From: Terricaulis silvestris
Lineage (GTDB): Bacteria > Pseudomonadota > Alphaproteobacteria > Caulobacterales > Aquidulcibacteraceae
Direction of reading: 5' to 3'
Length of the DNA: 64,000 bases
Assembly: GCF_009792355.1 (NCBI RefSeq)
Contig: NZ_CP047045.1
Span: forward strand, 2,506,501-2,570,500
This document shows positions 1 through 64,000 of this stretch, piece by piece. The notes beneath the pieces are model-generated. The model was not told the origin of the DNA. It made no database searches and was given only the letters and a program-made list of their open reading frames with translations. The position numbers were made by a program, and so were the translations under genes. Positions within the stretch are counted from its first letter, which is position 1; every line of letters begins with the position of its first letter.

Positions 1-105
1 GCTCGGTTCGGTGACGCCGGTCGGCGGGCGCGTCGTTGTTTCGGACGTGCTGGCGCAGCCGGCGATGGCCAGTCCCGTACACACGAGCAGCAAAGCACGG
101 CGCAT
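1..105 (-). CDS. N-terminus of a lipoprotein (partial)
   Basis: The first 35 codons of a gene that leaves the window at its left edge. The product starts MRRALLLVC and continues with a hydrophobic stretch ending in a lipobox (IAGC, Cys at residue 17), followed by a Ser/Thr-rich linker, so it should be a lipid-anchored envelope protein. A good ribosome binding site (AAGGGGAGA) lies a few bases before the ATG. Nothing beyond the signal peptide can be seen, so no function is offered. It is transcribed away from nadA. Confidence 0.7.
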   Translation of the reverse strand, partial: MRRALLLVCTGLAIAGCASTSETTTRPPTGVTEPS

Positions 106-232
106 GCGGCGTCTCCCCTTGTCTGGTCGCCGTTCTTACCGCGCCCCTTGCCGCCCCGCAGCTTGGAACAGCGGCGGCCGTTCGGTCGGGTTTTGCTTGC
201 GTGACGATTCTGTTGGGGGTAACTTTCAGGGG

Positions 233-253
233 TTATGCTCACTTGAAGCATAA
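233..253. promoter_or_regulatory. Perfect inverted repeat upstream of nadA, candidate operator
   Basis: TTATGCT and AGCATAA form a perfect 7-bp inverted repeat around a 7-base spacer, about 95 bases before the nadA start codon. It is the only such element between the lipoprotein gene and nadA, and TATGCT could double as a -10 element. Known NAD-synthesis regulators of alphaproteobacteria (the NadQ family) act on nadABC promoters, so a repressor site is a reasonable inference; I have not matched it to a published motif. Confidence 0.5.
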
Positions 254-345
254 GGGTGGGGTCGGGCTCTTTCCCGGCCATTTTCTACGCCCTATATATG
301 CTCCGAACGAGTATAAGCCGCCTTCCCGGCGCAAGGAGGCCGCCC

Positions 346-1506
346 ATGGCCCGGATTATCGACGCCCTTCTCACCGCCTCGGAAAGTGGCTGCGACCCCC
401 GCGCCGTGCACGGGACTTGGGGCGCGCTCGACGCCGCCGCACGCCGGGGCTTGGCGTACACACCCGAAGTTCGGGCTAAGACCGACCACCTCTACGAGAA
501 GGTGAAGCACGTCATTCCCGCCGTGGAGTGGCCGGCGTACGCGCCGCTGATCGCGGCGATCAATGAGATGAAGGCCGCCAAGGGCGCCGTCATCCTCGCG
601 CACAATTACATGACCTCGGAGATCTTCCACTGCGTCGGCGACTTCCGCGGTGACTCGCTCCAGCTCGCACGCGAAGCGGCTGAGACCGACGCGAAGGTGA
701 TCGTGCAAGCTGGCGTCCACTTCATGGCCGAGACGTCGAAGATTTTGGCGCCGGAGAAGACGGTGCTGATCCCGGACATGCGCGCGGGTTGCTCGCTCGC
801 GGCGTCAATCACGGGCGCGGATGTGCGCTTGATCAAGGAGCGCTTTCCTGGCGTGCCGGTGGTTACGTACGTGAACACGTCGGCTGACGTGAAGGCCGAG
901 AGCGATGTGTGCTGCACGTCGTCGAACGCCGCCGCCGTTGTGGAATGGGCGGCGCGCGAGTGGAATACCGATCGCGTCATCCTGCTGCCGGATGAGTTCT
1001 TGGCTAAGAACGTCGCGACGCAGACCGGCATCAAGATCATCTCGTGGCACGGCCGCTGCGAAGTGCACGAGCGCTTCACGGCCGAAGACATCACCGAACT
1101 GCGCGCCGCACATCCGGGCGTTGTCGTACTGGCGCACCCGGAATGCCCGCCGGACGTGATGGCGGCCGCTGACTTTGCGGGCTCGACGGCGGCGTTGCAG
1201 CACTACGTCGAAGAGAAGCGCCCGGGCAAAGTGGTGTTGCTGACCGAGTGCTCGATGAGCGACAACGTTGCGGCGACGGCGCCGGACGTCGACTTCATCC
1301 GTCCGTGCAATCTCTGCCCGCACATGAAGCGGATCACGCTCGAAGGCATCTACGACGCGCTCGCCAACATGCAGCATGAGGTGGTGATCCCCGAGGACAT
1401 CCGCGTCCGCGCCAAGCAGGCGATCCAGCGCATGTTGGACCTGCCCAAGGAGAAACCGCGCGCCTTTGCGACGGGCCGCGCGCCTGTTGCGGTGGAATTG
1501 GTCTAA
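346..1506 (+). CDS. nadA: Quinolinate synthase NadA
   Basis: Condenses iminoaspartate with dihydroxyacetone phosphate to quinolinate, the second step of de novo NAD synthesis; a cytoplasmic 4Fe-4S enzyme. The 386-residue product carries the family's conserved stretches: AHNYM near residue 86, [10 protein letters not shown] near 145, HPECPP near 260, and CNLCPHM near 320. Cysteines in these motifs include the cluster ligands. The ATG at 346 is chosen over an upstream in-frame start at 256 because GGAGG lies just before it and the family N-terminus begins there. It is the first gene of a nad operon with nadB and nadC downstream, and probably controlled through the inverted repeat at 233-253. 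Confidence 0.96.
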
Positions 1507-1579
1507 CCGGCCGCGTTCGCCAAATTGCCGCCCCACTCGCCGCCCACCACCGCCCGCGAAAGTCGCGGACAGAGGACGG

Positions 1580-2017
1580 ATGATGCGTGCATTTATGACG
1601 GGTGCGGTGATAGCGGCGGCGATGCTCGCGGCGCCGGCGAACGCACAGGACACGACGGACCTCTCCGGCACGTGGGCGTTTCAGACCAATTCCTATGGCA
1701 ACGAGCAGTTCGGCGTCATCATGAGCGGCGCCGCGACGTTCACGGCGACCGCGCCCAATCGCTACGACGTGCGACTCATCGCCAACGAGCTGATCGTGCA
1801 ACGCGAGACCAGCGCGTCGCAGTTGCTGACGGCACGGCAGAACTGCACGGGCGAGAACACGGATGGTCAGCTGACGCTGACGTGTCAGTTGAGCGAAGCA
1901 GTCGAGGGCTACGAGCCGGACAATTTCTTGCTGCAGGCCGGAACGAGCGCGGACGAATTAGTTGGCGCGCTGACGTCGGGCTCGAGTCCGCAAGTGACGT
2001 TTACGCGGCTGCGGTAG
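1580..2017 (+). CDS. Small secreted protein of unknown function in the nad operon
   Basis: A 145-residue product with a clear signal peptide (hydrophobic segment followed by APANAQD, cleavage expected after ANA). The mature part is about 120 residues, contains two cysteines and is rich in polar residues and beta-prone stretches (GTWAFQTNSYGNEQFGVIMSG), suggesting a small periplasmic beta-structured domain. AGAGGA precedes two adjacent ATG codons (1580 and 1583); either could be the start. I do not recognise the family. It lies 73 bases after nadA and is followed by a palindromic repeat before nadB, so co-transcription with the NAD genes is likely but a role in NAD synthesis is not implied. 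Confidence 0.75.
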   Translation: MMRAFMTGAVIAAAMLAAPANAQDTTDLSGTWAFQTNSYGNEQFGVIMSGAATFTATAPNRYDVRLIANELIVQRETSASQLLTARQNCTGENTDGQLTLTCQLSEAVEGYEPDNFLLQAGTSADELVGALTSGSSPQVTFTRLR

Positions 2018-2028
2018 CACAATGGCCC

Positions 2029-2150
2029 ACCCTCTCCCTTGCGGAGAGGGTCGCTGCGCCGTGGCGGGGTGAGGGGTGCTCAACCGCCTCGCCGCCAGAT
2101 CAATTGCACGCCCCTCATCCCCTAGCCCCTTCTCCGCAAGGGAGAAGGGG
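2029..2150. repeat. Inverted pair of hairpin repeat units (BIME-like)
   Basis: Two GC-rich hairpins face each other. The left unit has CCCTCTCC/GGAGAGGG around TTGC, followed by a GGGGTGAGGGG tail. The right unit is the reverse arrangement, a CCCCTCATCCCC tail followed by a hairpin of CCCCTTCTCC/GGAGAAGGGG around GCAAG. The same hairpin-plus-tail layout recurs at 14084-14123, 14563-14603 and 39611-39730, so this is a dispersed intergenic element. Its right end supplies the purine-rich ribosome binding region of nadB. Confidence 0.75.
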
Positions 2151-2153
2151 AAC

Positions 2154-3623
2154 GTGAGCGAGCGCGCCCTCATTGTTGGCGCTGGCCTCGCCGGGCTGTT
2201 CCTCGCGCTTAAGCTCGCGCCACGGCGCGTCACGGTGCTGAGCCAGGCGCCGCTGGGCCAAGCTTCCTCCTCCGCATGGGCGCAGGGGGGGCTCGCGGCG
2301 GCGCTGGCGCCTGGTGACAATCCGGCGTTGCATGCGGACGACACGGTGAATGCGGGTGCGGGGCTCGTCGATCCGGCGATCGCTGCGCTGATCGCTAACG
2401 AAGGCCCTGCCCGCGTGGTCGATCTGGTGGCACTCGGCGTGCCGTTCGATCGCACGCCGGACGGCGCGCTGGCGCAGAGTCTGGAAGCGGCGCACTCGCG
2501 TCCGCGCGTGGTGCGTGTGTCGGGCGACCTTGCCGGCAAAGCGATCATGGATGCGCTGATCGCCGCTACGCGCGCGGCGCCACATATCGAGGTGATTGAA
2601 AACGCGCGTGCACGTGCGCTGCTGCAAGACGGCAACGGCCGCGTACGCGGTGTGTTGTGCGATGATGGCGCGACGTTCGTTGCTGATGAGACCATCCTCG
2701 CCACCGGCGGCGTGGGCGGGCTTTACGCGGTCACCACCAATCCGATCGAAGCGATGGGCCAGGGCTTTGCCATGGCCGCGCGCTCGGGTGCGTTGATTGC
2801 TGATGCGGAGTTCGTGCAATTCCACCCGACCGCGATCGACATCGGCCGCGATCCGGCGCCGCTGGCGACCGAGGCGCTGCGCGGCGAAGGCGCGCATATC
2901 GTCAACGGCAAGGGCGAAGCGTTCGTCCCCGATCTCGCCGCGCGCGATGTCGTCGCCCGCGCTATCCACATCGAGCGCCAAGCCGGCCGCGGCGCGTTTC
3001 TCGATGCACGCGAAGCGGTCGGCTCGAAATTTCCGACGCACTTCCCGACTGTGTTCGCGGCGTGCATGAGCGCGGGCATCGATCCGCGCTTGCAGCCGAT
3101 CCCGATCGCGCCGGCGGCGCATTATCACATGGGCGGCATCGCCACTGACGTCTGGGGCAGAAGTTCCCTCGCCGGGCTTTCGGCCGTCGGCGAGTGTGCG
3201 TCCACCGGCGCGCACGGTGCTAACAGGCTGGCGTCTAACTCATTATTAGAAGCTGTAGTCTTCGCGCACCGAATCGCAGCCAGATTGCGCGATGACGCAC
3301 CTCAATCTTACCTCGCGCCGCAACCCGCCGCCGCGCCCCCAACCCTACCTGACTCGCCTCGCGCAGAACTTCGCCAGCTTATGGACGCCAACGCGAGCGT
3401 CGTCCGCGAACACGCCGGTCTCGCGCATGCGCTCGACCGCGTTGCTGCGCTCTGCGATGCTCATGGACGCGCCAACGCCCTCGTCGCCGCGCACCTCATA
3501 CTCACCGCCGCGCTCGCCCGCACTGAAAGCCGCGGCGCTCACTTCAGGAGCGACTACCCCAATGGCCTTCCGCCGCAACGCACCTTCATCGCAGGAACGG
3601 CTCTCGCTCCCGCCGCTGCCTGA
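2154..3623 (+). CDS. nadB: L-aspartate oxidase NadB
   Basis: FAD-dependent oxidation of L-aspartate to iminoaspartate, the first step of de novo NAD synthesis, feeding NadA. The 489-residue product starts with a Rossmann FAD-binding motif (IVGAGLAGLFLALK). It continues with the family stretches SSAWAQGGLAAAL, HSRPRVVRVSGD, ATGGVGGLYAVT, QFHPTAIDIG, AAHYHMGGI (active-site region) and GECASTGAHGANRLASNSL, then a helical C-terminal domain. A GTG start at 2154 is used because GGGAGAAGGGG precedes it and the FAD motif must lie near the N-terminus; the in-frame ATG at 2076 lies in the repeat. Its 3' end overlaps nadC by 62 bases, so the two genes are translationally close. Confidence 0.95.
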   Translation: MSERALIVGAGLAGLFLALKLAPRRVTVLSQAPLGQASSSAWAQGGLAAALAPGDNPALHADDTVNAGAGLVDPAIAALIANEGPARVVDLVALGVPFDRTPDGALAQSLEAAHSRPRVVRVSGDLAGKAIMDALIAATRAAPHIEVIENARARALLQDGNGRVRGVLCDDGATFVADETILATGGVGGLYAVTTNPIEAMGQGFAMAARSGALIADAEFVQFHPTAIDIGRDPAPLATEALRGEGAHIVNGKGEAFVPDLAARDVVARAIHIERQAGRGAFLDAREAVGSKFPTHFPTVFAACMSAGIDPRLQPIPIAPAAHYHMGGIATDVWGRSSLAGLSAVGECASTGAHGANRLASNSLLEAVVFAHRIAARLRDDAPQSYLAPQPAAAPPTLPDSPRAELRQLMDANASVVREHAGLAHALDRVAALCDAHGRANALVAAHLILTAALARTESRGAHFRSDYPNGLPPQRTFIAGTALAPAAA

Positions 3624-4449
3624 TGTCGTGCTCGAACCGATCGTGAAGCTGGCGCTCGCCGAGGATCTCGGCGCGGCGGGTGACGTGACGACGGACGCCA
3701 TCATCGATCCGAACGCCGACGGCCGCTGGGCCGTGCGTGCGCGCGAGGATGGCGTGGTCGCCGGCCTGGATGTGGCAACTTATGCCGGCTGGATGATCGA
3801 CCCGGACATTGAGTACGCCGTCGCCGCGCAAGATGGCGCGTTGGTGAAAGCTGGCGACGTGATCCTGGAGATCGAAGGCGCCGCGCGTTCGGTGCTGATG
3901 GCTGAACGCACAATGCTGAACTTCATCGGCCGCCTCTCCGGCATCGCGACGCTGACGCACATGTACGTCGAGGCCGTCAACGGCATGGGTGTGATTATCG
4001 CGTCGACGCGGAAGACGACGCCAGGCCTGCGTGCGCTGGAGAAGCGCGCGGTGCGGTTGGGCGGCGGTGGGGCGCATCGTTATGGCTTGAACGACGCGAT
4101 GCTGATTAAGGACAACCACATTGCGGCCGCTGGCGGCGTGGCGCAGGCAATGGAGAAGGCCCTGAAGCACGCGGCGCATCTCACCGCGATTGAGATTGAG
4201 GTGGATACGCTGGATCAGCTGAAGCAAGCGCTGCCGTTTGCGCCAAGTGCGATCCTGCTGGACAATTTTTCGCTGACGGATTTGCGCGCCGCGGTGAAGC
4301 TGGCGAAGGGGCAGACGCTGCTGGAGGCGTCCGGTGGGATTACGATCGAGAACGTGTTCGCCGTGGCGGAGACCGGCGTGGACGTGATCAGCGTTGGTGC
4401 GCTGACACATTCGGCGCCGAGCTTGGATATTGGGTTGGACGTGCTCTAG
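3562..4449 (+). CDS. nadC: Nicotinate-nucleotide diphosphorylase (carboxylating) NadC
   Basis: Converts quinolinate and PRPP to nicotinate mononucleotide, CO2 and pyrophosphate. The 295-residue length fits the family. Recognisable stretches include LAEDLGAAGDVTTDAI near the N-terminus, ERTMLNFIGRLSGIAT, TRKTTPGLR with the substrate-binding basic residues, GGGGAHRYGLNDAMLIKDNHI, and LLEASGGI near the C-terminus. The ATG at 3562, with AGGAG about 11 bases upstream, is preferred to an upstream in-frame ATG at 3292, whose extension lies in the nadB frame and looks non-coding. It is the last gene of the nad operon; palindromic repeats follow. Confidence 0.95.
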   Translation: MAFRRNAPSSQERLSLPPLPDVVLEPIVKLALAEDLGAAGDVTTDAIIDPNADGRWAVRAREDGVVAGLDVATYAGWMIDPDIEYAVAAQDGALVKAGDVILEIEGAARSVLMAERTMLNFIGRLSGIATLTHMYVEAVNGMGVIIASTRKTTPGLRALEKRAVRLGGGGAHRYGLNDAMLIKDNHIAAAGGVAQAMEKALKHAAHLTAIEIEVDTLDQLKQALPFAPSAILLDNFSLTDLRAAVKLAKGQTLLEASGGITIENVFAVAETGVDVISVGALTHSAPSLDIGLDVL

Positions 4450-4458
4450 CTCCCCGCT

Positions 4459-4594
4459 TCCCGGCCGAAGGCCCCGCGCAAGCGGGGCGAAGAGCCGGGA
4501 TCCATCGTTGCGGCACGCGCGATCAGCGGCGCGCCTGAACGATCCTTGGATCCCGGATCACACCCCGGCTTTCGCCGGGGATGCGTCCGGGAAG
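4459..4594. repeat. Cluster of palindromic intergenic sequence between nadC and the DUF1272 gene
   Basis: Three nested or consecutive inverted repeats fill this gap. GCCCCGC/GCGGGGC surround a GCAA tetraloop at 4471-4488 within a wider CCCGGC/GCCGGG stem. A GGATCC-containing pair (GATCCATCGTT and AACGATCCTTGGATC) follows, then CCCCGGC/GCCGGGG around TTTC near 4563-4580. No T-run follows any stem, so they look like extragenic palindromes rather than classical terminators. They could still end transcription from both convergent genes. Confidence 0.6.
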
Positions 4595-4596
4595 CG

Positions 4597-4833
4597 TTAA
4601 GCGCACGGCTCCTTCCGCGTCACGCGCTCCGTGCTCGCCGGATACTTCACCAGGTTCGCCGAGGGCCGGATCGGCCGCGGCTGAAAGTTTCCGCCGCAGT
4701 TTGGGCAGACGCCCTTCAGCACGCCTTCCGCGCACGATGGGCAGAACGTGCACTCGAAGGTGCAAATGTGCGCGTCGGCGTCCGGCGGTAGATCCTTGTC
4801 GCAGCATTCGCAGTTGGGCCTTAGCGCCAGCAT
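4597..4833 (-). CDS. DUF1272 small zinc-ribbon-like protein
   Basis: A 78-residue cysteine-rich protein beginning MLALRPNCECC. Paired cysteines (CECC, CTFECTFC, CAEGVLKGVCPNC) strongly suggest two bound zinc ions; this is the DUF1272 pattern and length. No enzymatic role is established for the family. The ATG at 4833 overlaps the TGA of the upstream DJ-1-like gene (TGATG), and AAAGGAG lies upstream, so the two are translationally coupled and belong to one operon. Confidence 0.88.
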   Translation of the reverse strand: MLALRPNCECCDKDLPPDADAHICTFECTFCPSCAEGVLKGVCPNCGGNFQPRPIRPSANLVKYPASTERVTRKEPCA

Positions 4834-5516
4834 CAAGCAGCTCCTTTCAGACCTTCGATCGCTTTGCGGCGTTGCTCGGCGAAGCCCGCGAACACTTGCT
4901 TCACGGCGGCGACAGTCTTCTCTTCGGCCACCTCAGGCCTACCGCAATTAAACGGCGGCGCGGGCGCGTATTCGATCGCTAGTTGGATCATCTTGGCGAC
5001 GTCGTCACCCGCAAGATCGGCAACGATGGTGAGCGCGATATCGATCCCGGCCGTCACACCGCCGCCGGTGATGACATTGCCATCGCGCACCACGCGCGCG
5101 TCATCGGGGATCGCGCCGAAGTTTGTCAGCAGTTCACGGTAGGCCCAGTGGCTGCCGGCGCGCTTGCCTTTGATGAGTCCCGCCGCGCCGAGAATGAGGG
5201 AGCCGGTGCAGACCGACGTGATGTACTGCGCGCTTTCGCCGAGGCGCTTCACTTGCGCCATGAAATCGGGATCGAGCATGGCGTCGGTTTGGCCGGGTCC
5301 GCCGGGGATCATGATCAGGTCGGCCCGGTCGATGTCGCTGAGCTTGGCGAGGTTGGTGAAGGTGAGGCCGAGCTCCGTCGGCAGCGTGCCGCCATCCTTC
5401 GACGCGATGATCGTCTCGGCGCCGGGCACGCGCGCGAGCACTTCATACGGGCCGGTGAAGTCGAGCTGCGTAATGCGCGGATAGAGGATGAAGACGATGC
5501 GGAAAGGCTTGGGCAT
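4833..5516 (-). CDS. DJ-1/PfpI family protein, isonitrile hydratase-like
   Basis: A 227-residue single-domain DJ-1/PfpI protein. The nucleophile elbow VCTGSLILGAAGLIKGKRAGSHW carries the predicted reactive Cys near residue 105, and PGGPGQTD lies in the preceding loop. This arrangement, with the GSHWAYRE segment after it, resembles isonitrile hydratases (isonitrile to N-formamide) more than glyoxalase-type DJ-1 proteins, but the substrate is uncertain. The ATG at 5516 with CGGAGTG upstream is preferred to an in-frame GTG nine bases earlier. It is divergent from a GlxA-family regulator 54 bases away, which probably controls it, and is coupled to the DUF1272 gene downstream. Confidence 0.85.
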   Translation of the reverse strand: MPKPFRIVFILYPRITQLDFTGPYEVLARVPGAETIIASKDGGTLPTELGLTFTNLAKLSDIDRADLIMIPGGPGQTDAMLDPDFMAQVKRLGESAQYITSVCTGSLILGAAGLIKGKRAGSHWAYRELLTNFGAIPDDARVVRDGNVITGGGVTAGIDIALTIVADLAGDDVAKMIQLAIEYAPAPPFNCGRPEVAEEKTVAAVKQVFAGFAEQRRKAIEGLKGAA

Positions 5517-5570
5517 GGGGCGCACTCCGGTTTGACAGCGCCAGCTTAGTGGGTGCAGGCTTTGGCGGAA

Positions 5571-6536
5571 ATGTCAAAGACCCCTCGTTTTCCGCCAAGG
5601 CCGCGCACGGTGTTGTTCGTGCTGTTTCCGGGCTTCCAAATCCTGGACGTCGCCGGGCCGCTGTCGGCGTTCGAAATTGCCGCGCAGTTTGCGCCGAAGG
5701 CGTATCGGCTGAAGCTCGCGGCGGCGAAGGCCGGCATGACGCCGTCCTCCTCCGGCGTCGCAATGCAGACAGAGCCACTGAAGGGGCAAAGCAACATCGA
5801 TACGCTCGTCATCTCCGGCGGCGGCGGCACGCGCGACGCGCTAAGCGATGCGACGCTCATCGCTTCGCTCAAGCGTATGGCGCCGCGTGTGCGCCGCGTC
5901 ACCAGCGTCTGTTCCGGCGCTTTCATCCTGGCGCAAGCTGGCTTGCTCGACGGCAAAAGCGCGACAACGCATTGGCGGCGCGCGCCGCAGCTGGCGAGCA
6001 TGTTTCCCAATGTCAGCGTCGATCCCGATTGTATCTACGTTCGCGACGGCGACGTCTGGACCTCCGCTGGCGTCAGCGCCGGGATCGATCTGGCGCTTGC
6101 TTTGATCGCGGACGATCTCGGCGCGGATGTCGCGTCGAACGTTGCACGCGAGATGGTAGTGTACGCCAAGCGCCCTGGCGGCCAAGCGCAGCACTCCGCC
6201 CTGCTCGATCTCGATGCGCCACGCTTTGCCAAATTGAACGCTTGGATGCGCGATCATTTGAGCGACGATCTCTCCGTCGAACGCCTGGCGCGCAAAGCAG
6301 CGATGAGCGAGCGCAACTTCGCCCGCGCCTATGCGGCTGAAACCGGCGTCACGCCAGCGAAGGCGGTCGAACGCATGCGCGCGGAAGCGGCGCGCACGGC
6401 GTTGGCGCGCGGCGGCGGCATTCAGGACATCTCGCGCAAAACTGGGTTCGGCGATCCCGAACGTATGCGCCGCGCGTTCGTGCGCCTCTACGGCGCCCCG
6501 CCCGCCGCCATGCGCCGGACGCTGCGCCAAGCTTGA
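5571..6536 (+). CDS. GlxA family transcriptional regulator (DJ-1/PfpI-like domain plus AraC HTH)
   Basis: A 321-residue two-domain regulator. Residues about 15-190 form a DJ-1/PfpI-like sensor domain (VLFVLFPGFQILDVAGPLSAFE, SVCSGAFILAQAGLLDGKSATTHW). The C-terminal 100 residues are an AraC/XylS DNA-binding domain with two helix-turn-helices (LSVERLARKAAMSERNFARAYAAETG and IQDISRKTGFGDPERMRRAFVRLYG). Members act as ligand-responsive activators. The ATG at 5571 fits a GGCGGAA ribosome binding site; a GTG at 5553 is possible. It faces the DJ-1-like enzyme gene across a 54-base gap, the usual layout of a regulator and its target, and an SDR gene follows 30 bases downstream. Confidence 0.92.
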   Translation: MSKTPRFPPRPRTVLFVLFPGFQILDVAGPLSAFEIAAQFAPKAYRLKLAAAKAGMTPSSSGVAMQTEPLKGQSNIDTLVISGGGGTRDALSDATLIASLKRMAPRVRRVTSVCSGAFILAQAGLLDGKSATTHWRRAPQLASMFPNVSVDPDCIYVRDGDVWTSAGVSAGIDLALALIADDLGADVASNVAREMVVYAKRPGGQAQHSALLDLDAPRFAKLNAWMRDHLSDDLSVERLARKAAMSERNFARAYAAETGVTPAKAVERMRAEAARTALARGGGIQDISRKTGFGDPERMRRAFVRLYGAPPAAMRRTLRQA

Positions 6537-6566
6537 CGAAAGCGCTGTTACGGCCGACGAAACGCC

Positions 6567-7373
6567 ATGGCTGAACAGCAGAAAACGATCTTCATCACCG
6601 GCGCCGGTTCCGGCATCGGACGCGCAACCGCGAAGCTGTTCTCCGAGCGCGGCTGGTTCGTTGGTCTGTCCGACGTGAACCAACAGTGTCTGGAAGAAAC
6701 AGCCGCGATGCTGCCGGACGGCCAGCGCATCTCAATGACGTTCGACGTGCGCGATCGCGCGGGATGGGCGCGCGCTGTCGAGACCTTCGGCCAAGCCACC
6801 AATCGGCGCATGCATGTGCTGTTCAATAATGCCGGCGTTGGCAAAGGCGGATGGCTTGAGGAGATGTCGCCGGAAGACATCGATCTCGTGCTCGATGTGA
6901 ATCTGAAAGGCGTGATCAATGGCGCCACTGCTGCGCTGCCGTTGCTGCGCGAAACGCCGGGCGCGCGCATCGTCAACACCGCTTCGGTTGCGGGCGTGTT
7001 TGGCGCACCGAAGCTTGCTGTTTATTGCGCGACGAAATTCGGCGTGCGCGGACTCACTGAGGCGCTCGATATTGAATACTCGCGCTACGGCGTGCGCGTG
7101 GTGAGTTTGATGCCGTGGTTCGTCGACACCGCGATCCTCGATGGCCACCAATCGGGCCAAGAAGGAACGAACCGGCGCATGCGCGATCAGCTGATTGAGA
7201 ACAAGACGCCGATCTATCCCGTCAGCATGGCGGCCGAGCGCGCGTGGGACGCAGCGCACGGAAACGAGATCCACTACATGGTCGGCAAGGAAGCGGAGCG
7301 CGCGCGGTTTGCGGCGCGGTTCTTCCCGAACGCGATGCGCAAGCAGATCAAAGCAATGATGGGCGACGATTAG
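6567..7373 (+). CDS. Short-chain dehydrogenase/reductase
   Basis: A 268-residue classical SDR. It shows the NAD(P) motif TGAGSGIGRA at residues 10-19, NNAG near 89, a Ser in the NTASVAG stretch and the catalytic YCATK near 153-157. Asp (LSDVN) at the end of the second strand suggests preference for NAD over NADP. The substrate cannot be read from sequence; the extended C-terminus (ARFAARFFPNAMRKQI) recalls the SDR group often annotated with ketoacyl or retinol substrates. It probably forms an operon with the GlxA-type regulator upstream. Its TAG overlaps the stop codon of the convergent hydrolase gene. Confidence 0.9.
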   Translation: MAEQQKTIFITGAGSGIGRATAKLFSERGWFVGLSDVNQQCLEETAAMLPDGQRISMTFDVRDRAGWARAVETFGQATNRRMHVLFNNAGVGKGGWLEEMSPEDIDLVLDVNLKGVINGATAALPLLRETPGARIVNTASVAGVFGAPKLAVYCATKFGVRGLTEALDIEYSRYGVRVVSLMPWFVDTAILDGHQSGQEGTNRRMRDQLIENKTPIYPVSMAAERAWDAAHGNEIHYMVGKEAERARFAARFFPNAMRKQIKAMMGDD

Positions 7374-8332
7374 GTCGCGACTTCGCCTTCAGCGACCGGC
7401 GGTTCAGTCGACACCGGCGTATCCGTCGCAGTGGCGGCTTCGGTCGCTTCCGGATCCGCAACGACTTCTTCCACCGTTTCCAGCGCGGCCGCGTCGGCTT
7501 GCGGGATCAGCTCTTCAGTGTGGCGAGCGTGACCGCCTGAGCCACGACGACGCGCCAGCGCTTCTTGGTAGTAGGCGCGCTCAGAGCGGTTCGGGAAGCG
7601 ATAGAACAGGTGGACGCCGATCTGCGTGGTTTCGACCAGGCCGGAGTTCCAGACCGGGTTCACGCCAGTCGTGTGATAGTGGGTGGCGCCCTGTGTCATC
7701 GGCCGGGCGTAGCCCAGCATGACGGCGGTCGCGACGCGCTGAGCGCGGTCCCAGGCGCGGCCACGTGGGCGCTGACCTAGCGAGCCGTCACAGGTGAAGG
7801 TGAATTGGCAGCCGGTCGACCGGTGCGAGCCCTGATAGACGACGCCGCAGATCGAGGCCGGGTAGTGGCCTGAGCGGGCGCGGTTCATGATCACTTCGGC
7901 GACGGCGGTCTGGCCCTGTTGGGTCTCGCCGCGGGCTTCGTAGTAGATCGCCTGCGCTAGACAGTTTTGCTGGCGGGCATCGATCTGCGTCTCGGCTGGT
8001 GCGACTTGGTCCACCGAAGCGCTCGGGCCGCGCAGCACCGCCTGCAGCATCATGGCGCGGGCGTCGGGGTTCTCGAACATCGGCGCCGTGCCGCGGGCGC
8101 GTAAACCATCAGAGGTGCGGAACGCGGTCAGCTGAACGTCGGCGGTCGGCTCGGCGATCTGCTGTGCGAGCTCCGCGCGGAAAGCCGTCGACGTGGCGGC
8201 CCATTCGGCGCCGTCACGCTGCTCGGCGGCGCGGTGCGAAATCACGGGCATCGCAACCGCAGCGGCTGCAAGACACATGATCGTCGCTGCGCCCTGGCGC
8301 ACGGCCAGTGGGTTCCGTTCGATCTCAACCAT
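7370..8332 (-). CDS. SleB-type cell wall hydrolase, membrane-anchored
   Basis: A 320-residue protein with one N-terminal hydrophobic segment (VRQGAATIMCLAAAAVAM, about residues 9-26). A SleB/Hydrolase_2 domain follows at about 145-275 (CLAQAIYYEARGETQQGQ, VIMNRARSGHYPASICGVVYQG, CQFTFTCDG, GATHYHTTGVNPVW), then an acidic, Ala/Thr/Val-rich tail. The Glu of YYEARGE is the expected catalytic residue for peptidoglycan cleavage. The frame stays open for 190 codons upstream. I place the start at the ATG at 8332 because a CtrA-type box lies 63-77 bases before it and TTA codons, rare here, appear in the extension. Other starts (8395, 8545) remain possible. Confidence 0.8.
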   Translation of the reverse strand: MVEIERNPLAVRQGAATIMCLAAAAVAMPVISHRAAEQRDGAEWAATSTAFRAELAQQIAEPTADVQLTAFRTSDGLRARGTAPMFENPDARAMMLQAVLRGPSASVDQVAPAETQIDARQQNCLAQAIYYEARGETQQGQTAVAEVIMNRARSGHYPASICGVVYQGSHRSTGCQFTFTCDGSLGQRPRGRAWDRAQRVATAVMLGYARPMTQGATHYHTTGVNPVWNSGLVETTQIGVHLFYRFPNRSERAYYQEALARRRGSGGHARHTEELIPQADAAALETVEEVVADPEATEAATATDTPVSTEPPVAEGEVAT

Positions 8333-8394
8333 TACTTGGGTCCGAATCTCGCCCGCAAGATAAGTCAGTCGACGCCAGAACAACGTTAAATGCA

Positions 8395-8409
8395 TTAAGC
8401 CCCGCTTAA
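8395..8409. promoter_or_regulatory. CtrA-type box TTAA-N7-TTAA
   Basis: TTAAGCCCCGCTTAA matches the full consensus TTAA-N7-TTAA of the cell-cycle regulator CtrA, known from Caulobacter and relatives, and is also a perfect palindrome of 6-bp arms. A third TTAA lies five bases to its left (8386-8389). It sits 63-77 bases upstream of the preferred start of the SleB-type hydrolase, a sensible place for an activator of a cell-wall enzyme used at division. Assignment to CtrA is inferred from the motif and from the presence of ccrM. Confidence 0.55.
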
Positions 8410-9013
8410 GAGCGTGCAGATTTGGGACAGATGAGCCCCAATTATCTTGCAGCAACCGCAGTCGTTTCGATCCACGAACAACCTGACGTGGACCTTGGGC
8501 GGGATACAGGCCCGACGCCTGGGGGGCGATTGACTTTTTGTTCATAGTCTCGATTTCGCCGTGTCCTGGCTGAATTCCATTGCCAGGCGCGGCGCCTCGG
8601 CCACAGGCGGAAAGCCCAATCGGGGCAAACCTTTGCGAGGAACGGGCCAGTTCACCTAACAGGCGAGAAAGGGTGCGGCGGGGGGCCGCGCCGGTCGCAG
8701 CCTGTTGCCGTAACGGCGCCTCGGCCTGCGGAGAGGCCTGGCAGACGGCGCGGAGCCGGACTTGGCGGTCGATGAGGTGGTTAAGGCGGGCGCGGCGCGC
8801 AGCGCTCCGGGCAGCCGCTTGGGACGGCTCTAAGTCTTCAGCGAACGCCACGGCGCATCCCTTGGTCGACCAGCTGGCGCTCCGTTCCCCTACCAGCCGC
8901 ATGCCTCGCGGGCGTCTGACGCACCCTTCGAGCGAACGGACGAGGCGGTAAGAGCCGACGCTAGGCTTTAGTTCCGGCGGGAACCCGAATTGTGTAATCG
9001 GGGAACCGGGCGG
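8410..9013. other. Gap between ppdK and the hydrolase gene; no supported gene
   Basis: About 600 bases between ppdK (upstream, same strand) and the CtrA-type box. On the minus strand one frame is open throughout and runs into the hydrolase, with an ATG at 8902. The translation is Ala/Arg-rich without a recognisable domain, so I treat it as a long leader rather than coding sequence. The plus strand also has an open frame (8580-8951) without a ribosome binding site or recognisable product. I see no tRNA or known small RNA here. Confidence 0.5.
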
Positions 9014-11683
<2,670 letters not shown>

Positions 11684-11698
11684 TCCGCATCCTCTTTG

Positions 11699-11820
11699 CT
11701 CCCCCGTGCACGGGGGAGCTGTCAGCACGCGAAGCGTGATGACTGAGGGGGCGGTGCGCCCGGCTGACGGACTTTCCCCCTCCGCTCGCTTCGCTCGCAC
11801 CTCCCCCGCAAGCGGGTGAG
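11699..11820. repeat. Palindromic intergenic repeat between glyS and ppdK
   Basis: The gap opens with a perfect 16-bp palindrome (CCCCCGTGCACGGGGG, 11701-11716). It continues with a GTCAGCACGCGAAGCGTGATGAC hairpin region and a GAGGGGG tail, and ends with an opposed unit (CCCCCTC, GCTCGCTTCGCTCGC, CTCCCCCGCAAGCGGG). The layout, two hairpins with G-rich and C-rich tails facing inward, resembles the other repeat pairs in the window, though the core sequence differs. It fills nearly the whole glyS-ppdK gap. Confidence 0.65.
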
Positions 11821-11822
11821 GA

Positions 11823-14072
11823 TTAGCCCTCGATCTTCGAGAAATCCGCCACGGCGGACAGCGCTTCGCGTAACCGAGAGAGCAGCAAAAGTCTATTGCG
11901 GCGCAACATGGCGTCGTCGGCGTTGACGAGGACCTTGTCGAAGAAGGCATCGACCGGCGCGCGAAGCTGGCTGAGCGCCTTCATCGCCGCGGCGAACTCT
12001 TCTTTCTCAACCGCCACGCGCGCGGCGGGGAGCGCCTTTTCCAGCGCATCATAAAGCGCCTGCTCTGCCGGTTCTTTGAGCAACTTGGCGTCGAGACCGG
12101 CGGCGAGATCGGCGTCGCTGAGGCCTTTGCCCTTCTTCTCTTCCGCCGCGAGAATGTTCGCCGCGCGCTTGTAGCCCGCGAGCAAGTTCGCGCCGTCTTC
12201 GGTTTTCAGGAACGCGTCGAGCGCTTCGACGCGCGCGACGATGCGGACGAGATCGTCGTCGACTTCTTTCGTCACGGGATTTGGCGCGAACACCGCGTCG
12301 ACGAGATCGTGGCGCTTGCCTTGCTCGCGCAGCTGAACTTTGAGGCGATCGGCTAGGAAGGCGACCAACGATCCGAACAGCTCGCTGGCGCGCTCACGAT
12401 TCTCCTCCACAAACTTCTTCGCGGCTTCGAGCGACAAATCCCGTGCAGCTCTTTCTCGCAACGCGTCGGCGGCCTCGGCGTCCCCTCCCTGCTGCAACTC
12501 TTCGGCGAGCTTCCTGCGCTCGCGAGCGGCATGAAACTCTGCGAGCGGCATAACTTTGGCAAACGCAGTTGAGAGAACCTCACCAAACTTGGGCCGCACT
12601 CCATTCTCCAGCAGAATGCGAACGACGCCAAGCGCAGCACGTCGAAGGGCGTACGGATCGCTCGATCCCGTAGGCCTTTCATCGATTGCCCAAAAGCCTG
12701 ACAACGTATCCAGTTTGTCCGCCAATGCGAGCGTCACAGCGACTTTGTCGCGCGGCACGCGGTCATTCGGCCCAAGCGGGCGGTAGTGATCCTCGATCGC
12801 GGCGGCGACGCTGTCGTGCGTGCCTTTCGTCAGCACAGAGAGCTGACGCCCCACCTGCCCTTGCAGTTCGGGGAATTCGCCGACGGTCTCCGTCACCAGA
12901 TCCATTTTGCAGAGATAGGCCGCGTCCTGCACCAGCTTCGGATCGGCGCCGGTGACGGCACAGAGTTCCTGCGCCAACGTTTTCACGCGCTCGACCTTGT
13001 CCCACACGCTGCCGAGCTTTTGGTGGAAGACGATCTTCTTCAGCTTGTCGCGGCGCTCATCGGTGAAGAGCGGCGTTGCGGTGTCGACCTTCCAGAAGAA
13101 TTGCGCATCGCTCAAGCGCGCCGAGAGCACGCGCGCGTTGCCGGCGGCGATGGCCTTGCCGCCGTCCTTGGCTTCGACGTTCGCCACCGTGATGAAGTGC
13201 GGCGCTAGACGCCCCGTCTTCGGATCGCGCACGGCGAAATATTTCTGGTGCGTGCGCATCGAGAGCCGGATCACTTCGCCGGGCAGATTGAGGAACGACG
13301 GGTCCATGTCGCCGAGCAGCGTCACCGGCCACTCGACCAGCCCCGCCACTTCTTCCAGCAGGCCGATGTCGTCGACCAGTTCGAGTTTTCTGTCGGCGCA
13401 GAGCTTCTTCGCCTGCTCCAGGATGATGCGCTTGCGCTCTTCGCGCTCGATCAGCACTTTCGCGCCGCGCAGCTTCGACACGTGGCTCGCCGCGTCGCGC
13501 ACTTCGATCGGCTCCGGCGCATGGAAGCGGTGGCCCCACGTCACCAGCTCGCTGCCCACGCCTTCGACCGCGATCTTCACGGGCTTACCATCGAACACGC
13601 AGAGAATGTTGTGCAGCGGGCGCACCCACTGCAGATCGCTAGATTGCGAGCGCATCGATTTCGGCCATGGAAACGCGCGGATGATCTCCGGGATGATCTC
13701 CTGCGCGATGGCGCTGGTCTCGCGCCCAGCGCGTTCGATGCGCGCGACGTAGAAATCGCCTTTCTTGTCGGCGACGATTTGCGCCTGATCGATCGAGCTG
13801 AGGCCGGCGCTCTTCAGGAAGCCCTGCACCGCCTCGTCCGGCGCGCCGACGCGCGGGCCTTTCTTTTCTTCGCTCATGTCCGCTGCCTTAGCCGGCAGAT
13901 CGTCGATCACCGCGCCGATGCGGCGCGGCGACGAGAACGTGTTGATCACCTTCGGCTCGAGGCCGTGGGCTTTGAGCTTTTCGCCCAGCGCGCGCGCCAG
14001 ATCCTCCTCGGCGCGCTTTTGCATGCGCGCCGGAATTTCTTCGCTGAAGAGTTCGATGAGGAGCTGGGGCAT
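11823..14072 (-). CDS. glyS: Glycyl-tRNA synthetase beta subunit
   Basis: The large subunit of the bacterial alpha2-beta2 glycyl-tRNA synthetase, needed with GlyQ to charge tRNA-Gly. The 749-residue product begins with the family signature MPQLLIELFSEEIPARMQKRAEEDL. It contains the conserved GPRVGAPDEAVQGF, RTHQKYFAVRD and ALADKLDTLSGFWAI stretches and ends in the helical anticodon-binding domain (FFDKVLVNADD). It starts 3 bases after the DUF559 gene's stop and shares an operon with glyQ; the nuclease gene separates the two subunit genes. Confidence 0.97.
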   Translation of the reverse strand: MPQLLIELFSEEIPARMQKRAEEDLARALGEKLKAHGLEPKVINTFSSPRRIGAVIDDLPAKAADMSEEKKGPRVGAPDEAVQGFLKSAGLSSIDQAQIVADKKGDFYVARIERAGRETSAIAQEIIPEIIRAFPWPKSMRSQSSDLQWVRPLHNILCVFDGKPVKIAVEGVGSELVTWGHRFHAPEPIEVRDAASHVSKLRGAKVLIEREERKRIILEQAKKLCADRKLELVDDIGLLEEVAGLVEWPVTLLGDMDPSFLNLPGEVIRLSMRTHQKYFAVRDPKTGRLAPHFITVANVEAKDGGKAIAAGNARVLSARLSDAQFFWKVDTATPLFTDERRDKLKKIVFHQKLGSVWDKVERVKTLAQELCAVTGADPKLVQDAAYLCKMDLVTETVGEFPELQGQVGRQLSVLTKGTHDSVAAAIEDHYRPLGPNDRVPRDKVAVTLALADKLDTLSGFWAIDERPTGSSDPYALRRAALGVVRILLENGVRPKFGEVLSTAFAKVMPLAEFHAARERRKLAEELQQGGDAEAADALRERAARDLSLEAAKKFVEENRERASELFGSLVAFLADRLKVQLREQGKRHDLVDAVFAPNPVTKEVDDDLVRIVARVEALDAFLKTEDGANLLAGYKRAANILAAEEKKGKGLSDADLAAGLDAKLLKEPAEQALYDALEKALPAARVAVEKEEFAAAMKALSQLRAPVDAFFDKVLVNADDAMLRRNRLLLLSRLREALSAVADFSKIEG

Positions 14073-14075
14073 GCG

Positions 14076-14630
14076 CTACTCGTCCCCCGCCCCCTCGCGG
14101 GGCGGGGTTAGGGGTGGGGGGCGATCCGACGCGCCGCTGTTCAATGCCTCGCGCACCTGGTTCACGACCCAGGCGGGGCGGTCCCAGACGTCGTTGTTCT
14201 GGAAGCGCAGAACTCTGAAGCCGTTGGCGATCGCGTGAATCGTTTTCGCTTTGTCGTTTTCCTGCACGTCGGCTTGCTCGTGGATCGAGCCGTCAATCTC
14301 GATGAGCAAGCGGGCGGAATACCAGCCGAAGTCGAAGACATAGTCATCGACGGCGACCTCCTTGCGGAAGTGCGCGCCTTCGATGCTGCGAAGGAGATCG
14401 CGCAGCTCCTTTTCGGAGGGCGTCAGTTCCTTGCGCAAGCGTTGCGCGCGAAGATTCGTGCGCGTCCGATCCTTTTGGCGTGTTACTGCGTCTGGGTCTG
14501 GGTCTGGCGACCAGCCATGGCCGAGTTTGCTGTGCTTGGCTTCAGGCAGCTGAGCGTTTGAACGCCCCCCACCCCCTGCCCCCGCCCCGCGAGGGGGCGG
14601 GGGTGCGCTTGTTTCGTCTTGCGGCGTCAT
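14076..14630 (-). CDS. DUF559 endonuclease-like protein inserted between glyQ and glyS
   Basis: A 184-residue protein whose core (about residues 55-165) is a DUF559 domain, related to very-short-patch-repair-like nucleases: [46 protein letters not shown], and [14 protein letters not shown]. The E/D residues of VDDYVFDF and LIEIDGSIH are the likely metal ligands. Residues about 10-23 (Pro/Gly-rich) and 170-183 ([12 protein letters not shown]) are translated from the two inverted repeat units at 14563-14603 and 14084-14123, so both ends are repeat-derived. The ATG at 14630 overlaps the glyQ stop by four bases (ATGA). Substrate and role are unknown. Confidence 0.88.
14084..14123 (+). repeat. Hairpin repeat unit, left copy flanking the DUF559 gene
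   Basis: A CCGCCCC/GGGGCGG hairpin around CTCGC followed by the tail GGTTAGGGGTGGGGGGCG. It is nearly identical, in opposite orientation, to the unit at 14563-14603. It lies within the last codons of the DUF559 gene with its tail pointing into that gene. Confidence 0.8.
14563..14603 (-). repeat. Hairpin repeat unit, right copy flanking the DUF559 gene
   Basis: Read on the minus strand, this unit has the same hairpin (CCGCCCC, CTCGC, GGGGCGG) and a GGGGTGGGGGGCG tail as the unit at 14084-14123, differing by a few bases. It lies in the first codons of the DUF559 gene with its tail pointing inward, so the nuclease domain sits between two inward-facing units. Confidence 0.8.
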
Positions 14631-15502
14631 GTTTGTGACTCCGCCCATTGTTGCGCGCATCCCTTCGCCAGATCGCGCACGCGGGCGATGAAGCTTTGTC
14701 GCTCTGTGGGCGACACGACGCCGCGCGCGTCGAGCAAGTTGAACAGGTGGCTGGCCTTCAGTGTGTAGTCGAACGCCGGGAGCACGGCGCCGGCTTCGAG
14801 CAGGCGCTTTGCCGTGGATTCGGCGTCGTTGAACCAGCGCAGATTCTGCTCGGGCTCGCTGAGCTCGAAATTGAAGCGCGATTGTTGCTTTTCGTTTTCG
14901 AGGAAGACGTCGCGATACTTCACGGGGTACGGCGAGTCTGGATCGTTGAACGGGAGATCGAACACGTTGTCGACGCTGAAGACGTACATCGCCAGGCGCT
15001 CAAGCCCGTAGGTGAGTTCGCCGCTGACTGGGCGCACGTCTAGGCCGCCGACTTGTTGGAAGTAGGTGTACTGGCTCACTTCCATACCATCGCACCAGAC
15101 TTCCCAACCCAAGCCCCAGGCGCCGACGGTCGGGTTTTCCCAATCGTCTTCGACGAAGCGGATGTCGTGCAGCAGCGGATCGATGCCGATGCGCTCGAGC
15201 GAGTTGAGATAGAGCTGCTGCAGGTCCGGCGGGTTCGGCTTCAAGATCACTTGGAACTGGTAATAGTGCTGCAGCCGGTTCGGGTTCTCGCCGTAGCGGC
15301 CATCCTTCGGACGTCGCGACGGTTGAACGTACGCTGCGCGCCACGGTTTGGGGCCGAGCGCCCGGAGCGTGGTGGCGGGGTGCAGCGTGCCGGCGCCGAC
15401 TTGCTCGTCGTACGGCTGCAGGATCGCGCAACCCTGCTCGGCCCAGTAGTTCTGGAGCGTCAGGATCACGTCCTGGAAGCAGCGGGGCGCTTTGTTGGCC
15501 AT
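14627..15502 (-). CDS. glyQ: Glycyl-tRNA synthetase alpha subunit
   Basis: The catalytic subunit forming glycyl-adenylate with GlyS. The 291-residue product shows the class II stretches of the family: [75 protein letters not shown], and [22 protein letters not shown]. The start is placed at the ATG at 15502 ([11 protein letters not shown]), since family members begin close to CFQD; an in-frame TTG lies at 15538. Its stop overlaps the start of the DUF559 gene, placing the nuclease inside the glyQ-glyS operon. Confidence 0.96.
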
Positions 15503-15542
15503 GGGCGGACGCGTAACGGCGCCCGCCCCTTTTCTCAATGGC

Positions 15543-16466
15543 CTAGCGGAGGAATTCCTCGACTGCCGCCGCGAATGCGGTCGGATTGTCCAGCGGCACG
15601 AAGTGGAAGCTCTGGTCGATCTTCACCAGGCGATGGTTCGGCAATGGTGCGTAGAGCGCGGTGTAGAACCCAGTGATCGCCGCTTCCGGCGCGATCGCGG
15701 GATCGTTTGCATAGACGATGGTGATTGGCGTTTGGATCGACGCGAGATCGCCGCGAAGGTCGGTGGTCATCACGTCGTACATGCCGCGCGCAACGGCGGA
15801 GCGGTCTGAGTTCAGTGACCACTGAAACACCGTGAAGCGCAGCGTTTCGGTGCGCACGAGACGGTTCATCATCCCCATTTGGCCGGCGAAGAACTCTTCG
15901 GCGCTCTGAGCCATCAAGCGATCGCGCAAAGCGGCGGCTTGCGGCGTGATGCTGGCGACCGTCGCGTTGGGATCGATCAGCAGCGAGAAGAACGGCAGCG
16001 CATCGACGACCATGATGCGGCCGACGTTGCTCGGATGATTCTTCGCCAGCATCAGCGCCGAAACGCCGCCAAGCGAATGGCCGATGACGGCGGGGCGCGT
16101 CATGTGGTTGTGTTCGATGTAGGTGTTTAGCTCTTCCACGAACGGCGCAACGATGGGGCCATCGCCCGCAGCCGCGCCGACCGGTTCGCCGCCGAAGCCC
16201 GCGAGTTGGATCGCGTGGACGCGATGCGTCGCTGAGAGTTGCGCGACGGTCGCGTCCCAAACGTCGCGTGATGAGGCGAGGCCTGGGATTAGGATCACGT
16301 CCGGTCCCTGCCCTGTGATTTCGACGCTGAAGCGCGTCGGCGTGAACAGCGTCGCTTCCGGCGTTGGTTCGCGTTGGCTTGTGGCTTGCGGATCGCTTGC
16401 GCTGGCGCAGCCGATGAGCGCGGCGATTGCCGCCATGGCGAAGGCTTTGCGTGTCATGCTCAGCAT
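15543..16466 (-). CDS. Alpha/beta hydrolase lipoprotein
   Basis: A 307-residue alpha/beta-hydrolase fold protein with a lipoprotein signal ([13 protein letters not shown], lipidated Cys near residue 20), so it should act in the periplasm. The oxyanion region is [14 protein letters not shown], the nucleophile elbow GHSLGG (Ser near residue 128), and the catalytic His is probably in [10 protein letters not shown] near the C-terminus; the acid is likely the Asp of YANDPAIAP. The substrate is unknown. An ATG at 16466 is chosen because AAGGGA is well spaced from it; the ATG at 16472 is too close. It lies downstream of the HTH regulator operon on the same strand. Confidence 0.88.
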
Positions 16467-16520
16467 GGTCATTTCCCTTGGATATTGCGCGTCTCTTTGC
16501 GCGCTTGGTGTGACAGGCGT

Positions 16521-16733
16521 TTATTCGGCGGCTTGAGCGGTTTCGTCGGCGCTGAAGATCTGCTCGATCGGCAGACCGAACAGCTGGGCGATTTTGAACG
16601 CAAGCGGGAGCGATGGATCGTACTTGCCGGTCTCGATCGCGTTCACGCTCTGGCGTGAGACGTCGAGCTTCTCGGCGAGATCGGCCTGACTCCAGTTGCG
16701 CTCGGCGCGCAGCACTTTGAGACGGTTTCTCAT
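16521..16733 (-). CDS. Small XRE-family HTH transcriptional regulator
   Basis: A 70-residue Cro/XRE-type regulator consisting almost entirely of the helix-turn-helix domain (WSQADLAEKLDVSRQSVNAIETGKYDPSLPLAFKIAQLFG). Such stand-alone regulators usually repress their own operon. It is the third gene of a compact unit: its ATG overlaps the stop of the membrane protein gene by four bases (ATGA), which in turn overlaps a 42-residue ORF. Likely binding sites are the GTCAA-containing inverted repeats at 17286-17333 upstream of the unit. Confidence 0.92.
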   Translation of the reverse strand: MRNRLKVLRAERNWSQADLAEKLDVSRQSVNAIETGKYDPSLPLAFKIAQLFGLPIEQIFSADETAQAAE

Positions 16734-17140
16734 TTGTAGCGCAGCCGTATGATGCACGCGGCCAGACCCCACGTACCAATAAGCGCCGGGAACACCCAGA
16801 TCAGCGGCAGATGCGGGAAGTCGGCCCATTCTTCGAGGAAGCCATATGCGAACGAGCCAAAGCCGACGATTGCGGCGGCGATCAGGATCGCGTCGGTTTG
16901 AATGCGGCGCTGGAATTCGTCGATGCCGCGCAGGAATGTCGCGTAGGCGCGCAGCATGAGGAGCGCGGGTAGCAGCGGCGCGAGCGATGCGGCGATGACG
17001 GCCCATTGCGGCAGATCGAGATTCCGGACCGCGTAGGCGCCGGCGAACACGAAGACGGAATAGATGCCCGCCGCGGTCAGCATCTCGCGCGTGTAGCGCC
17101 GGCCGACGGCCTTGGCGCTGCTGGATTCGTTCGCGCTCAT
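16730..17140 (-). CDS. Four-helix membrane protein paired with the HTH regulator
   Basis: A 136-residue protein with four predicted membrane helices (around AGIYSVFVFAGAYAV, VIAASLAPLLPALLMLRAY, ILIAAAIVGFGSFAYGF and LIWVFPALIGTWGLAACII). An amphipathic stretch FLRGIDEFQRRIQTD lies between helices two and three. I recognise no functional domain. Similar small membrane proteins are often encoded next to single-domain XRE regulators and may sense a signal for them. The start has a good GAGGAGA ribosome binding site, and the gene overlaps its neighbours on both sides by four bases. Confidence 0.85.
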   Translation of the reverse strand: MSANESSSAKAVGRRYTREMLTAAGIYSVFVFAGAYAVRNLDLPQWAVIAASLAPLLPALLMLRAYATFLRGIDEFQRRIQTDAILIAAAIVGFGSFAYGFLEEWADFPHLPLIWVFPALIGTWGLAACIIRLRYK

Positions 17141-17265
17141 TGCGCTGTCTCCTCGATGGCGACGATCGGTGTGTGCGGTTCATGCTGGTTCGAACTGACG
17201 CCTGTTGCGGCGACAATCGCCACGATCACGGCGATCTGGGTTGAGGGTTTCCATCGGCAGAGCAT
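17137..17265 (-). CDS. 42-residue single-pass membrane peptide heading the HTH operon
   Basis: A small ORF beginning MLCRWKPSTQ with one hydrophobic helix (IAVIVAIVAATGVS) and a polar tail with two His residues (NQHEPHTPIVAIEETAQ). GGAGGA stands four bases before the ATG, an excellent ribosome binding site, and the stop TGA overlaps the ATG of the next gene by four bases (ATGA). These features argue for real translation. The function is unknown; it could be a leader for translational coupling or a small membrane partner of the downstream protein. Confidence 0.65.
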   Translation of the reverse strand: MLCRWKPSTQIAVIVAIVAATGVSSNQHEPHTPIVAIEETAQ

Positions 17266-17285
17266 TCCGTCCTCCATCAAGCGAG

Positions 17286-17333
17286 CTTGTCTCGTTGACA
17301 AGGATACTTGACCATTCTGAACTGAATGTCAAG
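17286..17333. promoter_or_regulatory. Clustered GTCAA inverted repeats, candidate operator and promoter
   Basis: Two inverted repeats lie just upstream of the 42-residue ORF: CTTGTC/GACAAG around a 5-base spacer (17286-17302), and CTTGAC/GTCAAG around a 15-base spacer with further ATTC/GAAT symmetry (17307-17333). On the minus strand the second contains TTGACA, a -35-like element. Repeated half-sites of the same type suggest autoregulation by the small HTH protein encoded at the end of the unit. The region also precedes rnhB on the other strand. Confidence 0.5.
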
Positions 17334-17401
17334 CGACTTTGACAAAATGTCGGCTGTCCTTGCCGTTTGCCCTCGGCTTGGAATCCGCACCATGCTGGGC
17401 G

Positions 17402-17986
17402 ATGGCGATTTGTGGGATCGATGAGGCTGGGCGCGGGCCGCTGGCGGGACCGGTGGTGGCCGCGGCGGTGATCTTGCCGAAGAAGGGCCGGCCCAAGGGG
17501 CTGGACGATTCCAAGCAATTGAGCGCCGAGGCGCGCGAAGAGTTGGCGGAGAAGATCCGCGCTTGCGCAATTGTTGGCGTGGGCGTCGCTAGCGTCGAGG
17601 AGATCGATCGCTTCAACATTCTGCGCGCTTCGCACATGGCGATGGTACGGGCGTTTGAGGCGCTGAGCGAGACGCCGGTGGCGGCTTTGGTCGATGGCAA
17701 CATGGCGCCGGACCTACCCTGCGCGATTGAATGGGTGATCGACGGCGATGTGATTGTGCCAGTGATTTCGGCGGCGTCGATCATCGCAAAAGTCGAGCGC
17801 GACCGGATGATGAGTGCGCTGTGCATTGAGTATCCGGGCTACGCCTTCTCCAAGCACAAGGGCTATGCGACGCCAGAGCATCAGCGCGCGTTGGCGGAGC
17901 TTGGGCCCTGCGCCATTCACCGGCGCAGTTTTAAGCCGGTGCAGGACGCGTTGCAGCGCCAGAGCGAACTGAAGTTCGCGTCTTAG
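17402..17986 (+). CDS. rnhB: Ribonuclease HII
   Basis: Removes ribonucleotides and RNA primers from RNA-DNA hybrids. The 194-residue product starts with the catalytic motif AICGIDEAGRGPLAGPVVAAAV (Asp and Glu of DEAGRG at residues 6-7). It contains LDDSKQLS, the third acidic residue in ALVDGNMAPDLP, and ISAASIIAKVERDRMM with the fourth. The start is the ATG immediately before the motif, matching family length. Adjacency of rnhB and ccrM is common in alphaproteobacteria; here two membrane-protein genes separate them. The stop codon overlaps that of the convergent TMEM175-type gene. Confidence 0.95.
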   Translation: MAICGIDEAGRGPLAGPVVAAAVILPKKGRPKGLDDSKQLSAEAREELAEKIRACAIVGVGVASVEEIDRFNILRASHMAMVRAFEALSETPVAALVDGNMAPDLPCAIEWVIDGDVIVPVISAASIIAKVERDRMMSALCIEYPGYAFSKHKGYATPEHQRALAELGPCAIHRRSFKPVQDALQRQSELKFAS

Positions 17987-18624
17987 GCCTTTACAGGCTT
18001 CGGCGCGCGATAGAACACGCGGCCCAGCATCATAATCGGGAACATGATGAAGGCGGCGAACCGCGCTGGCCACACTTGGTCGGTCGCGCAGAAGTAGACA
18101 CCCGCGAGAAACGCGATCACCGGCGCGAGTGATTGCGTTAAACGGAAGAGCCATTCGCCCATGCTGATCCCACCGATCAGGCGACCACCGTCGCGCGCAG
18201 CGACCAAGAACGTCAGCGTCATCGAGGAAGCGGTGGCGGCGCTGACCCACCAGTAGAATTGCAGCGCATCCATATCGGCGAAGTTCTCGCCGAAGACCGC
18301 GCTCGCGAACGGCAGCAGCGTTATCGAAGCAAGCAATAGGAGATTGCAGATCGCCGTCGGCCAATCGAAATGGGTGAGCTTGCGCATCACGCGCATGTGG
18401 ATCAGCCACCAGAGTCCGATTAACGCGAAGCTGAGGCCGAAGGCGAAGAATTGAGCGCCCATCGCCGCAAGCGCCGGCCACAAACCGCTTTCGTGAATCT
18501 CGGGCGCGTGCAGCTCGATGGCAAGCAGCGTGAGTACGATAGCGAACACCGCATCGGAGAAGAACAGCATGCGATCCACCATGCGGGCGTCGGGCCCTTG
18601 CGCTGCGCTTTCGTGATGTGACAT
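17983..18624 (-). CDS. TMEM175 (DUF1211) family membrane protein, probable potassium channel
   Basis: A 213-residue membrane protein with the family hallmark RMLFFSDAVFAIVLTLLAIEL (FSD motif) in its first helix and about six predicted helices in total. Bacterial TMEM175 homologues are potassium-permeable channels formed from such six-helix subunits. GGGGAGG stands well placed before the ATG at 18624; the longer open frame upstream lacks a ribosome binding site. The gene is convergent with rnhB, with overlapping stop codons, and divergent from the membrane protein gene starting at 18683. Confidence 0.88.
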   Translation of the reverse strand: MSHHESAAQGPDARMVDRMLFFSDAVFAIVLTLLAIELHAPEIHESGLWPALAAMGAQFFAFGLSFALIGLWWLIHMRVMRKLTHFDWPTAICNLLLLASITLLPFASAVFGENFADMDALQFYWWVSAATASSMTLTFLVAARDGGRLIGGISMGEWLFRLTQSLAPVIAFLAGVYFCATDQVWPARFAAFIMFPIMMLGRVFYRAPKPVKA

Positions 18625-18682
18625 CGCTGCCTCCCCTGCGGCGAAACGTATCGCGCGCTGTTGCATTCGTGAAGCAATTGCA

Positions 18683-19456
18683 ATGGCCAGGCCGGCACAA
18701 TATCTTCCAGCGATGAGTTCCGGGGACGCGGCCGCTCGGCCCAACGATATTTCCGCTAGCAGTGTCTGGCTGATCTGTGCGGCGCTTTACGCCGTGCTGA
18801 TGGTGATTGTCTTTCTCTATCCCGCCGCGATCTGGGGACCGGAGACGACCCAAGGGCGCGCCAGCGAACTGGGCGTGCTGGAGTCGGTGCAGAACGCGGT
18901 GCTGCTGATTGCGCTTGTGCTGATGATTCGCCTCGCGATCCGGGCGCCGGAGCGCAATTTGCGGCTGTGGGCGATCTTCATTGCGTTCGGCACGTTCTTT
19001 CTGCTCGGCGAAGAGATCAGTTGGGGTCAGCATTATTTTGGCTGGGTCACGACGGGCGTGTTCGAGCAGATCAACGATCAGGGCGAGACCAATCTGCACA
19101 ACACGGAGGGCGGTTGGCTCGATCAGAAGCCGCGCGCGATTTTGCTGTTCGGTATGATCCTCGGCACGATTGTGCATCCGCTGGTGAAGCATTTCCGCAA
19201 GGGGCGTGGCCTGTTCGACAATCCGTGGTGGCTGGCGCCGACTTTGGCGTCGCTGGCGCCGGTGGTGTTCTCGCAGCTTGGCTCCATGCCGGAGCGGATC
19301 GATGATCTGAACGATGCGCTGCACCTTTGGTCGTTCTCGGCGCAGGACTTCACCAACAATTTCAGGTCGAGCGAGATGGAGGAGGTCTTCCTCTATGTCT
19401 TCTTCATCACCTACACGGCCTCGATCCTGAAGCGGCTCCCGGCGAAGGCGCGCTGA
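18683..19456 (+). CDS. Multi-pass membrane protein of unknown function
   Basis: A 257-residue protein with about six hydrophobic segments (around VWLICAALYAVLMVIVFLYP, NAVLLIALVLMIRL, LWAIFIAFGTFFLLG, AILLFGMILGTIV, LAPTLASLAPVVF and EVFLYVFFITYTA). A conserved-looking GEEISWGQHYFGW followed by FEQINDQGETNLHN near the middle suggests a catalytic or metal-binding face with Glu and His residues. I do not recognise a characterised family. Neither the ATG at 18683 nor the one at 18713 has a clear ribosome binding site, so the start is uncertain. It is divergent from the TMEM175-type gene and 78 bases upstream of ccrM. Confidence 0.75.
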   Translation: MARPAQYLPAMSSGDAAARPNDISASSVWLICAALYAVLMVIVFLYPAAIWGPETTQGRASELGVLESVQNAVLLIALVLMIRLAIRAPERNLRLWAIFIAFGTFFLLGEEISWGQHYFGWVTTGVFEQINDQGETNLHNTEGGWLDQKPRAILLFGMILGTIVHPLVKHFRKGRGLFDNPWWLAPTLASLAPVVFSQLGSMPERIDDLNDALHLWSFSAQDFTNNFRSSEMEEVFLYVFFITYTASILKRLPAKAR

Positions 19457-19534
19457 ATAATCTTTATGGTTAACGGTCGCGGACTCTTGATTCGCGGTTG
19501 GCGTCAAGCGAGGATTCCCCCGCTCGGGGGATAG
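19457..19534 (+). promoter_or_regulatory. ccrM leader with CtrA-like half-site and three GANTC sites
   Basis: The 78-base gap before ccrM contains ATGGTTAA (19466-19473), the complement of the CtrA half-site TTAACCAT. GACTC at 19482-19486, GATTC at 19489-19493 and GATTC at 19513-19517 follow it. GANTC is the sequence methylated by CcrM. In Caulobacter the ccrM promoter is activated by CtrA and silenced by methylation of GANTC sites in its leader; the same parts are visible here. Function is inferred from this similarity. Confidence 0.65.
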
Positions 19535-20623
<1,089 letters not shown>

Positions 20624-20636
20624 CAGCGCGTGGCGC

Positions 20637-20714
20637 CCTTCGACAGGCTCAAGGTGACGCCATTGTTGGTTCAGCGCCCACCCCAGTAGCGTCAGCCCCT
20701 GAGCTTGTCGAAGG
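20637..20714. repeat. Dispersed intergenic repeat (CCTTCGACA/TGTCGAAGG type), copy 1
   Basis: CCTTCGACAGGCTCAAGG on the left and CCTGAGCTTGTCGAAGG on the right form inverted arms around a spacer with GGTGACGCCATT. A second copy of the same element lies at 28695-28771. It follows ccrM and precedes the Crp-family gene. Confidence 0.75.
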
Positions 20715-20807
20715 CGAGAACGGGCAAGAGTTGCAGCATGACGGCCGTCACGCCGGCGGCGCGCATCTGATTGACCCCTCCCTGGCGCAAGGCGTAACTC
20801 GCGCGCC

Positions 20808-21500
20808 ATGGCCGAACCCAAGGATCTGCTCCAGAACGTCGAGACTGCGCTGGCTAAGGCCGAGCTGATGGCGGCGCTGTCGGACGCCACGCGGGCGCGG
20901 CTGGCCAAGCAAGGCGTTCCCTGCACGGTGGAGACCGGCAAGCTCTTGTTCGCCAAGGGCGACAAGGGTGACGCGCTCTACGTGCTGCTCGAAGGCGAAG
21001 TCGAAGTGCGAACCTCGACCGAGGGCGGCAAGGACGTGCGCATTGCTTCGCTGAAGCCGCCGGCGCTGATCGGCGAGATGGCGGTGCTTGATGGCGGTGT
21101 GCGCTCGGCAGACATCGCGGCGATCCGCAAATCGCGCTTCCTGCGCATCCATCGCGACCAGGCGATCGCAGCACTCGAGAGTGAGCCGAAGGCGCTGCTG
21201 AAGCTGATCTCGGAGATGAGCCGGCGCTTGCGGCATGCGGATGCGGCGCTTGAAGACGCGCACACTCTGGATTTGGGCGGGCGGCTGGCTTTGCGTTTGC
21301 TTGAAGAAGCCGGCGATGCGACGGCGGTGACGCTGACGCAGACCGAGATTGCACGGCGGATTGGCGCTTCGCGCGAGAAGGTCAATCGCAAGCTGCACGA
21401 ATGGGTCGATGAGGGCTGGATCAGCATGGGGCGCTCAGGCATCAAGCTGGTGGCGCGCGATAAGCTGAAGGCGCTGATCAAGGACTCGCGCGCTGGCTGA
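20808..21500 (+). CDS. Crp/Fnr family transcriptional regulator
   Basis: A 230-residue regulator. An N-terminal cyclic-nucleotide-binding-type beta barrel spans about residues 25-135 (LFAKGDKGDALYVLLEGEVEVRT, PPALIGEMAVLDGGVRSADIAA). A long dimer helix (ALLKLISEMSRRLRHADA) and a winged HTH (LTQTEIARRIGASREKVNRKLHEWVDEGWI) follow. The absence of N-terminal clustered cysteines argues against an FNR-type oxygen sensor. GEMAVLDGGVRSA resembles the nucleotide-binding cassette without the full RxS arrangement of E. coli Crp, so the ligand is unclear. A GTGA-N6-TCAC palindrome lies downstream at 21643-21658, before a 35-codon gene. Confidence 0.92.
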   Translation: MAEPKDLLQNVETALAKAELMAALSDATRARLAKQGVPCTVETGKLLFAKGDKGDALYVLLEGEVEVRTSTEGGKDVRIASLKPPALIGEMAVLDGGVRSADIAAIRKSRFLRIHRDQAIAALESEPKALLKLISEMSRRLRHADAALEDAHTLDLGGRLALRLLEEAGDATAVTLTQTEIARRIGASREKVNRKLHEWVDEGWISMGRSGIKLVARDKLKALIKDSRAG

Positions 21501-21537
21501 CCTGCGCGGCCGGTTTCGCCGAACAACTCCATACCAA

Positions 21538-21635
21538 GTCATTCCAGACGCGCGGAGCGCGATCTGGGATCCAGGGCAAACACCGAACTCCACGATCCCT
21601 GGATTCCAGATCGGCCTCCGGCCGTCTGGAATGAC
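21538..21635. repeat. Intergenic inverted repeat (GTCATTCCAGAC type)
   Basis: Perfect 12-bp arms GTCATTCCAGAC (21538-21549) and GTCTGGAATGAC (21624-21635) enclose further inverted segments, including CTGGGATCCAGGG opposite CCCTGGATTCCAG and short GC hairpins. This looks like a dispersed extragenic palindromic element; no second copy was seen in the window. It separates the Crp-family gene from the small gene at 21724. Confidence 0.65.
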
Positions 21636-21642
21636 TCTGGCG

Positions 21643-21658
21643 CGTGACGCGTGTCACG
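21643..21658. promoter_or_regulatory. Crp-family-like operator (CGTGA-N6-TCACG)
   Basis: A palindrome with GTGA-N6-TCAC geometry, the binding pattern of Crp-type regulators, lies about 66 bases upstream of the 35-codon gene and 140 bases downstream of a Crp-family regulator gene. It suggests that regulator, or a paralogue, controls the small gene. No binding data can be claimed. Confidence 0.45.
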
Positions 21659-21723
21659 GCGGCCTGCGCCCGCGCTCGCTACCTTGTTCTCATCGAACAC
21701 GAACACGGAACGGGGAGACACCA

Positions 21724-21831
21724 ATGACCGCCACCATCAGCAACAAGATCCTAACCCTGGCACTGGCCGCAGCGCTTCTCCTTCCTGGCGCGCTGGCTAC
21801 GTTGAACCAGGCAGCCCAGATCGTCGCGTAG
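21724..21831 (+). CDS. 35-residue hydrophobic peptide
   Basis: A short ORF with the ribosome binding site GGGGAGA seven bases before the ATG and a strong rho-independent terminator 25 bases after its stop, so it looks like a complete one-gene transcript. The product has a Lys-containing N-terminus, a 20-residue hydrophobic core (LTLALAAALLLPGALATL) and a short tail (NQAAQIVA). It could be a secreted peptide with signal sequence or a single-pass membrane peptide. No family is recognised. Confidence 0.6.
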   Translation: MTATISNKILTLALAAALLLPGALATLNQAAQIVA

Positions 21832-21856
21832 AGCCAACGCCGGCGATCAACTAAGC

Positions 21857-21895
21857 AAGGACGCGAGGTGCTCCCCCTCGCGTCCTTCGCTTTTA
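21857..21895 (+). terminator. Rho-independent terminator
   Basis: A perfect 12-bp stem, AAGGACGCGAGG and CCTCGCGTCCTT, around a 7-base loop, followed by CGCTTTTA. It ends the transcript of the 35-codon gene. The T-run overlaps the stop codon of the convergent methyltransferase gene, for which the stem could also serve. Confidence 0.85.
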
Positions 21896-22381
21896 TGGCG
21901 TCCACGGCGTGAGGCGCGGCAACCAACGCGGAACGCCTTTGCAATACGCTTCGTAGGCATCGCCGAAGCTGCGGCGGAGCGTGGGTTCTTCGTAGAAGTA
22001 GACGAAGGTGTGGAAGATGACCCACATCGTAGCGCCGTAGGCGGCGAGCATGGTGCTTTGAAACAGGAGCGCCTGGCCGAAGATGAGGCCGAGCACGGCG
22101 ACGTACATTGGGTTGCGCACGAAGCGGTAGAGGCCGGTGACGACGAGGTGTTGCGTTGGCGCGATCGGCGCGGGCGTGCCTAGGCCTTTTAGAGCGAACC
22201 GCGCGAAGCACTCGATCAGCATGGCGAATGCGATGAGCGTGAGTGCGGCGCCGGCGAACGTCCATGCGCTGACGGGCGGCAGGCGCCACTGGGTTATGAG
22301 ATATGGCACGACACCCGCGACTGTGCCGGGCGCGAGGAAGAAGAACAGCGTTGAACCGATCGCGGCTTGGATGCGGTTCAT
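21893..22381 (-). CDS. Isoprenylcysteine carboxyl methyltransferase/PEMT-like membrane methyltransferase
   Basis: A 162-residue membrane protein with about four hydrophobic segments. The conserved C-terminal methyltransferase stretch of the ICMT/phospholipid methyltransferase group is present: LVVTGLYRFVRNPMYVAVLG and EEPTLRRSFGDAYEAYCKGVPRWLPR. The RNPMY and E-E-P motifs contact S-adenosylmethionine in characterised relatives. The acceptor (lipid, isoprenoid or small molecule) is not predictable. It lies seven bases from the GFA-family gene on the same strand and ends at the terminator. Confidence 0.85.
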   Translation of the reverse strand: MNRIQAAIGSTLFFFLAPGTVAGVVPYLITQWRLPPVSAWTFAGAALTLIAFAMLIECFARFALKGLGTPAPIAPTQHLVVTGLYRFVRNPMYVAVLGLIFGQALLFQSTMLAAYGATMWVIFHTFVYFYEEPTLRRSFGDAYEAYCKGVPRWLPRLTPWTP

Positions 22382-22387
22382 TGCGCC

Positions 22388-22867
22388 CTAGCCTGCTTTG
22401 GACGCAGCTTCGCGGCGGGCGAGGCTTTCGGGCGGCCATTCGGTTTTCATGTCGTAGAACATCTCGAACGCGCGTTGGCCTTCGGGGATTTTCACCCACG
22501 GGACTTTGCTGCGGGCGAAGATGTGGGCGTCGGGCTCGATGGCGTGGGGCGTGTCGAGGGTGGAGACGCGAAGGAAGCGGAGATAGCCGCGTTTGCCGTA
22601 GTCGCTCCAGAGCGCGACTTCGCACTTGGCGCAGCGATGGATTTCGTGGCCGCGGCCGCTGGGGCTGGGCATATCGACGATCTGGATTTGATCGGCGCCG
22701 GACTGGAGGTCGATGCGGCTGGTTTCGATCAAAGCGTTAAGGGCGAAGGCGCCGCCGGTTTGCTTTTGGCAATCGAGGCAATGGCAACAATGCGTGAACA
22801 TCGGGCGCGAGGCGAGCGTGTAGCGCACCGCGCCGCAGGAGCAGCCGCCTTCAAATTTTTCGGTCAA
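22388..22867 (-). CDS. GFA family (glutathione-dependent formaldehyde-activating-like) zinc protein
   Basis: A 159-residue protein with the GFA zinc-binding pattern: GGCSCGAVRY at residues 7-16, CHCLDCQKQTGGAF around 28-41, and CAKC near residue 80. Family members bind two zinc ions; despite the name, formaldehyde-glutathione activity is often unproven. Translation starts at a TTG (22867) that overlaps the TGA of mutY, with GGGGAGA upstream; no ATG fits. It is thus coupled to mutY. Confidence 0.88.
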   Translation of the reverse strand: MTEKFEGGCSCGAVRYTLASRPMFTHCCHCLDCQKQTGGAFALNALIETSRIDLQSGADQIQIVDMPSPSGRGHEIHRCAKCEVALWSDYGKRGYLRFLRVSTLDTPHAIEPDAHIFARSKVPWVKIPEGQRAFEMFYDMKTEWPPESLARREAASKAG

Positions 22868-23922
22868 TGATCTCTCCCCTTCAGGGCAGCTTTCTTGAAC
22901 ACCGTAGGTAGAGCGCTCGCATCGGCCCACCAACCATCGTTCGATGGCGCGCAGTCGGCTTCGTAGACATCGAGCGTCAGCGCGAAGTGGGTGAAGACGT
23001 GTTCGATTTGGCCGATCTTTTTCCACGCGGCTGAGACAGGTGCAGCGGCAAGCGCTTCGGCGCGGGTGAACTTTTTGGCGCGCCATTCGGTGGTGGGGAG
23101 CGCGGCCATGCCGCCGAGCAAGCCTTTGTCCGGGCGGCGGACGAGCCAGAACGTGTCGTCGCGCTGAATGCGGAAGACGGCGCCGTAGCGGCGCGGGCGT
23201 TCGGCTTTGGCGGCGCGGCGTGGGTAGGTTTCGGGCTGGCCGGTGGCGTAAGCGGCACAGGCTGATTGCCACGGGCATTGCTCGCACTTCGGAGACTTGG
23301 GCGTGCAGACAGTGGCGCCGAGATCCATCAACGCTTGGGCGTAGTCGCCAGGGTGGTTGGCGGTGACGAGTTCGGCGGCGAGCGCGCGTAGTTCGGGCTT
23401 CGCATCCGGAAGCGGCGTCTCGACGGCGCGAAGGCGCGCGATTACGCGTTCGACATTGCCGTCGACGACGTTGGCGGGGAGATCGTAGGCGATCGCGGCG
23501 ATGGCGGCGGCGGTGTAGGCGCCGACGCCGGGGAGCTTCAGCCAGCCCTCTTCCGTCTCGGGCATGCCGTCGGCGGCGAGCTGTTGCGCTGCCGCGTGCA
23601 GATTGCGGGCGCGGGAGTAGTATCCGAGGCCGGCCCAGGCGCTGAGGACGTCTTCGCGTGGGGCAGCCGCCAAATCGGCGACGGTGGGCCAGCCTTCGAG
23701 GAAGCGCGCGAAGTACGGGGCCACGGCGGCGACGGTGGTCTGCTGCAGCATGATCTCGCTGAGCCAGACCCGGTACGCATCGGCGCTGTTGTTCCCCTTG
23801 GCGCGCCACGGCAGGCTCCGTCCGGCCTGGTCGTACCAGGAGAGCAATGATTTCCTGAGGTTTTCCCGAGTCGCAACCGGCTTATCCACAGGCCGGGCAG
23901 GTTTCGGGGCAAGAGCGGGCAT
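22864..23922 (-). CDS. mutY: A/G-specific adenine glycosylase MutY
   Basis: Removes adenine mispaired with 8-oxoguanine. The 352-residue product has the catalytic Glu in SEIMLQQTTVAAV and the helix-hairpin-helix LPGVGAYTAAAIAAIAYD. The catalytic Asp is in NVVDGNVERVIARL, and ALMDLGATVC follows with the 4Fe-4S cluster pattern C-x6-C-x2-C-x5-C (CTPKSPKCEQCPWQSAC). A C-terminal NUDIX-like 8-oxoG recognition domain contains HVFTHFALTLDVY. It is divergent from dciA, a common alphaproteobacterial arrangement. Confidence 0.96.
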   Translation of the reverse strand: MPALAPKPARPVDKPVATRENLRKSLLSWYDQAGRSLPWRAKGNNSADAYRVWLSEIMLQQTTVAAVAPYFARFLEGWPTVADLAAAPREDVLSAWAGLGYYSRARNLHAAAQQLAADGMPETEEGWLKLPGVGAYTAAAIAAIAYDLPANVVDGNVERVIARLRAVETPLPDAKPELRALAAELVTANHPGDYAQALMDLGATVCTPKSPKCEQCPWQSACAAYATGQPETYPRRAAKAERPRRYGAVFRIQRDDTFWLVRRPDKGLLGGMAALPTTEWRAKKFTRAEALAAAPVSAAWKKIGQIEHVFTHFALTLDVYEADCAPSNDGWWADASALPTVFKKAALKGRDH

Positions 23923-23973
23923 GGGCCTTCTTTACCCTTCCATAAGCGATTTCCGATTCGCTCTGGGGCTGAA

Positions 23974-24510
23974 ATGTCATTGCGAGACCGATTCCGTCCG
24001 GCCGTTGCGGCTGGCCCTGACCCACGTGCGGAAAGCCGCGCGTCTCAGGCATTGTCGGGCAAGCGGGGGCGTGGCGCGATTGCGCCGCCGCCGCGGGCCG
24101 GCAAATCAGTGTCGGCGCTGCTAAAGCCTCTGCTCAAGGAATCCGGCATGGGGCTCAATGAGCTGAAGCGCCGCTGGTCGGAAGTGGCCGGCGACAGCTT
24201 TGCCCGCGCGACGCCGGAAAAACTGGCCGGCGGCGTGCTGACGCTGAAGGTTCCGGGCGCGCTGGCGCCCTTTCTCCAGCAGCAGACCCCGCTCCTGATC
24301 GAGCGGCTCAGAGTGGCTGGGGCCAAGGTAAAATCGGTCCGGATCGAGCAGCGGACGGCGGCTCTCCCCGCCAAGGGGAACGTCCGGCCGCTCAAAAAGC
24401 CGCTGACCCCCGCCGAGGAAGCCGCCCTGGCGCAGACGCTTGACCCTGTGGGCGACCCTGGCCTGAGATCGGCGCTGATGCGGCTTGGACGCGCAGTCAA
24501 GCAGGGCTGA
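23974..24510 (+). CDS. dciA: DUF721/DciA family protein
   Basis: A 178-residue protein. After a basic, unstructured N-terminus, residues about 45-125 form the DUF721 domain (LLKPLLKESGMGLNELKRRWSEVAGDSFARATPEKLAGGVLTLKVPGALAPFLQQQ). DciA proteins load the replicative helicase DnaB in most bacteria. The gene stands divergent from mutY and upstream of the DsbA-like gene and smc, an order conserved in relatives. The extra C-terminal tail (LDPVGDPGLRSALMRLGRAV) is common in the alphaproteobacterial forms. Confidence 0.87.
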   Translation: MSLRDRFRPAVAAGPDPRAESRASQALSGKRGRGAIAPPPRAGKSVSALLKPLLKESGMGLNELKRRWSEVAGDSFARATPEKLAGGVLTLKVPGALAPFLQQQTPLLIERLRVAGAKVKSVRIEQRTAALPAKGNVRPLKKPLTPAEEAALAQTLDPVGDPGLRSALMRLGRAVKQG

Positions 24511-24566
24511 GGTTTCCTCCGCTTCGAAAAAACTCTATGCCTCCCGGCCTTATCTGGAGGTTGCGC

Positions 24567-25205
24567 ATGTTCGCCATCGGGCGTCGGGAATTGCTGTTGG
24601 GCGTTAGCGCGCTCGCGATCGCGGGCTGCAATGGCGGCGGCGGCGCTGGCGCCAACGTCAGCGACGAGGACATGGTGCTGGGCGCGGCGGACGCGCCGGT
24701 GACGCTGATCGAGTACGCCTCGGTCACCTGCCCACACTGCGCCGAGTTCCACGAGACGGTATTTGAGCAGCTGAAGACCCAATACATCGACACCGGCAAG
24801 GTGCGCTTCGTGTTCCGCGAATATCCGACGCCGCCGGCGCCGGTCGCGGTTGCGGGCTTCCAGCTGGCGCGCTGCGGAGGCGCGGGTGACGAGCAATATT
24901 TCACGCGCGTCGGCGAACTCTTCCGTCAGCAACGCGCGATGTTCGCCACCGGCACGATGGAAGGCGTGCGCCAGAAGCTGATCGAGATCGGCGGCGCGGC
25001 GGGGCTTACCGAGCAGCAGGTGATGGATTGTGTATCCGATGAAGCGGGCGCGGAGCGCATCCGAAGCACGGTCGAAACCGCCAATACCGAATTCGGCATC
25101 ACCGGCACGCCGACCTTCATCCTCAACGGCCAAAAGGTCGAAGATGCCTCGATCGTGACCTGGGAAGGCATGCAGCGCATTCTTGACGCTGCGATCGCGG
25201 GCTAA
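24567..25205 (+). CDS. DsbA-like thioredoxin-fold lipoprotein
   Basis: A 212-residue protein with a lipoprotein signal (RRELLLGVSALAIAGC, which also contains twin arginines). A DsbA-type domain follows: SVTCPHCAEFHETVFEQLK with the CPHC active site near residue 62, and the cis-Pro loop GITGTPTFILNG near 182. It is likely a periplasmic dithiol oxidase or isomerase assisting envelope protein folding. The ATG at 24567 follows TGGAGG at good spacing. It lies 21 bases before smc. Confidence 0.93.
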   Translation: MFAIGRRELLLGVSALAIAGCNGGGGAGANVSDEDMVLGAADAPVTLIEYASVTCPHCAEFHETVFEQLKTQYIDTGKVRFVFREYPTPPAPVAVAGFQLARCGGAGDEQYFTRVGELFRQQRAMFATGTMEGVRQKLIEIGGAAGLTEQQVMDCVSDEAGAERIRSTVETANTEFGITGTPTFILNGQKVEDASIVTWEGMQRILDAAIAG

Positions 25206-25226
25206 CGGAGAGGACGCGCAGCCACC

Positions 25227-28200
25227 GTGCACATCACAGAGCTGCGCCTCCACGGCTTCAAGAGCTTTGTCGATCCGGCGCGCGCGCCGATCGAACAAGG
25301 GCTGACGGGCGTCGTCGGGCCGAACGGCTGCGGCAAGTCGAACTTGCTCGAAGGGGTGCGCTGGGTGATGGGCGCGACCAGCGCCAAATCCATGCGCGCG
25401 TCCGACATGGAGGACGTGATCTTCTCCGGCACGGCGGGACGCCCTGCCCGTGAACACGCGGAAGTTACGTTGGTGCTAAACGATGCGCTGGGGCAGGCGC
25501 CGGCGCCGTTCAACAAAGAAGATGTGCTGGAAGTCTCGCGGCGAATACGGCGCGGGCTGGGTTCGACCTATCGCATCAACGGCAAGGAAGTGCGCGCCAA
25601 GGACGTGCAGCTTCTGTTTGCTGACGCGGCGACGGGCGCGAACTCGCCAGCCTTGGTGCGGCAGGGGCAAATTTCGGAGCTGATCGCAGCGAAGCCGCAG
25701 AACCGGCGGCGGATTCTGGAAGACGCGGCGGGGATCGCGGGTCTGCATGCGCGTCGGCATGAAGCCGATCTGAAGCTCAAGGCCGCAGAGACCAATCTCA
25801 CGCGGCTGGATGAAATTCTGGCGGAGATCGAAAACCAGGCGGCGAGCTTGAAGAAGCAAGCGCGGCAGGCGGAGCGCTATCGCGACTTGGCGCAGACGTT
25901 GCGCGAGACGGAAGCATTGCTGCTGCATCGGCGCTGGACAGAAGCGCGCGAGCGCGCGGCGGAAGCGCAAGGACATTTGCGCGAGGCGGAACGCGTTGTG
26001 GCGCAGGCGGCGAGCGAAGCGAGCGCGGCGGATCGCGCGGCGGAAGAAGCGCGCGATGGGCTGACGCCGCTGCGGGAAGAAGAATTGGTGGCGGCTGCGG
26101 TATTGCGGCGGCTGGAAGGCGTGCGCGTTGGGCTTGAGCGCGACTTAGCGGACGCTGAGGCCGCGATCGCGCGCTGCGATGAAGATGCGTCGCGCAACCG
26201 GGCTGAGGCTGAGCGGCTTGAGGCGCTGAAGCGCGATGCGAGCGAGGCGCTGGGGCGCTTGATCGCTGAGGCGGATGCGCTGGGCCCGGGCGATGCGGAT
26301 AAGGCGCAAGCGGCGTTGAAGGCGGCGCAAGGCGCCGAAGTAGGCGCTGCTTCGGTGCGGGCGGACGCTGAGAAGAAGCTGGAGCAGATTGCGTCCGACG
26401 CGGCGGCGCGGCGTGCGCGCGCGCAGGCGCTGACGGATGCGGCGAACGCCGCGCGGGCGCGGTTGGCGCGGTTAGAAGAGCGAAAGCGCGCGCTGGATGG
26501 GCAAGCGAAGGCGTTGCCAGCGAGCGGCGATCTCGATGCGAAGCGCGCGGCGGCGGTGGCTGCTGCAGAGAAGGCGCGTGCGGACGGCGCGAAGCTGCGC
26601 GCAACGCTGACGGAAGCAGAAGCGGCGCTGAGGAAGGCTGAAGCCGCGGATGAAGCGGCTTGGACGCCGTATCGCGCGTCGGAGAGTGCGCTGAACGCGC
26701 TCGAAGCTGAGGTAAAGGCGCTGGATAAATTGGCGCCGCCGGATAGCGCGAAGTTTCCGCCGGTGCTGGCGTCGATCGACGTTGAACGCGGATACGAGAA
26801 GGCGCTGGCGGCGGCGTTGGGCGAAGACATCGATGCATCGATGCATGCGGATGCGCCGGCGCGGTGGGGTGGCGCAGCGGCCCCTGCTCCGCATTTGCCG
26901 GCTGAAGCGCAATCGTTGGCGCGGTTCGTGAAGGCGCCGGAGGCGTTGGCGGCGCGGTTGTCGTTGATCGGCATTGTCGAGGCGAAGGACGGCGCGCGGT
27001 TGGCGAAGCAGCTGCCGCCGGGGGCGCGGCTGGTTTCGGTTGAAGGCGATCTTTGGCGTTGGGATGGGTTCGTGCGCCGCGCGGATGCACCACAACCGGC
27101 GGCGGCGCGGCTTGAACACAAGAACCGCTTGGCGGCGGCGCGTGCTGAGCTGAAGGCGGCGGAAGCGAAGCTGGCGAAAGCGAAAGTGGCTTGGGAAGCG
27201 GCCAAGGCGGAGCGCTCGAAGCTTGAAGCGAAGGCGCGCGATTTGCGGGCTGAGGCGCCGAAGAGTGCTGCGGCTGATGCGGCGGCGGCGCGTGAGGTTG
27301 AGCGGCTCGATGCCGAGCTGGCGCGGCTGAGTGAGCGGCGCGGCGATCTGGATGCGCAGGCTAAGGCGCTTGAGGCGGAGTTTGGCGATGCGCGTGCGGC
27401 GCTGGCGGATGCTGAAGGCGCGGCGAAGGATGCGCCGGCGACAGGGGATGATCCCGGTGTGACTGCAGCGCGCGCGGCGGTTGATGCGGCGCGGGCGAAG
27501 GCGGCGGAGGCAGCAGCCGCGGCGCAGAGCTTGGTGCGCGACAAGACGCAGCGCGATACGCGGCGTGGCGCTGTCGAGATTGAGAGCAAGCAGTGGAAGG
27601 CGCGGATCGGCGAGGCCGATACGCGCCTTGGTGCGCTGTCGAAAGAGCTGGATCAGATCGAAAAACGGCGCGACGCGGCGAAAGCCGCGCCGGGCGACGC
27701 GCGGGCGCGGCTTGAGGCGCTGATGGATGAGGCCGGCGCTGCGGAGCAGCGGCGGGCTTCAACCAGCGATCGCGTGGCGGAAGCGGAAGCGGCGGCGCGC
27801 GCCGCCGGTGAGCGCGCGCGCTCGTTGGAGCAAGCGCACGCTGATGCGCGCGAAAAGCGTGCGAGCACGGATGCGCACGCGCAAGCGAACGCGGCGCGGG
27901 TGCAGGACGTGGTGACGCTGGCGAACGAGCAGGCTGGCGTGGCACCGGAGGCGCTCGCCGCGCGTGCGGGCGCGTTGCTGACGTCAGCGATGGGGACCAG
28001 CGCGATTGCGGAGATCGAGAAGCGGTTCGAGCGCTTGCGCTCGGAGCGCGATGCGGCGGGGCCGGTGAATTTGCGCGCGGACGAGGAATTCGCCGAGGCG
28101 CGAGAGCGCATCGCGACGCTGACGCGCGAGAAGGACGACGTGGCGCAAGCCGTAGCGAAGCTACGGCGCGCGATCACGACGCTGAACAATGAGGGCCGCA

Positions 28201-28679
28201 CGCGGCTGCTGCGCGCGTTCGAGGAAGTCGATGCGCACTTCGCACAGCTGTTCGCGACGTTGTTCGACGGCGGGCAAGCGGCGCTGAAGCTGACGGAGAG
28301 CGAAGATCCGCTGGAAGCGGGTTTGGAAATCTTCGCGCAACCGCCGGGTAAGCGTTTGACCAATCTGAACCTGCTCTCCGGCGGCGAGCAGGCCTTAACG
28401 GCGACGGCGTTGATCTTCGCGGTGTTCCTGGCGAACCCTGCGCCGCTCTGTGTGCTGGACGAAGTCGATGCGCCGCTGGACGACGCCAACGTCGATCGCT
28501 TCTGCCGCATGCTGGAAGAGATGAAGCGTCTGACGACGACGCGCTTCATCGTGATCACGCACAACCCGGTGACGATGTCGCGTATGGATCGGCTCTATGG
28601 CGTGACCATGCCGGAGCAGGGTTTGAGCCAGTTGGTCAGCGTGGACTTGGGCCGCGCGCAGGCGATGGCGGCGGAGTAG
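25227..28679 (+). CDS. smc: Chromosome segregation ATPase SMC
   Basis: The 1150-residue condensin ATPase. It starts from GTG with MHITELRLHGFKSFVDP and Walker A GPNGCGKSNLLE at about residues 32-43. Two long Ala/Glu/Lys/Arg-rich coiled coils follow (about 170-490 and 640-960), separated by a hinge (LPPDSAKFPPVLASIDVERGYEKALAAALGEDIDA, around 500-540). The C-terminal head has the signature LNLLSGGEQALTATAL and Walker B LCVLDEVDAPLDD. The hinge region is somewhat shorter than in Bacillus SMC, as is usual in alphaproteobacteria. The GC-rich coding sequence creates many spurious frames on the other strand. Confidence 0.97.
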   Translation: MHITELRLHGFKSFVDPARAPIEQGLTGVVGPNGCGKSNLLEGVRWVMGATSAKSMRASDMEDVIFSGTAGRPAREHAEVTLVLNDALGQAPAPFNKEDVLEVSRRIRRGLGSTYRINGKEVRAKDVQLLFADAATGANSPALVRQGQISELIAAKPQNRRRILEDAAGIAGLHARRHEADLKLKAAETNLTRLDEILAEIENQAASLKKQARQAERYRDLAQTLRETEALLLHRRWTEARERAAEAQGHLREAERVVAQAASEASAADRAAEEARDGLTPLREEELVAAAVLRRLEGVRVGLERDLADAEAAIARCDEDASRNRAEAERLEALKRDASEALGRLIAEADALGPGDADKAQAALKAAQGAEVGAASVRADAEKKLEQIASDAAARRARAQALTDAANAARARLARLEERKRALDGQAKALPASGDLDAKRAAAVAAAEKARADGAKLRATLTEAEAALRKAEAADEAAWTPYRASESALNALEAEVKALDKLAPPDSAKFPPVLASIDVERGYEKALAAALGEDIDASMHADAPARWGGAAAPAPHLPAEAQSLARFVKAPEALAARLSLIGIVEAKDGARLAKQLPPGARLVSVEGDLWRWDGFVRRADAPQPAAARLEHKNRLAAARAELKAAEAKLAKAKVAWEAAKAERSKLEAKARDLRAEAPKSAAADAAAAREVERLDAELARLSERRGDLDAQAKALEAEFGDARAALADAEGAAKDAPATGDDPGVTAARAAVDAARAKAAEAAAAAQSLVRDKTQRDTRRGAVEIESKQWKARIGEADTRLGALSKELDQIEKRRDAAKAAPGDARARLEALMDEAGAAEQRRASTSDRVAEAEAAARAAGERARSLEQAHADAREKRASTDAHAQANAARVQDVVTLANEQAGVAPEALAARAGALLTSAMGTSAIAEIEKRFERLRSERDAAGPVNLRADEEFAEARERIATLTREKDDVAQAVAKLRRAITTLNNEGRTRLLRAFEEVDAHFAQLFATLFDGGQAALKLTESEDPLEAGLEIFAQPPGKRLTNLNLLSGGEQALTATALIFAVFLANPAPLCVLDEVDAPLDDANVDRFCRMLEEMKRLTTTRFIVITHNPVTMSRMDRLYGVTMPEQGLSQLVSVDLGRAQAMAAE

Positions 28680-28694
28680 GACCGCGCCAGCGTC

Positions 28695-28771
28695 GCCTTC
28701 GACGGGCTCAGGGTGACGCCATTCCACCTTACGCTACTCTCTCAATGCGTCATGCTGAACTTGTCGAAGCA
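28695..28771. repeat. Dispersed intergenic repeat (CCTTCGACG/TTGTCGAAG type), copy 2
   Basis: GCCTTCGACGGGCTCAGG with GTGACGCCATT on the left and GCGTCATGCTGAACTTGTCG on the right form inverted arms. The sequence closely matches the element at 20637-20714. It follows smc and precedes the 3' end of the gene at 28795. Confidence 0.75.
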
Positions 28772-28794
28772 CGACGCACGCACCGGGCGCAGCC

Positions 28795-29370
28795 TCACGC
28801 TCTCCGCCAATGCATGATCCACGTTTCTTGCCATGTCGCGCCGTTGTCGGCGGAGATGCGTTGGCGCCAGCGGGTCGAGGTGGGGGTGATTTCGTCCCAG
28901 ATGCCTTGGGAGATCATGGTGACGCCGTCTTGGTCGTAGATTGAACTCCACGTGCCGACGCCGTTGGTGAAGCCGCCGTATTCGCCGGGCGCGGCGACAA
29001 CGCCGCTATTCTTGTTGACCCAATGGTCCTGCCAAACGTTGCGCTCTTGATCGAGCAAGCGGAGGCCCATGCCGAAGAGGTTGCGCGCGGGGATGCGGAG
29101 TTCTTCGACGCTGCAGATGCCGCCGAGGATGCCGACGACGGTGGCTTCGCCGTCGAATTCGAGCCACTCGGCTGATTGAGGGCCGCTGCGCCAGCGGTGA
29201 TGGATGCGCCATTCGCCGGTGAGGAAGTCGAAGTCACCGGGGTTGCCTTCGGGCGTACCGGGCGGCGGGCCGGCTGGTGTTTCGCTCTCTTGCGCTTTTG
29301 CGGGTCCGGCGACGGCGGCGAGTGCTGCGGCGGCGGTGGCGGCCAGGAGGCCGCGGCGATCTTCATTCAT
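28795..29370 (-). CDS. Exported protein resembling the DUF1579 group
   Basis: A 191-residue protein with an N-terminal signal (RRGLLAATAAAALAAVAGPAKAQ, twin-arginine-like) and a mature domain starting DFDFLTGEWRIHHRWRSG. This opening, the WLEFDGEATV strand and the later SIYDQDGVTMISQGIWDEI recall the DUF1579/lipocalin-like beta-barrel proteins with FDFLxGxW openings. No enzymatic role is established. AGGGGAG precedes the ATG. It is divergent from the gene at 29485. Confidence 0.75.
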   Translation of the reverse strand: MNEDRRGLLAATAAAALAAVAGPAKAQESETPAGPPPGTPEGNPGDFDFLTGEWRIHHRWRSGPQSAEWLEFDGEATVVGILGGICSVEELRIPARNLFGMGLRLLDQERNVWQDHWVNKNSGVVAAPGEYGGFTNGVGTWSSIYDQDGVTMISQGIWDEITPTSTRWRQRISADNGATWQETWIMHWRRA

Positions 29371-29484
29371 GAGGTGCTCCCCTGCTTTGGTTGGGAAGCT
29401 ACACGGGCAAGCTGACAGGGCGTGTCAGGTATTGGCGAAGCAACTCCCGGCGCAGGCAGGCGTTTGGCTCTATGGAGGCGAGCC

Positions 29485-30021
29485 ATGTTCCGCGCTTGGC
29501 GCAGACTGGATCAACCGGGATTGGAAACGCTGCGGCTGACGCGCGCGGGTGAAGGCTGGCGCGCGCAGTCGCTGATCGTGGACGGCGGCGAGACACCGTT
29601 TGGCATGAGCTGCGACTGGCGGCTCGACACCCTGTGGCGATCGCTTCGCGTCAGGCTCGACCTGTTCGACGCGAACGGCGAGCATGCGCTTGAGATCGAA
29701 CGCGCCGGGCCGGATGCGTGGCTTGTGAACGGCGAGGCGCGACCGGATCTGGAGGGGTGCTTGGAAGTCGATGTTTCGGCGACGCCGTTCTGCAATGGGC
29801 TGGCGCTGCGACGGCTCGGGCGTGAGCCGGGAGAATTGACGGCGCTTTATGTGCTGGCGCCTGAGCTTTCGGTTCAGCCATCCCGGCAGCGATACGAGCG
29901 CGCAGGCGAGAATTGGCGCTACGTCGATCTTGGCGCGGCCAAGGGTTTCACCGCAGTTTTGCGCTTCGACGACGACCTCATTGTCCGTGATTATGAAGGG
30001 CTTTTCGAAGCTCTGGACTGA
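29485..30021 (+). CDS. Putative glycolipid-binding family protein
   Basis: A 178-residue soluble protein similar to the putative glycolipid-binding family (PF06475): AWRRLDQPGLETLRLTR, VDGGETPFGMSCDWRLDTLWRSLRVRL, PDLEGCLEVDVSATPFCNGLALRRL and RYERAGENWRYVDLGAAKGF. The conserved D..L.GC.D.D...TP.TN-like pattern is present. Biochemical function is not established. The ATG at 29485 follows TGGAGG. It stands alone between the exported protein and the ATP synthase genes. Confidence 0.8.
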   Translation: MFRAWRRLDQPGLETLRLTRAGEGWRAQSLIVDGGETPFGMSCDWRLDTLWRSLRVRLDLFDANGEHALEIERAGPDAWLVNGEARPDLEGCLEVDVSATPFCNGLALRRLGREPGELTALYVLAPELSVQPSRQRYERAGENWRYVDLGAAKGFTAVLRFDDDLIVRDYEGLFEALD

Positions 30022-30080
30022 GTTCGCTCGGGCGCATGACAGGCCTTCTGTTTTGGTGGCTTTGTCGCAGGGCGGTTTCC

Positions 30081-30106
30081 TTGACCCTGCCGCGACCCCT
30101 GCTAGT
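30081..30106 (+). promoter_or_regulatory. Possible promoter of the atp operon
   Basis: TTGACC at 30081-30086 is followed after 14 bases by GCTAGT at 30101-30106, close to the TTGAC and GCTA-type elements of housekeeping promoters in Caulobacter-like bacteria. It lies 60-85 bases upstream of atpI. The assignment rests on the motif alone. Confidence 0.35.
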
Positions 30107-30166
30107 TTCCGCGCGCGCGAACGGGGGGCTTCTTTAGAGTCGCCCTCAGGGCGCGTGGACCGTTCA

Positions 30167-30502
30167 ATGGCTGACAGAAAACCGCCCGAGGACGCCCTCC
30201 GAGACTTGCGCCGCCGTGTTGATGCGGCGCGCGGGACGGGCGGCTCGAACTCCGAACCAGCTCCGAGTGCGGCGTCGCTGTCGCTTCGGATTGGCGGGGA
30301 GTTTGGCGCGGCGATCATCGTCGGCGCATTGCTCGGCTACGGGGCGGATTACTTTCTCCACACGGCGCCGTGGGGTCTGGGCATCGGCCTCGCGCTGGGC
30401 TTTGTGACGGGGGTTGTGAACGTTGTGCGCGCGGTCAGCGCCTACAACAGCGCAAATCCCCCCGACCCGAACGCCCCGCGTATCCCAGACGATGACGATT
30501 GA
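30167..30502 (+). CDS. atpI: ATP synthase protein I (AtpI)
   Basis: A 111-residue small membrane protein with two hydrophobic helices (FGAAIIVGALLGYGADYFL and GLGIGLALGFVTGVVNVVR) and a charged N-terminal region, typical of AtpI/gene 1 of F0 operons. AtpI assists assembly of the c-ring. The ATG at 30167 is chosen because it fits family length; the frame is open upstream into the 3' end of the previous gene. It heads the atpI-B-E-F'-F operon. Confidence 0.88.
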   Translation: MADRKPPEDALRDLRRRVDAARGTGGSNSEPAPSAASLSLRIGGEFGAAIIVGALLGYGADYFLHTAPWGLGIGLALGFVTGVVNVVRAVSAYNSANPPDPNAPRIPDDDD

Positions 30503-30513
30503 GGATTTGAGTT

Positions 30514-31287
30514 TTGTCGAACGACCCAATCCACCAGTTCAACACCAACAATGAAGTGGACGTGCCGCTGGCCGATCTGCCAGCCGCGTGGGGCGTTGGC
30601 GACCTCGCGCTCAACAACGCCGCGGTGATGATGCTTGCGGGCGTGGGGCTGACGGCTGCGTTCTTCTACTGGGCGATGAAGCCGGCGGCTCTGGTGCCAG
30701 GCCGCGCGCAGGTCGTTGCCGAGACGGGCTACAATTTCATCCACGGCATGGTGAAGGATGCGGCTGGCGAAGAAGGCGTGAAGCGCTTCTTCCCGTTCGT
30801 GTTCACGCTCTTCCTCTTCATCTTCGCCGCGAACATGCTGGGCATGTTCCCCTACTTCTTCACGCCGACCTCACAGATCATCGTCACGGCGACGATGGCG
30901 CTGATGGTGTTCTTCACCGTCATCGTGGTCGGGTTCGCGAAGAACGGCTTCAAGTTCTTCAAGCTGTTCGTGCCGTCGGGCGTGCCTTGGTACATTTTGT
31001 GGTTCGTGGTGATCATCGAGATCATCTCGTTCTTCTCGCGGCCGCTCAGCCACGCTGTTCGTCTTTGGGCGAACGTGCTAGCGGGCCACTTGGTGCTGAA
31101 GGTGTTCGCGGGCTTCGTGCCGATGATGGCGGCGGCCGGCGGCATCTGGATCCTCGGCTCGGCGCTGCCGCTGGTCATGACAGTCGCGCTCTATGCGCTC
31201 GAATTTCTGGTCGCGTTCCTGCAGGCGTACGTGTTCGCACTGCTCACCTGCATCTACCTGAACGACGCCCTTCACCCTGGCCACTAA
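30514..31287 (+). CDS. atpB: ATP synthase F0 subunit a
   Basis: The proton-channel subunit, 257 residues with five to six helices. The essential Arg is in LSHAVRLWANVLAGHLVLKV near residue 180, and the C-terminal helix has LEFLVAFLQAYVFALLTCIYL. A TTG start at 30514 (MSNDPIHQFNTNN) is used, preceded by GAGGA; this N-terminus matches alphaproteobacterial subunit a (x-DPIHQF). It lies between atpI and atpE. Confidence 0.96.
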   Translation: MSNDPIHQFNTNNEVDVPLADLPAAWGVGDLALNNAAVMMLAGVGLTAAFFYWAMKPAALVPGRAQVVAETGYNFIHGMVKDAAGEEGVKRFFPFVFTLFLFIFAANMLGMFPYFFTPTSQIIVTATMALMVFFTVIVVGFAKNGFKFFKLFVPSGVPWYILWFVVIIEIISFFSRPLSHAVRLWANVLAGHLVLKVFAGFVPMMAAAGGIWILGSALPLVMTVALYALEFLVAFLQAYVFALLTCIYLNDALHPGH

Positions 31288-31323
31288 GGCCGACGTTAAA
31301 CGAAAACCTGGAGTAGGAAGACT

Positions 31324-31548
31324 ATGGACGCTGAAGCAGCGAAATTCATCGGGGCCGGTATCGCTTGTATCGGCATGGGCGGCGCGGGCATCGGCGTCGG
31401 CATCATCTTCGGCAACTTCCTGCAAGGCGCGCTGCGCAATCCGTCGGAAGCGCCGAAGCAGTTCGGCAATCTGATCTTCGGCTTCGCCGTGACCGAAGCG
31501 CTCGGCATCTTCTCGCTGCTGATCGCGCTCCTCCTGATGTTCACCTAA
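31324..31548 (+). CDS. atpE: ATP synthase F0 subunit c
   Basis: The 74-residue c-ring subunit: two helices joined by the polar loop ALRNPSEAP, with the proton-carrying Glu in [18 protein letters not shown] at about residue 58. The Gly-rich first helix ([15 protein letters not shown]) packs the ring. The sequence indicates proton rather than sodium coupling, since no extra Gln/Glu sodium ligands are seen in the first helix. Confidence 0.97.
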
Positions 31549-31563
31549 GCGGAGCTGAAGCTC

Positions 31564-32121
31564 ATGGCGGCTCATCCGCCCGTTGATCCTCACGCGGTAG
31601 AAGCAGCGCACGGCGCGGCGGATACGGCTGCGCATGGCGCGAGCGGTGGTTTCCCGCCGTTCGATGCGCTGACGTTCGGGACGCAACTGTTCTGGTTCGC
31701 GGTCACGTTCGTGCTGCTCTACCTCGTGGTGTCGCGGTTTGTGCTGCCGACGGTTGGCGGCGTGCTGGCAAAGCGCGCCGGTACGATCGCCGGCGACCTC
31801 GACCAAGCGGCGCAGAAAAGCGCCGCCGCCGAAGAGGCGCGCGTTTCGATGGAACGCGCCATCGCCAAGGCGCGCGCCGACGCGCGTTCGATGATCGAAG
31901 CGGCGCGGACGGACGTGATGGCCAAGCTCAACGCCGAACAGGAAGCCGCTGAAAAGCGGCTGACGGATCGGATCGCGACGGCGGAGGCTTCCGTCGATGC
32001 GGCGCGCAAGAAGGCGCTCGCTGAAGTGCCGGCAATCGCTGATCAGTTGGCGCGCGACATAGCCGACAAGATTGCGCCGGTCAGCACGCCTGCCCGTCAA
32101 CGTGTTGCGGGAGAAGCGTGA
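31564..32121 (+). CDS. atpG: ATP synthase F0 subunit b'
   Basis: A 185-residue peripheral-stalk subunit of the b' type found in alphaproteobacteria and phototrophs. After a His/Ala-rich N-terminus (about 30 residues) comes one membrane helix (FGTQLFWFAVTFVLLYLVVSRFVLP) and a long Ala/Glu/Arg coiled coil. Its stop overlaps the start region of the subunit b gene (GTGATG). The gene symbol follows the naming atpF'/atpG used for b'. Confidence 0.93.
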   Translation: MAAHPPVDPHAVEAAHGAADTAAHGASGGFPPFDALTFGTQLFWFAVTFVLLYLVVSRFVLPTVGGVLAKRAGTIAGDLDQAAQKSAAAEEARVSMERAIAKARADARSMIEAARTDVMAKLNAEQEAAEKRLTDRIATAEASVDAARKKALAEVPAIADQLARDIADKIAPVSTPARQRVAGEA

Positions 32122-32609
32122 TGACGTTCGACGCTACGTTCTTCGCGTTTGTCGCGTTCGCGATCTTCTTCGCGGTGCTGATCTATCTAAAGATTCCAGC
32201 GACGATCATGTCGGCGCTGGACGCGCGGTCGGCGGAAATCGCGAAAGAGCTGCACGAAGCGCGGCGCTTGCGCGAGGAAGCCGAGAAACTGTTGGCCGAC
32301 TATCAGGCCAAGAAGGCGACGGCGGAAGCTGAAGCCAAGGCGATCGTGGCGTCGGCCAAGGAGCAAGCGGCGGCGGTGGCGGAAGAGACCCGCGTCTCGA
32401 TGATAGCGGCGATGGCGCGGCGCGAGAAGCAAGCCGACGACCGCATCGCTTCGGCCGGGACCAAAGCGTCGGACGAAGTTCGCGCTGCCGCTGCGGAAGC
32501 GGCGATTGCCGCGGCCGAGCGGCTGATCCGTGAACGCATGAATGATACCGCACAAGCCGGCCTAGTGGCCGAAGGCGTGTCGGAAATGACGAAGCGCAAG
32601 TTCGGCTAA
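32118..32609 (+). CDS. atpF: ATP synthase F0 subunit b
   Basis: A 163-residue stalk subunit with one N-terminal helix (ATFFAFVAFAIFFAVLIYLKIP) and a coiled coil to near the C-terminus. Translation can begin at GTG 32118, which overlaps the stop of b', or at the adjacent ATG 32121. It is the last gene of the F0 operon; a strong terminator follows. The F1 genes (delta, alpha, gamma, beta, epsilon) are not in the window, as expected for alphaproteobacteria where they form a separate operon. Confidence 0.95.
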   Translation: MMTFDATFFAFVAFAIFFAVLIYLKIPATIMSALDARSAEIAKELHEARRLREEAEKLLADYQAKKATAEAEAKAIVASAKEQAAAVAEETRVSMIAAMARREKQADDRIASAGTKASDEVRAAAAEAAIAAAERLIRERMNDTAQAGLVAEGVSEMTKRKFG

Positions 32610-32633
32610 ACGTCGCTCTTTCGAGACAAGTTC

Positions 32634-32669
32634 AACGGGCCGGGGCTAAGCTCCGGCCCGTTTTCGTTT
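32634..32669 (+). terminator. Rho-independent terminator of the atp operon
   Basis: A 9-bp perfect GC-rich stem (ACGGGCCGG / CCGGCCCGT) around a short loop with internal GCTAAGC, followed by TTTCGTTT, beginning 25 bases after the atpF stop codon. Confidence 0.85.
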
Positions 32670-32679
32670 GGGGGTGGCC

Positions 32680-33042
32680 ATGAGCTTCGTTTCCCGCGCG
32701 CTGGTTTGCATCGTGGCGCTGCTGCACGTCGGCTTTCTGGTGCTGGAGATGTTTCTCTGGACCGGGCCAATCGGGGCGCGCGTGTTCGCGTTGACGCCGG
32801 AGTTTGCGGCGCAATCGGCGGTGCTGGCGGCGAACCAGGGCTTGTACAACGGCTTCCTGGCGGCGGGTTTGATTTGGGGCGCGATCGCCAACAAGCGTGA
32901 CGTCATGATCTTTTTCCTGCTGTGTGTGATCGTGGCGGGCGTGTTCGGCGGACTGACCGCGAAGTTCACGATCCTCTACACGCAGGCTGCGCCCGGGCTG
33001 GCGGCGCTGATTGTGGTGTTGCTGACCGGGAAAAAACCATGA
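32680..33042 (+). CDS. DUF1304 membrane protein
   Basis: A 120-residue protein with four predicted helices (RALVCIVALLHVGFLVLEM, NGFLAAGLIWGAI, VMIFFLLCVIVAGVFGGL and GLAALIVVLL). The family pattern includes LEMFLWTGP, NQGLYNGFLAAGL and a polar A-K-R turn. The DUF1304 function is unknown. The ATG at 32680 follows a GGGGGT ribosome binding region immediately downstream of the atp terminator. It may be transcribed with the epimerase-like gene 84 bases further on. Confidence 0.88.
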   Translation: MSFVSRALVCIVALLHVGFLVLEMFLWTGPIGARVFALTPEFAAQSAVLAANQGLYNGFLAAGLIWGAIANKRDVMIFFLLCVIVAGVFGGLTAKFTILYTQAAPGLAALIVVLLTGKKP

Positions 33043-33126
33043 GCCATGGGAGAGCCGGCTGTTTGGACGACACATTCTCGCCTAGGAACGGATTCAAGCT
33101 TAGAGCGGGCGCAGGGGTGCGATGCG

Positions 33127-33669
33127 ATGTCAGGCCTGCACGGCGTCATTCTGACGACCTTCGAGACACACAAGGACGACCGAGGCGCTCTTAGCGAGAT
33201 CTTCCGGGAATCCTGGCCGACCGGGGTCAAACCGGTCCAGTGGAATTGGGTCAGCAGCAATGCGAACGTGCTGCGCGGCGTCCACGTCCACGTTCAGCAC
33301 TTGGACTATTTGATGTGCATCAACGGCGAGATGCTGCTTGGGCTCTCCGACGTTCGCCCGGAGTCGTCCACGAAAGGCCGCTCCGAGTTTATAACGCTCA
33401 AAGCTGACGAACCGTGCGCCGTGACCATACCGGAAGGGGTTGCGCATGGCTTTTATTTCGCCGCGCCGGCTCAGATCCTCTACGGCGTTTCGCACTATTG
33501 GCAGACCGTCGACGAGCTTGGTTGTCGATGGAACGATCCGGGACTTGGGCTTGATTGGCCGACGCGCGCGCCGCACCTCTCGGAGCGCGATGCGACGGCG
33601 GGCGACTATCAGCACATGCTCGACGCCTATATCGCTGGACGCGCCAAGCTCGCTCGCGGGGCGCAGTGA
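33127..33669 (+). CDS. dTDP-4-dehydrorhamnose 3,5-epimerase-like cupin
   Basis: A 180-residue RmlC-like cupin: DDRGALSEIFRESW, SSNANVLRGVHVHVQHLDYLMCINGEMLLGLSDVR and PEGVAHGFYFAAPAQILYGVSHYW. The His of VLRGVHVHVQH corresponds to the catalytic base region of RmlC, and PEGVAHGF to the conserved active-site strand, though the usual LRGLHYQ is altered to LRGVHVHVQ. It may act on a nucleotide sugar other than dTDP-4-keto-6-deoxyglucose. It heads a three-gene set with four-base overlaps (GTGA). Confidence 0.85.
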   Translation: MSGLHGVILTTFETHKDDRGALSEIFRESWPTGVKPVQWNWVSSNANVLRGVHVHVQHLDYLMCINGEMLLGLSDVRPESSTKGRSEFITLKADEPCAVTIPEGVAHGFYFAAPAQILYGVSHYWQTVDELGCRWNDPGLGLDWPTRAPHLSERDATAGDYQHMLDAYIAGRAKLARGAQ

Positions 33670-34571
33670 ACCTGGAGATCGGGCTCGTCGGCGTGGGCCC
33701 GTGGGGCGCAAACATTTTGCGCGATCTGCGCTCGTTGGGCGCTGTTGTACATTGTTGCGCGCGCTCGGACGGCTCATCGGATCGCGCCCGCGTCGGCGGC
33801 GCGGCAAGCATTGTCGAGCATCCGGACAAACTACCGGAAAGTTGCGCCGGCTTTGTCGTCGCCACGCGCACGACTTCGCATCTCGACGCTATCCGCGCGC
33901 TCTTGCCGCGCGGCAGGCCAATCTTTTGCGAGAAGCCGCTCAGCAATGATCTCGGCGCGGCGCGGGCGCTGCCAGCCGAAGCGCATCGGCTTGTCTTCGT
34001 CATGCACAAATGGCGTTACCATCCTGGCATTATCGAACTCGCCCGCATCGCGGCGACGCAAAGCGCGGGGCCGGTCGAAGGCTTGCGGCTGCTGCGGTTG
34101 GGATGGGGCAACCATCACACCGACGTCAGCTCGCTCTGGGTGCTCGCGCCGCATGACATCTCCATCGCGCACGCCGTCCTTGGCGAAACGCCCCGGCCGG
34201 TTGCGGCGATGCGCGATGTGCTTGGCGCGGATGCGGACGGTGCGGTTGCGATGCTGGAAACGCGCGCCGGCGCAGGGGTGACGATCGAGGCGTCCTCGGG
34301 TCATCCGAGCAATCTGCGCCGCATCACCTTGCGGTGCCGTGATGCGACGTTCGAACTCGACAGCGCGGACTACGCGACGATCACGAGCCGATCGCACAGC
34401 AGCGGTGAGGTCAGCCACATCCGTGTCGGTGACGAGATGCCCCTGCTTACGGAGTTGCGCGCGTTTCTGGCGCACGTGCGGGGCGGGCCGCCGCCGCACA
34501 CCGCGCTCGCGGAAGAGATCCGCATGATCGAGGCGATCACGGAGATCGAGCGCATGGCCGCGCGGCGGTGA
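33666..34571 (+). CDS. Gfo/Idh/MocA family oxidoreductase
   Basis: A 301-residue NAD(P)-dependent oxidoreductase starting from GTG in a GTGA overlap with the previous stop. The Rossmann motif GLVGVGPWGANI is at residues 6-17, the family motif FCEKPLS (catalytic Lys) near residue 91, and the C-terminal alpha/beta sheet domain follows. The second-domain catalytic His may be in APHDISIAHAVLG. Members oxidise or reduce sugars or nucleotide sugars; with its neighbours it probably makes or modifies a sugar for a surface glycan. Confidence 0.87.
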   Translation: MNLEIGLVGVGPWGANILRDLRSLGAVVHCCARSDGSSDRARVGGAASIVEHPDKLPESCAGFVVATRTTSHLDAIRALLPRGRPIFCEKPLSNDLGAARALPAEAHRLVFVMHKWRYHPGIIELARIAATQSAGPVEGLRLLRLGWGNHHTDVSSLWVLAPHDISIAHAVLGETPRPVAAMRDVLGADADGAVAMLETRAGAGVTIEASSGHPSNLRRITLRCRDATFELDSADYATITSRSHSSGEVSHIRVGDEMPLLTELRAFLAHVRGGPPPHTALAEEIRMIEAITEIERMAARR

Positions 34572-35509
34572 AGTTCACCGTTCTAATTCCCACGCATGAT
34601 CATGGCGCGGTCATTTCCATGGCGATAGGGAGCGTGCGCGAGCAAACCCATGAAGACTGGGAACTCTTCGTTGTTGCCGATGGCGCGCCGCCGGAGGCGT
34701 TTGCCGAGATCGAGCGCGCTGTTCAGAATGATCCGCGCATCCGCGTTTTTCGTTTTCCCAAAGGCGAGCGCCACGGCGAAGCGTGGCGCCATGAAGCATT
34801 GCAGCAAGCAACTGGCGAAGCGGTCTGTTACCTGAGCGATGACGATTTCTGGTTTCCCGATCACCTTGAGCACATGCGACCGATGCTGGAACGCGCGGAT
34901 TTCGCGCACACGAGACAGACGATCGTCTGGCCAAGCTATGAGGTGAGCGGGCCGCTCAACGACATTGCCGACGCGTCCACCCGCGAGCGGATGCTTCACT
35001 CCAAGTTCAATTATTTCGGGCCGAGCGTGAGCGGACACCGGCTCGACACTTATCGGCGCCTGCCGCAAGGGTGGACGCCGGCGCCGGCGGACCTTTGGAG
35101 CGACCTCCACATGTGGCGGAAATGGATCACCGCTGAGGGCATGCGCTTCCAGTCGAGCTTCGCGGTCACCACGGTGCATCTGCCGCGCAGTCTTCGGCCG
35201 GGACTGGATCAACGCGACGCTCTCCTGGAGAATGTGTTCTGGCGCGAGGCTTTTCGCGATACCGACATGCGACAAGCGCTGCGCGACGTGATGATGGGCG
35301 GTGACGAAAAATTTTCGCTCTCGCTGGTGTTGGTGCGCGCGCATGCCTTGCGCACGGAGCGAGAGGCCAAAGCGAACGCGGCGCTGGCAACAATGCGCAA
35401 GACGCAAGATGGGTTGGGGAACGAGTTGCGCGCAATGCAGAACACCGCGACGTGGCGCTACACCAAACCTTTACGAGAGCTTTGGGCGCGCGTGCGGCGG
35501 CGCGGCTAG
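34568..35509 (+). CDS. Family 2 glycosyltransferase
   Basis: A 313-residue GT-A fold enzyme: FTVLIPTHDHGAVISMAIGSVREQTHEDWELFVVADG at the N-terminus and the metal/nucleotide-sugar motif YLSDDDFWFPDHLEHM near residue 92. A C-terminal coiled stretch (REAKANAALATMRKTQDG) and a basic tail follow. It starts at GTG in a four-base overlap with the preceding oxidoreductase gene. The substrate is unknown; context suggests addition of a modified sugar to a surface polysaccharide. Its TAG overlaps the stop of phzF on the other strand. Confidence 0.9.
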   Translation: MKFTVLIPTHDHGAVISMAIGSVREQTHEDWELFVVADGAPPEAFAEIERAVQNDPRIRVFRFPKGERHGEAWRHEALQQATGEAVCYLSDDDFWFPDHLEHMRPMLERADFAHTRQTIVWPSYEVSGPLNDIADASTRERMLHSKFNYFGPSVSGHRLDTYRRLPQGWTPAPADLWSDLHMWRKWITAEGMRFQSSFAVTTVHLPRSLRPGLDQRDALLENVFWREAFRDTDMRQALRDVMMGGDEKFSLSLVLVRAHALRTEREAKANAALATMRKTQDGLGNELRAMQNTATWRYTKPLRELWARVRRRG

Positions 35510-36389
35510 AGCTGCGCTTCGCCACGCAGCACGCGCACGCAGCGGCCGGCGACGGTGGTGAGGATCGCTGCGCCGTCGCGGCGGGCTGTGACGCTGAGCA
35601 GACTGGGTCGGCCCATTTCGACGCCTTGACGGATATCGAAGGCGAGTTCGTTTTTGTTGCTGTGGTGTAGCAGGAGGCCCGCGAGCGGGGTCGCGCCGCT
35701 GCCGGTGGCGGAATCTTCCCAAGTGCCGGCGAGCGGCGCGAACATGCGGGCACGGACGTTGGCGCCGTCGCGGGCGTAGACGTAGAGCGCGAAGCGGCCG
35801 TTGAGCGATGGATCGCCGTCGCGAATGGCGGCGTGGGCGCGGATGTCGGGGACGCAACGCGCGAGCGCTTCCGGTTTGATCTCGACGCAGGTGAACGGGT
35901 TGCCGACGGTGGCGACGATGGGCGCGTGCGTTGTCGTGATGATGTCGGCGACTGTGATGCCGAGGCATGGCGCGATCTGTTCGGGCGTGAAGGTGCGGCC
36001 GAAACTGACGGGCTGCGGTGCGGCAACCTTTGCGCCGATGGCTTCGCCGTCGTTGCGCTCAATCTCGATGACGGCGAGACCGGCGGGGACTTCAAAGCGG
36101 AGTTGGGCAGCGTCGCGATGGGTGGTGCGCGCGAGCACGACGCCGTGCCGATCATGGGATGGCCGGCGAAGGCCATCTCGGCGGTGCGATTGAAGATCCG
36201 CACGCGCGCGGTGTTAGCCGGGTCCGCCGGCGGCAGGACGAACGTTGTCTCGCTCAGGTTGAACTCGAAGGCGAGCGATTGCATTTGCGCCTCGGAAAGG
36301 CCGCGGCCGTCGGTGAAGACGGCCAGCGGATTGCCGCCGAAGCGTTGCTCGGTGAAGACGTCGACGGTTTCGAACGCGTGTGACGCCAT
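35506..36389 (-). pseudogene. PhzF family isomerase, frameshifted
   Basis: The 884-base region encodes a complete PhzF-like protein in two frames. The first (from ATG 36389) reads SHAFETVDVFTEQRFGGNPLAVF through EMAFAGHPMIGTA, with the catalytic Glu in FNLSETTFV. The second continues VLARTTHRDAAQLRFEVPAGLA to GTWEDSATGSGATPLAG and the C-terminus RGEAQL. The frames join at about 36141-36146, where adding one base would restore a 294-residue protein of normal length. The cause is a true one-base deletion or a sequence error. It starts two bases after gcvPB stops, with its ribosome binding site inside gcvPB. Confidence 0.82.
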
Positions 36390-36391
36390 CC

Positions 36392-37912
36392 CTACTCCGC
36401 CGCCACCTTCGCGCCGCTGTCGTTGGCGCCGCGGCGCCAACGCAGCTTTGGCTGACGTGCCGCCAGGGTGTCATCGAGGCGACGCATTGGCGTGAGCTTC
36501 GGCGCTTGCTTGAAGAACTCGACGTCGCCGGCGTTCACGCGTTCGGCGAGCGCGATCATGACGTCGGCGAAGCGATCGAGTTCGCGCTTGGGTTCGGTTT
36601 CGGTGGGCTCGATCAGCATGGCGCCGTGGACGACGAGCGGGAAGTAGGTTGTGAACGGGTGATAGCCTTCATCGAGCAGCGCTTTGGCCATGTCGATGGT
36701 TTCGACCCCTTTGGGCTTGATGCTTGAATCATCTAACAGCACTTCATGCATGCACGGGCGCTCGCCGAACGGCGCGGTGAAATGCGGCTTGAGGCGTGCG
36801 AGCAGATAGTTGGCGTTCAGGACCGCATCTTCGGCGACTTGGCGCAGGCCGTCGCTGCCGTGGCTCATCATGTAGGTGAGCGCGCGGGTGAACATGCCCA
36901 TCTGGCCGTGGAACGCGCACATGCGCCCGAAGGCTTGGGTGCCTGCCATGTGTTCGCGGAGTTCGCGTGTGCCGCCCTTCAGCACAATGTGTGGGACGGG
37001 AGCGAACGGCGCGAGTGCGGCCGACAGCACCGTCGGTCCGGCGCCGGGGCCGCCGCCGCCGTGCGGAGTCGAGAATGTCTTGTGCAAGTTGATGTGCATG
37101 GCGTCGACGCCGAGATCGCCGGGGCGCACTTTGCCGACGATGGCGTTGTAGTTGGCGCCGTCGCAATAGAAGTACGCGCCGGCTTCGTGGACGGCATCAG
37201 CGATCTTTTTGATGTCGGGCTCGAACAGGCCGCACGTGTTCGGATTGGTGATCATGATGGCTGCGAGGTCGGGGCCGAGCTTGGCGGTGACGTCGTGGAG
37301 ATCGACGCGGCCGTCTTCGTCGCCTTCGATCTCATCGACGATGAAACCGGCTGCTACGGCAGTGGCGGGATTGGTGCCGTGCGCGCTGTGCGGGACCAGC
37401 ACGCGCTTGCGGTGGCTCTCGCCGCGCGCTTCGAGCGCGGCTTTGATCGCGAGCATGCCGCAAAACTCGCCATGCGCGCCGGCTTTCGGCGAGAGTGCTA
37501 CGGCCGGCATGCCGGTGAGCGTGCAGAGCCAATGCGCGAGCTCATCCATCAGTTCGAGCGCGCCTTGGATGGTGGAGGTCGGCTGCAGCGGGTGGAGATC
37601 GGCGAAGCCTTCGAAGCGCGCGGCGCGTTCGTTCAAGCGTGGGTTGTGCTTCATCGTGCACGAACCCAGCGGGAACAGGCCGAGATCGATGGCGTAATTC
37701 TTTTGGCTGAGGCGCACGTAGTGGCGCATCGTTTCCGGTTCGGAGAAACCGGGGAGATCAAGCGCCGCTTTGCGGCCGAGGCCGCCGAGTTTGTTCGGCG
37801 TGCCTTTGGGTTCGGGCAGATCGACGCCGGTGCCAGTGGCGTGGCCGGATTCGAAGATCAGCGGCTCAGCTTGGAGGAGCCCGCGATTGCCGGAGGTGGT
37901 TTCGGTGATCAT
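36392..37912 (-). CDS. gcvPB: Glycine dehydrogenase (decarboxylating) subunit 2
   Basis: The PLP-binding half of the split P-protein of the glycine cleavage system, 506 residues. Recognisable stretches are LGSCTMKHNPRLNE, the cofactor Lys in DAMHINLHKTFSTPHGGGGPGAGP near residue 275, MVTNPNTCGLFE-like (IMITNPNTCGLFE) and FHGQMGMFTRALTYMMSHG. It works with GcvPA, GcvH and GcvT to break down glycine to CO2, ammonia and methylene-tetrahydrofolate. Its ATG overlaps the stop of the preceding 108-residue ORF (ATGA). Confidence 0.96.
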   Translation of the reverse strand: MITETTSGNRGLLQAEPLIFESGHATGTGVDLPEPKGTPNKLGGLGRKAALDLPGFSEPETMRHYVRLSQKNYAIDLGLFPLGSCTMKHNPRLNERAARFEGFADLHPLQPTSTIQGALELMDELAHWLCTLTGMPAVALSPKAGAHGEFCGMLAIKAALEARGESHRKRVLVPHSAHGTNPATAVAAGFIVDEIEGDEDGRVDLHDVTAKLGPDLAAIMITNPNTCGLFEPDIKKIADAVHEAGAYFYCDGANYNAIVGKVRPGDLGVDAMHINLHKTFSTPHGGGGPGAGPTVLSAALAPFAPVPHIVLKGGTRELREHMAGTQAFGRMCAFHGQMGMFTRALTYMMSHGSDGLRQVAEDAVLNANYLLARLKPHFTAPFGERPCMHEVLLDDSSIKPKGVETIDMAKALLDEGYHPFTTYFPLVVHGAMLIEPTETEPKRELDRFADVMIALAERVNAGDVEFFKQAPKLTPMRRLDDTLAARQPKLRWRRGANDSGAKVAAE

Positions 37913-38235
37913 TGTTTCGGCTCTTCTCTCGGCGGCAACGCATTAAACAGATAGTCAAATTCCTGAGGCGTTCGCGCGGTCGTGCCCCAGAGCGAGATTC
38001 GCCCCTCTTTGAACGCAGTCGTTGAGGAGATTGCGGAGGGCGCAAAGCGCATAGCAAGTTGGACGGCTTGCCAAGGATCCACACCAAAGATTTCGTAGGA
38101 ACGATCCCACGATAGCTCGACGCGGGCACCCCAATCGTACCGCGGATGCTTTTCCGCCGCGTGCACGCGCACGACGACAGCTTCGACATCGACGTCGTTC
38201 CTAATCTCCAACTCACGTTCAACGATCACGGTCAC
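37909..38235 (-). CDS. Unknown 108-residue protein inside the gcv operon
   Basis: A small acidic protein beginning [29 protein letters not shown], with later [35 protein letters not shown]. It has no signal peptide or membrane segment and reads like a compact alpha/beta domain. It starts at GTG with a strong AAGGAG upstream and overlaps gcvPA's stop by four bases (GTGA). Its own stop overlaps gcvPB's start (ATGA), so it is fully integrated between the two P-protein subunit genes. I do not recognise the family. Confidence 0.82.
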
Positions 38236-39575
38236 GCTAACACTCCTTGGAGAGCATCGGCATACGCCGCGATGTCGTCGTCCGTGTTCATTTCAGTGGC
38301 GCAGGTGATGAGCACGTTGTCCATTTTGGCGTGGGGGTTGAGGCGGCTCATGGCGACGCCGGCGATGACGCCCTGCTCCGCGAGTTTGTCGACGATGGCT
38401 TGCGCGGGCTTGGTGAGTTTCACGGCGATCTCGTTGAAGAAGCGCTTGGTGAGGACTTCGACGCCTTTGACTTTGCCGAGTGCATCGGCGAGCGCGATGG
38501 TCTTCTCATGATTGAGCGTGGCGAGTTGGCGGAGGCCCTTCTCGCCGAGCAGCGTCATGTGGATGGTCCAGGCGAGCTGGCAGAGGCCGCTATTGGTGCA
38601 GATGTTCGACGTCGCCTTTTCGCGACGGATGTGTTGTTCGCGGGTGGAGAGCGTCAGCACGAAGCCGCGCTTGCCGTCGGCGTCCAGCGTTTCGCCGGCG
38701 ACGCGGCCGGGCATTTGGCGGATGTATTTTTCCTTGACGGCGAAGAGGCCAACGTACGGTCCGCCAAAGTTCAGCGCGTTGCCGATGGATTGGCCTTCGC
38801 CGCACACGATATCAGCGCCGTAAGCGCCGGCGGGTTCGACCAGGCCAAAGGAGATGCACTCAGTGAAGGTTGCCACCATCAGTGCGCCGGCGCCGTGTGC
38901 GGCGTCGCCGATCTTGGTGAGATCGGTGATGGTGCCGAACACGTTGGGCGATTGCACGATGACGGCGGCGACATCCGCGCTGAGCTCTTTGGTGACGGCC
39001 GCTTCGTCATCGATGGCGGCGGGCATCGTTACGATTTCGAGGCCGAGCGCTTCGCAGGCGGTGCGGGCGGTGTCGATGTAGTGCGGGTGGACGCCGCCGG
39101 AGAAGACGATCTTCTTCCGCTTGGTGACGCGCGCAGCCATCATCGCGGCTTCGGCGCAGGCGGTGGAGCCGTCGTACATCGAGGCGTTGGCGACCTCCAT
39201 GTCGAGCAATGCTGCGACTTGGCTTTGGAATTCGTAGAGCGCTTGCAGCGTGCCTTGTGCGATTTCGGGTTGGTACGGCGTGTAGGCGGTGAGGAATTCG
39301 CTGCGCTGGATCAGGTGATCGACGCTCGCGGGCACATGGTGGCGATAGGCGCCGGCGCCGAGGAAGAATGCGGTGCGGCCGGCGGGTGTGTTCTTTTCCG
39401 CCAGGCGCTGGAGGTGACGATGCACCTCGATCTCGCCCTGCGCCTTGGGCAGCGGTACGAGATCTTTCAGCAGCGCGCCCTTGGGCACGTCGACGAAGAG
39501 GTCGTCGATGCTCTTGGCGCCAATGACGCCGAGCATTTCTTGGCGGTCGACGTCGGTGAGTGGGAGGTATCTCAA
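38232..39575 (-). CDS. gcvPA: Glycine dehydrogenase (decarboxylating) subunit 1
   Basis: The other half of the split P-protein, 447 residues: [106 protein letters not shown]. It starts from TTG with CGGAG nine bases upstream; the MRYLPLT N-terminus is what the family begins with. It pairs with GcvPB to decarboxylate glycine onto the lipoyl arm of GcvH. Confidence 0.96.
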
Positions 39576-39610
39576 GATTCAAACTCCGGCGGAGCAAAGC
39601 AAAGCGACTC

Positions 39611-39730
39611 TCCGCCCCCTTGTGGGGCGGAGTTGGAGGTGGGGGTAACGGCGGTGATGCTTCGAAACGGCTGAGCTGGCGCCCCCATCCGCCGTCCTCC
39701 GGACGACACCTTCCCCACGAGGGGGAAGGA
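39611..39730. repeat. Inverted pair of hairpin repeat units between gcvH and gcvPA
   Basis: The left unit has a CCGCCCC/GGGGCGG hairpin around CTTGT with the tail AGTTGGAGGTGGGGG (39611-39648). The right unit is opposed: CCCCCATCC then CACCTTCCCC/GGGGGAAGG around ACGA (about 39682-39730). The left unit is closely related to those flanking the DUF559 gene. Here the two units are separated by only about 35 bases. Confidence 0.75.
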
Positions 39731-39750
39731 GGCGGTGTGGCGCATCACGC

Positions 39751-40125
39751 TCAAAGGCCCTTCACGTAATCCGCATACGCGGCTTCATCCATGAGGGCGT
39801 CGAGTTCGGCTTCGTTCGACACCTTCACTTTGACAAACCAGCCGCCGGCTTCGGGTTCGTCGTTGATGATCTGCCAGTTCTCGCCGGAGATCGCGGAATT
39901 GCCTTCGACGATCTCGCCGGAAATTGGCGCGTAAACGTCGGAGGCGGTTTTCGCGCTTTCGACGACGGCCATGTCGTCGCCTTGCTTGAAGGCTTTGCCG
40001 GCGGCGGGGAGTTCGGCGTAGACGACGTCGCCCAATTGCTCAGCGGCGTACTTGCTGATGCCGATGGTGGCGATGTCGCCTTCGAGGCGCACCCATTCGT
40101 GGTCTTTGGTGTAGCGCGTGGTCAT
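39751..40125 (-). CDS. gcvH: Glycine cleavage system H protein
   Basis: The 124-residue lipoyl carrier: [36 protein letters not shown] and the lipoylated Lys in [23 protein letters not shown] near residue 60. It shuttles the aminomethyl group between P, T and L proteins. It lies 16 bases after gcvT in the riboswitch-controlled operon. Confidence 0.97.
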
Positions 40126-40141
40126 TGGGCCTTAGCTCCCC

Positions 40142-41293
40142 TTACTTCGGGCGGTGATAATTGTGCGGAACGAACGGCAGCGGCACGATTGTGGCTGGGC
40201 GCGCTTGGCCGCGGATCATGAGATCGAGGCCTAAGCCACGCTCGGCGTATTGGGCGTCGACGTAACCCATCGAGATTGGCGCGTTGAGGATCGGCGAGAA
40301 GCCGCCGCTGGTGACGATTCCGATCTTCTTGCCGTCCTTGAAAATCTCGACGCCTTCGCGCGCTGGTGCGCGATCATTCGGGCGAATGCCGACGCGTTTG
40401 CGCGCGGCGCCGTTGGTGTATTCGCGCAGGATGCGATCGGCGCCGGGGAAGTCAGCGGCTTCGCGGCGGCGCTTTTGGATGGTCCAAGCGAGATCGGCTT
40501 CGATCGGCGAGGTGGTGGGATCGAGATCGTGTCCGTAGAGGCAAAGGCCGGCTTCGAGACGCAAGCTATCGCGCGCGCCGAGGCCGATGGGTTTTACTTC
40601 CGCGTGCGCGAGCAGTGCTTCAGCGAGATCCTTCGCGTTCTCGGCGCGGACGAGAATTTCGTAACCGTCTTCGCCAGTGTAGCCCGAGCGCGTGATGGTG
40701 AGGCGGCCGAAGGCGTCGTAGCGCTTTACATTCATAAAGCTCATGTCGGCGAGTGCTGGATCGATGACGGCGGCGGCGGCGATGTGCGCGCCCGGGCCTT
40801 GCAGTGCGAGCAGGCAGCGATCGTCGGCGCGGACGAGATTGGCTTCGCCTTGGGTCGCGGCTTCGATCAGCGCCCAGTCCTGGTGCTTACAGCCGGCGTT
40901 GACAACGATGTAGAGATCGCCGGCGGCGCCCGGCTCGGCGGGGCGCGCGATCATGAGATCGTCGAGCACGCCGCCTTCGGCGTTGGTGATCATGGTGTAG
41001 CGGACTTGGCCGGGCTTCAGGCCTTGGATGTCCGCGGGCACGAGGCGTTCGATGAGGGACGCCACCTTCCTGTGCGCCTCCTCGCCTTCGAGGCCGTGGC
41101 CCTTCGGCAGTGCAAAAAAGCTCGGACCCATGTGGCTGACGTCGAACAGGCCGGCGTGGGTTCGGGTCCAGTTGTGTTCGGGGATCAGGCCTTCGAACTG
41201 GAGCGGCATGTCGTAGCCGGCGAAATCGCCGAACTTCGAGGTGCGCGCGCGCCAGATCGCGTCGAGCGGCAGCTTCTTCGGGGCTTCGGCCAT
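40142..41293 (-). CDS. gcvT: Aminomethyltransferase (glycine cleavage T protein)
   Basis: Transfers the methylene carbon from aminomethyl-GcvH to tetrahydrofolate, releasing ammonia. The 383-residue product includes FAGYDMPLQFEGLIPEHNWTRTHAGLFDVSHMG, the conserved GYTGEDGYEI folate-domain strand near residue 205, GLGARDSLRLEAGLCLYGHDLD and the C-terminal barrel with GFSPILNAPISMGYVDAQY. The ATG at 41293 is chosen because family members start near PLDAIWR. It is the first gene after the tandem glycine riboswitch. Confidence 0.96.
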   Translation of the reverse strand: MAEAPKKLPLDAIWRARTSKFGDFAGYDMPLQFEGLIPEHNWTRTHAGLFDVSHMGPSFFALPKGHGLEGEEAHRKVASLIERLVPADIQGLKPGQVRYTMITNAEGGVLDDLMIARPAEPGAAGDLYIVVNAGCKHQDWALIEAATQGEANLVRADDRCLLALQGPGAHIAAAAVIDPALADMSFMNVKRYDAFGRLTITRSGYTGEDGYEILVRAENAKDLAEALLAHAEVKPIGLGARDSLRLEAGLCLYGHDLDPTTSPIEADLAWTIQKRRREAADFPGADRILREYTNGAARKRVGIRPNDRAPAREGVEIFKDGKKIGIVTSGGFSPILNAPISMGYVDAQYAERGLGLDLMIRGQARPATIVPLPFVPHNYHRPK

Positions 41294-41340
41294 TGCTTGT
41301 CCCAGGTACGCGTGGCGCGTGCGAAATGGCACGCTGCCCC

Positions 41341-41504
41341 CGCTGTCCCTGGCGCCTGAGAGATTTACTCCTTCGGCGGCCGCGCGCTCCCTTGAGGCGC
41401 GGCTCTATCCAGCGTGTTCATCCCCCCACGGTCCGGTTCCCTGAGAGTTTCCGGGGCGGTTGCTCCTTCGGGGGCGGCTTTTATTGCGCCGCGCTCTCCC
41501 ACGG
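41341..41504 (-). ncRNA. Tandem glycine riboswitch (gcvT element)
   Basis: On the minus strand, immediately upstream of gcvT, two aptamers follow each other with the conserved core elements. Aptamer 1 has GGAGAG (41494-41499), CCGAAGGAG (41463-41471) and CTCTCAGG (about 41440-41447). Aptamer 2 has CCGAAGGAG (41368-41376) and CTCTCAGG (41355-41362) and ends with CCAGGGACAG. This is the classical glycine-binding tandem riboswitch that switches on glycine cleavage genes when glycine is abundant. Confidence 0.93.
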
Positions 41505-41733
41505 GGTTCGTTTGTCTGGCCGGCCGGTGCGCGACTCGCGTCGGGCGCCGCCGTTAGCCGGAAACTGGTCGCGCGCGCGCATGGAGTCAATTGCGCGGCT
41601 GCCTGTGGATAAGCACTATTTTCGTGCTTCGTTTCACGCATGTCGCCCGAGGCGATTTTTGCGCGTTGCTCACAGGTCAGCGGTGGCGACTTTTTCGCGT
41701 GAGTCAGGGGCGATGTTCTAGGGCCGTTCGAGG
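41505..41733. other. Upstream region of the gcv operon; no gene seen
   Basis: About 230 bases between the riboswitch and the convergent 3' end of the methyltransferase gene. It must hold the gcv promoter on the minus strand. A TTGACT is visible near 41585-41590 (complement) with a GANTC site overlapping it, but no convincing -10 was found. A short AAGCAC/GTGCTT inverted repeat lies at 41611-41629 without a T-run. Confidence 0.4.
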
Positions 41734-42492
41734 TCAGCCAAAATTGATGTGCGCGTCGCCGCGCAGGATCGCTTCGGCTTCGGGCGTGTATTTTTCCTTG
41801 GCGTCATCCGAAGGATGCAGATCGAGGCCAGCGAACAGTTTCAGCGGGGCACGCGACCCCTTCCATGCGCGGACGATGACGCGACGCGCCTTCGCATTTG
41901 CAGCGGGGCGGATTGGAAACACCTCTATGCCGCCGAGGCGCCCTTCGAAGGCGGCGAGGATTTCACCGAGTCTGTGAGCGCGATGAATGAGCGTCATATT
42001 TGAATTTGGGCCCATGCGGTTCGACCAGACCTTGATCCAATCTTCGAACGGTCGATCAGCGATGAAGGCAGCGTGTTTTCCCTCAGCGGGCGGCCTACCT
42101 TCTTCGGGATTATCGTATGGCGGGTTCAACAAAACGTAGTCGAACACGCCAAACTCGGCGTTGGGGTCGAGGGCGTCGGCCTCGACTATCGTTACGCGTT
42201 GCGACTGCGCATTGAGCGCAACGTTTTGCCGCGCAAGTTCGGCGTATGCGGGATCGCGTTCGATTCCGACAAATGAGACATCACCTTGGCGTCCAGTCGC
42301 GACGGCAAGCAACGCTGCGCCCACACCGCAACAGGGTTCGGCAACGCGCGTCCCGCCGCTGCGAATGCGCGCGCCCGGCAACGTTGCCGCCAACAGCAAC
42401 GTATCGACGTTGACGCGGTAACCGCGTTTGGGTTGGCGGATGCGGATGCGACCGTTGAGCAGCGCGTCTTCCGTGATCTCAGATGCGGCCAT
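41734..42492 (-). CDS. TrmN6-like class I methyltransferase
   Basis: A 252-residue SAM-dependent methyltransferase resembling tRNA1(Val) (adenine(37)-N6)-methyltransferase. Near the N-terminus GRIRIRQPKRGYRVNVDTLLLAA marks the substrate-binding opening. The SAM motif is VAEPCCGVGAALLAVA, and the catalytic NPPY (VLLNPPYDN) near residue 127 indicates methylation of a base amino group. PPY-containing relatives also include rRNA and protein-release-factor enzymes, so the RNA substrate is a family-level inference. It is divergent from the polyprenyl synthase gene. Confidence 0.88.
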   Translation of the reverse strand: MAASEITEDALLNGRIRIRQPKRGYRVNVDTLLLAATLPGARIRSGGTRVAEPCCGVGAALLAVATGRQGDVSFVGIERDPAYAELARQNVALNAQSQRVTIVEADALDPNAEFGVFDYVLLNPPYDNPEEGRPPAEGKHAAFIADRPFEDWIKVWSNRMGPNSNMTLIHRAHRLGEILAAFEGRLGGIEVFPIRPAANAKARRVIVRAWKGSRAPLKLFAGLDLHPSDDAKEKYTPEAEAILRGDAHINFG

Positions 42493-42594
42493 AACGCCAG
42501 TGCGACCCTTCCGCGCGACCGGGTCTCTCCTGCTTGACCCTCAGAGCGCGCCCCACCATCGTTTTACCGTTACGGGAAGGCAAGCGGAGGCCCC

Positions 42595-43611
42595 TTGGGA
42601 ACGGCGGCTGGACAAGCTGAACAAGCGCCTGGCGCCCCGCACGCGGTGGACCGGCTGGCGGCGCTGTTGGCGGAGGACCTCGCCGCTGTCGATGCGCTGA
42701 TCCATCAGCACATGACAAGCCCTGTCGGCGTTATTCCGAACTTAGCCACGCATCTGATCGATGCCGGCGGCAAGCGTATACGGCCGTTGATCACGTTGGC
42801 GGCGGCGCGTTTGCTCGGCGGCGGTGGCGACGGCCCGCGCAAACTGGCGGCGGCGGTTGAGTTCATTCACTCCGCCACGCTGTTGCATGACGACGTCGTC
42901 GACGTGTCGTCTATGCGGCGCGGCAAGAAGAGCGCGAACGTCGTGTGGGGCAATTCGGCCAGCGTGCTGGTGGGCGACTTTTTGTTCGCGCGCTCGTTCA
43001 ATTTGATGGTTGAGACCGGCGATATTCAGGTGCTCGATATTCTAGCGCGCGCGGCGAGCGTAATCGCCGAAGGCGAAGTAATGCAGCTCGCGGCGGCGAA
43101 CGACGCCGAGACGTCCCGCGAGCGTTACATGGCGATCGTGGCGGCGAAAACGGCAGCGTTGTTTGCGGCGGCGGCGCGATCTGGCGCTGTGGCGGCTGGG
43201 CGGCCGGGCGAGGAAGCTGCGGCGCTTGATGTATATGGGCGCGAATTGGGGCTGGCGTTCCAGCTCGTGGATGACGCGCTGGATTATGGCGGGCTGACCG
43301 CGACGATGGGCAAGAATGTCGGCGACGATTTCCGCGAAGGCAAAGTGACTTTGCCGGTGGTGTTCGCGCGTGATGCGGGCGACGAGGCCGAGCGCGTGTT
43401 CTGGCGGCGCGTGATGGGCGGCGAGCGCACCGACGACGACTTCCATCGCGCGCTATCGCTGATGAAGCGGCATAATGCGATCGGGCTGACGCTCGAAGCA
43501 GCGCGTGAGCATGCGGCGCAGGCGAAAGCGGCGCTGAAGAGCTTGCCTGCGAATGCCTATCGCGAGGCGCTCGCGGATCTGCCGGACTTCGTGGTCGATC
43601 GCGCTTACTAG
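42595..43611 (+). CDS. Polyprenyl (octaprenyl/decaprenyl) diphosphate synthase
   Basis: A 338-residue trans-prenyltransferase that makes the side chain of ubiquinone. The first Asp-rich motif is ATLLHDDVVDVSSMRRG (DDxxD near residue 97) and the second FQLVDDALDYGG near 224. GGKRIRPLITLAAARLLGG binds pyrophosphate. It starts from TTG at 42595 with GCGGAGG upstream. The chain length cannot be stated with certainty, but the residues before the first motif are small (HSATLL), consistent with long products. The stop codon overlaps that of the convergent transferase gene. Confidence 0.92.
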   Translation: MGTAAGQAEQAPGAPHAVDRLAALLAEDLAAVDALIHQHMTSPVGVIPNLATHLIDAGGKRIRPLITLAAARLLGGGGDGPRKLAAAVEFIHSATLLHDDVVDVSSMRRGKKSANVVWGNSASVLVGDFLFARSFNLMVETGDIQVLDILARAASVIAEGEVMQLAAANDAETSRERYMAIVAAKTAALFAAAARSGAVAAGRPGEEAAALDVYGRELGLAFQLVDDALDYGGLTATMGKNVGDDFREGKVTLPVVFARDAGDEAERVFWRRVMGGERTDDDFHRALSLMKRHNAIGLTLEAAREHAAQAKAALKSLPANAYREALADLPDFVVDRAY

Positions 43612-44663
43612 ACGCCGCCGACGCCGCGACGGTCAGCAAAGCGGCGCACCACGGCGGAAATCACGATCGCCAAAAACGCCATGATTGGCAGCGCGACCCA
43701 AGGCGACACGCCGGGATCGCGGGACACTAGAAAACCGATGCCGCCGCACACGGCCATCGCGGCCCAGTAGGTCAGCGCGATTTCGGCGTGGCTCATGCCG
43801 CCGCGGATCAGGATTTGGTAGATGTGCTCGGAATGGCCGTCGAGCAACGAGTGCCGGCGATAGACGCGCCAAGCTAGCGTCACCAAGACGTCAGCGAGCA
43901 GCGGGAAGAAGATGATTGCCGGCACAAGCGGTGAGAGGTCTGTCCGGCGGATGATCATGATCGAGGCCAGAGCGGCAAGCGCGCCGATGAAGAGCGCGCC
44001 GGAATCGCCGGCGAAAAGTTTGCCGCTTGGAAAATTCCAATAGAGAAAGCCAAGCAGCGCGCCGACGGCGCAAAGGCAGATGGCAAGGCTGGCGGGACTA
44101 TCGCGGGCGAACGCGATGGCGCCGAGCGCGACGAAGCCGATGCCGACAGAGCCCATGGCGAGGCCGTTGGCGCCGTCCATGAAATTGACGGCGTTGACCA
44201 TCACGAAAATCCAGAGCGCGGTGCCTGCGAGCGCCAAGGCGTATGGCGCGTGGCGTACCTCCGTTCCGAACGGAAAGGCGTCGACCGGACCGATGGCTAG
44301 AGTAGCCGCCACTGCGAGTGCTGCGAAGAGCGCGAACTTGATGAGCGCGCCGAGTTGGTGGGTGTCGTCCCAGAACCCGATCAGGAGGAAGGCGTAAGCA
44401 AAGCTCGCAGTGATCGAGAGCAGCACCGCGCCGCGGGTGGTCATCTCGACCGGCACGATGGTGGGCAGAACCAGAGCGAGCGCCATGATGCCCGCGGCGA
44501 AGCCGAGCGCGATGCCGAGGCCGCCGCTGGTCGGGGTTGGGTTCTTGTGTTCGTGGCGCGCGAGCGTTGGGCGGTCGATCGGGCCGGCGCTGATCAGCAC
44601 GCGGCACGCAATCAGGCTTGTGAGCGCTGCGATCGCGGCGCCGCCGAACACCTCAAGGATCAC
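43608..44663 (-). CDS. WecA/MraY-like polyprenyl-phosphate glycosyl-1-phosphate transferase
   Basis: A 351-residue integral membrane enzyme with about ten helices, of the GT4-associated MraY/WecA superfamily. Motifs in order: DRPTLARHEHKNPTPTSGGLGI, the metal-binding LLIGFWDDTHQLGALIKF, NAVNFMDGANGLA, LYWNFPSGKLFAGDSGAL and the C-terminal HSEHIYQILI. It attaches a sugar phosphate to undecaprenyl phosphate to start a surface polysaccharide. The absence of the MraY-specific MurNAc-pentapeptide motif favours a WecA-type role. A GTG at 44663 with GAGG five bases upstream is preferred to one at 44669. Confidence 0.88.
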   Translation of the reverse strand: MILEVFGGAAIAALTSLIACRVLISAGPIDRPTLARHEHKNPTPTSGGLGIALGFAAGIMALALVLPTIVPVEMTTRGAVLLSITASFAYAFLLIGFWDDTHQLGALIKFALFAALAVAATLAIGPVDAFPFGTEVRHAPYALALAGTALWIFVMVNAVNFMDGANGLAMGSVGIGFVALGAIAFARDSPASLAICLCAVGALLGFLYWNFPSGKLFAGDSGALFIGALAALASIMIIRRTDLSPLVPAIIFFPLLADVLVTLAWRVYRRHSLLDGHSEHIYQILIRGGMSHAEIALTYWAAMAVCGGIGFLVSRDPGVSPWVALPIMAFLAIVISAVVRRFADRRGVGGV

Positions 44664-44706
44664 GCCCACCTCGCGGCGTCGGGGCTAGTCGCGTGGCGCC
44701 GGGGCG

Positions 44707-45555
44707 TCAAGCGCCGCCGAGGATTGTACCTGCGATCCACCAGCCTGGGCGCTTTTGCTGGAGCGCGTCGGCGATGGCTTCTGTTGCGGCGTTGTCATCA
44801 CAGAGCGCGAACACGGTGGCGCCACTGCCGGAGAGCGCGGCATAGCGAACCCGGGCGTCGGCGCGGAGCGTTGCGAGGATTTCTCTGATCTCGGGCGCGA
44901 GCGCTTCTGCGGCGGGGGTGAGGTCGTTGCCGATGGCGGCGATAGCGCTGATACTGAGATCAGGTTCACGCTCGTCGAGCGCGCGCCCGAGGCCCATGGC
45001 GTCGAACTGGCGGTAGACGTCGGGTGTTGGCAGCGGCTTGAGCGGATTGACGAGCACGGCGGCGAAAGATGGCGCGGTGATTGGCGCGGTGATCTCGCCG
45101 GTTCCGCTCATCACACACGGCACGCCGACGAGACACGCTGGCACGTCAGCGCCGAGGGTGCGGGCGATGAGTGTGAGTTGCGCGGTGCTCCAGTTCAGCG
45201 ACCAGAGTTGATTGAGCGCGCGCAAAGTCGCGGCAGCGTCGGAGGAGCCGCCGCCGATGCCGGAGGCGATAGGGAGATTCTTCTCGAGTGTGAGCGCGGC
45301 GCCGGTGGTGACGTTCGCGGCGACGGCGAGCGCGCGGGCGGCGCGGAGGACGAGGTTGCCTTCGCCTGCTTCAAGGCCATCCGCAAATTCGCCGGTGATC
45401 GTGAGGGAGAGCGCGTCGGCAGGCGTTGCTTCGACGACATCACCGACGTCGGCGAACATCACGATGCTGTGGAGTGGATGCAGGCCGTCGGCGCGCGGGC
45501 GGGCCACTTGCAACGTGAGATTGACCTTCGCAGGCGCGAAGACGCGGACGCTCAT
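44707..45555 (-). CDS. ispE: 4-diphosphocytidyl-2-C-methyl-D-erythritol kinase
   Basis: A GHMP kinase of the MEP isoprenoid pathway, 282 residues: VFAPAKVNLTLQVARPRADGLHPLHSIV at the N-terminus, the ATP-binding PIASGIGGGSSDAAATL near residue 97 and the C-terminal ALSGSGATVFALC. The product feeds isopentenyl diphosphate to the nearby polyprenyl synthase pathway. It starts with a four-base overlap with the TPR lipoprotein gene upstream, so they form one operon. Confidence 0.96.
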   Translation of the reverse strand: MSVRVFAPAKVNLTLQVARPRADGLHPLHSIVMFADVGDVVEATPADALSLTITGEFADGLEAGEGNLVLRAARALAVAANVTTGAALTLEKNLPIASGIGGGSSDAAATLRALNQLWSLNWSTAQLTLIARTLGADVPACLVGVPCVMSGTGEITAPITAPSFAAVLVNPLKPLPTPDVYRQFDAMGLGRALDEREPDLSISAIAAIGNDLTPAAEALAPEIREILATLRADARVRYAALSGSGATVFALCDDNAATEAIADALQQKRPGWWIAGTILGGA

Positions 45556-47222
45556 CGCGTCGCCGCTTGCGATGGTGGTTCGGGCGGCAGGCCGTTTGCG
45601 ACCTTAGTTTCGATGGCGGCAGCGTTGTCCGGCTCGAGGGCGAGAGCACGCTGCCATTGGAAGCGCGCCTCAATGCGGCGGCCGAGACGCCAGTAGATGT
45701 CGCCCAGGTGATCGTTAAGCGTGGGGTCCGCCGGCGAAAGTTCGATAGCACGTTCGAGGTTTTCGAGCGCTAGGGCGTAGTCCCCCATCTTGAAATAGGC
45801 CCAACCCAGGCTGTCGATGATGGCGCCGGACATTGGCCGTAGGACGGCGGCGCGTTGAATCATCGCCAGCCCTTCTTGCATGTGTTCGCCGCGATCGACC
45901 CAGGTGTAGCCGAGGTAGTTCAAGACATCCGGCTGCTCGGGCGAGAGTTCGAGCGCGTGCTGGAAATCCGCTTCTGCTTCGGGCCAACGGCCCTGCCGCT
46001 CACGCGCGGCGCCGCGCGCGAAATAGAGCCGCCATTCGTTCGGGGTTTCGGCGATCAATTCGGAATAGATCGCTTCGGCTTGATCGTACTGCCGCAGATT
46101 GCGGTGCATGTCGGCGAGCGCGCGGCGGGCGCGAAGATCGCCGGTGGCGGCGGCAGTGCGGGCGAGCGCCAGCGCTTCGTCTTCGCGGCCGGAATCGACC
46201 AGCAGCCACGCTTCAGTGATATCGGCGCCCGCGGCGTAGGGTGAATCATCGGGGATGCGCGCCAGCATGGCGTGCGCGGCGTCGATGTTGCCGAGCCCGC
46301 CTTGGATTTGCGCGAACATCATGCGCGAAGCGTCGAGCTTCGAATCGAGCGCGAGTGAGAGAGAAAGCGCGGCGAGCGCACTGGTCTCGTCGTTCTCCTG
46401 CTTGTAGATCGCGGCCAGACCGTAGAGCCCGATCGCGGCGCCTTGCGCGGGCGTGAGCCGTTCTGCTGCAGGCGCGCCAGCTTCGACTCGTTGGGCGGCG
46501 GCGATGAGCTCTGGATTGACGCGGTTGGCGTCGGACTGGAGCAGCGCAAGCGCCTCGGTTTGGGCGCCGCTGCGCGCCAGGAGCTGTGCGTGGCGTGCGA
46601 CGGCGGGCGGCAGGAACATGCCGTTGGTTGCGGCCGCCTGATACGCGGCAAGCGCTTCTTCGCTGCGGCCAGCGTAATCGAGCGCGAGCGCCTGTTGATA
46701 AGTGAAGAGGCCGCCATACGGGCGGATTGAAGCGAACGGCGCGAGGTCGGTGACGACATTGTCGACGCGGTTCTCAGCGGCGTCGACCCAAGTTTGCAAC
46801 ATACGCGCGGTCAGCTCTTGAGCGGCCGTGCCTTCAACCGCGGAAAGCTCCTGGCCAGCTTGGCGGATGCGGCCAGCGGCCATGGCATCGGAGGCGCGCA
46901 TGAGGCGCGCATACGCTGGAACATCGTTGCGCGGCGCCATGCGCGCGGCTTCGCGGGCGCGGTCGAGATCGCCGGCGGCGAGCGATGCGGTGACGGCGCC
47001 TTCGACCAGTGCAGCGTTGTCAGAATCGCGTGCAAGTGCAGCGAAGTAGCGGTCCGCGGCGGCGGCGTGATCTTGGCGGAGATTGGCGACGCGGCCGACC
47101 AGGTGATCGGCGTAGCCGCGCGCCTGCGGCGGCGCGGGCGGCGTGTAAGTGTACTTAAAGCTCGCGCAGGACGCGAGACACAGAACCGAAGCGCCCGTGA
47201 CGAGACGTTGAAGCAGCGTCAC
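45552..47222 (-). CDS. TPR lipoprotein
   Basis: A 556-residue protein with a lipoprotein signal (LVTGASVLCLASC, Cys near residue 19) followed by tandem tetratricopeptide repeats over most of its length. The clearest are near the C-terminus: YDQAEAIYSELIAETPNEWRLYFARGAARERQGRWPEAEADFQHALELSPEQPDVLNYLGYTWVDRG. Such outer-membrane-associated TPR proteins act as scaffolds in envelope assembly. It starts at GTG in a four-base overlap with the TPR gene upstream and overlaps ispE by four bases downstream. Confidence 0.88.
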   Translation of the reverse strand: MTLLQRLVTGASVLCLASCASFKYTYTPPAPPQARGYADHLVGRVANLRQDHAAAADRYFAALARDSDNAALVEGAVTASLAAGDLDRAREAARMAPRNDVPAYARLMRASDAMAAGRIRQAGQELSAVEGTAAQELTARMLQTWVDAAENRVDNVVTDLAPFASIRPYGGLFTYQQALALDYAGRSEEALAAYQAAATNGMFLPPAVARHAQLLARSGAQTEALALLQSDANRVNPELIAAAQRVEAGAPAAERLTPAQGAAIGLYGLAAIYKQENDETSALAALSLSLALDSKLDASRMMFAQIQGGLGNIDAAHAMLARIPDDSPYAAGADITEAWLLVDSGREDEALALARTAAATGDLRARRALADMHRNLRQYDQAEAIYSELIAETPNEWRLYFARGAARERQGRWPEAEADFQHALELSPEQPDVLNYLGYTWVDRGEHMQEGLAMIQRAAVLRPMSGAIIDSLGWAYFKMGDYALALENLERAIELSPADPTLNDHLGDIYWRLGRRIEARFQWQRALALEPDNAAAIETKVANGLPPEPPSQAATR

Positions 47223-49159
47223 AGATCTTCCCGTTGCGCGGGGCCTTCCGGCAGATCGACGCGCGGCAGCTCACGCTGGCGCGGCGCAGGCGTGGTCAGA
47301 CCGCGCGAAACTTTTTGCTCGAGCGTGCGGCGGCGTGGGACATCCGGATCGGCGTCGAGCGCCTGGCGCCAAGCGGCGCGCGCGTCTTCGCGGCGGTTGA
47401 GCCGCCAATAGACGTCGCCCAGGTGATCGAGGATTTCAGAATTGGGCTCTTGCGCGTTTGAGAGATCGCGCGCGCGTTCGATTAAAGCGCGGGCTTGGTC
47501 GAAATGGCCGTAGAGGTAATACGCCCAGCCCAAACTATCGACGACCGCGAAATCTTGCTGGCCGTAATTGAAGCCACGCCACAACAGACGATAGCCCTCT
47601 TCCAGACCTTGTGGTTGTTGGATCAGCGCATAGCCGAGTGCATTGAGACGTAGCACCGAGTCCGGCTGCTCAGCGAACAAAGTGCGGGCGACCGTGATGC
47701 CGTCGTTCCACGCCTGTGGATCGTCCATTAGGATCGAGACGTAGAGCATGCGGGTGTCGACGCCTTGATCGAGTTCGTAGGCGGCGCGCATGTCGGCGGT
47801 GGCGGCCGCGTAATTGCCGACGTAGCGGTGCGCGAAGGCGCGCCAGCCGAGCACATCGGCGCGATCTTTCGGCGCTTGCACCATGCCGAGCGCGCGGTCG
47901 AACGCGGAGATCGCCTGCTCGGTGTGATCGGTGCGGCGGTAGATATCGGCGGCGGCGGCGATCAGCGTCCACCGATTGCCGGCGTTGGCGACGACGCGAT
48001 CGGCTGAGGCGATAGCGGCAGCGTTGTTGTCACGTTCGAGGTGAATGCCGGCGCGGACGATTTCAGCGTCGGGCGCGAACACATCGTCGGCCGGCATTTG
48101 TGCGAGGATGCGTTCGGCGCCGGCTGTGCCGCCAGCTTCCAACACTTCTTGCGCCGCGTAGAGGCGCCAGTCGCTGGCGTCGGGCGCGAGCAGCAGGCCT
48201 AGCTGAAGCATCGTGGTGCCGGCGGGCGATGCGAGACCCGGCTCCGGGTCGGCGTCCGATAGCATGTGCGAGAGCGCTTCCGTTTGCGTAAGGAACTCGG
48301 CCAGGAAAATCATCCAGCGGCCGGCAGCGCTCTTTGGCGTCAGCGCGGGCTCGAACGGCTGTTGACCGGCGTCGAGACGGCGGAGGTTTTCGAGCACGTC
48401 GACAGAGCGCGGCGAGAATTCGAGCACCGTGTTGTAGTAGCGGCGCGCGGCTTCGGTGCGGCCGAGGCGGTGGTGAACAAGCGCTGCGCGATAGACCGCG
48501 TGCGATACTCGGGTGGCGCCCAAAGCGCGCTCAAACTCTTCCATGTTCTGCGGCTCGGCCTCGCCGGGCGGCGTAAGATCCATGCGCTCGACCATTTGCG
48601 CATAGACGGCGGCGGCTTCTTGCAGACGGCCGGCGGACTCAAACACCAACGCGCGTTCGACTTCCGGCAATGGCGCTGGAAGATTGTCGCCGCCCGCGTC
48701 GACGCGTTCGACGCCGCGATCGACTTGGCCTTCGGCCGCGAGCAGGAATGGCTCCATCATGTCGGCCATGCCGCCTTGCAGGCCGCCAGGCGAGTTTTGC
48801 AGCGTGGCGCGCGCCTCGGCGTAACGGCCGGCAGCGAAATCATCGATGAAGACCGATGCGGTCCAAAGCGCGACGTCGTCATCGACACTGCGATTGAGCG
48901 CGCGGCGGCCTTCGCGGACCATGTAATCCACGTCGGCTTCGAGCAAAGCTGCTTCCGGTTTTGCGTAGGTGCGATCGGGCGCGGCGTTCGGCGGCGAGGT
49001 GACGCGCAATTCCTGCGCGGGCTCGACGCCCTCTTGCACCACCGCGTCTTGCGCTACCGCTGGGCGTTCATCCTGCTTGCCCGCTTGCGCGTAAGCGACG
49101 CCGGCCGCGCTCGCAAACGCCGCTGCTGAAATGGTCGCCGCCAGTGTGGCCCAACGCAT
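47219..49159 (-). CDS. Secreted TPR protein
   Basis: A 646-residue protein with a Sec signal peptide (RWATLAATISAAAFASAAGVAYAQA, cleavage after AYA) and repeated TPR-like helices. The C-terminal repeats closely resemble those of the neighbouring lipoprotein (GYALIQQPQGLEEGYRLLWRGFNYGQQDFAVVDSLGWAYYLYGHFDQARALIERARDLS and ILDHLGDVYWRLNRREDARAAWRQAL), indicating an ancient duplication. AAAGGA precedes the ATG at 49159. Its position in an operon with the TPR lipoprotein and ispE suggests a periplasmic pair, but no substrate is known. Confidence 0.88.
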   Translation of the reverse strand: MRWATLAATISAAAFASAAGVAYAQAGKQDERPAVAQDAVVQEGVEPAQELRVTSPPNAAPDRTYAKPEAALLEADVDYMVREGRRALNRSVDDDVALWTASVFIDDFAAGRYAEARATLQNSPGGLQGGMADMMEPFLLAAEGQVDRGVERVDAGGDNLPAPLPEVERALVFESAGRLQEAAAVYAQMVERMDLTPPGEAEPQNMEEFERALGATRVSHAVYRAALVHHRLGRTEAARRYYNTVLEFSPRSVDVLENLRRLDAGQQPFEPALTPKSAAGRWMIFLAEFLTQTEALSHMLSDADPEPGLASPAGTTMLQLGLLLAPDASDWRLYAAQEVLEAGGTAGAERILAQMPADDVFAPDAEIVRAGIHLERDNNAAAIASADRVVANAGNRWTLIAAAADIYRRTDHTEQAISAFDRALGMVQAPKDRADVLGWRAFAHRYVGNYAAATADMRAAYELDQGVDTRMLYVSILMDDPQAWNDGITVARTLFAEQPDSVLRLNALGYALIQQPQGLEEGYRLLWRGFNYGQQDFAVVDSLGWAYYLYGHFDQARALIERARDLSNAQEPNSEILDHLGDVYWRLNRREDARAAWRQALDADPDVPRRRTLEQKVSRGLTTPAPRQRELPRVDLPEGPAQREDL

Positions 49160-49194
49160 GCTTTGTCCTTTCTCCCGCTTCTGGCGGGTGCGGC

Positions 49195-50871
49195 TTAGAG
49201 GTTGGCGTAATTCGGCCCACCGCCGCCTTCGGGTGTCGTCCAAACTATATTCTGGCTTGGGTCTTTGATATCGCAGGTTTTGCAGTGCACGCAGTTTTGA
49301 GCGTTAATCTGGAACCGCGGATTTGCCCCTGCCTCATCGTAGAGCACTTCGTACACGCCAGCGGGGCAATATCGTGTCGCTGGTTCGGCGTATTCAGGCA
49401 GGTTCACCCGGATCGGGATGCTTGGGTCCTTCAGCTTCAGGTGCGCCGGCTGATCTTCCTCGTGATTGGTGTTTGAGAGATAGACCGACGACAGCTTGTC
49501 GAAGGTGAGGACACCGTCCGCCTTCGGATACGAGATCGGCGCGTACTTGGATGCCTTCTCGGTGGCCTCAGCGTCGCTCTTGGTATGCTTCATGGTGCCG
49601 AGGAACGAGAAGCCGCCGAGCAAAGTCGTCGTCCACATATCGGCCATGCCGACGACGCCGCCCCAGAATGTGCCGAGCTTCGAGAGCAACGGCTTGGCGT
49701 TCCTGACGCGGTAGAGATCCTTGTAGATCGGGCTGTCGCGATAGGCGTGGTCGTAGGTGTCGAGCGTGTCGCGCTGGCGGCCGGCGCTGATGGCCGCGAA
49801 CGCGGCCTCGGCGGCGAGCATGCCGGATTTCATCGCGTTGTGGCTGCCCTTGATGCGCGGCACGTTGACGAAGCCCGCAGAGCAGCCGATTAGCGCGCCG
49901 CCCGGAAATGAGAGACGCGGCACCGATTGCAGACCACCTTCGGTGATGGCGCGCGCGCCGTAGGCGATGCGCTTACCGCCTTCGAGGTATTGGCTGATCT
50001 CCGGATGCAGTTTGTGCTGTTGGAAGACGTCGAACGGCGAGATGTATGGGTTCTTGTAGTTCAGGTGCACGACGTAGCCGACGGACACGTAGCGATCGCC
50101 CCAGTGATACAGGAACGAGCCGCCGCCGGTGTCGTCGTCGAGCGGCCAGCCGACCGTGTGGAGCACGAGGCCGGGCTTGTGTTTGTCGGGCGCTACCTCC
50201 CAAAGCTCTTTGATGCCGATGCCGAACTTTTGCGGATCGCTTTCGGCGCAGAGATCGTATTTTGCCTGCAAAACCTTGGCGAGAGAGCCACGCACGCCTT
50301 CGCCGATGAAGACGTATTTGCCGTGCAATTCCATGCCGGGTTGGAAATCTGATTTCTTGCGGTCGTCCTTGGCGATGCCGAAAATTCCGGCGACGACGCC
50401 CTTGAGTGCGCCGCTCTCATCGAACACCGGTTCGGACGCGGCGAAGCCCGGATAAACTTCGACACCGAGCGCTTCGGCTTGGCCCGCCAGCCATTTGGTG
50501 ACGTTCGAGAGCGAGGCGACATAGTTGCCGTGATTGTTGAACAACGGCGGCATCAGAAACATCGGCAACGATGCTGCGCCAGCGGGCCCGAGGATTTTGA
50601 ATTCGTCGTGCGTGACGGGCGTATCGAGCGGCGCGCCTCGTTCTTTCCAGTCCGGAATAAGCTCGTTCAGCGCGCACGGATCGATCACGGCGCCTGAGAG
50701 AATGTGCGCGCCGACTTCGGCGCCCTTCTCCAGCACGGCGACGGTGACTTCGCTTCCGGCCGCGGCGGCGAGTTGCTTTAGGCGGATTGCGGCGGAGAGA
50801 CCGGCAGGCCCCGCGCCGACGATCACGACGTCGTACTCCATCGCATCACGCGCGAGGTCTTCGTCCGCCAT
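49195..50871 (-). CDS. Electron transfer flavoprotein-ubiquinone oxidoreductase
   Basis: Passes electrons from ETF (fatty acid and amino acid oxidation) to ubiquinone at the membrane. The 558-residue product has an N-terminal FAD-binding motif (YDVVIVGAGPAGLSAAIRLKQ), the ubiquinone-binding region with GGALIGCSAGFVNVPRIKGSHNAMKSG, and a C-terminal ferredoxin-like 4Fe-4S domain (RYCPAGVYE and QNCVHCKTCDIKDPSQNI). The ATG at 50871 with AAGGGAG upstream is used; the open frame extends further but without a ribosome binding site. It is divergent from the uracil-DNA glycosylase gene. Confidence 0.96.
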   Translation of the reverse strand: MADEDLARDAMEYDVVIVGAGPAGLSAAIRLKQLAAAAGSEVTVAVLEKGAEVGAHILSGAVIDPCALNELIPDWKERGAPLDTPVTHDEFKILGPAGAASLPMFLMPPLFNNHGNYVASLSNVTKWLAGQAEALGVEVYPGFAASEPVFDESGALKGVVAGIFGIAKDDRKKSDFQPGMELHGKYVFIGEGVRGSLAKVLQAKYDLCAESDPQKFGIGIKELWEVAPDKHKPGLVLHTVGWPLDDDTGGGSFLYHWGDRYVSVGYVVHLNYKNPYISPFDVFQQHKLHPEISQYLEGGKRIAYGARAITEGGLQSVPRLSFPGGALIGCSAGFVNVPRIKGSHNAMKSGMLAAEAAFAAISAGRQRDTLDTYDHAYRDSPIYKDLYRVRNAKPLLSKLGTFWGGVVGMADMWTTTLLGGFSFLGTMKHTKSDAEATEKASKYAPISYPKADGVLTFDKLSSVYLSNTNHEEDQPAHLKLKDPSIPIRVNLPEYAEPATRYCPAGVYEVLYDEAGANPRFQINAQNCVHCKTCDIKDPSQNIVWTTPEGGGGPNYANL

Positions 50872-50970
50872 TGCACTCCCTTCACATTCGCTCGCGGCGT
50901 TTATCAAAGCTGACGCCTTGGCGCGCAAGCCGCTCAGCGCGGGTTTGGCGATTGCACGATTCCCTGCACA

Positions 50971-51792
50971 ATGGGCGCGATGAACGCCGAACCGTCCCCC
51001 CAGCACGCCGCACGCGCCCTGCTCGCCTTCTGGCGCGCCGCGGGCGTGGACATGGATGGGGCAGAGGCGGTGTTCACGGGCGCCCCGGCGGCGACGGCCC
51101 CAGTTCGGGCGCGGGCGCCGGAGCCTGCGCCGATCACCACGCCGCGGCCGAAGAAGACAGTCTCGGCCCCTGTAGATAACGCTCGGACGCTGGCGGTGGC
51201 GGCGAATTCCGTGGCGGAGCTCAGGGCGGCGGTGGCGGCGTTTGACGGCTGCGCACTGAAGGCCACGGCCCGCAACACCGTGTTTTCAGACGGAATTGAC
51301 GACGCTCCGGTGCTGATCATCGGCGAAGCGCCGGGCAAGGACGAGGACGAACAGGGCAAGCCGTTTGTGGGCCGCTCGGGCCAGCTGATGGACAAGATGC
51401 TGAGCCATATCGGCCTCAACCGACAGTCCAACATGATGATTTCCAACACGATTTTCTGGCGGCCACCAGGCAATCGAGACCCAACCCAAGGCGAGATCGT
51501 GGCTTGCCTGCCGTTCGTGGAGCGGCTGATCGCGCTCAAGCAGCCCAAGCTGCTGATCCTGATGGGAAAAAATGCCGGCAATACGGTATTGAGGCGCGAG
51601 GAGGCGGTGAGCCGGCTTCGCGGCCGGCGGCTGCTCTACACCCGCGACGGGTTGGACACGCCCGTCAACGCGATGGTCATGCTTCATCCGGCATATCTCC
51701 TGCGCCAGCCGCAACAAAAGCGGCAGGCGTGGGCGGACCTCCTGCTCGCCGAATCCTGGCTCGAAGAGCTGGGCGTCGCGCGGCACCCCTAA
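50971..51792 (+). CDS. Family 4 uracil-DNA glycosylase
   Basis: A 273-residue DNA repair enzyme that removes uracil. A variable N-terminal half (Pro/Ala-rich, about 80 residues) precedes the catalytic domain: VLIIGEAPGKDEDEQGKPFVGRSGQLMDKML near residue 112 and WRPPGNRDPTQGEI with the DNA-contacting stretch. MLHPAYLLRQP near the C-terminus carries the His/Pro motif. Only single cysteines occur at the usual 4Fe-4S positions (FDGCALK, VACLPF), so cluster ligation is uncertain. The start could also be the ATG at 50980. Confidence 0.9.
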   Translation: MGAMNAEPSPQHAARALLAFWRAAGVDMDGAEAVFTGAPAATAPVRARAPEPAPITTPRPKKTVSAPVDNARTLAVAANSVAELRAAVAAFDGCALKATARNTVFSDGIDDAPVLIIGEAPGKDEDEQGKPFVGRSGQLMDKMLSHIGLNRQSNMMISNTIFWRPPGNRDPTQGEIVACLPFVERLIALKQPKLLILMGKNAGNTVLRREEAVSRLRGRRLLYTRDGLDTPVNAMVMLHPAYLLRQPQQKRQAWADLLLAESWLEELGVARHP

Positions 51793-51814
51793 GTTTACAG
51801 AAAGACGGGCTCCG

Positions 51815-53401
51815 ATGACGTTCCGCGCCGCCTTCGCCGCCCTCTCCGTCGCCGCCATCGTCGCCCCGGCCACGGCCGAGGCGCAGACGAGCATTGTGGC
51901 GCTCTCCGAACATGACGAAGCCGCGTATCGCGACGCGTTCGCAGCGATCGAGTCCGGCAATTGGCGCGGTGTTGGTTCGGCGCTGACGCGGACCGAAGAC
52001 GACGTGCTGGAGGGCGCGGTGCGCGGACGCTTGCTCCTGTCGCGTTCCTATCGCGCCAGCTGGAGCGATTACACGAGCTGGCTCAATCGCTACGGCGAAT
52101 ACGGCATGGCGGAAGCGGTACACGACCGCGCCATGGATTCACGTTCGCGCCGAGCACGGCGCAACGGCACGCGTGCGCCTGACGCAGTCGCTGGGCCCGG
52201 ACGTGTGCTGCCGGGTACGCCGCCGCCGATCCCCGGCGACAGCGCTTCGGCGCGCGCGGGCATCGAGCGCATCGTGCAATCGATTGCGGCTGGCGATTTT
52301 GAAGGCGCGCGCAACCAAGCGTACGCGCAAGTCGGCGGCGCGCGCAGTGGCCAAGCGCAATGGCAGCTTGGCCTGATCGCCTATCACCAACACGATTATG
52401 AGGAGGCGGCTCGTCAGTTCGAAGCCTCGGCGCAATGGGCGCATCATGGCGGGTGGGCGCGCGCGGCGACGCACTATTGGGCAGCGCGGGCGCGGCTGGC
52501 GGCCGGCGAACCGAGTGGCATCGCGGCGCACTTGGAAGCCGCGGCGGATCGGCCGTGGACGTTCTACGGTCAACTTGCGGAAGCACAGCTTGGGCGCGAG
52601 AGCGGCTTATCGTTTGAAGCGCCGGTCGTGGATTCGGAAACACTGCAGCGTTTCATCGAGCGCTATCCCGGCGCACGCCGCGCGGCGGCGTTGGCGCAGC
52701 TGGGGCGGCTTTCCGAAGTCGAAAGCGAATTGCGCCGGCTGCATGCTGATCTTTCGCGCGAAGACGATGTCACATTCCTCGGCCTCGCCATCGCCCTGCG
52801 GGCGCCGGCGGCGCAGTTGCGCGCGGCGGAGTTTGGCGGCCCGGAAGTGGCGGCGGGCTTCTGTCCTGCTACCTCGTTCGAGCCGGACGACGGCTTCTCA
52901 CTTGACCGCGCGGTGCTCTACGCGATCGTGCGGCAAGAGAGCTATTTCAATCCGAAAGCGGTCAGCGTTTCGAATGCGCGCGGACTGATGCAGCTGCTGC
53001 CTTCGACGGCGCGCGACATGGATCGCTCCACCAACTATCGGCGCAATCCTTCGGCGTTGTTTGAGCCCGGGCTGAACATGCGCTTGGGTCAGAGCTACAT
53101 TCGCTGGCTGATGACTGAGTTTCACAACGACGGCGATCTTGGCCGCGTGTTTGCCGCGTACAATGGCGGGCCCGGTTGGCTCTCGCGTTGGCTGGCGACA
53201 CAACCGGCGGACATCGATCCGCTGCTGCTGTTGGAAATGCTGCCGCGCGCGGAAAGCCGCGACTACGCCGAGCGGGCGCTGTCGCACATGGCGCTCTGCC
53301 GCAAGAGCTATGGTCAGCCGACGCCGGAGCTGGATCGTCTGGTGAGCGGCGAGCCGGCGCTTTACACGCCGCTCGATGTGGCGCGGATCGCACAGCGCTG
53401 A
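51815..53401 (+). CDS. Soluble lytic murein transglycosylase
   Basis: A 528-residue periplasmic enzyme with a signal peptide (AALSVAAIVAPATAEAQ) and an alpha-helical superhelix of about 330 residues. The C-terminal SLT domain includes LYAIVRQESYFNPKAVSVSNARGLMQLLPSTARDM, with the catalytic Glu of RQES near residue 378, and GRVFAAYNGGPGWLSRW. It cleaves peptidoglycan with 1,6-anhydro product formation. The architecture matches the Slt70 group. It lies 22 bases after the glycosylase gene. Confidence 0.93.
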   Translation: MTFRAAFAALSVAAIVAPATAEAQTSIVALSEHDEAAYRDAFAAIESGNWRGVGSALTRTEDDVLEGAVRGRLLLSRSYRASWSDYTSWLNRYGEYGMAEAVHDRAMDSRSRRARRNGTRAPDAVAGPGRVLPGTPPPIPGDSASARAGIERIVQSIAAGDFEGARNQAYAQVGGARSGQAQWQLGLIAYHQHDYEEAARQFEASAQWAHHGGWARAATHYWAARARLAAGEPSGIAAHLEAAADRPWTFYGQLAEAQLGRESGLSFEAPVVDSETLQRFIERYPGARRAAALAQLGRLSEVESELRRLHADLSREDDVTFLGLAIALRAPAAQLRAAEFGGPEVAAGFCPATSFEPDDGFSLDRAVLYAIVRQESYFNPKAVSVSNARGLMQLLPSTARDMDRSTNYRRNPSALFEPGLNMRLGQSYIRWLMTEFHNDGDLGRVFAAYNGGPGWLSRWLATQPADIDPLLLLEMLPRAESRDYAERALSHMALCRKSYGQPTPELDRLVSGEPALYTPLDVARIAQR

Positions 53402-53417
53402 TTTTTTCTCTGAAGGT

Positions 53418-56400
53418 TTAAGCGCCCGGCGCGGGCGTTGGGCGTGACGCTTGCGGCGCGGGCAGCGCTGCTTGCGGCGGCGCCGTTGGCGCCGGCGTTG
53501 GCGCGCTTGGCGTTGCCGGTGTGTTGGCGGCTTGCGCGGCGGATGCGGCGGCTTCCGCGGTCAGGTTGGTGCGCAGGCGATCGACGAAGCGTTGCAAGAG
53601 ATCGGTGCGCGCGACAGCGCGGGCGACGTCACGGATGGTGGCGCCATCGGCGCTGACGCCAGAGGCGATGACTTCGAAGGCGTCGGCCTCCGCCGTGTTG
53701 GCGAGGTCGCCGGCGTATTCGCGGTAGAGCGCGCGCACGCCCTCTTCGTTGCCAGCAAGCGTCAGCGCGACGCCGGTGCGGAGCACAGCTTGGCGGCCGT
53801 AGCCGTCGAGCGGCGCGCCGCGGCCGCGCATGTTCAAGAGATTGCGCAGTTCGACGGCGGCGCGTTCCCAGTCGCGTGCACGCCATGCCGCTTCCGCGCG
53901 CACGCGTTGCGCATCTTCGCTGCGGTCGCGCTCGACAAGTTCGGCGGCGCCGTCGAGGCGGCCGAGATCGAGTAGCGCGCGCGCTTCGAGGATGCGGCGA
54001 TCCGCAAGCAGTGCTGCCGGCATGTTGGGTTGACGTGTCGAGGCGATGGCGACCAGAGCCTGGTCGGCCTTGTGATCCATCAGGTAGATGGCGGCGAGAT
54101 CGGCGCCGGTTTGCGCTTTGCTCAGACCCTGCAGGCGTTCATCGACTTGGTGTTGCAACAGTTGCGCAGCTTGTTCGAGCAGATCGACGTGCACGAGCCG
54201 GCCGGCGAGCAAGCGCACGATGCGGTCACCGTTGGGACCGACCGGCGTCAGATCGCTGAACTCGTAGAACAAGCCGAGCGCCTGGATCGGTTCGAGTTGA
54301 TCGGCTTCGCCGTCGAGGAAGAGGCGTTCGAACAACGTCGCCATGTCGGCGCGGAGTTGACGCGCGGCGGGATTGGTGGGGAAGCGATCTGAGGCGACGC
54401 GCATGGTGGCGAGCGCTTCGCGCCAGCGGTCGAGTTCGGAATAGGCTTCGCCCAGCATGCCGACGACGGCGAGTTCGGTTTCGTCGCCGCGCCAGCGGAA
54501 GCGCAGCGCTTCCAGCGGCTCGACGGCGTCGATGGCGCGCATCACGCCGGTGCTGCGGCGGATGCGAATGCCTTCGACTTGCGCGCGCACGGCGACTTCC
54601 TCGTCACGGACGCGGGCGAGTTCGTCGTACATCGCAAGCGCGCGGGCGGTGTCGCCACGGAGCGCCACGACGTGTGCTTCGGCGAGACGCGCGTGCAGGC
54701 GCATGGATTGGTCCGGCGCCTGGCCCATGGCGGCGCGCGCGGCGGCTTCGGCAGCGGCGGGATCATTGAGTTCAATCGCGGCTTGCGCCAGCGCGAGTTG
54801 GAAGCGCGCGCGCCAAGCTGGCGATTGCTCTTCGAGGGCGCCGCCGCCGCGTTCGAGTTCGCGCCGCGCGGTGGACCAGTCTTGCGCGATCGAGGCGGCG
54901 TAGCCGCGCCACAATGCGGCGGACGGATTGCTTGCAAGCGAAGAGGCGGAGAGATCGGTTTGCGCGGCGTGGGTGCGGCCCATCATGACGTTGGCGGCGG
55001 CGCGCATCAGTCGATACTCGGGATCGATCTCGACCAGCTCGCCTTGATTGATGGCGACGATACGGAGCGCGCCGAGCGCTTCGGCGGCGAAGTCGTGCTG
55101 CAGGAGATAGCGCGCGAGCGCCATACGGGCTTCGACTGGCGCGCCCTCGCCTACACCTTCGTCTGCAGCTTCGCGCATCAACCGATCGATGGTCTCGCGA
55201 ACCTGCACGAGATTAGCGGCGGATCGCGCGGTGAGGGGCGCGTCGGCGCTGGCGCCTTCGGCGGCCATGGCGTCGGCGAGGCTTTGTTCGAGGTCCGATG
55301 TCGGCGCTTGCGCCGCGATCAGGCCCTCGCCGCCCCGCGTAACGATGAGAACACCGCCATTGAGCGTCACGTTGACGCCATCGGCGCGCGGTTCAATGAC
55401 GGCGCCGTGCGCCGTGGGCAGCACCGCAGCCTCGAGTGTGGCGCGGCGGACATTGACGCCGCGCGCGGGACCGCCGACGAGCGCGACGGCGATGCGGTCG
55501 CCGATCTCTGGATCGTTGATCCAGCGCACGCTGCCTTCGCGACCGAACTGTGCGGTGAGACGGCCGCGGCCGTCTTGTAGCGTTTCACGCGTGAGCGTTG
55601 CGGGTGAGCCGGCGTCGGCGCGGGCGCCGAGCGTGAAGGTCCAGGAGTTTTCGTTTGCGGATGCGGAGACGAGCACGTCGGCCGATGCGGGGATGCGCAG
55701 GCCGATGATGCCCTCGCCGCGCACGACTTCGATGTCGTCGTGGCGGCGGCCGGCGCGGTTGATGCCTTGCAAGCCGATCTGGCCGCTCGCGTCGAACAGC
55801 ACCCAAATCGCTTCGCCACGGCGGAAGGCGGCGGCGCGCGTCGGCGCGGGCCAGGTGACGGTGACGCGCGTGACGTTGGCTTCTTCCACCAGCTGCACGC
55901 GCGCATTGCCGCGCACCGGCTGCAATGCAGGCACCGGCGCTTCGCGGGTGGCGGCGTCGGCCGCGGTCGCGGGTTGGAGGCCGCCTTCGGGCGGCAGGAT
56001 ATCGACGACGACACGATCGCCATCAACGAAGTGACGCTGGCGTGCGCCGGGTTCGAGCGTGAGCGCAAGGCGCACCGGCGCGCCGGCGGCGCTGACGCGG
56101 CGCACTTCGCGGACGAGGCGCGGCGGCGTGGCGCGCAGTTCGGCGATGTCGATATCGGCAGCGCGCGAGAAGCGGAGATCGAGGCGGTTGCCTTGTAGTA
56201 GCGGCGTCACTGTCGTCGCGGCGGAAAAGCGGAAGACGATGCGGGTGCGATCTTCCTGCACGCCGACGGTGACTGTCGCCGTGGGCGCCGCCGTCATGCG
56301 CGGTGGCGGCGGTGGAGGCGGCGGCGGGGGTGGCGGCGGTGGAGGTGGAGGCGGCGGTGGTGGGGGCGGCGGTGGCGGAGGCGGCGGCGCGGTCGCGAGT

Positions 56401-56645
56401 GTGAGATCGTTCGGCAGCGGGCCGACAGGACCGCGCAGTTCGGCGGGCGGTTCAGTTGTCGCTATCGCAGGCGCAGGCGCAGGCGCAGGCGCGGCTTCCG
56501 CGACTTGCGGCGCAGGTGTTTCGGCGGGCGTCGGTTGCAGCGGTTGCTCACGAGGCGGCGTCAACGACACCGGCTGCGCGCCGACGGGCGGCGCGACCAG
56601 GGCCAAGGCCGCTGCGATCGCAATCGGGGGGCGCAGAGACTTCAT
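53418..56645 (-). CDS. Giant secreted TPR protein with a proline tract, flagellar-linked
   Basis: A 1075-residue protein with a signal peptide (PPIAIAAALALVAPPVGAQ). A proline-rich linker includes an uninterrupted run of about 29 prolines encoded by varied CCN codons (56302-56388). A beta-rich AMIN-like domain follows (about 120-230, RIVFRFSAATTVTPLLQGNRLDLRFSRA), then a long helical repeat region of TPR type and a Pro/Ala-rich C-terminus. It is the last gene after fliL-fliM-DUF6468-motE on the same strand, the position where relatives carry a TPR protein. A role in periplasmic motor or envelope attachment is inferred from this position. Confidence 0.82.
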   Translation of the reverse strand: MKSLRPPIAIAAALALVAPPVGAQPVSLTPPREQPLQPTPAETPAPQVAEAAPAPAPAPAIATTEPPAELRGPVGPLPNDLTLATAPPPPPPPPPPPPPPPPPPPPPPPPPPPPPRMTAAPTATVTVGVQEDRTRIVFRFSAATTVTPLLQGNRLDLRFSRAADIDIAELRATPPRLVREVRRVSAAGAPVRLALTLEPGARQRHFVDGDRVVVDILPPEGGLQPATAADAATREAPVPALQPVRGNARVQLVEEANVTRVTVTWPAPTRAAAFRRGEAIWVLFDASGQIGLQGINRAGRRHDDIEVVRGEGIIGLRIPASADVLVSASANENSWTFTLGARADAGSPATLTRETLQDGRGRLTAQFGREGSVRWINDPEIGDRIAVALVGGPARGVNVRRATLEAAVLPTAHGAVIEPRADGVNVTLNGGVLIVTRGGEGLIAAQAPTSDLEQSLADAMAAEGASADAPLTARSAANLVQVRETIDRLMREAADEGVGEGAPVEARMALARYLLQHDFAAEALGALRIVAINQGELVEIDPEYRLMRAAANVMMGRTHAAQTDLSASSLASNPSAALWRGYAASIAQDWSTARRELERGGGALEEQSPAWRARFQLALAQAAIELNDPAAAEAAARAAMGQAPDQSMRLHARLAEAHVVALRGDTARALAMYDELARVRDEEVAVRAQVEGIRIRRSTGVMRAIDAVEPLEALRFRWRGDETELAVVGMLGEAYSELDRWREALATMRVASDRFPTNPAARQLRADMATLFERLFLDGEADQLEPIQALGLFYEFSDLTPVGPNGDRIVRLLAGRLVHVDLLEQAAQLLQHQVDERLQGLSKAQTGADLAAIYLMDHKADQALVAIASTRQPNMPAALLADRRILEARALLDLGRLDGAAELVERDRSEDAQRVRAEAAWRARDWERAAVELRNLLNMRGRGAPLDGYGRQAVLRTGVALTLAGNEEGVRALYREYAGDLANTAEADAFEVIASGVSADGATIRDVARAVARTDLLQRFVDRLRTNLTAEAAASAAQAANTPATPSAPTPAPTAPPQAALPAPQASRPTPAPGA

Positions 56646-56690
56646 CGCCGACGTGTGCTCAACAATCCTTCACTGCGCTTAAGCGCGCGT

Positions 56691-57401
56691 TTAACCGCCT
56701 GAATTCGGCGCCGGTGTCGTGCGCGAGCGGGCCAACAGATCGTCGCCGTTGGTCGGCGGCCGCGCTCGGTCGGCTAACAATTCGGTGAGCGCGCGGGCGC
56801 GCGCCGGCTCCATGCGGCCCATGACTTCGGCCAGGTTGGCTTGGCGCATGCGGCTGGCGACTTGGACCAGCACGCCATCGTCGAGCCCATCGAACACGGT
56901 GGCCGCGTCCTTGGCGCGCATGCGCTGATAGACATCGACGAGAGCGGCAACACGCGTTTCCTGGGCTTCATCGAGATGACCTAGGAGATCGTTGACGTGG
57001 GTTTCGAGCGTGCGCAGTTCGGCCAGGCGCTCATTCAATCGCTGTTCGGCGGCGAGCATAAGTGCGTCTTCGGTTTCGAGCTGGGTGCCGCGCAGGTCTA
57101 ACGCTTCGCGGCGTTCGCCGAGGGCTTGCAGAACTTGCACTTCTGCTTGGCTCAAGCCCGCCATTTCCGCGAGCGTTGCTGGCGCGCAGGAGTTTGCGGC
57201 CGGCGCGGCGGCGGCTGCTGCTGGCGCCGCAGCGGCTTCGGCGTGTTCACCTTCGGTGGAGACGGTTGCAGCGACATCTTCCGCCATCGCCACGGCTTTG
57301 ACGCCAAGCACGGCGGCGACCGTAATCATCGCGGCGGGGATGAGCCGCGCGCGCGCCGGTGCTTTCGGCGCTTGGGGTGAACGCTTTAGCAGATCGAGCA
57401 T
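56691..57401 (-). CDS. MotE-like flagellar motor chaperone protein
   Basis: A 236-residue protein with one N-terminal helix (LIPAAMITVAAVLGVKAVAM), an Ala-rich spacer, a coiled coil (LSQAEVQVLQALGERREALDLRGTQLETEDALMLAAEQRLNERLAELRTLE) and a C-terminal MgtE-N/MotE domain (MRAKDAATVFDGLDDGVLVQVASRMRQANLAEVMGRMEPARARALTELLA). Members assist MotC or flagellar motor assembly in alphaproteobacteria. Its ATG overlaps the TGA of the DUF6468 gene (TGATG). Confidence 0.85.
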   Translation of the reverse strand: MLDLLKRSPQAPKAPARARLIPAAMITVAAVLGVKAVAMAEDVAATVSTEGEHAEAAAAPAAAAAAPAANSCAPATLAEMAGLSQAEVQVLQALGERREALDLRGTQLETEDALMLAAEQRLNERLAELRTLETHVNDLLGHLDEAQETRVAALVDVYQRMRAKDAATVFDGLDDGVLVQVASRMRQANLAEVMGRMEPARARALTELLADRARPPTNGDDLLARSRTTPAPNSGG

Positions 57402-57721
57402 CAGAGCCTGCCGCGCACGGCGCCGACATCGGCGCTTGAGCGCAGACGCCCTGCGCCGAGGCCGAGGCGATCGGCGGTGGCGCGCGCGTCGTTGATGCGC
57501 GATTGCAGATCGCGCCCTGCTTCCTGAGCAGTGGCGCGGAGATTGCGCACGGCAGAATCGGCCGCTTGCGTGGCGTGCACGAGTTCGGCGGCCGCGGCGC
57601 GGATGCCGTCTTGGCCGGTGCGCAGCGCGGAGAGCGTGCGGTCGAGGCGCCAGAAGTAAAACAGGCACGCCGCGAGCATCACCGCGAGTACGATTTCGAT
57701 GCCGAATGTGATCGGGCTCAT
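57401..57721 (-). CDS. DUF6468 small membrane protein of the flagellar operon
   Basis: A 106-residue protein with one N-terminal helix (FGIEIVLAVMLAACLFYFWRLDRTL) and an Ala/Arg-rich coiled-coil tail (LVHATQAADSAVRNLRATAQEAGRDL). It resembles the DUF6468 proteins found between fliM and motE in Caulobacter-like operons. Its start overlaps the fliM stop by four bases (ATGA). No biochemical function is known. Confidence 0.82.
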   Translation of the reverse strand: MSPITFGIEIVLAVMLAACLFYFWRLDRTLSALRTGQDGIRAAAAELVHATQAADSAVRNLRATAQEAGRDLQSRINDARATADRLGLGAGRLRSSADVGAVRGRL

Positions 57722-58791
57722 GGTTTGCCTCCGAGTTTCATGACGGCTTGTTGCGATGCGGGCGCGATCGGTCGTTCGACGCGCACGGCGAGCGACTGGC
57801 CCATGCGGCCGACGCGGCCTTGGCTCAGTTCAACCGAGCCGCATTTCAGCATGACTGGGCTGTCAGGCGCGGCATCGAGCAAGAGCGTGTCGCCAACCTT
57901 GAGGTTCAGCACCTTGTGCAGCGGCTGCTTCAGCTCATCGAGCACGGCGCGGACTTCGAGTTTGGTGGCCCAGAGTTCGCTGGCGAGGTGACCCTCCCAG
58001 ATGTTGTCGCGACCAAACTTCTCGCCCATGAATTGCTGCAACAGCATTTTGCGGATGGGTTCGAGCGTCGCGTAAGGCAACATCAGCTCGAGACGGCCGC
58101 CGCGATCTTCCATGTCGATGCGCAGCTTGACCAGGATCGCGGCGTTCGGCGGGCGCGCGATGGCGGCGAAGCGCGGGTTGGTCTCGATGCGGTCGAGTGA
58201 GAAATCCACTTCCGTCAGCGGTGCGAAGGCTTGGCTCGCATCCTTCAGCACCACTTCGATCATGCGCGTGACCAGCATGCGCTCGATGGTGGTGTAGGGC
58301 CGGCCTTCGACGCGGGTCGCGGCGGCGCCACGCCGGCCGCCGAGCAGCACGTCGACGACAGAATAAATCAGGCTGGAATCGACGGTGGCGAGGCCGAAAT
58401 TGTCGAGCTGTTCGGCGCGGAACACGGCAATGATCGCGGGCAGCGGGATGGAGTTGAGATAGTCGCCAAAGCGGATCGAGCTGATCTGATCGAGGCTGAC
58501 TTCGACGTTGTCGCTGGTAAAGTTGCGCAGGCTTGTCGTCATCAACCGCACCAAGCGGTCGAAAACGATTTCGAGCATGGGCAAGCGTTCGTAGGAGATG
58601 AGTGCGGAATTGATGATGGCGCGCACACCGGTGCGGCTTGCTGAATCTTCTTCGCCGAGGCCGAAGCCAAGAAGGCTGTCGATCTCGTCCTGATTGAGGA
58701 TGCGCTCGTTTCCGGAGGCCGGCGCTTCAGCGCTGGCCTCCTCTGTCGTCCAGTCTTTGTCGGGCGCGGCTTCGGCCGCTTCGGCGCTCAT
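57718..58791 (-). CDS. fliM: Flagellar motor switch protein FliM
   Basis: The C-ring protein that binds phosphorylated CheY, 357 residues. The N-terminal CheY-binding segment is ILNQDEIDSLLGFG near residue 31. The middle CheC-like domain contains LERLPMLEIVFDRLVRLMTTSLRNFT-type sequence (SYERLPMLEIVFDRL) and DNFGLATVDSSLIYSVVDVLLGG. The C-terminal SpoA domain has VLNLKVGDTLLLDAAPDSPVMLKCGSVELSQGRVGRMG. It lies one base after the fliL stop in a fliL-fliM-DUF6468-motE-TPR operon. Confidence 0.97.
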   Translation of the reverse strand: MSAEAAEAAPDKDWTTEEASAEAPASGNERILNQDEIDSLLGFGLGEEDSASRTGVRAIINSALISYERLPMLEIVFDRLVRLMTTSLRNFTSDNVEVSLDQISSIRFGDYLNSIPLPAIIAVFRAEQLDNFGLATVDSSLIYSVVDVLLGGRRGAAATRVEGRPYTTIERMLVTRMIEVVLKDASQAFAPLTEVDFSLDRIETNPRFAAIARPPNAAILVKLRIDMEDRGGRLELMLPYATLEPIRKMLLQQFMGEKFGRDNIWEGHLASELWATKLEVRAVLDELKQPLHKVLNLKVGDTLLLDAAPDSPVMLKCGSVELSQGRVGRMGQSLAVRVERPIAPASQQAVMKLGGKP

Positions 58792-58792
58792 G

Positions 58793-59446
58793 TTACTGCA
58801 CCAGCATTTCTTCGATCAGCACGGCGTTGATCTGCTTCGGTGCGATGGTGAGATTGACGCGGCGCAGTAGCTCGAGACGCAAGCGATAGGCGCCAGCGGA
58901 GCCGGAGAGATCGTCGGTCCGCAGTTCGCGAAGGAAGCCGTTGAACTGATCGCTGACGCGCGGGACTTGCTCGGTGAGTACGGCGACGGTTTCGTCGTCC
59001 GACGCTTCGAGTGTCAGCTTCAGCTTGAGATAGGCCGGGCGTCCGTCTGGACCCTGGATGTTCACCAGCATTTCCGGCAGCTCGACGAAGACGACGTCTT
59101 CGCCGTGGCTGATCATGGTGCCGTTGGGGCCGGGCACGGCTTCGGCGGGCGCTTCGCCATGGCCGCCTTTGGCTTTGCCGTGATCGCCGCCGGCCTCAGC
59201 GTGCTGTTCGCCGCCGGGCTTCAGCAACAGGAATGCAGCAGCACCGCCGCCGCCGAGAACGAGAACCGCGGGCAGCACAATGAAGAGGATGAGCTTCTTG
59301 CCCGACATCTTCTTCTTGGCCGGCGCGCCCTCAGCGCCTTCCGCGCCCTCGACGCCTTCGCCTTCGGCAGGCGGCGCAGCACCCTCGGCCTCGGTATCGG
59401 CCTCCGGCGCATCGCCCTTCTTCTTTTTCTTGCCCTTACCGAACAT
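58793..59446 (-). CDS. fliL: Flagellar basal body-associated protein FliL
   Basis: A 217-residue protein with a Lys-rich then acidic cytoplasmic N-terminus, one membrane helix (KKLILFIVLPAVLVLGGGGAAAFLLL, about residues 50-75) and a periplasmic stomatin-like domain (VFVELPEMLVNIQGPDGRPAYLKLKLTLE and DLSGSAGAYRLRLELLRRVNL). FliL rings support stator function. It heads the operon on the minus strand and is divergent from flgF across 183 bases. Confidence 0.95.
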   Translation of the reverse strand: MFGKGKKKKKGDAPEADTEAEGAAPPAEGEGVEGAEGAEGAPAKKKMSGKKLILFIVLPAVLVLGGGGAAAFLLLKPGGEQHAEAGGDHGKAKGGHGEAPAEAVPGPNGTMISHGEDVVFVELPEMLVNIQGPDGRPAYLKLKLTLEASDDETVAVLTEQVPRVSDQFNGFLRELRTDDLSGSAGAYRLRLELLRRVNLTIAPKQINAVLIEEMLVQ

Positions 59447-59488
59447 GGAATCGCCCGCGCATTAATCCGTCATCCTTGGTGGCGCGCG

Positions 59489-59496
59489 CTGGTTAA
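59489..59496 (-). promoter_or_regulatory. Possible CtrA half-site upstream of fliL
   Basis: On the minus strand this reads TTAACCAG, matching seven of eight bases of the CtrA half-site TTAACCAT. It lies about 43 bases upstream of the fliL start. fliL is a CtrA target in Caulobacter, so the site is suggestive, but a single short half-site has little weight. Confidence 0.3.
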
Positions 59497-59601
59497 GGAT
59501 GTGTGGAGGCTAGGCAGAACTTGCCGGGGCGCGGCAGGTTTGGGGCCGGTGGTTCACCACGACGCCGACTCGCCGCCCTTGAAAATCAAGCGATTAACCA
59601 C

Positions 59602-59616
59602 TGGCACGAAGCTTGC
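59602..59616 (+). promoter_or_regulatory. Sigma-54 promoter of the flgF operon
   Basis: TGGCAC-GAAGC-TTGC matches the -24/-12 sigma-54 consensus with the correct five-base spacing. Transcription should begin about 12 bases downstream, close to the flgF ATG at 59630, so the transcript would have almost no leader unless an upstream start is also used. Sigma-54 control of rod genes is normal in Caulobacter-like flagellar hierarchies. Confidence 0.75.
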
Positions 59617-59629
59617 GTCGTTAACGCGA

Positions 59630-60355
59630 ATGGATAACGCACTCATGCTCGGCCTGCAGACGCAACGCGTACTGCAACGACGCATGGATGTTGCGGCCAA
59701 CAATCTCGCCAACGTCGCAACCTCGGGCTTCAAGGCCGATGCGCTGGTGTTGGAAGAAGCCGAAGAAACCCAAGCGCACGCCGAGGAAGATCCGCGTCAG
59801 ATCCGCTTCGTTCGCGACATCGGCATCGTCCACCAGATGGAGCAAGGTCCAGTCGCGATGACGGGCAATCCGCTGGACGTCGCGCTCGAAGGCGACGGCT
59901 TCATCATGGTTCAAGGCCCGAACGGGCCGCAGTTTACGCGCGATGGCGCGTTCACTCTAACGGGGGAAGGACGGCTCGTGACCAGCGATGGCCGCGCCGT
60001 TCTTAGCTCCGGGGGGGCGCCGATCGTGCTCGATCCGCAAGGCGATACGCCTTCGATCGGGCGCGACGGCGCAATTCGCGTGGCCGGTGTCGAAGCCGGC
60101 CGTATCGGTGTGGTTTCGTTCGCCGCGCCGGGCGCGCTCTCAAAGGTCGGGGACAACCTTTGGGACGCGCAAGGACAAGCACCGGGTGAATTCGAGGGCG
60201 TCGTCGTTCAAGGCGCCCTCGAAGGCTCCAACGTACGCCCGGTGGTCGAACTGACGAGACTGATTGAAATTTCGCGCGCTTACCAAAACGCAGCCAAGAT
60301 TGTTTCGGGTGCGGACGATTTGCGGCAGCGCGCGATCGAACGGCTTGGCCGTTAG
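59630..60355 (+). CDS. flgF: Flagellar proximal rod protein FlgF
   Basis: A 241-residue rod protein: MDNALMLGLQTQRVLQRRMDVAANNLANVATSGFKAD at the N-terminus (the FlgF-type opening with ANNLANVxTxGFK), GNPLDVALEGDGFIMVQGPNGPQFTRDGAF in the middle and a C-terminal heptad helix VVELTRLIEISRAYQNAAKIVSGADD. The start at 59630 matches the family N-terminus, although no ribosome binding site is obvious so close to the sigma-54 promoter. flgG, flgA and flgH follow. Confidence 0.94.
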   Translation: MDNALMLGLQTQRVLQRRMDVAANNLANVATSGFKADALVLEEAEETQAHAEEDPRQIRFVRDIGIVHQMEQGPVAMTGNPLDVALEGDGFIMVQGPNGPQFTRDGAFTLTGEGRLVTSDGRAVLSSGGAPIVLDPQGDTPSIGRDGAIRVAGVEAGRIGVVSFAAPGALSKVGDNLWDAQGQAPGEFEGVVVQGALEGSNVRPVVELTRLIEISRAYQNAAKIVSGADDLRQRAIERLGR

Positions 60356-60368
60356 GAGTTAGGTCCCC

Positions 60369-61154
60369 ATGCGCGCACTATCGATCGCAGCTTCGGGCAT
60401 GCAAGCCCAGCAGCTCAACGTCGACGTCATTTCGCACAACATCGCGAACATGAACACGACAAGCTACAAGCGCCAACGCGCCGAATTCCAGGACATGCTC
60501 TACCAGAACATGGAGCGGCCGGGCTCGACGTCGTCGGCGTCCGGTTCGATCCTGCCGCTGGGCATCCAGATCGGCGTCGGCGTGCGCGCCGATGCGGTTG
60601 GGCGCAACACGGAACAAGGCGGCATTGCCGCAACGGGCAATCCGTACGACATCGCCATCAACGGGCGCGGCTTCTTTCAGATCACGCTGCCGTCGGGCCA
60701 AACCGGTTACACGCGCGCGGGCAACCTCGCGGTGAACGCGGACGGGCAGATCGTGACAGCGGATGGGTATGCGGTGGAGCCCGCGATCACGGTGCCGCAA
60801 GAAGCGACGGCGGTTCAGATCACGCGCGACGGTCTCGTCGAAGTGACGACGGCCTCTTCGCCCGATCCGCAGCAGATCGGCCAGCTTGAAATCGCGAGCT
60901 TCATCAACCCAGCGGGTTTGGAAGCAATCGGCGACAATATGTATCTGGAGACGCCGGCTTCTGGTTCGCCGAACACGGCGACGCCGGGCTCTCCTGGTCT
61001 TGGCACGCTGATGCAAGGCTATCTCGAACTCTCCAACGTCAACGCGGTGGAAGAAATCTCGGCCCTGATCGTGGCGCAGCGCGCTTACGAGATGAACGCG
61101 CGGGTGATCACCGCCGCTGACGAGATGATGCAATCCACCACCAACCTGCGCTGA
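60369..61154 (+). CDS. flgG: Flagellar distal rod protein FlgG
   Basis: A 261-residue rod protein: RALSIAASGMQAQQLNVDVISHNIANMNTTSYKRQRAEFQDMLYQN and the C-terminal YLELSNVNAVEEISALIVAQRAYEMNARVITAADEMMQSTTNLR, both diagnostic of FlgG. The rod carries torque from the motor to the hook. It follows flgF after 13 bases with GGAG in the gap. Confidence 0.96.
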   Translation: MRALSIAASGMQAQQLNVDVISHNIANMNTTSYKRQRAEFQDMLYQNMERPGSTSSASGSILPLGIQIGVGVRADAVGRNTEQGGIAATGNPYDIAINGRGFFQITLPSGQTGYTRAGNLAVNADGQIVTADGYAVEPAITVPQEATAVQITRDGLVEVTTASSPDPQQIGQLEIASFINPAGLEAIGDNMYLETPASGSPNTATPGSPGLGTLMQGYLELSNVNAVEEISALIVAQRAYEMNARVITAADEMMQSTTNLR

Positions 61155-61165
61155 GGAGGATCGTC

Positions 61166-61705
61166 ATGGGTATTCTTCGCGGCCTCGCCCTCTTCGCGGC
61201 GTTCTACATTCTCATCGGCGTTGGCGCTGCATTCGCGGACACGGTTACGCTGCGCACGCGTGTGGAGGCGAGCGGGCCGGCTGTCACCATGGGCGACATC
61301 TTCGTTGGCGCGCCTGCGAACATCGCGGCGCGCGCCATCGCGCCGGCGCCGCCTTCCGGACAAGCGTCCACGCTTTCTATGCCGGTGATTGCGGCGGCCG
61401 CTTCGGCCGCCGGCTTGGATTTTACGGTGCCGGCTGGCGTCAACTCGATCGTGATCGTCCGCCCCGGCGGAGCGCGCGCGACATTGCCGTCTGCAAGCGG
61501 TGCGCGGACGATTGCCGATGCGGCCGTGCGGCGCGGTGAGACGGTGAACCTGGTTTATGCCGCGCCGGGCATTTCGCTTTCGATGCGCGTGCGGGCGCTG
61601 GAGGACGGCGTCGTCGGCCAGAGCGTGCGCTTTCTCAATACAGCTTCCAACAGAACCATCGATGCTGTCGTGACCGGACCGGGTGCGGCGCAGGCTTCTC
61701 CATGA
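61166..61705 (+). CDS. flgA: Flagellar P-ring chaperone FlgA
   Basis: A 179-residue exported protein with a signal peptide (GLALFAAFYILIGVGAAFA) and a C-terminal SAF-type region (VRRGETVNLVYAAPGISLSMRVRALEDGVVGQSVRFLNTASNRTIDAVVTGPGAA) typical of FlgA, which helps assemble the P ring in the periplasm. GAGGAGG gives a strong ribosome binding site. It is on the short side for the family but has no visible gap. It overlaps flgH by four bases (ATGA). Confidence 0.9.
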   Translation: MGILRGLALFAAFYILIGVGAAFADTVTLRTRVEASGPAVTMGDIFVGAPANIAARAIAPAPPSGQASTLSMPVIAAAASAAGLDFTVPAGVNSIVIVRPGGARATLPSASGARTIADAAVRRGETVNLVYAAPGISLSMRVRALEDGVVGQSVRFLNTASNRTIDAVVTGPGAAQASP

Positions 61706-62502
61706 GCAGGGACAAACTCATGCGCACACTCGCTTTGATCGCGCTCGCCGTTAGCGCCAGTGGATGCGCAAGCGTCGACACCGCAGAGTTTCGCGAGGAC
61801 GCGCTGGCGGCGCCGGGGATGGCGTACAACGCCGCGCGCCACGCGATGTCGGGCCCGCAACTCACGCCGGTGGGCACGCCTGCCCCGCTCACGGGCGGCG
61901 CGCAGCAAACCATGCCGCAGCCCGAGCCGGTGTCGTACGAGGCGGCGCGGCCGAATTCGCTGTGGCGTTCGGGTTCGCGCAGCTTCTTCAACGATCAACG
62001 CGCATCGCGGATTGGCGACATCATCACCGTCAACATCGAGATCGACGACCGGGCTGAGTTGTCGAACTCGTCCAACCGTTCGCGCGAGAGCTCGACTTCG
62101 GCCGGTTTGACCAACTTCTTCGGGCTTGAGGACACGATCGGCGACATCCTCGGGACCGATCCCACGACGTTGGTCGGCGCGGACGCGGAGTCGCAGCACA
62201 GCGGCACTGGCGCGATCAATCGCGAAGAGAAGATCGAGCTGACCATAGCTGCCGTGATCGTGGACCGGTTGCCGAACGGCAATCTGGTGCTGGCGGGCCG
62301 TCAGGAAGTGCGGATCAATGGCGAACTGCGCGAGCTTACGGTGTCGGGCATCATCCGGCCCGAGGACGTGACGGCGTCCAACACGATCAGCCAGACGCAG
62401 ATCGCGGAAGCGCGAATCTCGTATGGCGGGCGCGGCCAGTTGAGCGCGATCCAGCGGCCGAACTGGGGTCAGCGCACAGCGGATGCGATCACGCCGTGGT
62501 GA
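61702..62502 (+). CDS. flgH: Flagellar L-ring protein FlgH
   Basis: A 266-residue outer-membrane lipoprotein (ALIALAVSASGC, Cys near residue 22) that forms the L ring. The family region is SLWRSGSRSFFNDQRASRIGDIITVNIEIDDRAELSN, then NREEKIELTIAAVIVDRLPNGNLVLAGRQEVRINGELRELTVSGIIRPEDV and the C-terminal IAEARISYGGRGQLSAIQRPNWGQR. The ATG at 61702 overlaps flgA's stop; an ATG at 61720 preceded by AGGGA is also possible. It ends the flgF-G-A-H unit. Confidence 0.95.
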   Translation: MSRDKLMRTLALIALAVSASGCASVDTAEFREDALAAPGMAYNAARHAMSGPQLTPVGTPAPLTGGAQQTMPQPEPVSYEAARPNSLWRSGSRSFFNDQRASRIGDIITVNIEIDDRAELSNSSNRSRESSTSAGLTNFFGLEDTIGDILGTDPTTLVGADAESQHSGTGAINREEKIELTIAAVIVDRLPNGNLVLAGRQEVRINGELRELTVSGIIRPEDVTASNTISQTQIAEARISYGGRGQLSAIQRPNWGQRTADAITPW

Positions 62503-62530
62503 GGAACACCAAGTCGCTCAGTTACGTTTC

Positions 62531-62809
62531 ATGGAGATGAACGTGCGCGACCAACTGACCGGCATCTCAAACTGGGCGAAGTCACGGCTACGTGCGGGTT
62601 CGGAGCCGCCATGGACACACTACCGTCTGATGCAGCTCGTGGAAGCGGCGGATGAACTTGTTGCCGGGATGGACGCTAAGCAGCCCACGGCAGATTTACT
62701 GGAATCGCCTGCGTCGACGGAAAGCGATCGCCTACAATCGGCGCAAGTGTTTCCGCTAGATACCGTTCGACGCCGTCGATCGAAGTCGCCGGTACAGCTG
62801 CCCACGTGA
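62531..62809 (+). CDS. Small hypothetical protein downstream of flgH
   Basis: A 92-residue ORF (MEMNVRDQLTGISNWAKSR...). The part before residue 50, with EPPWTHYRLMQLVEAADELVAGMDA, reads like genuine helical protein sequence. The C-terminal 40 residues are polar and overlap the 3' end of the convergent gene at 62676, and look less constrained. No clear ribosome binding site is seen; the start could be the ATG at 62537. The family is not recognised. Confidence 0.45.
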   Translation: MEMNVRDQLTGISNWAKSRLRAGSEPPWTHYRLMQLVEAADELVAGMDAKQPTADLLESPASTESDRLQSAQVFPLDTVRRRRSKSPVQLPT

Positions 62810-63026
62810 CGTAGAGTCCGTCGTGACCGAATGCGAGGATTTCATCGTCGAGGCGATGAACACACAAGCGATCCGCCACGTCCCCTTGTCCAACCCTAAC
62901 CACACGCGGCGCTGGGCCGCCGTGCCAGATAATGTAGACCCCGATCGTGGTGACGCGCGTCAGGATCACCCGATCGAGAGATGCGTAGTCGCCGCCAGCC
63001 AACGCCGCCCATTTCAAATTCAACAT
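62676..63026 (-). CDS. Small GIY-YIG-like domain protein
   Basis: A 116-residue protein with TTIGVYIIWHGGPAPRVVRVGQGDVADRLCVHRLDDEILAF followed by LYVTWAAVPATSIDGVERYLAETLAPIVGDRFP. The Tyr-Ile-Ile strand, the VRVGQG strand, the Arg-Leu and His-Arg helix and the late Glu fit a GIY-YIG-type nuclease fold with altered motifs. The family assignment is inferred from this pattern. The ATG at 63026 follows GGGGGAG. It overlaps the convergent ORF by 134 bases. Confidence 0.65.
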   Translation of the reverse strand: MLNLKWAALAGGDYASLDRVILTRVTTIGVYIIWHGGPAPRVVRVGQGDVADRLCVHRLDDEILAFGHDGLYVTWAAVPATSIDGVERYLAETLAPIVGDRFPSTQAIPVNLPWAA

Positions 63027-63155
63027 CGAACTCAACTCCCCCGCAAAGCGCGGGCGATTGGGAATAGCGCGATTCGCCGAAACGCCGTGACTCTAGAACC
63101 ACAGGCAAGGCGCCTAAGCCCGCAATCCCCACTAGTTTCGAATCGGAAACAACCC

Positions 63156-64000
63156 CTAGTTCACGCGGCGCTCTTTGCCGCTCCAATACGGTTCGCGGAG
63201 TTCTCGGCGCAGGATTTTTCCGGTGGCGTTTCGCGGCAGCGGCGCGTCGCGGATATCGACGCTCTTTGGCGCTTTGTAGTGCGCGATGCGTTCGCGCGCG
63301 TGCGCGATGATGCTCTCGGCGTCAGGGGTGACGCCCGGCTTGGCGACGACAATCGCTTTCACAGCTTCGCCCCATTTTTCGTCCGGGACGCCAATGACGG
63401 CGACTTCAGCGACGTGCGGATGGCCGTGGATCGCGTTCTCGACTTCGGCGGGATAGATGTTCTCCGCGCCGGAGATGATCATGTCCTTGATGCGGTCTTG
63501 GATAAAGAGATAGCCGTCTTCATCGAGATAACCGGCGTCGCCGGTGCGAAGCCAGCCTTCGGCGTCGACGGTTGACGTTGTTGCATCCGGTTTGCGCCAA
63601 TAGCCGAGCATGTTGGCGGCGGAGCGCGTGCAGATTTCGCCGGTTTGGTTCGGGCCGAGGACGTTGCCGGCAGTGTCGATGATGCGAAGCTCGACCCCCG
63701 GCATCGGCAAGCCGGCGGAGGCCATGCGCTTTGCGCCTTTGGGATCGTGATCTTGCGGCGGCAGATAGACGATGGTGCCGGTCGTTTCTGTCATGCCATA
63801 TTGTTGGCAGAACTGGCAGCCGAACACCTCCATGCACTCTTGCAGCAAAGCGACGGGCATCGGCGATGCGCCGTAGAGGATATGCGTGAGACTGGAATAA
63901 TCGATCTCACGCGCGCGCGGCATGCGGATGACGAATTGGAGCGCCGCTGGCACCATGAACATCTTGGCGATGCGTTCGCTCTGGATGAATTCGAGCACGT
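63156..64000 (-). CDS. Acyl-CoA synthetase (AMP-binding), 3' part
   Basis: The C-terminal 281 codons of an AMP-forming acyl-CoA ligase; the N-terminus lies beyond the right edge. Visible motifs include the adenylate-binding CQQYGMTETTGTIVYLP, the hinge region GWLRTGDAGYLDEDGYLFIQDRIKDMIISGAENIYPAEVENAI, and the C-terminal catalytic Lys in PRNATGKILRREL. The sequence resembles fatty-acid-CoA ligases. It activates a carboxylic acid to its CoA thioester; the chain length is unknown. Confidence 0.93.
   Translation of the reverse strand, partial: VLEFIQSERIAKMFMVPAALQFVIRMPRAREIDYSSLTHILYGASPMPVALLQECMEVFGCQFCQQYGMTETTGTIVYLPPQDHDPKGAKRMASAGLPMPGVELRIIDTAGNVLGPNQTGEICTRSAANMLGYWRKPDATTSTVDAEGWLRTGDAGYLDEDGYLFIQDRIKDMIISGAENIYPAEVENAIHGHPHVAEVAVIGVPDEKWGEAVKAIVVAKPGVTPDAESIIAHARERIAHYKAPKSVDIRDAPLPRNATGKILRRELREPYWSGKERRVN

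Follow-up and report, generated by a model that had tools for sequence, protein, structure and literature searches.

Among the described repeat systems close to the locus reported here is REPIN/RAYT, in which short palindromic units form inverted pairs, occur in many copies, stand beside an enzyme gene with its own repeat type and diversify together with it (PMC3116915). A GTAG/CGTC tag at the unit end is a further feature of that system (PMC3733652). RIME, Correia/NEMIS, RPE and MITE-like repeats are likewise short and present in many copies, many of them are palindromic and some are fused in frame, with a mobiliser that is unproven according to passages of PMC2229807 and PMC2573895; the former, a review of 2007, states in the relevant passage that transposase-driven movement of palindromic repeats had been hypothesised with no experimental support. 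Insertion sequences and MITEs share with our locus the terminal inverted repeats that bound a gene. On the side of the enzyme, a DUF559 gene has been assigned to the EDxHD family (PMC9403480), and the homing endonuclease I-Bth0305I of that family is, together with NGO0050, the best-matching solved fold for the protein studied here. Vsr has a similar fold, and Caulobacter VsrA contains a DUF559 domain (a passage of PMC12907096).

In Terricaulis silvestris, a DUF559 gene stands between glyQ and glyS and is bounded by two inverted repeat units. A sequence-only reading of this DNA had likened the arrangement to RAYT/REP systems. The resemblance holds in layout; the protein (PF04480) is not a Y1 transposase, and the host genome has no Y1_Tnp match. 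That the gene is flanked by repeats was confirmed as real at this locus and as general among DUF559 genes.

The DUF559 gene and its flanking units between glyQ and glyS

The genome is a single contig of 3.86 Mb, and the window, by which we mean the whole stretch of 64,000 nucleotides that was analysed, corresponds to C1:2506501-2570500. The features discussed below are collected in Table 1.

Table 1. Features of the window at and around the DUF559 gene (window coordinates)
Feature	Position	Strand	Comment
Gene-less inward pair	2029..2150		As described in the sequence-only reading
Gene-less inward pair directly downstream of glyS	11698..11821		Absent from the sequence-only reading
glyS	11823..14072	-	Start 3 nt past DUF559 stop codon
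DUF559 (EDxHD/Vsr-like) putative nuclease gene	14076..14630	-	184 aa; ATGA overlap with glyQ; ORF open from ATG 14660
Unit 3' of DUF559 gene	14084..14121	+	Hairpin 14085-14107 and G-rich tail into gene; about codons 170-183
DUF559 catalytic domain	14142..14459	-	AF2 ten-residue blocks with mean pLDDT 78-98
Unit 5' of DUF559 gene	14566..14603	-	Hairpin 14579-14603 and G-rich tail into gene; about codons 10-22
glyQ	14630..15505	-	Stop codon 14627-14629 overlaps DUF559 start
Gene-less pair	39610..39730		Tail regex resolved the direction of one unit of two

The two units at the DUF559 gene are inverted arms of 38 nt, 89% complementary and 444 nt apart, with both tails directed inward to the gene, which bears out the description of inverted hairpin-plus-tail units given in the sequence-only reading. 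The same reading had built the first and last codons of the gene from repeat sequence and had coupled it to its neighbours by four-base overlaps. Because unit DNA covers the codons given in Table 1, the gene ends are largely, not wholly, repeat; and because the DUF559 stop and the glyS start lie 3 nt apart, only the upstream junction, with glyQ, is a four-base overlap. The same layout with a short spacer, previously pointed out at two more places in the window, is present at both (2029-2150 and 39610-39730, where the tail regex resolved one unit at the second).

The window ORF matches DUF559 (PF04480) at 6.5e-21. Its protein gave, apart from this match, a weak one to a restriction-enzyme-like model and none to a transposase. 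PADLOC returned no match for the window protein and a weak mREase_II match for the DUF559 protein of locus L007. A DUF559 protein 77% identical to that of L007 was seen on a contig titled Candidatus Sumerlaeota (L038), possibly a mis-binned contig of a relative.

The AF2 model of the window protein had a mean pLDDT of 79, with most of the domain above 90. In structure comparison (TM-score by target length), it matched NGO0050 (3hrl) at 0.87, I-Bth0305I (3r3p) at 0.80-0.82 and Vsr at 0.53-0.55. Sequence profile searches matched 3hrl at 4.5e-34, 3r3p at 1.1e-5 and PvuRts1I at 1.2e-4; Vsr, at 0.07, was not significant. The label of Vsr-like endonuclease given to the protein earlier is apt for the fold, but its closest matches are the EDxHD enzyme I-Bth0305I and NGO0050, ahead of Vsr. 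Across 46 sequences (194-aa numbering), R76, E83, F98, D110, F111, E121, D123, G124, H127, D136 and R152 are invariant. The residue order E-D-x-H-D is conserved in them as E83, D110, H127 and D136, which we take to be the catalytic site residues.

The host genome carries eight DUF559 genes at eight different sites. Using the detector with trimmed domain queries, we found units within 300 bp on both sides of six of them and on one side of the other two (L001 and L002); inspection by eye also showed a degenerate unit on the opposite side of L002. In 20 evenly spaced 20-kb stretches of this genome (400 kb of 3.86 Mb), six pairs were recognised by eye from the detector list, and none of the six encloses a gene, again by eye. 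Interior sequence in common with the window element was found in two of nine gene-less host pairs, at a level close to the shuffle maximum, which leaves a derivation of the host gene-less pairs from the window element via interior sequence weak. Two neighbouring glycine riboswitch aptamers were also seen in the window (41333-41511, minus strand).

Repeat units at DUF559 genes of other genomes

The family set comprised 92 distinct DUF559 loci of 169 matches in 60 genomes; these loci were the best-scoring ones or came from multi-copy genomes, and are not a random sample. Of 182 DUF559 places, 7 were left out because their core was identical to another. The domain was placed with trimmed queries, and the repeat-coded ends were thus excluded from it. 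DUF559 copy number in these 60 genomes of the host family ranges from 0 to 11. The detector found units on both sides of 74 of the 92 loci, on one side of 17 and on neither side of one (L267). The GTDB set consisted of the best 80 loci of one scan, with 73 that were distinct and non-edge (5 of 78 were dropped near a contig end). Here units lay on both sides of 31 loci, on the left only of 37, on the right only of 4 and on neither side of one, that is, on at least one side of 72 of 73; the 37 left-only loci came mostly from Mesorhizobium, Rhizobium and other Rhizobiales, and 29 of them had two or more hairpins upstream. In the phylum set, drawn from 299 genomes, the 30 loci with the best scores, no two of them from the same genome, all had units, 17 on both sides and 13 on one. 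A DUF559 family match was present in 108 of the 299 sampled phylum genomes, a good part of these matches being weak, with E near 1e-4.

Hairpins lay to both sides of 10 of 3709 pseudo-gene controls in the GTDB loci, 2 of 147 in the phylum loci and 31 of 953 in the family loci, the last figure being raised by stretches that hold second DUF559 elements. HNH genes, searched more widely (600 bp from the domain), had units on both sides at 0 of 24 loci and on one side at 2 of 24, with 6 of 30 loci left out as too short. When the left flank was compared with the right by BLAST, with no hairpin detector involved, repeats of 25 nt or longer turned up around 73 of the 92 family genes, 52 of them inverted and 21 direct. 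The corresponding counts were 32 of 73 in the GTDB set, 16 of 30 in the phylum set and 0 of 24 for HNH genes. Terminal inverted repeats are a property of the window locus and of 52 of 92 family loci; a direct repeat was the longer match at 21 of 92, and 19 of 92 had neither. The comparison that had been proposed, of DUF559 genes elsewhere against other genes, showed them to be flanked far more often than HNH genes or pseudo-genes.

Two layouts recur, unit-gene-unit with inward tails and pair-gene-pair with whole pairs beside the gene; the whole pairs are in some cases near-identical direct repeats, as at L012 (135 nt, 99%). The idea that the gene replaces the spacer of a pair does not hold at many loci, where two whole pairs flank the gene or units stand on one side of it. 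Tail direction was resolved on both sides of 46 of 74 family loci by the tail regex, which is incomplete, and was inward in 27 of the 46.

The nearest left and right units of a locus were at a distance of 0.13 (edit distance over length), compared with 0.31 between loci of one genome, and this left-right matching was reached by none of 10000 within-genome permutations. Between genomes, unit distance was 0.03 where protein distance was below 0.2 (16 pairs) and 0.25-0.28 where it was above 0.5 (0.25 at protein distances of 0.5-0.6), a trend to which orthologous loci add. Within genomes, unit distance followed protein distance with a rho of 0.22, reached by 41 of 2000 permutations.

At the level of whole genomes, unit number (four unit patterns) correlated with DUF559 number, rho being 0.70 over all 60 genomes and 0.69 over the 33 that lack Y1_Tnp, a test not independent of the loci because the unit patterns were picked after the loci were viewed. 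The initial two patterns had given 0.57, or 0.52 when completeness of 90% or more was required, and in Y1-free genomes a non-significant 0.25 with p 0.16; two more unit types seen at DUF559 loci were added after this first test, and rho rose to 0.70 and 0.69. The median number of units per genome was 33 in the 47 genomes with DUF559 and 4 in the 13 without. Reversed control patterns gave 0-1 matches per strand per genome. In G023, the only DUF559 gene is flanked by CCTTCTCC-type units, of which the genome has 89, and Y1_Tnp is absent. In the genomes of genus g8 almost only CCTTCCC matched among the four patterns; the eight DUF559 loci of this genus had CCTTCCC-type hairpins in four cases, another type in three and none in one, so that unit type can be mixed within a host. 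Y1_Tnp number also tracks unit number in the family genomes (rho 0.47 in 60 genomes, 0.43 among the 47 with DUF559), yet none of ten inspected Y1_Tnp loci, several of them cut by contig ends, had a hairpin within about 600 bp.

Named loci with units include those of Azospirillum (upstream only), Sinorhizobium meliloti (114-nt inverted repeats), Sphingomonas and Neisseria gonorrhoeae, whose protein agrees with the solved structure 3hrl at 92 of 93 aligned residues. The Rhizobium units are presumably RIME1. All seven matching Azospirillum records cover most of the locus, with no plasmid polymorphism among them, and for S. meliloti, among 60 listed of 161 records, the matches beyond one full record were mostly to neighbouring IS, to repeats, or partial. 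A phage collection gave no match.

The DUF559 gene of E. coli is ycjD (L346:1278-1990, in the order sapF-ycjD-fabI), and units lie both at the 3' end of the gene and beyond it; most of the locus is found in 3361 of 5426 complete genomes. Unit-like matches occur at a median of 16 places per genome; we assume that the ycjD-linked units may be boxC repeats. Units persist where the gene is missing, since they are still seen in E. coli genomes that lack ycjD (12 places in record H136). An inverted repeat with arms of about 18 nt (by eye), unlike the GC-rich units, precedes ycjD at L346:1235-1282, and a related one follows sapF in three E. coli genomes without ycjD. In these three, another gene block follows sapF, and for this reason they offer no clean empty ycjD site and no readable insertion boundary.

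Occupied, empty and internally deleted sites

Sister species had been suggested as the place to look for empty glyQ-glyS junctions, and such junctions, free of repeats, were found. In 34 genomes, DUF559 lies between the two genes in 11, while the genes are 2-11 nt apart with no unit in 9; G056 and G025 have a gene-less pair at the junction, and in the rest either the gap is longer and free of DUF559 or, in G023, no glyS was found. Downstream of glyS, where the window has a gene-less pair, a tally by eye gave DUF559 or a remnant of it in 10 of 29 genomes, 5 of the 34 (G012, G013, G023, G038 and G055) being left out. The gene-less junction of G025 aligns to the ends of the G035 element, with 125 nt at 76% on the left and 55 nt at 89% on the right, and the middle is missing. 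From this alignment we read the G025 pair as an internal deletion product of a nuclease-bearing element.

At the site of L007, 30 loci were examined, each from a different genome of the genus, and both flanking genes could be located in 23 (the other 7 were left out, one flanking gene being missing). DUF559 is present in 2 of the 23 (G000 and G058), and empty states are seen in G040 (2 nt), G042 (14 nt) and G056 (20 nt). The DUF559 elements of G058 (L307) and G000 (L286) at this site are related, lie in opposite orientation and have different unit types; this difference would be explained either by independent insertions or by an inversion with a change of units. No target-site duplication was recognised by eye at glyQ-glyS and at the L007 site, where the relatives are too distant, and no target motif was identified for the element.

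Gene-less pairs also lie in frame inside glyS, without internal stops, in at least eight genomes by our own count. Those noted were G051, G042, G043, G058, G047, G049, G013 and G011, mostly at one position. At L334, an entire unit-DUF559-unit arrangement is in frame within a 709-residue HsdM-like reading frame (HsdM being named by eye). The sequence that follows the DUF559 gene at L318 reads by eye like a cobalamin-synthesis protein. Sequence comparison supports the view that the nuclease gene and its units are one module that behaves as a mobile element.

Interpretation and comparison with known systems

The comparisons show a module with matched ends, its presence and absence at orthologous sites, one copy that appears internally deleted, and co-variation of units and nuclease. 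We consider it probable that unit, DUF559 nuclease gene and unit together make up a small mobile element, autonomous and about 0.5 kb long, and that the gene-less pairs are its MITE/REPIN-like, non-autonomous relatives; that the nuclease drives the movement is what we infer. The ends of such an element would be the two matched inverted hairpin-plus-tail units, and its sole gene would encode a nuclease of EDxHD/Vsr fold. The nuclease would recognise or nick either a target or the units around its gene; the DNA bounded by the units would then be copied, by recombination or by host repair coupled to replication, to another place, either intergenic or in frame within a coding sequence, much as homing endonucleases propagate their own reading frame. 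At least one gene-less pair, found in a sister species, would have arisen by internal deletion of the nuclease gene.

The main competitor to a nuclease-driven element is movement of the units by another enzyme, for example a Y1/RAYT transposase, with the DUF559 gene as a captured passenger. The layout resembles REPIN/RAYT as described in parts of PMC3116915, and the correlation of Y1_Tnp number with unit number across the family genomes speaks in the same direction. The host genome, however, has no Y1_Tnp match, 23 of the 47 DUF559-bearing genomes have none either and still a median of 23 units, the ten Y1_Tnp loci stood apart from hairpins (within the limits set by contig ends), and the pairs in the 400 kb sampled enclose no other gene by eye. 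A RAYT as partner was rejected for the host genome; elsewhere, given the Y1_Tnp/unit correlation, it could be a co-factor. The passenger explanation is weakened by the Y1-free genomes and could still apply where both occur; overall, we hold it to be unlikely. Similarly unlikely in our estimate is a DUF559 protein in the service of the host, as a Vsr-like nuclease that acts on mismatches or cruciforms to police or repair the repeats, its co-location being selected for regulation or function and not for mobility. Its Vsr-like fold would suit such a role, as would Caulobacter VsrA (CCNA_02930), which is SOS-induced and causes an SOS response upon ScmA loss (in a passage of PMC12907096). A host function is harder to reconcile with the patchy copy number of 0-11 per genome, with orthologous sites that are empty, filled or filled in opposite orientation, with units matched per locus, and with the in-frame insertion inside the HsdM-like reading frame.

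Units that are mobile alone and favour sites under little constraint, for instance the margins of DUF559 genes, with the nuclease uninvolved, would account for the one-sided cases and for the pairs inside glyS. They would not be expected to leave the HNH family unflanked (0 of 24 on both sides, 2 of 24 on one), to be matched per locus or to co-vary with the protein, and this account appears highly improbable. A GC-rich genome and short palindromes might invite an explanation by chance or base composition; this is refuted because of the HNH, pseudo-gene and detector-free flank controls, the reversed patterns also count against it, and we give it practically no weight.

Returning to the nuclease-driven element, the chances seem to us about even for a wider reading, in which a widespread group of selfish elements of Pseudomonadota has a Vsr/EDxHD nuclease, framed by palindromic units of its own, that spreads itself and many derived gene-less pairs in a homing-like, transposase-free manner. 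The nuclease would then be the missing partner of several palindromic repeats known for a long time, of RIME-type repeats in Rhizobiales, of ycjD-linked repeats in E. coli and of NGO0050-linked repeats in Neisseria, and the elements would also enter conserved coding genes in frame. The pairing of a putative nuclease gene with matching palindromes recurs in many bacteria, E. coli and Neisseria among them, and points to overlooked selfish mobile DNA whose driver may be a nuclease instead of a classical transposase. Many bacterial palindromic repeats have no proven mobiliser, and the DUF559 nuclease is a candidate enzyme bound to such repeats. As the DUF559 family has a solved member structure (3hrl) and an E. 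coli copy (ycjD), this old question is directly testable in a laboratory strain. The reading further suggests what a large family of uncharacterised proteins may do, and could explain how conserved genes, glyS among them, came to carry repeats in frame.

In comparison with REPIN/RAYT, the inverted, many-copy palindromic pairs were found here and a repeat-associated Y1 (HUH) transposase was not: the enzyme lacks a Y1 domain and belongs to the DUF559/EDxHD nucleases, in a host genome free of Y1_Tnp, and DUF559 genes number 0 to 11 per genome at many sites, whereas RAYTs are single-copy (as stated in part of PMC3116915). Unlike I-Bth0305I, the DUF559 gene is bounded by its own palindromes and occupies many unrelated sites in one genome; Rfam gave no intron match in the 64-kb window. 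The window element differs from Vsr and VsrA in being repeat-bounded and patchily distributed, and no linked cytosine methyltransferase adjoins the window gene, its two neighbours being glyQ and glyS. It differs from insertion sequences in having no known transposase between the window units, and from RIME, Correia/NEMIS and RPE in having a candidate partner enzyme physically joined to the repeats. In the open-access PMC literature, taken as listings and passages, we found no report of a link between DUF559 and repeats, and the main text of PMC12306157, on REPs, contains no words beginning with nuclease, endonuclease or transposase. The parts are known, and their combination, with a putative nuclease function, we rate as new among the open-access PMC literature searched. 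We regard the element as a new kind because REPIN/RAYT differs in the enzyme, IS/MITE in the transposase and homing endonucleases in the setting, and because the combination is unreported in that literature.
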